Positions 1-21,734 of a DNA stretch of 21,734 nt are shown piece by piece; within the stretch, counting starts at the first letter, position 1, and each line of letters starts with the position of its first letter. The stretch comes from a virus. The stretch is from positions 1 to 21,734 of the IMG/VR virus record IMGVR_UViG_3300003690_000178; one strand, given 5' to 3'. The translations under genes and the position numbers were made by a program. The notes beneath the pieces are model-generated. The model did no database searches. It worked only from the letters and a program-made list of their open reading frames with translations, and was not told where the DNA came from.

Positions 1-111
1 GACCTGCTCCGGCTGATCGATCAACTCATGGGCGGGACCACCACGAAGCGCCGCAACCCGGTTGCACGAGCGCACCGGCATCATGGAAGAGAGGCAACAC
101 ATGGCAACTAA
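1..111 (+). CDS. 3' end of an unidentified gene (partial)
   Basis: Frame 1 is open from the window edge to a TAA at 109-111. It gives a 36-residue C-terminal piece that begins DLLRLIDQLMGGTTTKRRNP and becomes rich in Arg and His. It would overlap the ATG of the next gene by 11 bases, a spacing common in this genome. The first half looks like an amphipathic helix plus a basic linker and could be a real protein end; the His-rich last part is less convincing. No family can be assigned, and the frame may be open by chance because the piece is short. Confidence 0.35.
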   Translation, partial: DLLRLIDQLMGGTTTKRRNPVARAHRHHGREATHGN

Positions 112-1006
112 CCTACAGGACTCGACGGTCGTATTGAGCATCAGGATCGGCGTGCCGGGCAACCGGCGCACGGTGTCCTCGGCCCAGGTCGAGGTCAACG
201 CAGACAAGACGGCCATACGAGTCAGCAAGGAACTGGTGAAGTCCCCAGAGCGGGACGAGGTCATAGCCCTGGACACGGACCTCAAACGGTGGCTCTTCTC
301 GAACTCGCTACCGTCGCGGCTCCTCAAGCCGGGTATGCACCGGCTACCCGTGGCGACCATCGAGGCGTTCGAGACGTATATCGAAGAATATCGGGTCAAG
401 CGCGGTGAGATCATCGATCGTTTCATCGAGTCATACCCGGCCCTGGTCGAGACGGCGCGAGAGACCCTGCGGGACTTGTTCGATGTCACCGACTACCCCC
501 CGGCCGAGGACATGCGCCGGTACTTCGGGTGTGAGTACGCCTATCTCACCCTCGACACCCCCTCGGCGCTGGCGAACGTGTCCAAGGAACTGCTGGCGCG
601 TGAACGGGAGAAGGCGATCGAGGCGGCCCGCCTAGAAGTCACGGAGATTCAGCAGGCCATGCGGCAGGAACTCGCGGACATACTCGATCACGCGGTCGAG
701 CGGTTGGGAATGGAGACGGACGGGACGCGGCGCGGCAAGCCGAGGACGTTCCGCAACACCCTGATAACCGGCATGGCCGACTTCTTCGCCACGTTCGAGG
801 GGCGCAACGTCGTCGGGGATGAGGAACTCGCGGGGCTGGTCGCATCGGCCCGAGAGATAATGAACGGCACGACGCCGGACCGGCTCCGCAGGGACTCGAC
901 GGCGCGGGCGGTGGTCAAGAGCAGCCTGGAGGCCGTGCGGGGCATCATGGACGCCAACACGATGCTCAAGCCCACGCGGAAAATCAGCTTTGAGGATGAG
1001 GTCTGA
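101..1006 (+). CDS. DUF3150-like phage protein
   Basis: A 301-residue soluble protein. ATG 101 is preferred over the in-frame TTG at 62 because GGAAGAGAGG (85-94) sits 6 bases upstream of it. Residues 5-60 look like a beta-rich head (VVLSIRIGVPGNRR, then VEVNADKTAIRVSKEL). Residues 60-135 are a helical region with LKRWLF and LPSRLLKPGMHRLP. Residues 160-205 are a charged, coiled-coil-like helix, followed by a conserved-looking FRNTLITGMADFF segment at 217-230. From memory this pattern matches DUF3150-type phage proteins, which often sit next to an AAA+ ATPase, as here. The biochemical role of that family is not established. It shares the strand with the ATPase 85 bases downstream, separated by a strong hairpin. 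Coding status is very likely; the family name is an inference. Confidence 0.8.
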   Translation: MATNLQDSTVVLSIRIGVPGNRRTVSSAQVEVNADKTAIRVSKELVKSPERDEVIALDTDLKRWLFSNSLPSRLLKPGMHRLPVATIEAFETYIEEYRVKRGEIIDRFIESYPALVETARETLRDLFDVTDYPPAEDMRRYFGCEYAYLTLDTPSALANVSKELLAREREKAIEAARLEVTEIQQAMRQELADILDHAVERLGMETDGTRRGKPRTFRNTLITGMADFFATFEGRNVVGDEELAGLVASAREIMNGTTPDRLRRDSTARAVVKSSLEAVRGIMDANTMLKPTRKISFEDEV

Positions 1007-1033
1007 GGACGCGGTCTAGGAATAGAGCAAGCA

Positions 1034-1070
1034 AAGGGCCGGGAGGGGGATACCCCTAGACCCGGCCCTT
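1034..1070 (+). other. Two-tier intergenic hairpin between the DUF3150-like and ATPase genes
   Basis: AAGGGCCGGG (1034-1043) is perfectly complementary to CCCGGCCCTT (1061-1070). Inside it, AGGGG (1044-1048) pairs with CCCCT (1053-1057) around a GATA loop, leaving only AGA unpaired. No T-run follows: the next bases are CACCCAAACA and then the ribosome-binding site AAGGAG (1080-1085). A full terminator is therefore unlikely. It could be an attenuator, an mRNA stability element, or a barrier that keeps the two genes translationally separate. Confidence 0.7.
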
Positions 1071-1091
1071 CACCCAAACAAGGAGAAGACA

Positions 1092-1331
1092 ATGATAGCA
1101 AGCATCATAGACCAGTTCAAGGCAGCCCGGCGCGTCAGCGTGCCGATAGTGGCCGTCACGACGATGGATCAGCAGGCGACTGTACGGAGCCTGGCGGAGC
1201 TAATCAACGGCGATACGCCCGTGCTAGTGTGGGACATGGCGCGCGGGATCGCACGGATCAGCGAGAGCGAACCAGAAGGGTGGCCCGCCGAGTTGTACGG
1301 GGCGGCCACGATCGGAACGCCCACCGGCTGA
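1092..1331 (+). CDS. AAA+ ATPase, N-terminal segment
   Basis: A 79-residue open frame. AAGGAG (1080-1085) lies 6 bases before ATG 1092, an excellent initiation site. Residues 13-48 (ARRVSVPIVAVTTMDQQATV onward, then GDTPVLVWDMARGI) look like alternating strands and a helix of a nucleotide-binding-type N-terminal domain. The frame meets a TGA at 1329-1331. Likely coding is lost slightly earlier, because the -1 frame already reads NAHRLIEDDP from about 1316. As sequenced it would yield only a short truncated product. Confidence 0.6.
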   Translation: MIASIIDQFKAARRVSVPIVAVTTMDQQATVRSLAELINGDTPVLVWDMARGIARISESEPEGWPAELYGAATIGTPTG

Positions 1332-1345
1332 TCGAGGACGACCCG

Positions 1346-1813
1346 ATGGTCTCCCAGGCACTTGGAAACAGTCGTGAGCCCTCAGCAGCGACGGGCCGGA
1401 TGGTGATCCTGTTGGCCCCGTCGCTGACGCTACCGGCGGAGTTGGAGCAGGACGTGTACATGATCGACGAGCCGCTGCCGGACACCGAGGCGCTACAGGC
1501 GGTCGTGGCCCAGACCTTTGAAGACGTCGCGCAGGACTACCCTAGCATTGAAGAGAAGTTGACCCCGCCTGTATCCATACTCGCCAGCGATGCACTCACC
1601 GGCCTCTCCGCGTTCGCGGCGCAACAGGCCAGTGCCCTGAGCATGACACCGGGCGGCATCGACCTCGACGCCCTCTGGGAGCGCAAGCGGCAGATGATCG
1701 ACGCGACGCCGGGCCGAGTCCTACGACAAGATCGGCGGGGTCCAGAACATAAAGTCCTTCCTGCGGGCGATCATCACCGGCAAGCGGGCCCCCAGGGCCA
1801 TCGTTTTCATTGA
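1346..1813 (+). CDS. AAA+ ATPase, middle segment (-1 frame)
   Basis: ATG 1346 is the first Met in this frame, but similar-looking coding extends upstream to about 1316, and no good ribosome-binding site precedes 1346. It is therefore probably not an independent gene. The segment reads GRMVILLAPSLTLPAELEQD, then DVYMIDEPLP and a helical region ending near RQMIDATPG (about 1714). LLAPSLTLPAEL looks like a strand followed by a pre-ATPase linker. After about 1715 this frame turns into unlikely sequence rich in Arg, Gly and His, while the first frame resumes with ESYDKIGG. The last 100 bases of this frame are probably not coding. Confidence 0.5.
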   Translation: MVSQALGNSREPSAATGRMVILLAPSLTLPAELEQDVYMIDEPLPDTEALQAVVAQTFEDVAQDYPSIEEKLTPPVSILASDALTGLSAFAAQQASALSMTPGGIDLDALWERKRQMIDATPGRVLRQDRRGPEHKVLPAGDHHRQAGPQGHRFH

Positions 1814-1829
1814 CGAGATCGAGAAGGCC

Positions 1830-2558
1830 ATGTCCGGGTCATCCGAGGGCTCTCAGGACACGTCAGGCGTCTCCCAGGACTATCTTGGGGTCATGCTTGA
1901 GTACATGCAGGACACGAAGGCGACGGGGATGATCTTCGTCGGCCCGCCCGGTGCGGCCAAGTCGGTCATGGCGAAGGCCGCCGGGAACGAGGCCGGTATC
2001 CCCACGATCAAGCTCGACCTGGGCGGCCTCAAGGCGGCAGGGGGCGGCCTGGTCGGCGGCGCAGAGCGCAGCATACGTCAGGCGCTCAAGATCATCAGCG
2101 CGGTGGGCAGCGACGAAGTGCTCTTCATCGCCACCAGCAACGAGGTCAAGAACCTGCCCCCGGCGCTACGGCGACGGTTCGGCCTAGGGACATACTACTT
2201 CGACCTACCGGATCGAGACGAGAGGGACGCGATCTGGGAAATCTACCTTATGTGGAACGCTCCGAGTGGCGTATACGCTGGCTATTTCAATCGCTCAGGA
2301 TTGGGGGCTCCTCCCGAAGATGACGGTTGGACCGGCGCGGAGATAGAGAAGTGCGTGGACATCGCGGACCGGCTGGGATGCACCTTGCAGGAGGCCGCCG
2401 CGTACATCGTGCCGGTGTCCCGCGTGGACCCGGAAGGAATCGAGCGGCTACGCAAACAGGCCAGCGGTCGGTACATCAGCGCCAGCAAGCCCGGCGTGTA
2501 CCGGATGGCAGACCCGAGCGTACAGGCCCCGAAGGCGGGGAGAAGGATGGAGGTGTGA
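1830..2558 (+). CDS. AAA+ ATPase core, C-terminal segment
   Basis: From ATG 1830 this is 242 residues, but coding clearly begins earlier in the same frame, at about 1716, because Walker B (1800-1817) lies before this ATG. A protein starting at 1830 would lack its catalytic acidic pair. Within these 242 residues are Walker A GPPGAAKS (38-45), a beta-strand with LDLGGLK (62-68), LVGGAERSIRQAL (74-86, matching the helix usually placed before Walker B), sensor-1 ATSN (101-104), LPPALRRRFG (109-118) and FDLPDRDERDAIWEIYL, typical of the strand and helix after the arginine finger. The C-terminal part is a helical lid with DGWTGAEIEKCVDIADR. It is the last plus-strand gene before the terminator at 2634. 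Confidence 0.65.
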   Translation: MSGSSEGSQDTSGVSQDYLGVMLEYMQDTKATGMIFVGPPGAAKSVMAKAAGNEAGIPTIKLDLGGLKAAGGGLVGGAERSIRQALKIISAVGSDEVLFIATSNEVKNLPPALRRRFGLGTYYFDLPDRDERDAIWEIYLMWNAPSGVYAGYFNRSGLGAPPEDDGWTGAEIEKCVDIADRLGCTLQEAAAYIVPVSRVDPEGIERLRKQASGRYISASKPGVYRMADPSVQAPKAGRRMEV

Positions 2559-2577
2559 CCCTGATTCCCCTTGAATC

Positions 2578-2625
2578 CCTCGATCGAGGAGGTGCATGAT
2601 GCACGACGGGCCGTGAAAGCGGCCT
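2578..2625 (+). other. Cluster of palindromes in the 3' untranslated region
   Basis: Three inverted repeats lie in tandem after the ATPase stop. CCTCGATCGAGG (2578-2589) is a perfect 12-base palindrome. GTGCAT and ATGCAC (2592-2597 and 2599-2604) are separated by one base. GGCCG (2609-2613) pairs with CGGCC (2620-2624) around TGAAAG. The stretch also contains an SD-like GAGGAGG (2586-2592) followed by a six-codon frame (2596-2616, ending TGA). It could be an operator, an RNA structure supporting the terminator, or a tiny leader-type ORF; none can be established by reading. Confidence 0.4.
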
Positions 2626-2633
2626 TCCCCCCA

Positions 2634-2680
2634 AGCCCCGGCTTATCCACTGGACATGGGTAGGTCGGGGCTATTTTTTT
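2634..2680 (+). terminator. Intrinsic terminator of the plus-strand module
   Basis: AGCCCCG (2634-2640) pairs with CGGGGCT (2666-2672). It is followed by A and seven T (2674-2680). The 25-base loop contains a further short CCA/TGG pairing. It lies 76 bases after the ATPase stop and is the only site here with a hairpin plus a long T-run, so it is a convincing rho-independent terminator for plus-strand transcription. Confidence 0.85.
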
Positions 2681-2688
2681 GTGTCCAG

Positions 2689-2719
2689 AAAACGGGGGCT
2701 GTGCAGAGGCCCGCACAGC
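2689..2719 (-). terminator. Putative terminator of the minus-strand late operon
   Basis: Read on the minus strand, GCTGTGC (2719-2713) pairs with GCACAGC (2704-2698) around an 8-base loop. CCCCG and four T (2692-2689) follow. The stem is perfect, but the T-run is short and offset by five bases, so termination may be partial. It sits about 100 bases beyond the last late gene and faces the plus-strand terminator, giving a convergent arrangement. Nothing else is apparent between 2720 and 2819. Confidence 0.6.
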
Positions 2720-2819
2720 GACGGAACGGTGTCGCGCCGTAGGATCGGAGCGCCCCGGCCCTATCGTTGGCCCTGGGGCTAGCAGGCGGTCGAACAATGG
2801 GGGGTTGCGGGCGGACCGG

Positions 2820-2990
2820 CTACTCCGACTCCAGTATCTTCATTGAGGTTCCGGCCAAGAAGCCGAAAATACCAGTGACCACTCCAGTTATGATCTCCGT
2901 GGCGTCCATCTTCATACCTACCCAGAGCGCTGCGATAGCGAATATAGTCGCGCAAATAATAGCGACGAGGATTTGCGGTCGGAGTTTCAT
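2820..2990 (-). CDS. Small two-helix membrane protein
   Basis: A 56-residue frame from ATG (2990-2988) to TAG (2822-2820). It starts MKLRPQILVAIICATIFAIA. Hydrophobic segments span residues 7-24 and 32-49, joined by a short polar turn (MKMDATE), with basic residues at the N-terminus and an acidic tail (ESE). Size and topology resemble small phage membrane proteins, including class II-like holins, but topology alone cannot prove lysis function. The upstream sequence has only a distant GAGG, so initiation looks weak. It is the last gene of the late operon, 49 bases after the preceding stop, a typical place for lysis or membrane genes. No endolysin is seen nearby. Confidence 0.6.
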   Translation of the reverse strand: MKLRPQILVAIICATIFAIAALWVGMKMDATEIITGVVTGIFGFLAGTSMKILESE

Positions 2991-3039
2991 GGCGGGCTGA
3001 TGCTAACCTCGACGTTGTCGGCTATGGTTACTCTTCAGA

Positions 3040-4152
3040 TCAGGGTGCTGGCAACGGTGACACCAATTCCTCCACATTGTCTGAGATGTCCGCTATGGAA
3101 TAGCTGGTGGATGTGGCAACTACTAGGTCTTTTAGACTTAGCCCGTTACCTTTTCCCACGGTTAAATACTCGATGGTGATGGTTCCGGCCTTCACCCGGC
3201 TGATGAGGCACCCGCCCCCGCGACTCGCCAGGTTGGAAATGCGGAGGACATCCACCTGCCCGTTGATTGAGGCTGTCCCACTAATGATACGGATTTGGTC
3301 ATAGGTGGAGTTAGCCACGCTCATGCTCTCAGCCCTTAACCCGCCACCGACTGCACGTTTACGGATGACCCCTGGCACAGGCGATATGCTCAAGCCGTCG
3401 GCCACCGAACCCGTAATTTCTAGAGTATGAGTCTCGGTATGCTCCATTCTGAAAGTTTCACAACGCCATCTGTCGATAATTAAATGACCGATTTCGAGGT
3501 AGTTTGAGAGGGCTGCGCTCCCACCTATCTCGATGGCGTTGGTCTCACCCGACGGCAGCGTACTGTTGGAATACGATGTGGCTAAGTCGACCGCTGAAAT
3601 TTCAATGCTCCCCACTGGGACAGCCGAAAGCTGGATTAACAGAGTGTTATTGCCCTCAGAATATGAGGTCGGGATATCCAGAGGCGCTGCGTAAGTACCA
3701 CTATCTCCACGGCTAAAACTCGCGTTTGCAAATATAGTTTTTTCAACTACGACTCCACCACCAACCGTGCTGCCAGCTACCAGAATCCCGACAGCGGCTT
3801 GCGGAGTTAACCCACAGGCGCGTAGCCCGGAGTATGGGAGCTTCAAACATGACCAGCACGCCCTCCATTTGGCGCTTTCAGCGTGGCAGTACTCGACCTT
3901 CGCCACGAGGGCATCCCTTCGGCGTCCGAGCAATCGATAGAACGCGAACGGGGATGCCCGCAGGAGACGGCCCTGGAAACACATCCCTGCCCATACCCAC
4001 CTGAGACACCATAGAACGCCTCTGAGGGACGCTGAGATGGCTCTACGGGGCCAATGCCACACGAGTCTCGCCGGGAGTCCCCAGAACAGGAACACCAGGG
4101 CGGCCCATATCCCTGGCAGTGGGTTCGGTATGATGAGCCTCGGCCTAATCAT
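3040..4152 (-). CDS. Membrane-anchored beta-rich phage protein of unknown function
   Basis: From ATG 4152 this is 370 residues; an in-frame TTG at 4167 would add five. The N-terminal 60 residues are hydrophobic and Trp-rich (likely membrane segment about 13-33, possibly another 41-58), followed by a basic stretch and four cysteines at 89, 99, 102 and 113. A Gly-rich hydrophobic segment (about 116-136, with VGILVAGSTVGGGVVV) precedes a roughly 230-residue beta-rich region. That region reads like a beta-helix or jelly-roll surface domain: PVGSIEISAVDLATSYS, then LEIGHLIIDRWRC and YDQIRIISG. I recall similar proteins in uncultured marine phages but know no function. Position after the tail fibre genes suggests a late role at the membrane or virion surface. 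The start of this gene is visibly less GC-rich than its neighbours. Confidence 0.75.
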   Translation of the reverse strand: MIRPRLIIPNPLPGIWAALVFLFWGLPARLVWHWPRRAISASLRGVLWCLRWVWAGMCFQGRLLRASPFAFYRLLGRRRDALVAKVEYCHAESAKWRACWSCLKLPYSGLRACGLTPQAAVGILVAGSTVGGGVVVEKTIFANASFSRGDSGTYAAPLDIPTSYSEGNNTLLIQLSAVPVGSIEISAVDLATSYSNSTLPSGETNAIEIGGSAALSNYLEIGHLIIDRWRCETFRMEHTETHTLEITGSVADGLSISPVPGVIRKRAVGGGLRAESMSVANSTYDQIRIISGTASINGQVDVLRISNLASRGGGCLISRVKAGTITIEYLTVGKGNGLSLKDLVVATSTSYSIADISDNVEELVSPLPAP

Positions 4153-4178
4153 GCGCCATTCCCACAACGGCCCGCTCC

Positions 4179-4397
4179 TCAGTCCACAGTCGGGATTCTA
4201 TCTATCCAGGCCACGGCGCTCTCTTTGATCCCGGCCCGCTCCTTCTGTGTGAGCACCCCGTCCTGATACGCCTTCACGCCCTTATACAAGTCGTCCAGGG
4301 CAGCTTTCGCCAGGCGGGCGTGGGTATCCCCCGCCCTCTCCTCGATGGTCGCCACGAGCTTGCGGATCACGTATTCTATGATCAGTCTGAGTATCAT
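4179..4397 (-). CDS. Small helical phage protein
   Basis: A 72-residue protein starting at ATG 4397, with GAGGG 8 bases upstream on the minus strand. It begins MILRLIIEYVIRKLVATIEE, an amphipathic or membrane-associating helix, then a charged helical region (ARLAKAALDDLYKGVKAYQD) and a Trp-containing end (AWIDRIP). It lies 19 bases after the fibre-like gene and 26 bases before the membrane-anchored gene. No family is recognised; a membrane-associated accessory of the tail tip or lysis region is possible. Confidence 0.7.
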   Translation of the reverse strand: MILRLIIEYVIRKLVATIEERAGDTHARLAKAALDDLYKGVKAYQDGVLTQKERAGIKESAVAWIDRIPTVD

Positions 4398-4416
4398 TTA
4401 GTCGCCCTCGTCTCCT

Positions 4417-5334
4417 CTATCCTTCCACTTTCCACGCCAGCAGGGTGGAATACTGGAGCACTTTCGTATCGGATACGTTTGCCACAGCTTGAGCCCATTG
4501 AAATTGCAGGTCCCCTGATGTTCCTGCGGTGCGAATGATTCCCTGGATCATCATATGAGTGTTTGCACTGCCTCCACCCATGAAGCCCCCCCCCGTGACT
4601 TCGACTTCCGGGGCGAGCGCCGTATCGACTCCTATCCTCATAAAGGCTAGCGTTGAACTACCTGGCCCCGTCATAGTGAAGTTGATATCAGCAGTGGCGT
4701 TGGAAATTGAACGGATGAATAGTAGGAAGGCCCAGGTTTCATTTGTGCCGAGCGCCTGTTTGAGATCATTATCATTCTGCAAAGTTGTTGAATTGTTCAC
4801 GGTTTCATCAGCCGACTTGACCGTCACGTTGGCCAGGCGGGCCGAAGTGTTCCACTTGAGACCTGTCGCCTCAGCAGAGTCGGTTTCCAGAATCGCGCCG
4901 TTTGCGGCAACGGCCAATTCCGCCGGGGCACTGGAATAAGAAATCAGGCCGCCCTTCGCCGTAGGCAGGCCGAGCTCGTCGGCAGCCACAGCGTTGGCGG
5001 CAATCGTGGGGCTCGGATACGTCCCGGCGAGGTCTCCCCCGGCGCTCGTGGCGTTATGAATCAGTACCTGCGTGGCGCCTGATGCTCCAGCCCGCTGATT
5101 GAACGCCCCAGACACCGCGAACAGGATCGTCTTGTTGGAACCCGGCGCTGACGGTGCCGAGATGTCGTCCATGTTGACGGAATCGACGCCCGCAAGCTGA
5201 TCATCCCCGTCGCCCGCTGAACCGCCGTGGACGTGCAAATCTAGCTCATTTTGTTGGTCGCGAATGTGCGTGTTCATCAAGGCGGCCGTGACCACCTCGC
5301 CCGTCACCCACGTCCTGGGAGTCGTCCAGGCCAT
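4417..5334 (-). CDS. Tail fibre-like / receptor-binding structural protein
   Basis: A 305-residue protein. The N-terminus MAWTTPRTWVTGEVVTAALM, followed by NTHIRDQQ, is a signature I know from phage tail fibre and minor structural proteins, where it probably attaches the protein to the tail. Residues 99-111 carry GGDLAGTYPSPTI, a motif recurrent in trimeric fibre shafts. The C-terminal 100 residues are beta-rich with FTMTGPGSSTLAFMRIG and a Gly-rich loop, plausible as a trimeric tip. ATG 5334 directly follows the TAA of the upstream gene, with GGAGGG 9 bases before it. It probably binds the host surface; receptor and sugar specificity cannot be read from sequence. Confidence 0.8.
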   Translation of the reverse strand: MAWTTPRTWVTGEVVTAALMNTHIRDQQNELDLHVHGGSAGDGDDQLAGVDSVNMDDISAPSAPGSNKTILFAVSGAFNQRAGASGATQVLIHNATSAGGDLAGTYPSPTIAANAVAADELGLPTAKGGLISYSSAPAELAVAANGAILETDSAEATGLKWNTSARLANVTVKSADETVNNSTTLQNDNDLKQALGTNETWAFLLFIRSISNATADINFTMTGPGSSTLAFMRIGVDTALAPEVEVTGGGFMGGGSANTHMMIQGIIRTAGTSGDLQFQWAQAVANVSDTKVLQYSTLLAWKVEG

Positions 5335-5763
5335 TTAAACGATCCCTCCCGCTATAGTCTCTTCGCGGAGTTTGTTCAAGCTCTCTCCGGGCAACCAATG
5401 ACGATTGGCAGCAAAGAATGCCCGCTTTGCCGGACGCTTGAGGAGCTCAATCTCGATCGCCCTCTTCAAGCGTGGGTACTCTACCTTGAACCACTGCTTG
5501 GGCGCCGGACAGATGTGCGGCGGCGATAGGCAGAGGAAGGTGGGATTCACCTTCTCCGGCACAACAGCGTTGCCACACCCCGCTGGACACTCGGCGATCC
5601 ACCGGCCTTCGTTGATATACGCCTCTATGACCGACGCGCTGACCGGGAAGTCGGGGAACTTCGGCATGGGCCAGGACCGCTTGAGATTGATCCAGGTGTC
5701 GGCCACGAACGAGCCGAAGTCGATTCCCTGCCAGTCCTCATGGTTGTAGATGATGTCCGGCAT
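5335..5763 (-). CDS. Cys-containing phage protein of the tail region
   Basis: A 142-residue protein between the hub and the fibre-like protein. Its start shares one base with the hub stop (TAATG), so translation is likely coupled. Cys59, Cys63, Cys78 and Cys85 (CPAGC, then CLSPPHIC) form a plausible structural zinc site. The N-terminus is Trp-rich and acidic (EDWQGIDFGSF). The C-terminus is basic and helical (YPRLKRAIEIELLKRPAKRA). It could be a small tail-tip adaptor. No family name is offered. Confidence 0.75.
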   Translation of the reverse strand: MPDIIYNHEDWQGIDFGSFVADTWINLKRSWPMPKFPDFPVSASVIEAYINEGRWIAECPAGCGNAVVPEKVNPTFLCLSPPHICPAPKQWFKVEYPRLKRAIEIELLKRPAKRAFFAANRHWLPGESLNKLREETIAGGIV

Positions 5764-7325
5764 TAGTAAGCCAGCTTCGTCTCGGTGTCGAGCTTGGAGA
5801 CGTCCAGCGTCCAGAAGCCGCTATATCCGGTGGCGGGACTGATGTCGAACACGACGCGGTGCATCTGCCCCGGAATCACGTAGTGGTGCTCACGCTCGAT
5901 GAAGAAGTCCTCGGACTGGGACGACGCCCATAGCTCGGCGGCGTTGTTCGCCACAAGGGTGATCCGGTCCGAGAGGTCACGTTCGAGGATTTCCTGGATG
6001 TTCCCGCTGCTCACATTGCCTATGATCTCGATCCGCATTATCGGCTGCGGGTCTTTGTAGATGCTCAGGTTGAAATCGGCCCAGTCCTGGCCCTCGTCGG
6101 TGTCCGGGATGAACCGGGCCCGCGAGGGGAAGGTCCGCGTCCCATACTTCGTCTGGCTACTGGAGTCGTCGGCCGTCTTGCGGACGGGATCATCTGCCGC
6201 CACGGGAGTGCCACGCGCCTGGAGGAGCGTGATGAAAGCGTCCAGGCTGGCATGGTTGTTGGTCAGCGTGATTTTCATCGAGTTCCCGAACTTCGAGACC
6301 GCGATGCCGATGTTCGACGTAAGGTTCGTGCCGCCCCCGCCGCTGGCGCTATTGGCGGTCATGTCGGTTGTAGCGGCCGTGGTAGTCCAGGCATCCACGG
6401 CGAAGGCGTCGGTCGCCGAGTCAGGATTCGGGAACCGAGCCCAGAAGGTCTTCGCCTCTGACGGCGCTATCTTCGGTGAGCTCGATCCCGACTCGGAGAG
6501 GGTCCACAGGACGGCCAGAGACCCGACGGTATACGTCTGAATCTCGGCCTCGAACTCGTTGTAAATGAATGCGAGCTCGTCAAGCTGGTCAATCTTGCGG
6601 TACGTTATCCCTGCCCCCGGCGCGTCCGACCAGGTCGCCTGGCTCGTCGTCCGGGGGGAGACGAGCCGGTAGTGCCGGTCCTGGAATACGACCTGCCCGT
6701 CCCTGCTCTCCAACAGGAAGCCGCCTTCGGTCTCCTCGAATAGCCTCATGGCGCTCAAGGTCCGCTGCCGGTCCACCCAGTAGCGCTTCATGGTCGTCTG
6801 GCCGGTATCAATGGAACGGTCCCCGGCGGGCCACCCGGCCTCGTCCAGCACTTCCCCGATGGCCGTGCCGGTGGTCTTGCTCGTCGCCATCGCTAACTGG
6901 ATTTTGTCTTCGTTCATGTGACCCAACGGACCCCACGCCTCCAGGACGGCGACGTTTGGCATATCGACGCGCGGCTGCGGTGTCAGCCGATGCAGGAACC
7001 CCGACCATAAGGCGTTTCCGCCCCACACGATGGGGAAGGTGTACGGGAAGGACTTGTCGGCGCCGGTCTCGATTCGGACCTTACGACCAGGAAGGATGTT
7101 CCCGGCTATCGGGCTATCGGTCTTGAAGCTGGAGTAGTCACCCGATTCATTGTTCAGCACCGCCATCATCCGCCCGCCGCTCGACTTGCCCACCAGTTGG
7201 GAATCGCTGTCACGGCCGCGCTCCCACTCCAGGTACATGACGCGTGACGTGATGTCCTCGCCGGTGCCGGTGAAGACATCGTTGTTGTCCCAATCGACCA
7301 TTACCTTTTGGCTCGTGTCTACCAT
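5763..7325 (-). CDS. Tail hub / baseplate-type tail protein
   Basis: A 520-residue protein. The N-terminus (VDWDNNDVFTGTGEDITSRV, then LEWERGRD) and the following GNILPGRKVRIE resemble the beta-barrel opening of siphovirus tail hub proteins (distal-tail/Tal group). WSGFLHRLTPQP at about 107-118 and a central RTLSAMRLFEETEGGFLLES region match the domain in such hubs that surrounds the tail channel. The C-terminal third is beta-rich, with HHYVIPGQMHRVVFDISP. Position after the tape measure and LamG genes fits a tail-tip role. The start overlaps the preceding stop by one base (TAATG). Assignment rests on motif style and synteny. Confidence 0.7.
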   Translation of the reverse strand: MVDTSQKVMVDWDNNDVFTGTGEDITSRVMYLEWERGRDSDSQLVGKSSGGRMMAVLNNESGDYSSFKTDSPIAGNILPGRKVRIETGADKSFPYTFPIVWGGNALWSGFLHRLTPQPRVDMPNVAVLEAWGPLGHMNEDKIQLAMATSKTTGTAIGEVLDEAGWPAGDRSIDTGQTTMKRYWVDRQRTLSAMRLFEETEGGFLLESRDGQVVFQDRHYRLVSPRTTSQATWSDAPGAGITYRKIDQLDELAFIYNEFEAEIQTYTVGSLAVLWTLSESGSSSPKIAPSEAKTFWARFPNPDSATDAFAVDAWTTTAATTDMTANSASGGGGTNLTSNIGIAVSKFGNSMKITLTNNHASLDAFITLLQARGTPVAADDPVRKTADDSSSQTKYGTRTFPSRARFIPDTDEGQDWADFNLSIYKDPQPIMRIEIIGNVSSGNIQEILERDLSDRITLVANNAAELWASSQSEDFFIEREHHYVIPGQMHRVVFDISPATGYSGFWTLDVSKLDTETKLAY

Positions 7326-8179
7326 TACAATGCCAGTCCCCTACGGCCTGTCTGATAGAGTCGCAGCACCTGGTCGGGTGTGAGCTCAATCTGGGTGAAG
7401 AACGGTCCCAGGGGTCCGCCAGCGGCCTCGCCCGAGTAATAGTTACCATTGCTGCGTTCGAGGTAGAAGAGGGCAGTCACTGGTGCCTTATTCTCCATCG
7501 CAACGTAGCTCCCGTTGTCCGTTGCGGTACTGGCGACGATAGCCCCGTCCACGTAGATGGTGACATTGTCCTGGGTAGACCCCGATGAGCCCATCGCGTC
7601 AGAGCCGCCCGTGCTGTCATAGGTGAGGACTACGAATCTCCAAACACCGGCAGTAATGGCAGCATCAGCCACACGGTTCACGCTCACAGCTGCCGAGGCA
7701 TCACGAAGGGTAAGCTCTGGCTTGCCGGCTGTTAGCTGAACCTGGTACTCCAACTCGGAGCCAGACGCCCATCGAGACACCAGCACATAGTTAGACGCTG
7801 AATCTATATTGAGCCAGAAGCCCCAGGTGAACGGATTGCCGGTCTCTAGCCTTGTGAAGTCGGCAGAGTCCGGCGTGTCCATCTGTTCATCTGTGCCATT
7901 GAAGGCGATAATTGGGATGATGCCTTGAAAGCTATCGGGATCAGTCAGATCGAGCTTCGTATCGAAGGAATTCGGAGGCTCCGACCACGTGAAGGTGGTT
8001 TGAAGATCGCCATGAGCCTTGAATGTCGTGGCGTTGGGCTGGCCGAACTCCAGGTCTCCTATCGGCAGGATGATGCCCGATGTCCCGAGAATGCCCAACA
8101 CAGCCTCGTATAAGGGAGCCCAGAGACCTTCCATTTCCCTGAGCTCTACGTTGCGCCCGTACTCTTCGATATACGGCAT
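7325..8179 (-). CDS. LamG/concanavalin A-like tail protein (copy 2)
   Basis: A 284-residue protein. Residues about 91-245 form a LamG-like jelly roll: FTWGFWLNID, then GVWRFVVLTYD (178-188), VTIYVDG (206-212) and GSYVAMEN (223-230). Such domains bind glycans or act as structural decorations. The C-terminus (LTPDQVLRLYQTGRRG) is a short helix typical of the end of LamG repeats in phage proteins. It resembles the 324-residue protein encoded at 8507-9481, especially in the YVAMEN segment. It is separated from the next upstream stop by 9 bases and overlaps the hub gene start. A tail-side adhesion role is likely. Confidence 0.8.
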   Translation of the reverse strand: MPYIEEYGRNVELREMEGLWAPLYEAVLGILGTSGIILPIGDLEFGQPNATTFKAHGDLQTTFTWSEPPNSFDTKLDLTDPDSFQGIIPIIAFNGTDEQMDTPDSADFTRLETGNPFTWGFWLNIDSASNYVLVSRWASGSELEYQVQLTAGKPELTLRDASAAVSVNRVADAAITAGVWRFVVLTYDSTGGSDAMGSSGSTQDNVTIYVDGAIVASTATDNGSYVAMENKAPVTALFYLERSNGNYYSGEAAGGPLGPFFTQIELTPDQVLRLYQTGRRGLAL

Positions 8180-8188
8180 CTGACCCTC

Positions 8189-8497
8189 TTAGCTATCGGA
8201 CCCGAATGCAGTGTAGACGGCGGTTTCGGCTGCGATCTCGGCGTCCTGACGCGCCTTGACAGCCCGGACAGCCTCTTCCTCCTTGGCTGAAAGTGCGGTC
8301 TGGGCAGCGATGACGGCCGCTCCGGCTACCCTGACACGCACGACCGGACGGGTTTGGATACGCAAGAATCGGCGAACGGCCTTCTTGGCTACCTGATCGT
8401 CTGTCAGCCCTTCGGCGTCCTCGTCGAGATAGCGCCGCAACCCTTCCATGATGTCCGCCCGATATTCGTCGGGGTACGTGATTGATATAGTACCCAT
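8189..8497 (-). CDS. Small helical protein between the LamG genes
   Basis: A 102-residue protein starting at ATG 8497, with AGGAG 6 bases before it. The N-terminus has a short strand (ISITYPDEY) then an amphipathic helix (ADIMEGLRRYLDED). The C-terminal half is rich in Ala, Glu and Arg (AAVIAAQTALSAKEEEAVRA), probably coiled coil. An alternative frame (8193-8504) is open over the same bases but is Arg/Gly-rich and unlikely. It may be a trimeric or rod-like connector between the adjacent fibre-type proteins. Function unknown. Confidence 0.75.
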   Translation of the reverse strand: MGTISITYPDEYRADIMEGLRRYLDEDAEGLTDDQVAKKAVRRFLRIQTRPVVRVRVAGAAVIAAQTALSAKEEEAVRAVKARQDAEIAAETAVYTAFGSDS

Positions 8498-8506
8498 ACT
8501 TCACTC

Positions 8507-9481
8507 CTATAAGCTAATCTGGTAGTAGAGATTGACCACTTCTTTCAGTCGCCATACCTCATTCTGCGACAATGCTTTGCCGATAATGCCCCAGGAGGCC
8601 ATCTTGCCATCGAGGAAACTCTGTCCTGCCGAAGTCCCTTGCTCGAAGCCCACTCGCACCAGGGAGGCGGTGTTCTCCATCGCCACGTAGGTGCCAGAGT
8701 TTTGGTCAGTATCGTCCAGGCGAACGGCGTCAACATATACCCTGATTCCTGTTGACGCCGCAGACCCGTCATATGTTGCTACAAGAAGAACTCGGGTGCC
8801 TGTCGAGAGCGCCGTAGCGTCAGATCGACCTATATTCGCTCCAGCACTCTCGTCATAGAGGACGAAGTTAGGGGCACCCGCATTCAGGAACAGCCTCCAC
8901 TCCCTCTTGGTGGACCCGCTTGTGAGGTCGTACTTGCTCAGGAGTACATCAGTGCCGCTGACGGTGTCCGGGTTGACTATCGCCCACACGGTGCAGGACT
9001 GGTCACTCTCGCTGTCGCCGAAGGAGAAGTCGTTGTTGTCCGGGACATCCCCCTCTTCATTCGTACCGTTGAAGGACACGTCATAGCCGAAGCCGAGCTC
9101 GGCGGGTGAGATGTCAAAGTCTGCAATTGTCTCAGACCAGGTGACGATTCGAGCATTTCGGGACTTGTCTGTCAGCGTCGTGCCGGTCAGGGCGGGAACC
9201 CAGAGCCCTCTCATATCACCAAGCTGCAACATGCCCTCGATGAACGACCGTTCGACGAAGCCGCCTAGCGTCGGTCTAGAGGTCCAGGCAGGGATACCGC
9301 CAGAGATGGTCAGGATGTCGTTGTTGGACCCGACCCCCAACCGCCGCAGGACCGTCGTGGACGACGCGTATAGGAGATCGCCAGTAGCCTGGTTGGCCCC
9401 GAAAGTATGGCCGTCCTCGGCCTCGAACTCCGTCTGGGTGTAGGTTGCCCCCTGCGTCTTATGTACCAGACCGTTAGCCAT
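8507..9481 (-). CDS. LamG/concanavalin A-like tail fibre protein (copy 1)
   Basis: A 324-residue protein. Residues 34-66 contain GDLLYASSTTVLRRLGVGSN and then ISGGIPAW, a fibre-shaft motif common in phage tail proteins. Residues about 135-300 form a LamG-like domain: YDVSFNGTNEEGDVPDNNDF, VLLVATYDG (231-239), IRVYVDA (246-252) and GTYVAMEN (263-270). The C-terminus LSQNEVWRLK parallels the end of the second LamG protein. It starts one base after the tape measure stop. It is probably the first tail-tip or side-fibre component assembled after the tube. Confidence 0.8.
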   Translation of the reverse strand: MANGLVHKTQGATYTQTEFEAEDGHTFGANQATGDLLYASSTTVLRRLGVGSNNDILTISGGIPAWTSRPTLGGFVERSFIEGMLQLGDMRGLWVPALTGTTLTDKSRNARIVTWSETIADFDISPAELGFGYDVSFNGTNEEGDVPDNNDFSFGDSESDQSCTVWAIVNPDTVSGTDVLLSKYDLTSGSTKREWRLFLNAGAPNFVLYDESAGANIGRSDATALSTGTRVLLVATYDGSAASTGIRVYVDAVRLDDTDQNSGTYVAMENTASLVRVGFEQGTSAGQSFLDGKMASWGIIGKALSQNEVWRLKEVVNLYYQISL

Positions 9482-9482
9482 A

Positions 9483-12400
9483 CTAGCTCACCGCCACAAG
9501 CCCGTCGAAGCCGCCCCGCGTCGCCGTGTCGCGCCAGGTCCGCCGGATGTGCTCGTCGAGGTCGTCGATCCCGTAGACGTTGCCCATGATCTGCATGGTG
9601 ATGTTTAGGACTTGCTGGGCGCCCTTGTTACGCCCGGCGGGTGTGATGGTCTCCCCGCCATGGACGACCGCCAATTGAGGTGCCCCGACGGGTCCGCCGA
9701 CAACACCACCGCCCTGGAACTCAGAGAGGGCGACTATGGGATGCCCTCTCTTTGTAGTAGAAAGCAGCATCTCCTCAAGAACCTTTGCCAATCCTGGGGG
9801 TATACCCCCCAGGAACCCGATAATCGTCTCTCTGGCAGTCTTGGTGATCCCAGAGGGGCGTATCCGCGACGCGTCTTTCATCTCGGTTGTGGCCGTCTTC
9901 AACGCCTGGAGCCTGGCCTCCTGTTCCGCGAGGGCCGCATTCTCTTCCAGGAGAACATCCCTCACGTCCTGCGCCGCCTGTAGGAATTCATACTTGCCGA
10001 TTGTACCATCCGCGAGTTTTTGGATGACGCTACCCAACCCCTCCTCCGCGAGCACAGTCATGGCATCTCTGAGGTGTCCCAGTACGGGGTCGAGTTCGAG
10101 GGCCGCCAGTTTGTCGAGCACCAGGGCGGACTGTGCTTCCGTCAACCCTGGGACCAATCTTTCGGTTATCACATCTGCGATCTCCACCATGGCGTCCCGG
10201 ACGTCCTGGGCCACCGCGATAAACTCCTGCTCCGTCAACATCCCCTCTTGTAACTGGCGAATGTAGACCCCGAGGCCCTTTTCGGCCAGCAGGGTCATCG
10301 CCTCGCGGAGCGGACCCAGTTCGTTCTCTAGGCCCATGGCAGAGAGCTTCGCCGATACCATTTCCCTTTTCAACTCGTCAGTAGCCCCGATTAACCGCTG
10401 GGCAGGCATACTGAGTTCTTTGAACTTATTCTTCAACCCTTCCGCTGCATCCATGAGCTCCGTTGCTGATACAGCGCCATCAATGAACTGCTGGACTAGG
10501 TCCGCCATTTGATTATCTATCAGTAAGCTGACAGCATCCCCGAAGGTGCCCAGGGTTTTCTGTGTCTCAAAGGTCTCCAGGGCAGTACGTGCTATCTCCT
10601 GTCGAAGCTGGAACCAAGAAGGGGTGAGCTTTCGTTCAAGTGCGGCCCTTAAGGACTCGGACGTGAACATGAAATCTTCCATAGACAGCCGACCCTTATC
10701 GAGCGCAATGATGTAGTTGCCCAAACCTTGGTCAGCCATCAAAGCCAGGGCATCCCTGAGCGGGCCAGTAGTCTTCTCGAACTCCACCCCAGCTGCTGCA
10801 TTGTCTATCAGTTGCGCGTGCATCTCCCTTAGAGAAGGGACTACCTCATCCTTGATCACAGTTGCTAAATTAGTACTCACCGCCGTACCTGCATCCTCAA
10901 CCGTAGAAGTGAATCCGTCGATCGCTTCTTTTGCATCCTCAGCGGCCTTACTAACATCATCCCCCAATCCCGCAAAGTCAGGCCCAATGTTAACAATACT
11001 CTCCCGGATTTTCTTGAGTTGTCCCGCTACGTTATCCGCGAAGCCCTCCGCACTCTTCCCGACATTCTCGAAGGCGTCGGCAAAGGTGTCAGCTAACTCG
11101 CCAAGCTCTTGGATGGCAACACCGGGTAGGAGATTGAGCCCCCTTATGACAAGGTTGATGATGGGCATGAAAAGCATGTTATACCAGTCTGCTATTGTCT
11201 GACCCACATGCTCAAATATGCCTGGTATCTTGTCTCGGAAGATGACGAAGGCAGCAACGATACCCGCAACGGCAGCAATGATAATCGCTGCGGTAGCGCC
11301 GATCGGGTTAGCTATCATAGCAACATTGAAGCGCCACTGGGCCGCCGTAGCCAGGTTAGTGCCAAGGACTAACGCCTTGAAAGCGAACGAAGCTCCCTGT
11401 ACACCCACTGCAATTCCAGGCATAACAAGGCTAGTAACCATAAGCACTGCCGCCAGAGCCGCCATACCAACCGTGGCCAGACCAATCCACCTCACCAGGT
11501 CCGGGTGTTGCTTGATCCAGTCTTCCATCGATGCGATCAGCGGCCTCACCGAGTCCACAAAGTCTGTCACGGCAGGCGCCAGCGCCTTACCGAGTTCGAT
11601 TGACACACTCTCGACGGCAGATTTGACGAGGAGCATCTGCCCCGCAAAGGTGGCCAGTTGGGCATCGGAGATGCGCTTGGCGGTCCCGCCAGAGTCCTCC
11701 ATCTCTTTGGTCAATGTCACAAGGGCATCGGACCCCTGCGACACCAACGCAAGCATCCCCGGCCCGGCCCGCAGTCCGAAGATAGTCATGGCGTCAGCCG
11801 CGCTCAAACCCGTCTCTTCAAACTGTCGGATTATGTCTGTGAGCGGCAGAAGATTCCCGGCTGTGTCTAGCACCTGGACTCCCAGGTCTTTCATTATACC
11901 GGCGGCCTCTTTCGATGGATTGAGCATCCTGGTGATGGCCCCGCGTAGGCTAGTGCCCGCCATCGTCGCCTGGATACCCGCATTACCCATGAGCGCCAGC
12001 GCGGCGGCTGTCTCCTCGAATCCTACCCCGGCAGCAGAGGCGACCGGGCCCGCGAACTTGAACGCCTGACCCAACTGCTGGAGGTTGGTGTTCGCGGACG
12101 TGAAGGCTGTCACAAGCACGTCATTGGCATGGCCAAGCTCTTCTACGCTAAGCTGCATCCCGGCCATGACGTTGGTCACGATGTCGGCGGCCTGCCCCAA
12201 CTCCAGGGAACCGGCAGCAGCCAACTGGAGCACGGACGGCAGGGCTTCGATAGAGGTCTGGGCGTCATTGCCCGCCATGGCCAGGAAGGCCAGCGCTTCG
12301 GCGGACTGGGTGGCCGTGAAGATGGTCGTGCGGCCCATGTCACGAGCAGCAGTCTCCAGGGCTTTGAGTTCTTCGGCTGTGGCATTGGAGACAGCGCCCG

Positions 12401-12608
12401 CCCGTACAAGCTGTTTCTCAAAGGAGGCGAAGGACTTCAACGACACAGCAGCCAGACCGATCAGGGCGGCGGCCGGGACCGCCAAGGACCGGCCCAAGTC
12501 CCCGGCCTGTGTGCCGAGCTTCCGCATCCGATCACCCATGCGCCCGAAGGCCCGCCCCATCTGGGCGTCCTGTGCGGTGACAAGGATTTCGATCTTGTTT
12601 TCAGCCAT
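9483..12608 (-). CDS. Tail tape measure protein (TP901 family)
   Basis: A 1041-residue protein that sets tail length and is ejected with the DNA. Residues about 60-235 match the TP901 tape-measure core: FASFEKQLVRAGAVSNATAE, FTATQSAEALAFLAMAG, LGQAFKFAGPVASAAGVGFE and TSLRGAITRML. Likely membrane-active segments are 371-399 and 431-456, with a further hydrophobic stretch near 477-499. Residues about 588-890 hold four related units of 72-79 residues. The C-terminus has a Gly-rich segment (GGGVVGGPVGAPQ) and VVHGGETITPAGR, typical of tape measure ends. At about 1.5 angstroms per residue the length would suggest a tail near 150 nm. The ATG overlaps the stop of the frameshifted chaperone product by 8 bases and no strong ribosome-binding site precedes it. 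Confidence 0.95.
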   Translation of the reverse strand: MAENKIEILVTAQDAQMGRAFGRMGDRMRKLGTQAGDLGRSLAVPAAALIGLAAVSLKSFASFEKQLVRAGAVSNATAEELKALETAARDMGRTTIFTATQSAEALAFLAMAGNDAQTSIEALPSVLQLAAAGSLELGQAADIVTNVMAGMQLSVEELGHANDVLVTAFTSANTNLQQLGQAFKFAGPVASAAGVGFEETAAALALMGNAGIQATMAGTSLRGAITRMLNPSKEAAGIMKDLGVQVLDTAGNLLPLTDIIRQFEETGLSAADAMTIFGLRAGPGMLALVSQGSDALVTLTKEMEDSGGTAKRISDAQLATFAGQMLLVKSAVESVSIELGKALAPAVTDFVDSVRPLIASMEDWIKQHPDLVRWIGLATVGMAALAAVLMVTSLVMPGIAVGVQGASFAFKALVLGTNLATAAQWRFNVAMIANPIGATAAIIIAAVAGIVAAFVIFRDKIPGIFEHVGQTIADWYNMLFMPIINLVIRGLNLLPGVAIQELGELADTFADAFENVGKSAEGFADNVAGQLKKIRESIVNIGPDFAGLGDDVSKAAEDAKEAIDGFTSTVEDAGTAVSTNLATVIKDEVVPSLREMHAQLIDNAAAGVEFEKTTGPLRDALALMADQGLGNYIIALDKGRLSMEDFMFTSESLRAALERKLTPSWFQLRQEIARTALETFETQKTLGTFGDAVSLLIDNQMADLVQQFIDGAVSATELMDAAEGLKNKFKELSMPAQRLIGATDELKREMVSAKLSAMGLENELGPLREAMTLLAEKGLGVYIRQLQEGMLTEQEFIAVAQDVRDAMVEIADVITERLVPGLTEAQSALVLDKLAALELDPVLGHLRDAMTVLAEEGLGSVIQKLADGTIGKYEFLQAAQDVRDVLLEENAALAEQEARLQALKTATTEMKDASRIRPSGITKTARETIIGFLGGIPPGLAKVLEEMLLSTTKRGHPIVALSEFQGGGVVGGPVGAPQLAVVHGGETITPAGRNKGAQQVLNITMQIMGNVYGIDDLDEHIRRTWRDTATRGGFDGLVAVS
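9939..10847 (-). repeat. Four degenerate repeats in the tape measure C-terminal half
   Basis: Four units start near residues 588, 660, 733 and 817 of the tape measure protein. Each has the core G-x-[LF]-x-[DE]-A, then a hydrophobic helix, a Gly-Leu-Gly turn (degenerate in unit 2), and an acidic helix ending A-x-x-[VL]-[RK]. The core hexamers are GPLRDA (615), GTFGDA (687), GPLREA (765) and GHLRDA (844), spaced 72, 78 and 79 residues. Units 3 and 4 share QDVRD and are the most alike; unit 2 is most diverged. Tandem duplication of a helical spacer is the likely origin. Confidence 0.75.
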
Positions 12609-13259
12609 CGTCCAGCACTTTGCTCATGTTTGCCAGGTAGAGCTCCTGCGCCTCTTGCTTATCCGGGACAGGGAGGCCAGTCCCGCCCTTGCTCTCAGTG
12701 CTCTGTCCTTCATCGGGATCGAGGGCCAGGACGGCCTCCATGCGAAGAATCGACGCACTCTCTCGCATTAGCTCTGAGGGGAGGCACCCGTAGGTTTGGC
12801 AGAACCCTTTAATGATTTTGGCTTTCGCGAGTTCCCACGGCTCTGGGACTGGTCTGCCGTCGGGGCCGGGAGCTCCTCCGACGAATTTCCATTTCCTGAC
12901 GGCAGTGCTAAAGGGGCGGGTGCTTCACTCACAGCACGGGTCCACGCCTCCAGCAACGCGACCCCGAACTTCAGCGACAGCGTCGCCAGCCCCTCGCCAG
13001 CCGCTTTCACATCCACGCTCTGCTGCTGAATGTTCCAGGACCGCAGGACCGTATTGCCGAATTGGATGAAGAAGGAATTCATGTTATCAATCTGCTTGCC
13101 GTCATCCTCAGCCTCTTGCAGCTTATCGACGACGTCGCGCACCCACATAAAGAAGGAAAGCGGGGTATCGACGTACAACTCAGCCTCTATGCCGTGCCAG
13201 AGCGTATCCTCTGCAAACGTGATGACGGCCGTCTCTCGCGGGAACTCCATAGGCTTCAT
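12601..13259 (-). CDS. Tail assembly chaperone GT fusion (-1 frameshift product)
   Basis: Predicted 219-residue product: 117 residues in the initial frame, then a -1 slip at CCCTTTA (12915-12909) and 102 residues in the new frame to TGA at 12603-12601. The extension is protein-like, with RKWKFVGGAPGPDGRP, PWELAKAKIIKGFCQTYG and CLPSELMRESASILRMEA, a Trp-rich start followed by helices as in GT-type chaperone tails. The unshifted frame over the same bases is low-complexity Ser/Pro/Lys sequence. The new frame is closed by a TGA just upstream of the slip site, so the shift must occur at or after it. In phages such as lambda the minor GT product links tape measure to tail tube subunits. The stop overlaps the tape measure ATG. 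Confidence 0.85.
12768..13259 (-). CDS. Tail assembly chaperone G-like protein
   Basis: A 163-residue protein read without frameshift from ATG 13259, with AGGTG 7 bases upstream. The N-terminal 110 residues form a compact mixed domain: TAVITFAEDTLWHGIEAELY, LSFFMWVRDVVDKLQEAEDD and FFIQFGNTVLRSWN. The last 45 residues (after LALPSGNGNS) are polar and low-complexity. It sits between the tail-tube-like gene and the tape measure gene, the standard place for gpG. The major product should assist tape measure folding. The short polar end is expected where most ribosomes fail to shift. Confidence 0.85.
   Translation of the reverse strand: MKPMEFPRETAVITFAEDTLWHGIEAELYVDTPLSFFMWVRDVVDKLQEAEDDGKQIDNMNSFFIQFGNTVLRSWNIQQQSVDVKAAGEGLATLSLKFGVALLEAWTRAVSEAPAPLALPSGNGNSSEELPAPTADQSQSRGNSRKPKSLKGSAKPTGASPQS
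12854..12905 (-). promoter_or_regulatory. Stem-loop downstream of the frameshift site
   Basis: On the minus strand CTGCCGTC (12905-12898) is perfectly complementary to GACGGCAG (12861-12854), with a 36-base loop. It starts 3 bases after the slippery heptamer. A mutually exclusive stem, CGTCGG (12883-12878) with CCGACG (12863-12858), lies inside the loop. A downstream structure commonly stimulates -1 frameshifting. The 3-base spacing is shorter than usual, so the first pairs may be open on the ribosome. Confidence 0.6.
12909..12915 (-). promoter_or_regulatory. -1 ribosomal frameshift site (C CCT TTA)
   Basis: The heptamer CCCTTTA fits X XXY YYZ exactly in the chaperone frame: codons CCT (12914-12912) and TTA (12911-12909) can re-pair as CCC and TTT after a one-base backward slip. 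No other heptamer of this form was found in the permitted slip interval. Decoding then continues AGC ACT GCC in the GT frame. Confidence 0.8.
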
Positions 13260-13322
13260 TGTTGTTCACCTTTTCCTATTCCTAAACACGAATCTGTAAA
13301 CAGACTGGTAAACTCCTCTTGC

Positions 13323-13375
13323 GGGGCGGGCGTCACACCCTAGGCCAGCGATAACCACAGGACACCACCCGCCCC
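13323..13375 (-). other. GC-rich intergenic hairpin before the chaperone gene
   Basis: The 137-base gap 13260-13396 contains GGGGCGGG (13323-13330) and its exact complement CCCGCCCC (13368-13375). Flanking T-G wobbles can extend the stem. There is no T-run on either side, so simple termination is unlikely. A smaller palindrome, TCTGTAAACAGA (13293-13304), lies closer to the chaperone start. The hairpin may change expression between the abundant tail-tube-type gene and the chaperone. No convincing gene or promoter was found in the gap. Confidence 0.6.
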
Positions 13376-13396
13376 ACCAAAAGAGAGGAGTAAAGT

Positions 13397-13801
13397 CTAT
13401 GACCAGGCCGGAACAGTCCCGCTCTGTAGGACTCCCGGCGCCGTCCAGACGAGCGAGCCGTCTGGCGCGCGGGTCAGCGCGTAGTCGGTCACGAAGCACT
13501 CGTTGGCGAGGGTCTGCCCGGAATGCACGATCGTGATCGTGCGGATCGCCGAGGTCGAGCCCACCGTCTTGAGCACGGCATGTGCCCTGTTCGCGGCGTC
13601 ATTGAATACGCCGTTCATGGTGACCGTGAAGTCCGCCAGGAGCAGGATTCGCTCGTTGCCGCTCTTGTCGAGCCCGGTCACGTCCTGGGGGTTTCGGGGA
13701 ATGCCGAAAGAGATGTCCGTTATGTCGTTCTCGATGCTCCGCGCCGATGCCGCGCTGTCATCCACCGCAACCGTCATGCCCAGTCCTGATTCCTTGGCCA
13801 T
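13397..13801 (-). CDS. Tail-tube-like protein (probable major tail protein)
   Basis: A 134-residue protein from ATG 13801, with AGGAG and AGGAA upstream. It reads like a single tail-tube domain: TVAVDDSAASARSIENDIT, then DVTGLDKSGNERILLLADF, MNGVFNDAANRAH and RAPDGSLVWTAPG. The DVTGLDKS...R...LAD pattern is one I associate with phage tail tube subunits. It is immediately upstream of the chaperone gene, the usual place for the major tail protein. It resembles the N-terminal domain of the 247-residue protein encoded at 14241-14984. Which of the two forms the tube is uncertain; this shorter one is favoured by position. Confidence 0.75.
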   Translation of the reverse strand: MAKESGLGMTVAVDDSAASARSIENDITDISFGIPRNPQDVTGLDKSGNERILLLADFTVTMNGVFNDAANRAHAVLKTVGSTSAIRTITIVHSGQTLANECFVTDYALTRAPDGSLVWTAPGVLQSGTVPAWS

Positions 13802-13810
13802 TTCCTTCTC

Positions 13811-14221
13811 CTATCCGGCTTTTAGCCGTCTTTCTGCCTCGTACATGTCCTCGTTAAAACGATAGTGCCACTCATCCGCATCCATCGTCAGGATCGCGCG
13901 GGCTGTTCTCCTGACGAGCAGCGGGTCGAGCCCGATCGGTATCCGGTGCTGGCTCTCCCGAAAGCAAAGCTGCTCTGCGAAGAACTGGAATTGGAATATG
14001 TTCGGGGACATCTGGTCGAGCTCCCGGAACACCCGATGCGTTCCCCCACCCTCCACCCACTGAATCTCCGGCCACTGGCAATTATGGTGATCGCAACGAT
14101 CCCTGTTCAGATGATCGCACCCGTCCGCCAGCGCGAGCGTCAGCATCCATCCTCGCTGCCAGGACGGACATTCCATCTCCCCGCAACTGGCCTTTCGCCA
14201 GTGGTCCGGCGGGCGCCGCAT
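13811..14221 (-). CDS. Cys-rich phage protein between the tail-tube-like genes
   Basis: A 136-residue protein from ATG 14221. The frame is open further upstream to 14395, but that part overlaps the preceding gene and is Arg/Ser-rich, so it was rejected. The start lies 19 bases after the upstream TGA with a poor ribosome-binding site; an in-frame TTG at the overlap is an alternative. Cysteines at 13, 18, 35, 43 and 48 (CGEMEC, then CDHLNRDRCDHHNC) could bind zinc. The C-terminal half is helical (LDPLLVRRTARAILTMDADE). No family is recognised. Its place suggests a tail accessory or chaperone role. Confidence 0.65.
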   Translation of the reverse strand: MRRPPDHWRKASCGEMECPSWQRGWMLTLALADGCDHLNRDRCDHHNCQWPEIQWVEGGGTHRVFRELDQMSPNIFQFQFFAEQLCFRESQHRIPIGLDPLLVRRTARAILTMDADEWHYRFNEDMYEAERRLKAG

Positions 14222-14240
14222 GTCGAAGGTCTTAGTCGGG

Positions 14241-14984
14241 TCAGCTAAGGTCAATGTCGTCCTCTGCCAAGCCGCGCCGGTACGCCACCGCGAAGTCACA
14301 GTTGCTGAACGTGCCGGTGGTCGTGATCCTGAGATACCTATTGATGGTCCCGGTGACCGTCTTTCGCTCTGCCTTCGGCTCGGACCCGCTCGCAACCGCC
14401 GTGAAGGAGATCAGCGTTGACCAGGAGGAGTCGTTCGGGCTGTCCTCGATGACGATCGTCGGTGTCCCAGAGTCCGTGTCCACGATCTCAACGACGGCGA
14501 TCGCCCCTTTGCTCGATGAGGCGCCGTCGTCCCTGCTGGCACTGCTGGACGCGCTCGAATGGGTGATCTTGCCCGCCGACAGCATCACGCCCCACTCAAG
14601 CGGGATACCGATCGCGGACCGGGCCGTGATCGAGAGCTCCAGGCTGCCGTCAGCGCCCTCGACCCACCCATACTCGACCCTCTTGGCGGTCAGGAACGCG
14701 GCCGCGTCGTTTACCGCCCCACCGAGCGCATAGAGGATCACTGAATCGGCCGTCGGGAGCCCCTTAGTGGCGTCGAAGGCGAGCTCAGACGCATCGTCAA
14801 ACCAGCTATTGAAGCTGATTGCACCGTCCGACCTCCCGGCCACCCGGACCATGCCGGACTTATTGATGACCGGGACTTCCAGCACCTCGTGGGGCGAGGA
14901 CACGTCCTGGAGAGACCCTACGTCGCCAGAGAGCTCGTAGCCCTCGATGAAGAACTCCTGGGCCAGACCGTTTTTCTTAGCCAC
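14241..14984 (-). CDS. Tail-tube-like protein with added beta-sandwich domain
   Basis: A 247-residue protein starting with GTG 14984, with AAGGAGG 9 bases upstream; the start overlaps the previous stop by 8 bases. The N-terminus MAKKNGLAQEFFIEGYELSG with DVGSLQDV is a pattern I know from phage tail proteins of the tube-like type. NKSGMVRVAGRSDGAISFNS and GADGSLELSITAR align with the 134-residue protein at 13397-13801. A Ser-rich linker (SSASSSASRDDGASSSK, near residues 143-159) leads to a C-terminal beta-sandwich-like domain (VVEIVDTDSG, DSSWSTLISF, RYLRITTTG) of the kind displayed on virions. It could be the tube protein with a decoration, or a second specialised ring. Confidence 0.75.
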   Translation of the reverse strand: MAKKNGLAQEFFIEGYELSGDVGSLQDVSSPHEVLEVPVINKSGMVRVAGRSDGAISFNSWFDDASELAFDATKGLPTADSVILYALGGAVNDAAAFLTAKRVEYGWVEGADGSLELSITARSAIGIPLEWGVMLSAGKITHSSASSSASRDDGASSSKGAIAVVEIVDTDSGTPTIVIEDSPNDSSWSTLISFTAVASGSEPKAERKTVTGTINRYLRITTTGTFSNCDFAVAYRRGLAEDDIDLS

Positions 14985-15210
14985 CGGCTACCGCCTCCTT
15001 CAGTTCAGACATATCGGTCAAGGTATAGGTCCGTATGATTTCGGATACCGCCTTGTCTTGCGAGTTATTCACTATCCCCGAGACCTCGATCCCAATTGGT
15101 TCCTGGGGAACGATGGTCATCACGATCTTCATCACTTCATTAGGCTCCAGGCCCAACGCCTCGGCGATAGCAACCTTGATCTTAGATTCGTCAGAGGTAT
15201 GTTTAGCCAC
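14977..15210 (-). CDS. Small phage protein, overlapping genes on both sides
   Basis: A 77-residue protein from GTG 15210, with GGTGG 7 bases upstream. It contains IKVAIAEALGLEPNEVMKIV and a strand IGIEVSGIVNN, suggesting a small alpha/beta fold. Its start overlaps the preceding stop by 8 bases and its own stop overlaps the next GTG by 8 bases; both overlaps read GTGGCTAA. It lies between the probable tail terminator and the tail-tube-like genes. Function unknown. Confidence 0.75.
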   Translation of the reverse strand: MAKHTSDESKIKVAIAEALGLEPNEVMKIVMTIVPQEPIGIEVSGIVNNSQDKAVSEIIRTYTLTDMSELKEAVAGG

Positions 15211-15388
15211 TATCTACCACCGGCGCTATGAATCCCTTTGTCACCAGGGCGTCAATGTCGGCCTCCGTTGTCCCGGTGGGCGGTACGTACAGGTCTTCCT
15301 CGTACCATTCGTTGCCGTCATTGTCCGCCAGGATGCGGACCCCCTTCTCGATGTTTCTAGGATTGAGAACCTTGTATGTCGTCGCCAT
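15203..15388 (-). CDS. Small phage protein
   Basis: A 61-residue protein from ATG 15388, with AGGAG 8 bases upstream. It begins MATTYKVLNPRNIEKGVRIL and contains DNDGNEWYEEDLYVPP. It is acidic and probably beta-rich, resembling short head-tail or tail proteins found between neck genes. It is 11 bases downstream of the tail terminator candidate and overlaps the next gene. Function unknown. Confidence 0.75.
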   Translation of the reverse strand: MATTYKVLNPRNIEKGVRILADNDGNEWYEEDLYVPPTGTTEADIDALVTKGFIAPVVDSG

Positions 15389-15399
15389 TCGTTGCGCTC

Positions 15400-15864
15400 C
15401 TATGCGGCGGCTGCGTCAGACCAGTCGATTATCAGGGGGACCGAAATCTCGACGCTGCGAAATCCAAACTTCTCGATGAATATATATCCCCATCTCGTTG
15501 CCATGGGCGAGCCGTGTTGACCCGCGACGTCTACGTTCCGAATCGTTGCCCCCAGGTCATACTCTCCCAAGAGCTCTGCCTGAATGTTGGTCGTGGCGGC
15601 CCCGAGCAGCCTCTCCACGTCGGAGGATGGGTCACGCTTGGCATCAATCATCAGGGTGATGAGCACGACCTGGACTTCTATCGGCTGTCCCCCCACCGTG
15701 ATTCCCACAACGCTCGTACCTGACATGGTCACGAAGCCCGCCGGTCCCGCCGAGGTGTCTGGGGGCGTTGAATAATCCCCTATCTGAGTACCACCACGAA
15801 CATGGCCTGATTCCTCGATATAGCTATGTATGCGGTCCAGTGTGTCACCGACATCGAAGGCCAT
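15400..15864 (-). CDS. Probable tail terminator protein
   Basis: A 154-residue protein whose ATG shares one base with the connector stop (TGATG). It starts MAFDVGDTLDRIHSYIEESG, then has mixed strands and helices (IEVQVVLITLMIDAKRDPSS, DVERLLGAATTNIQAELLGE) and a beta-rich end (YIFIEKFGFRSVEISVPLII). The order helix, strands, helix, strands and the position right after the connector/tail-completion gene match tail terminator proteins that cap the tube and join it to the neck. The assignment is from synteny and style, not a defining motif. Confidence 0.65.
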   Translation of the reverse strand: MAFDVGDTLDRIHSYIEESGHVRGGTQIGDYSTPPDTSAGPAGFVTMSGTSVVGITVGGQPIEVQVVLITLMIDAKRDPSSDVERLLGAATTNIQAELLGEYDLGATIRNVDVAGQHGSPMATRWGYIFIEKFGFRSVEISVPLIIDWSDAAAA

Positions 15865-17327
15865 CAGACACGACCCCCAAGGCGCTGCACGAGCCGGGCC
15901 ACTCGCGGTCGGATGATCCGCTTGGTGTTCTTCTTCAGCCAGTCGCGCGTCCGCCGGAACGAGCTATAGCCCTTGAACCGGGTCGACTGGTTGCGGCTAC
16001 TGGTCCCCTCCAGCCAGGGTCCATAGACAACCCCGCCATCGCTGATCCTGGCCTGTAGGTTCCCGAAGCGCGGGTGAAGGTTGGCGCGGTAGTGTCCGAT
16101 GCTCGCCTGGCCTGGCCGGGCGTCTGCGACGGACAGATAGACCCCCGCAGGCCGGGGGCGTAGCATCTCGTTCAACCTCTCCATCCCCGCCTCTGTGACG
16201 TCCCGGATCATGCCGTTCAACTCACGGCGCACCATGGCCGTGGGCCGCCCGAACAGGGGCCCGGTCTTCCGTATCTTGACGTGCCGATAATCAGCATAGA
16301 CCCGGTCGCGGAGGGCCTTGAGCCCCGCACCCTTCCACTCACGGGACCCCTCGCCCGTCCCAATCTCGCGACCCCAGCCGGACCGCTCCTGCATCAAGAC
16401 CGCGATCGCCGAGGCCTTGGTAACCTGTACGATGTCGGCCTCGGGCTCATACTTCGAGATGCCCGTCGTGTCCGCGTGTATGGCCGCCGTGGTCCCGTTA
16501 CGGCCACGCTCTATGCTCAACGTGCGGAAAACATTCACAGCGGTGTCATCGGTATGGGTCGCCAGCTTCGAGCCGTCATAGGCCCGTAGGACCGTAAGTA
16601 CGTTGCTACTGATCGACTCGATGTACATCCTCTCGGAGTCAATCAGGATCACCTCTCCGGCGTTGTAGAGAGCCCCCGAATCTACGGTGATGGCGATGAT
16701 CGCCATGTCCGCCGCGATGTTACCGGCCATGTTCACCAGGTCACTACCGTTGGCGGCGTTGGCTCTCTCGGACACGAATATCTGCTCGGACTCGATGAGC
16801 AGGGTGTCCCCCACGTCGATCAAGGAAGCGTCGGAGCAGACAAAGGACGTCGCCGCCGCAGATGAGTCGAGGCCAGAGGCGACGGTGCCGACAGACAGGG
16901 TGTCCTCGCTATAGCCCCACCGCCCAAGGACGCTGATTGACCGCTGGGGGGTGTCTCCGCCCTCAAAGGCAGCGGAGGAGCTCAGGTCGATCTCGATGCG
17001 GCTGTACGGCGGTCCTTCGTTGTTGGGCTCCACGAAGAAGTCAGACGCACCGATCGTCGTGGGGGAACTGTCCTGGGCCTTCGTCTTGAGGGTCGTGACC
17101 GCTATCAGGTCTTGATCGAGGTGAATCTCAGTGCCACGTCCGGCAAAGACGCGGCGCGGCCAGGGGTAGAGGCGGGTCTCAGTACGGGGGATGAAGAATC
17201 GGCGCAGGCTGCGCTCTATAGAACGACTGACGCCCTCAATCGCGGCGTCGATGAAGATATTGCGTTCCGTGCCCTTGTACTCAATGGCACGTTTGACAGC
17301 CTCTCGGCTGACCCACCAGTTCGACAT
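15864..17327 (-). CDS. Fused head-tail connector and tail-completion protein
   Basis: A 487-residue protein, much longer than either usual neck protein. Residues 1-140 look like a gp6/HK97-type connector: SNWWVSREAVKRAIEYKG, helices through SRSIERSLRRFFIPRTETRL, then GASDFFVEP and RSISVLGRWGYSEDT. Residues 145-300 hold two related beta modules (DVGDTLLIESEQIFVSE and NAGEVILIDSERMYIES). Residues 300-345 are the terminal connector helices. From about 350 (KIRKTGPLF) a second unit begins, with HYRANLHPR, GGVVYGPWLEGTSSRNQSTR and FKGYSSFRRT, a pattern known from gp10-like tail-completion proteins normally encoded by a separate gene. No stop separates the units. The start ATG 17327 has a GGGG-type site upstream. 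Confidence 0.8.
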   Translation of the reverse strand: MSNWWVSREAVKRAIEYKGTERNIFIDAAIEGVSRSIERSLRRFFIPRTETRLYPWPRRVFAGRGTEIHLDQDLIAVTTLKTKAQDSSPTTIGASDFFVEPNNEGPPYSRIEIDLSSSAAFEGGDTPQRSISVLGRWGYSEDTLSVGTVASGLDSSAAATSFVCSDASLIDVGDTLLIESEQIFVSERANAANGSDLVNMAGNIAADMAIIAITVDSGALYNAGEVILIDSERMYIESISSNVLTVLRAYDGSKLATHTDDTAVNVFRTLSIERGRNGTTAAIHADTTGISKYEPEADIVQVTKASAIAVLMQERSGWGREIGTGEGSREWKGAGLKALRDRVYADYRHVKIRKTGPLFGRPTAMVRRELNGMIRDVTEAGMERLNEMLRPRPAGVYLSVADARPGQASIGHYRANLHPRFGNLQARISDGGVVYGPWLEGTSSRNQSTRFKGYSSFRRTRDWLKKNTKRIIRPRVARLVQRLGGRV

Positions 17328-17374
17328 TCCTCACCCCACCATGCTTTCTAGGTAGCGTTCGGCTTGTCAGTAAG

Positions 17375-17566
17375 TTAGCTCTGCGAAGGGGTCGTTACGA
17401 GACCCGTGGCCCACCCATAATTCCCGAGAGGGCAGTTGCGGCGCCCGTCCGCGTGGACATCCAAGAGCTCGCCGTCGATCGGGCAAGAGACCGGGGGGTC
17501 GCGCTTCTCAGCACGGATCACCTCGCGGTTGTCGTCCAGGATGTCCTTTAGCTGTCCCCAGGGCAC
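17375..17566 (-). CDS. Small CPxxG phage protein
   Basis: A 63-residue protein from GTG 17566, with GGGAG 7 bases upstream. It reads MPWGQLKDILDDNREVIRAE, a helix, then two similar turns, CPIDGELL (28-35) and CPLGNYGW (45-52). Only two cysteines are present, so metal binding would need a dimer or other ligands. I recall close relatives as small proteins beside phage head genes. It follows the hairpin at 17589-17631 and precedes the connector. Function unknown. Confidence 0.7.
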   Translation of the reverse strand: MPWGQLKDILDDNREVIRAEKRDPPVSCPIDGELLDVHADGRRNCPLGNYGWATGLVTTPSQS

Positions 17567-17588
17567 TTGCTACTCCCCGATTATCCCA

Positions 17589-17631
17589 GCGGGGGCACAG
17601 CGAGAGGTGAACAGTCCCGCCGGGCCCCCGC
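17589..17631 (-). other. GC-rich intergenic hairpin
   Basis: GCGGGGGC (17589-17596) is exactly complementary to GCCCCCGC (17624-17631), with a 27-base loop. On the minus strand it begins 10 bases after the stop at 17642 and ends about 10 bases before the ribosome-binding site of the next gene. No T-run follows it. Likely an mRNA stability or attenuation element. Confidence 0.6.
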
Positions 17632-17641
17632 CAAGGCTTAT

Positions 17642-18040
17642 CTATGCTTCGCCTTCGCCCTCGTAATAGACCTTCACCACAATGATCGCGGCGTTGACCG
17701 ATTGGTTCGTGATCTTGAGCGTGAGAACGTCCTCCACGCTCACCGGCGACCCGAAGTAGGTGCCGAAGGCTACGGCCGTCTTCTCGGTGTTCGCCGTGTC
17801 CCGGTTGGCACCCGCGGCTTCCAGTACATCGTGTCCGTCTGCATCATCGATAACGATGTCGTAGTTGTCCGTGGGAGCGGTGGCGCCAGGGTTGGTCTCG
17901 ATCGCGATGATCTTCCCGGAAATCTTCGGCACGAAGTTCGTGTTCGGGATACTGCCGTCGCTGGCATCCCCCGTACAGGTCAGAGTGACCAGTCCGATCG
18001 GCCCGCGTTTGGTATGCGTCTGTGTGACTGTTCCTGCCAT
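17642..18040 (-). CDS. Small beta-rich virion protein
   Basis: A 132-residue protein whose ATG directly follows the stop of the zinc-finger gene. It starts MAGTVTQTHTKRGPIGLVTL and continues TCTGDASDGSIP, TNPGATAPTDNYDIVIDD, LKITNQSVNAAIIVVKVYYE. It is beta-rich, nearly free of cysteine, and repeats the strand pattern of small phage head or decoration proteins. I recall similar proteins close to capsid genes in many uncultured phages. It is probably a virion accessory protein. The exact role is not known. Confidence 0.7.
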   Translation of the reverse strand: MAGTVTQTHTKRGPIGLVTLTCTGDASDGSIPNTNFVPKISGKIIAIETNPGATAPTDNYDIVIDDADGHDVLEAAGANRDTANTEKTAVAFGTYFGSPVSVEDVLTLKITNQSVNAAIIVVKVYYEGEGEA

Positions 18041-18223
18041 TTATCTATGTACCCGCTTGTGGATGCCCACGCCTCTCACCGTGTCGAATGATTCTCCGCA
18101 GATGTTGCAGGTCAGGCCCGCAGACTGGACCCAAGTGGCCTCATCAAACCAGTTGCTGCACCGATGGCACTGCCGGGCCCCAGGATCGGCTTGCTCGCCA
18201 CATGTCTCGCAGGTCTTCATCAT
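18041..18223 (-). CDS. Zinc-ribbon plus C2H2 zinc-finger mini-protein
   Basis: A 60-residue protein beginning with two Met codons (18223 and 18220); AGGCGGG precedes them. It has two metal sites. Cys5, Cys8, Cys19 and Cys22 form a zinc-ribbon-like CX2C-X10-CX2C. Cys39, Cys42, His55 and His59 form a classical C2H2 finger (CNICGESFDTVRGVGIHKRV then H), with the expected X12 and X3 spacings and aromatic Phe46. C2H2 fingers are rare in bacteria and phages and usually bind nucleic acid or protein. It lies between two virion genes, so it could be a virion-packaged or late regulatory protein. Confidence 0.85.
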   Translation of the reverse strand: MMKTCETCGEQADPGARQCHRCSNWFDEATWVQSAGLTCNICGESFDTVRGVGIHKRVHR

Positions 18224-18233
18224 CCCGCCTGTC

Positions 18234-19160
18234 TTAGGTGATTACGGGATCGAGGATCGCCGAGAGGTCTTCGGTATGGACGCCGTAATAGTTCTCGGCT
18301 GCGAGGCAGTTCCCTGTCGTGATTCCGTTCGCCTGGGCAGCGGCACCTCCGCAGAGGTTCCTAACGATGATCCCGGTGGCCGTCGCCGCCACATTGATGC
18401 AGGCGTCGTTGTCTGATGCCTCGTTCATTATCACGTTATCAGCGATCTCGCAGAAGGTGACGACCCCTGCCCCACCGATCGCCATGGTGCCCCAGTCGCC
18501 CGTTAGCGTATTCCGCACCACTTTGTGCCCAGTTCCGGTTCCGGCGAGGTTCACGAAGTGGGTGTTGGAGGCGTCGAGAAGCCCAACCGCCACGCAATCC
18601 TCAATTGTGATGCGATCCGAGGTGCTACCCGATGCGTCTTGGACACAGACGAGGAAGTTCATGTTCGTCGCCGTCTCGGTGAACCTGCACTTTCGGACCG
18701 TGAAGTCGGCGGCGTTCACGTCGAAACAGACGGCGATGTCGGCATAGTTAGCAGAGAAGTGACAGTTGATAACCGTGATCGAGGCCGCATCGACATCGAT
18801 GTCGGCGGTGGTGGCTGTGTCCAGCGTGAAAAGCGGCTGATCAGCGCCTTCTCCAACTCCTATGATCGTTATCCCTGCCACGTCGAGGTCTAGGGCTCCC
18901 GCAGCCGACAGGGTCTCGGAGTGACCCGGCAAAACGAAGATCACGTCGCCCTGATTCGCCGTGCAGCGACCCACTGCATAGTCGAGACTCTCGTATGGTG
19001 TGTCGGGATGGGAGCCATAACCCTCCGTATCACTCCCGTCCCCGGAGTCAACGAAGAAGATGTTGCCCGGAAACACGGAAGCATCGAGGATCACAGGAAG
19101 CGCCCCTGAAACCTTCTTATAAAATAGGGGCGAGATTGTACCGGTTCTTGTCTTGGCCAT
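18234..19160 (-). CDS. Right-handed beta-helix virion protein
   Basis: A 308-residue protein from ATG 19160, with AAGGAG 7 bases before it; the in-frame GTG at 19163 is too close to that site. Residues about 30-90 read NIFFVDSGDGSD, TPYESLDYAVGR and GDVIFVLPGHSETL, the usual entry to a pectate-lyase-like beta-helix. Repeated rungs follow: ADIDVDAASITVINCHF, AADFTVRKCRF, DRITIEDCVAV, HKVVRNTLTGDW and CEIADNVIMNE. Regularly placed Asn, Cys and Ile support stacked coils. No catalytic site is evident, so a structural or decoration role, or weak polysaccharide binding, is more likely than enzyme activity. Confidence 0.8.
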   Translation of the reverse strand: MAKTRTGTISPLFYKKVSGALPVILDASVFPGNIFFVDSGDGSDTEGYGSHPDTPYESLDYAVGRCTANQGDVIFVLPGHSETLSAAGALDLDVAGITIIGVGEGADQPLFTLDTATTADIDVDAASITVINCHFSANYADIAVCFDVNAADFTVRKCRFTETATNMNFLVCVQDASGSTSDRITIEDCVAVGLLDASNTHFVNLAGTGTGHKVVRNTLTGDWGTMAIGGAGVVTFCEIADNVIMNEASDNDACINVAATATGIIVRNLCGGAAAQANGITTGNCLAAENYYGVHTEDLSAILDPVIT

Positions 19161-19263
19161 CACCTATCTCCTTTTCGCTTTTCGGGGTTGGCTTCCCTTG
19201 TTGCGCTACTTTGCCACGACCGGCCGCTTCACCTGCTTGTCGACAGGGGGCCCGTCGAGCTCT

Positions 19264-19659
19264 TTACTTCCCGGCCTTGACGGGCTCTGCCTGGGCTTCC
19301 TTGACTGCGGCGAGAGCGGCCTCGGCGGCTCGCCGTGCCTCATCCGCCTTGGCGAGAATTGCGTTAGCCTCTGCAACGGCCTCTGCGGCCACTGTGCTCT
19401 CAAGCCGGGCCTTCGGCGTGAGCCTTGAATGCTCATTGGTAAACACCTTCCCGAGCTCTGTGTCCATCGGACAGCCGCACCGGCCGCACTCGTCGGGCAC
19501 CTTGACCGACTCATCCTTCTCGTTGTCCCAGTCGATGTGGGTCAACGAGCAATTAGGGCATTGGTATCCGTTGCCCTTCACACCACCGGGCAGGTCGATC
19601 ACCGCGACGTTGATGTCTTGTACGGGAACTATGTCGTCTTCGATCTGTCGCTGCGTCAT
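19264..19659 (-). CDS. Zinc-ribbon protein with Ala-rich coiled-coil tail
   Basis: A 131-residue protein from ATG 19659, with AAGGTG upstream. Residues 20-65 carry Cys34, Cys37, Cys58 and Cys61 (CPNC, CGRC) plus Cys63, a rubredoxin-like or zinc-ribbon knuckle pair. Residues 89-126 are Ala/Glu/Lys-rich (VAEANAILAKADEARRAAEA) and probably coiled coil. It lies between two head-side virion genes and may be a small structural or assembly factor. After its TAA a different frame stays open to 19206 (SKELDGPPVDKQVKRPVVAK), so a sequencing indel near 19266 extending the tail cannot be excluded. Confidence 0.75.
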   Translation of the reverse strand: MTQRQIEDDIVPVQDINVAVIDLPGGVKGNGYQCPNCSLTHIDWDNEKDESVKVPDECGRCGCPMDTELGKVFTNEHSRLTPKARLESTVAAEAVAEANAILAKADEARRAAEAALAAVKEAQAEPVKAGK

Positions 19660-19683
19660 TTGTTCACCTTCCGATTCAGGTTA

Positions 19684-19716
19684 GCCCCCAAGGGATTTGA
19701 GGTCTCCCCTGGGGGC
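19684..19716 (-). other. GC-rich intergenic hairpin after the head accessory gene
   Basis: On the minus strand GCCCCCA (19716-19710) pairs with TGGGGGC (19690-19684), and after a one-base bulge GGG pairs with CCC inside. The loop is short. No T-run follows (next bases TAACCTGAATC). It lies in the 86-base gap between the genes at 19746 and 19659, shortly before the ribosome-binding site of the latter. Confidence 0.65.
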
Positions 19717-19745
19717 CTACGCCATGAGAATTGCTAGCTGAGGGT

Positions 19746-20282
19746 CTACGAGTCAGACAGGAACGTAATCGCGCCGTCAGGCTTGGACGGGTACATGGGC
19801 CTGACGATGTAGTGTAGACATCCGGGCTGAGTGTTGGACATGTCATCGTCGATGGTGACCCGGAGATAGTCGAAGCCGTTGGCAACGTCCAGGTCGCCGG
19901 GGTAGATTTCCACAGCGTACATCTGGCTCTGTTCTGCGCCTTCAGCATGGGTAAGTTGGGCGGTTGAGACATCGCCCGAAGCGTCCGACCACGAGGTCAC
20001 AGCCGCCAGACTCGTCGCGGCCTGTTTCTTCCAAACGCGGGTACTCGCGACGGTCGGCAGGCTCAGTGCCTTGCCGCTACCGCCAGAGTTGTTGAGGGCC
20101 TGTTCAAAGTCGAGGGCCGGGTCATCTCCCCCTGTACCGATACCCGACTCAAAGAGAACGATCACCGAGGAGACGTTCTTCATACTGAGCCAGTCGGCGC
20201 TGGCCCCGGCGGTGTCGAGGTCAACAGTTGGGAAGCCCTGGATGATGTCGATCAAGTTTCCGAGCATCGATTCGGATGCCAT
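19746..20282 (-). CDS. Probable head accessory/decoration protein
   Basis: A 178-residue protein from ATG 20282, with AAAGGAG 9 bases upstream, immediately after the capsid gene. It begins MASESMLGNLIDIIQGFPTV and then forms a beta-sandwich-like pattern: DWLSMKNVSSVIVLFESGIG, GDDPALDFEQALNN, SLAAVTSWSDASG, and YAVEIYPGDLDVANGFDYLR. The last motif (E...DLD...FDYLRV) is one I associate with small phage head-region proteins encoded beside capsid genes. A capsid decoration or head-completion role is likely, but cannot be shown from sequence. Confidence 0.7.
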   Translation of the reverse strand: MASESMLGNLIDIIQGFPTVDLDTAGASADWLSMKNVSSVIVLFESGIGTGGDDPALDFEQALNNSGGSGKALSLPTVASTRVWKKQAATSLAAVTSWSDASGDVSTAQLTHAEGAEQSQMYAVEIYPGDLDVANGFDYLRVTIDDDMSNTQPGCLHYIVRPMYPSKPDGAITFLSDS

Positions 20283-20322
20283 TGTCGTTTCTCCTTTAGC
20301 TAGTAGCTGGCTTTCAGGTCGC

Positions 20323-21726
20323 CTACGAGCGGGTTGCCAGGGCGACGTATGGGCTAACGGTGTTCGAGCCGTTTCTCGGGGTCAGCGCCGACGTCAGCCA
20401 CGGGCGGCCATCCAGGCGCTGGATGAAGCGGTACACCATCTGGTCCGCCGTAAAGTTCACATGCTCGGACCGCGCCATGGTCATCGCCTGCCGGTCCCCG
20501 ATCAGGTAGTGGGAGAGGTCTACGAAGTACAGGTCACCGGCCGTGCCGAGGGTCTGCGCCTTCTCGGTGAATATGACCGGCCGCCCCAGGATGCTCACCG
20601 GCGGCGCCCCCACTCCGTTTGAGAGCCATACCGCCCCACCCCCGGTCCCGACGTTCAGGGCCATGGTCGCCAACTGGGGGAAGATGTCGGTGTGTCCGAT
20701 CCAGACCGCCCGGTTGATGCTCGCGGGCAACATCCGGGAGTACATGTTCAGGATGTTCTCCCAGACGATGGTCGTGGCCGCCTGACCGGTCTCCTTCGCG
20801 ATGGAGATCAGGGCGTTGGCGTTCAGGATGCCGAGGGGCTGTCCCACGCCGGTGCCGTTGATGAAGGCGTCGTCCTCGAAGTATGCGATCGCCTGCGGGT
20901 ACAATGCCAGGATCAGGGCTTCCAGCGAGATTGCCGAATCCCCCAGAAGCTCGTTGCTGACGACCGAATAGGCGGTCAGCTTGTTCGCCACCAACCGGAC
21001 CGCTGAGAACGTCGGCTGGTTGGTGGTCGAGGAGACGGTCCCCCCCTCTGCTACCCAAGTACCGGACACGCCACCGAAGACGTTCGTCGCATGGGACGTG
21101 TCTCGGATCGAGGGGAACCGCAGGCTTGCCGATCCCATCGGGATCACCCTAGCCCTGGGCCGGATCACTGCCTCTTCCAGCGCGATCATCAGGAGCTCGG
21201 CCCGGAACTCTTCGGGGACCAGAAGGCCACCGTCACCGGAGATCGTCTCGGACAAGTCCTTGAGACGGGCGTCCTTCTGATCCTGTGTGAAGATCGACCT
21301 CAGAGAGGCCAGCAGGAACTCGTCCAGCCCGGCTTCTCCCCAGCCCTCCATACCAACGCCGGGCCCCTGTCCGGTGGCCGCGATCTGCCGGAGCGTCTTG
21401 CGGTCGGCGCCCAGGTGGTTGTACATGGCCTTTGAGCCACGTAGTGAATCGTTGTGCTGCCCCTCGCTCATGGGTAGCCTGGTCATGCGGCCCACCGGCT
21501 GCTTGACGAAGCCACTTTCCTCCAGGAGTTTCACGAAAGCCTTCGCCTTCGCCCCCTCTGCCTGTTCCCCGAGCTCGGGATCGGCGGCCGTAGCCGCTTT
21601 GCTATACGACTCGATGAATGCCGCCGCCTTGGCGGGATCGTCGAAGACATCCTGAATCTTGACCGGGTCGTCCAGGAACGCGCGGAGGTCTTCGGGGTTA
21701 GTGGGAACAGCTACCTTTGTGACCAT
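20323..21726 (-). CDS. HK97-fold major capsid protein
   Basis: A 467-residue protein that is complete at its N-terminus at the window edge (ATG 21726). Residues 1-140 form a charged helical delta-like (scaffold) region. GDGGLLVPEEFRAELL (164-179) marks the start of the mature shell domain, and a maturation protease would be expected to cut somewhere before it. Later hallmarks are ARVIPMGSASLRFPS (192-206), SNELLGDSA (257-265), and FINGTGVGQPLGIL (288-301), a defining motif of the Phage_capsid family. Pattern, length and placement at the head of the structural operon agree. The protease and portal would lie beyond the right edge. Confidence 0.95.
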   Translation of the reverse strand: MVTKVAVPTNPEDLRAFLDDPVKIQDVFDDPAKAAAFIESYSKAATAADPELGEQAEGAKAKAFVKLLEESGFVKQPVGRMTRLPMSEGQHNDSLRGSKAMYNHLGADRKTLRQIAATGQGPGVGMEGWGEAGLDEFLLASLRSIFTQDQKDARLKDLSETISGDGGLLVPEEFRAELLMIALEEAVIRPRARVIPMGSASLRFPSIRDTSHATNVFGGVSGTWVAEGGTVSSTTNQPTFSAVRLVANKLTAYSVVSNELLGDSAISLEALILALYPQAIAYFEDDAFINGTGVGQPLGILNANALISIAKETGQAATTIVWENILNMYSRMLPASINRAVWIGHTDIFPQLATMALNVGTGGGAVWLSNGVGAPPVSILGRPVIFTEKAQTLGTAGDLYFVDLSHYLIGDRQAMTMARSEHVNFTADQMVYRFIQRLDGRPWLTSALTPRNGSNTVSPYVALATRS

Positions 21727-21734
21727 GATTCAGT

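Follow-up and report, generated by a model that had tools for sequence, protein, structure and literature searches.

A family of Ycf46-like phage tandem-AAA ATPases carries a second AAA+ domain in which two adjacent blocks of the core have traded places. All 132 open reading frames (ORFs) that we assigned to this family place Walker B first, Walker A next, and sensor 1 last, and none has the order Walker A, Walker B, sensor 1. The swap has a single origin, it left the catalytic residues intact, and the predicted fold is that of an AAA+ domain; we therefore regard the protein as AAA+ by its residues, fold prediction, and ancestry, and as atypical by its motif order. As modelled, the swapped domain is very likely an active ATPase.

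The window ATPase and its motif order

The source DNA, hereafter the window, comprises positions 1 to 21,734 of the IMG/VR record IMGVR_UViG_3300003690_000178, given as one strand of 21,734 nucleotides. It belongs to a tailed phage with a major head protein (20326-21726) and a tape-measure protein (9486-12608) on the minus strand. On visual inspection, a GLGVYIRQLQEGMLTEQEF-type repeat recurs in several diverged copies over the C-terminal half of the tape-measure protein (9483-12608, minus strand). Among the structural genes, a 60-aa ORF (18041-18223, minus strand) contains several Cys-x-x-Cys pairs and looks like two small zinc fingers, and a PHROG comparison returned no match for it.

Intact relatives of the window ATPase are single tandem-AAA ORFs of about 500 aa, in which the permuted domain is the second half, a context on which the original prediction was silent. 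In the window, the gene lies on the plus strand in three frames: 1092-1331 (frame 3), about 1316-1711 (frame 2), and 1713-2558 (frame 3). The N-terminal degenerate, D1-like AAA domain starts in the first of these (1092..1310), which aligns to the intact relative L002 from its Met, and continues in the second (1316..1711) after a deletion of ~76 nt, where it matches positions 151-258 of phrog_8638 at 6e-6. The C-terminal, D2-like AAA+ domain with the permuted core fills 1713..2558 and ends with the stop codon; its match to Pfam AAA (1.4e-15) is broken into three stretches. When compared to L002, the gene is without about 76 nt and about 20 nt at two points, and because these deletions split it over frames, the open frame that holds the core has no ATG, GTG, or TTG ahead of the Walker B motif. 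Programmed frameshifting was considered for this three-frame gene and is ruled out, with both of these segments missing relative to L002. Identity to L002 was 85% in the first search and is 89.5% for the core over 267 aligned codons (dN 0.088, dS 0.56), a codon comparison by which the core is under purifying selection. Either the window copy was disrupted recently or its sequence is misassembled, and the permuted order does not depend on this. Permuted copies at L011, L131, L138, and in the genome G034 (C191:31982-33526) are also frame-split or have an internal stop, so decay is not unique to the window copy.

Within the D2-like domain, Block B (1791..1919) consists of β3 with Walker B (IVFIDE, 1800-1817), a loop, and α3. 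It is followed by Block A (1920..2111), with β1, Walker A (GPPGAAKS, 1941-1964), α1, β2, pore loop 1, and α2, and then by Block C (2112..2555), with β4 and sensor 1 (ATSN, 2130-2141), the LRRRF Arg-finger motif (2166-2180), β5, and the lid, which holds a WTGAE motif (2328-2342); all lie on the plus strand. These blocks were assigned via the profile positions of the corresponding L002 blocks and, for Block C, also from residue conservation. The original prediction had placed IVFIDE ahead of GPPGAAKS, with ATSN and LRRRF after Walker A and without another acidic-pair strand in the stretch from Walker A to sensor 1, and this arrangement stands in a single open frame. The Walker A Lys is separated from the sensor-1 Asn by 57 residues in the window and by 57-60 in 95 relatives, compared with 53 + 44 in canonical relatives, in which β3-α3 lies in between. 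Its reading that β3-α3 had moved forward agrees with profile matches that are out of order both ways, with junctions that are constant in the family, with a predicted secondary structure that corresponds block for block, and with couplings between the moved strand and the elements normally next to it. The Ala it pointed out ahead of the Walker A Lys is real but polymorphic (60 Ala, 29 Gly, 5 Ser, and 1 Cys among the 95), and its mention of similar phage sequences is borne out, as the family occurs in phages.

Profile, fold, and coupling evidence for the block swap

A canonical profile, built from six canonical phage relatives, matches each permuted protein in four pieces that are out of order and yet cover it completely. 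In L002, residues 42-291 correspond to profile positions 12-276, residues 300-344 to 353-396, residues 343-405 to 294-353, and residues 409-521 to 397-527, and the reciprocal profile of the permuted family gives the mirror picture. It follows from the order of these pieces that the adjacent blocks A (β1-α2) and B (β3-α3) have been exchanged, with the first domain unmoved at the N terminus and the lid unmoved at the C terminus. Because the displaced blocks score by themselves (E about 1e-7 to 1e-18) and 132 ORFs keep one order, the arrangement is not due to chance. The rearrangement is a swap of adjacent internal blocks with no re-joining of ends, rather than a classical circular permutation, in which the old termini are joined and new ones opened.

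Existing profiles give the same picture. A canonical relative matches phrog_8638 collinearly over 15-544 (4e-161), whereas a permuted protein matches it in four stretches (4.5e-39 in total), in which block B precedes block A; in L002, block B corresponds to 366-406 and block A to 308-364, and permuted proteins do not yield a full-length collinear match. The best match of the permuted-family profile in the PDB sequence set, Cdc48 (E 2.5e-33), is also out of order, in pieces 309-360, 265-311, and 369-447. None of the matched Pfam, PHROGs, NCBIfam, and PADLOC families is collinear with the permuted proteins. The IetA model of PADLOC matches a permuted protein weakly (8.4e-5, 20 bits) and only in the part after Walker A, and NCBIfam IteA is also a weak match; similarity of the IetA type is probably general AAA similarity.

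Structure prediction, which the original prediction had proposed as a check, was run on L002 with AlphaFold2, using a 95-sequence alignment that leaves out Tunturi_3, and yields an AAA+ fold with the expected elements in permuted order (pLDDT 92.5, pTM 0.90). The second domain of the model begins with a strand at 260-264 (Walker B), a helix at 284-298, a strand at 302-307, the P-loop, and a helix at 314-325, and continues with a strand at 329-332, a helix at 347-362, and a strand at 367-373 (sensor 1). The canonical control L012 (pLDDT 93.0, pTM 0.85) shows equal elements in the normal order, and VIA-align matches both models to p97-type tandem AAA proteins; the predicted fold of L002 is accordingly that of a p97-like tandem AAA protein. 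The D2 chain of p97 (6g2x) aligns with the permuted model over 197 residues at 2.5 Å (Z 16.6) versus 250 residues at 2.5 Å for the canonical model (Z 25.2), and Vps4 aligns with the permuted model over 211 residues at 3.1 Å (Z 17.0), matches by which the predicted model has the three-dimensional AAA+ fold. In these models, the drop from 250 to 197 aligned residues roughly equals in length block B together with the segment ahead of β1, which is shortened, and this is the size expected if block B alone is out of sequence.

Direct-coupling analysis of the 95 sequences returns β1-β5, β3-β4, and β1-β4 as the top strand pairs, all of them neighbours in the AAA+ sheet. The start of β3 (259, 260) is further coupled with the end of α2 (363, 364), through A260-G363 and R259-S364, at a junction that is continuous chain in canonical proteins. 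These covariation signals suggest that the moved strand occupies its normal sheet slot. Together with the strand assignment and the superposition, they point to a position of the DE motif next to the P-loop, the AlphaFold2 model and the couplings sharing one alignment.

Conservation, ancestry, and gene neighbourhood

Contigs of viruses and of bacterial genomes were searched and yielded 132 permuted and 126 canonical ORFs; the first 131 of the permuted set comprise 119 distinct sequences. The permuted members come from viral contigs, from the isolated phage Tunturi_3 of an acidobacterium (XOB77284.1), and from bacterial MAGs labelled as Acidobacteria/Bryobacterales, Nitrospirales, Deltaproteobacteria, Myxococcales, and Phycisphaerae. 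All 132 have identical junctions, and nearly all have uninterrupted frames, so that the conservation of order for which the original prediction had wanted homologues collected is found throughout. Homologues of canonical order, which it had weighed against itself, do exist, but only outside the clade (in the sister group and beyond); none occurs inside, and no member of the permuted clade was found with an additional Walker B block following Walker A. ORFs with a duplicated A or B block, as intermediates, number 0 in the 258 classified ORFs, with none in the sister set. In the sampled phylum the gene is uncommon, with 2 of 199 genomes carrying it, the centre genome among them. As to a possible prophage setting of the bacterial copies, Pfam Terminase_6N is present in five of eight genomes and never on the contig that carries the ATPase.

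Across 95 aligned members, the Walker A Lys, the Walker B Asp and Glu, the sensor-1 Asn (N374), and R386 of LRRRF are invariant, and the residue after the Walker A Lys is Ser or Thr in every case. The WTGAE motif, in the sensor 2 region, is kept in about 90% of them; the roles of sensor 1, Arg finger, and sensor 2 were assigned by position. The residue before the Walker A Lys is Ala in most members, and pore loop 1 has Leu in place of an aromatic residue in 78 of 95. This Leu is common to several canonical sister proteins and therefore predates the swap, and its being a consequence of the swap is ruled out.

In a tree inferred with IQ-TREE on columns set in homologous order (61 taxa, ultrafast bootstrap), the permuted proteins form one clade with a bootstrap of 100, the sister group is supported at 97, and the joint clade at 99. 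Support for the permuted clade had been weaker (0.81) in an earlier tree that did not include the sister group, and a FastTree run that did include it showed 0.0 at this node after re-rooting; the node was settled by IQ-TREE on the 61 taxa. With every block homologous, the permuted proteins share ancestry with the canonical members of phrog_8638, and the swap originated once. The sister is a canonical group made up of plasmid proteins of Ca. Manganitrophus (CP114554.1, WDT73634.1) and Thermovibrio (NC_014917.1, WP_013524972.1) and 26 viral loci (L264-L289). It shares with the permuted family the tandem-AAA architecture, a gene module with DUF1257, DUF2997, and usually DUF3150, and, in several members, the pore loop GSLVGESE and the sensor ATCN. 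Unlike the permuted family, it has Walker A before Walker B, a Gly ahead of the Lys, and unswapped blocks. Canonical relatives of the ATPase are also encoded by 813 plasmid records, among them numerous conjugative Enterobacteriaceae plasmids.

The upstream neighbour of the window ATPase is a DUF3150-like partner gene (101..1006, plus strand, 301 aa), which matches a profile of the partner cluster from the other permuted loci (without L020 and L021) at E 1.4e-96; one member of this cluster matches Pfam DUF3150, at 9.4e-8. A DUF3150-like gene is found at 113 of 123 permuted loci, 18 of 26 sister viral loci, and 1 of 87 other viral canonical loci. DUF2997-like genes are present at 73 of the 123 permuted and 25 of the 26 sister viral loci, and DUF1257-like genes likewise at 25 of these 26. 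Because the sister viral loci carry the module too, the swap arose in a gene that was already part of a DUF1257/DUF2997/DUF3150 module. No paper on DUF3150 was found in the open literature, a search with subscription journals mostly outside its range. A gene for an NrdG-like radical-SAM activase lies near the permuted ATPase at 32 of 123 loci (e.g., L115:8648-9568), and a Rhodococcus plasmid module has a similar gene alongside a canonical ATPase (L261).

Proposed mechanism, alternatives, and meaning

We propose that in the second AAA+ domain of an ancestor, the adjacent blocks A and B traded places to give B-A with the flanks left in place, possibly by tandem duplication of A-B and subsequent loss of the outer copies. 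Block B would then refold into its usual sheet slot between β4 and β2, and the active site would be rebuilt with altered connections, from α3 to β1 and from α2 to β4. The first domain, which by sequence has no P-loop, aligns with p97 D1; p97 carries P-loops in both domains. In a p97-like ring, this degenerate domain may serve as the scaffold on which the permuted domain hydrolyses ATP. The cellular role is probably protein remodelling, and the target may be a protein or nucleoprotein that is remodelled together with the DUF3150-like and the small DUF1257 and DUF2997 proteins, although such a role within the module, suggested by gene neighbourhood, is put forward tentatively.

A different account of the early DE strand would assign it elsewhere, for example to the end of the first domain, which is itself AAA-like, and not to the Walker B of D2; the second AAA domain would then be without β3-α3 and amount to a degenerate or inactive P-loop protein. 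We consider this very unlikely, as block B aligns at profile positions 353-396, in D2, and the first domain alone already fills 12-276, while all catalytic residues are invariant and the moved strand couples to β4 and the end of α2. That the order is peculiar to the window, through an assembly error or the rearrangement of a pseudogene, might be suspected from the two frame-shifting deletions, but it is already contradicted by the junctions shared, in frames nearly all uninterrupted, among 132 ORFs drawn from independent assemblies, from an isolated phage, and from the genomes of bacteria, and its probability is close to nil.

More weight, though still little, can be given to an AAA+ fold without productive ATP hydrolysis, serving as a nucleotide-gated assembly scaffold for the DUF3150 module. 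The replacement of Gly by Ala ahead of the P-loop Lys, seen in 60 of the 95 sequences, and the frequent Leu of pore loop 1 would suit such a scaffold. The Leu, however, is older than the swap, being found in canonical sister proteins, and a non-hydrolysing scaffold need not keep the Walker B Glu, the sensor-1 Asn, and the LRRRF Arg, all of which are invariant. We thus judge this an improbable explanation and favour an active ATPase with a swapped core.

Among known systems, phrog_8638 and the phage ycf46 proteins (BFVD A0A6J5NS46 and Pseudomonas phage SM1 A0A0U3CC34) are homologous to the permuted family over the full length, and the latter are its best viral structure matches; unlike the permuted family, the phrog_8638 profile has the canonical order, and viral loci of this type are mostly without a DUF3150 partner. 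The type II AAA proteins Cdc48/p97, Rix7/NVL, and Drg1 are likewise tandem AAA proteins, with the D2 core superposing as above, but their motif order is canonical, and the similarity here is one of architecture. Circularly permuted GTPases of the YlqF/RsgA type are P-loop NTPases with nucleotide-binding motifs in a changed order; they belong to the GTPase class, not to AAA+, whereas the permuted ATPase has traded two adjacent inner blocks with the outer parts untouched. In the open literature, with subscription journals mostly outside the search, we found no description of a permuted AAA+ or P-loop core. The family is likely to be the first recognised natural AAA+ family permuted by an adjacent inner-block swap, having a single origin, spread across the phages and mobile elements of several phyla, and active in the module of its unpermuted sister.

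The topology of the AAA+ core is usually held as fixed, and profile libraries presume its motif order, such that collinear profiles, when used for annotation, break up the permuted proteins or score them too low (56.6 bits against Pfam AAA, compared with 98.6 bits for a canonical relative). Here, a large clade broke this order and kept every catalytic residue, beside a canonical sister in a like gene module. If this reading is true, the two would form a natural permuted and unpermuted pair with which to test how an AAA+ motor depends on its chain connectivity, and which of the fold's connections are required for hydrolysing ATP and coupling force.
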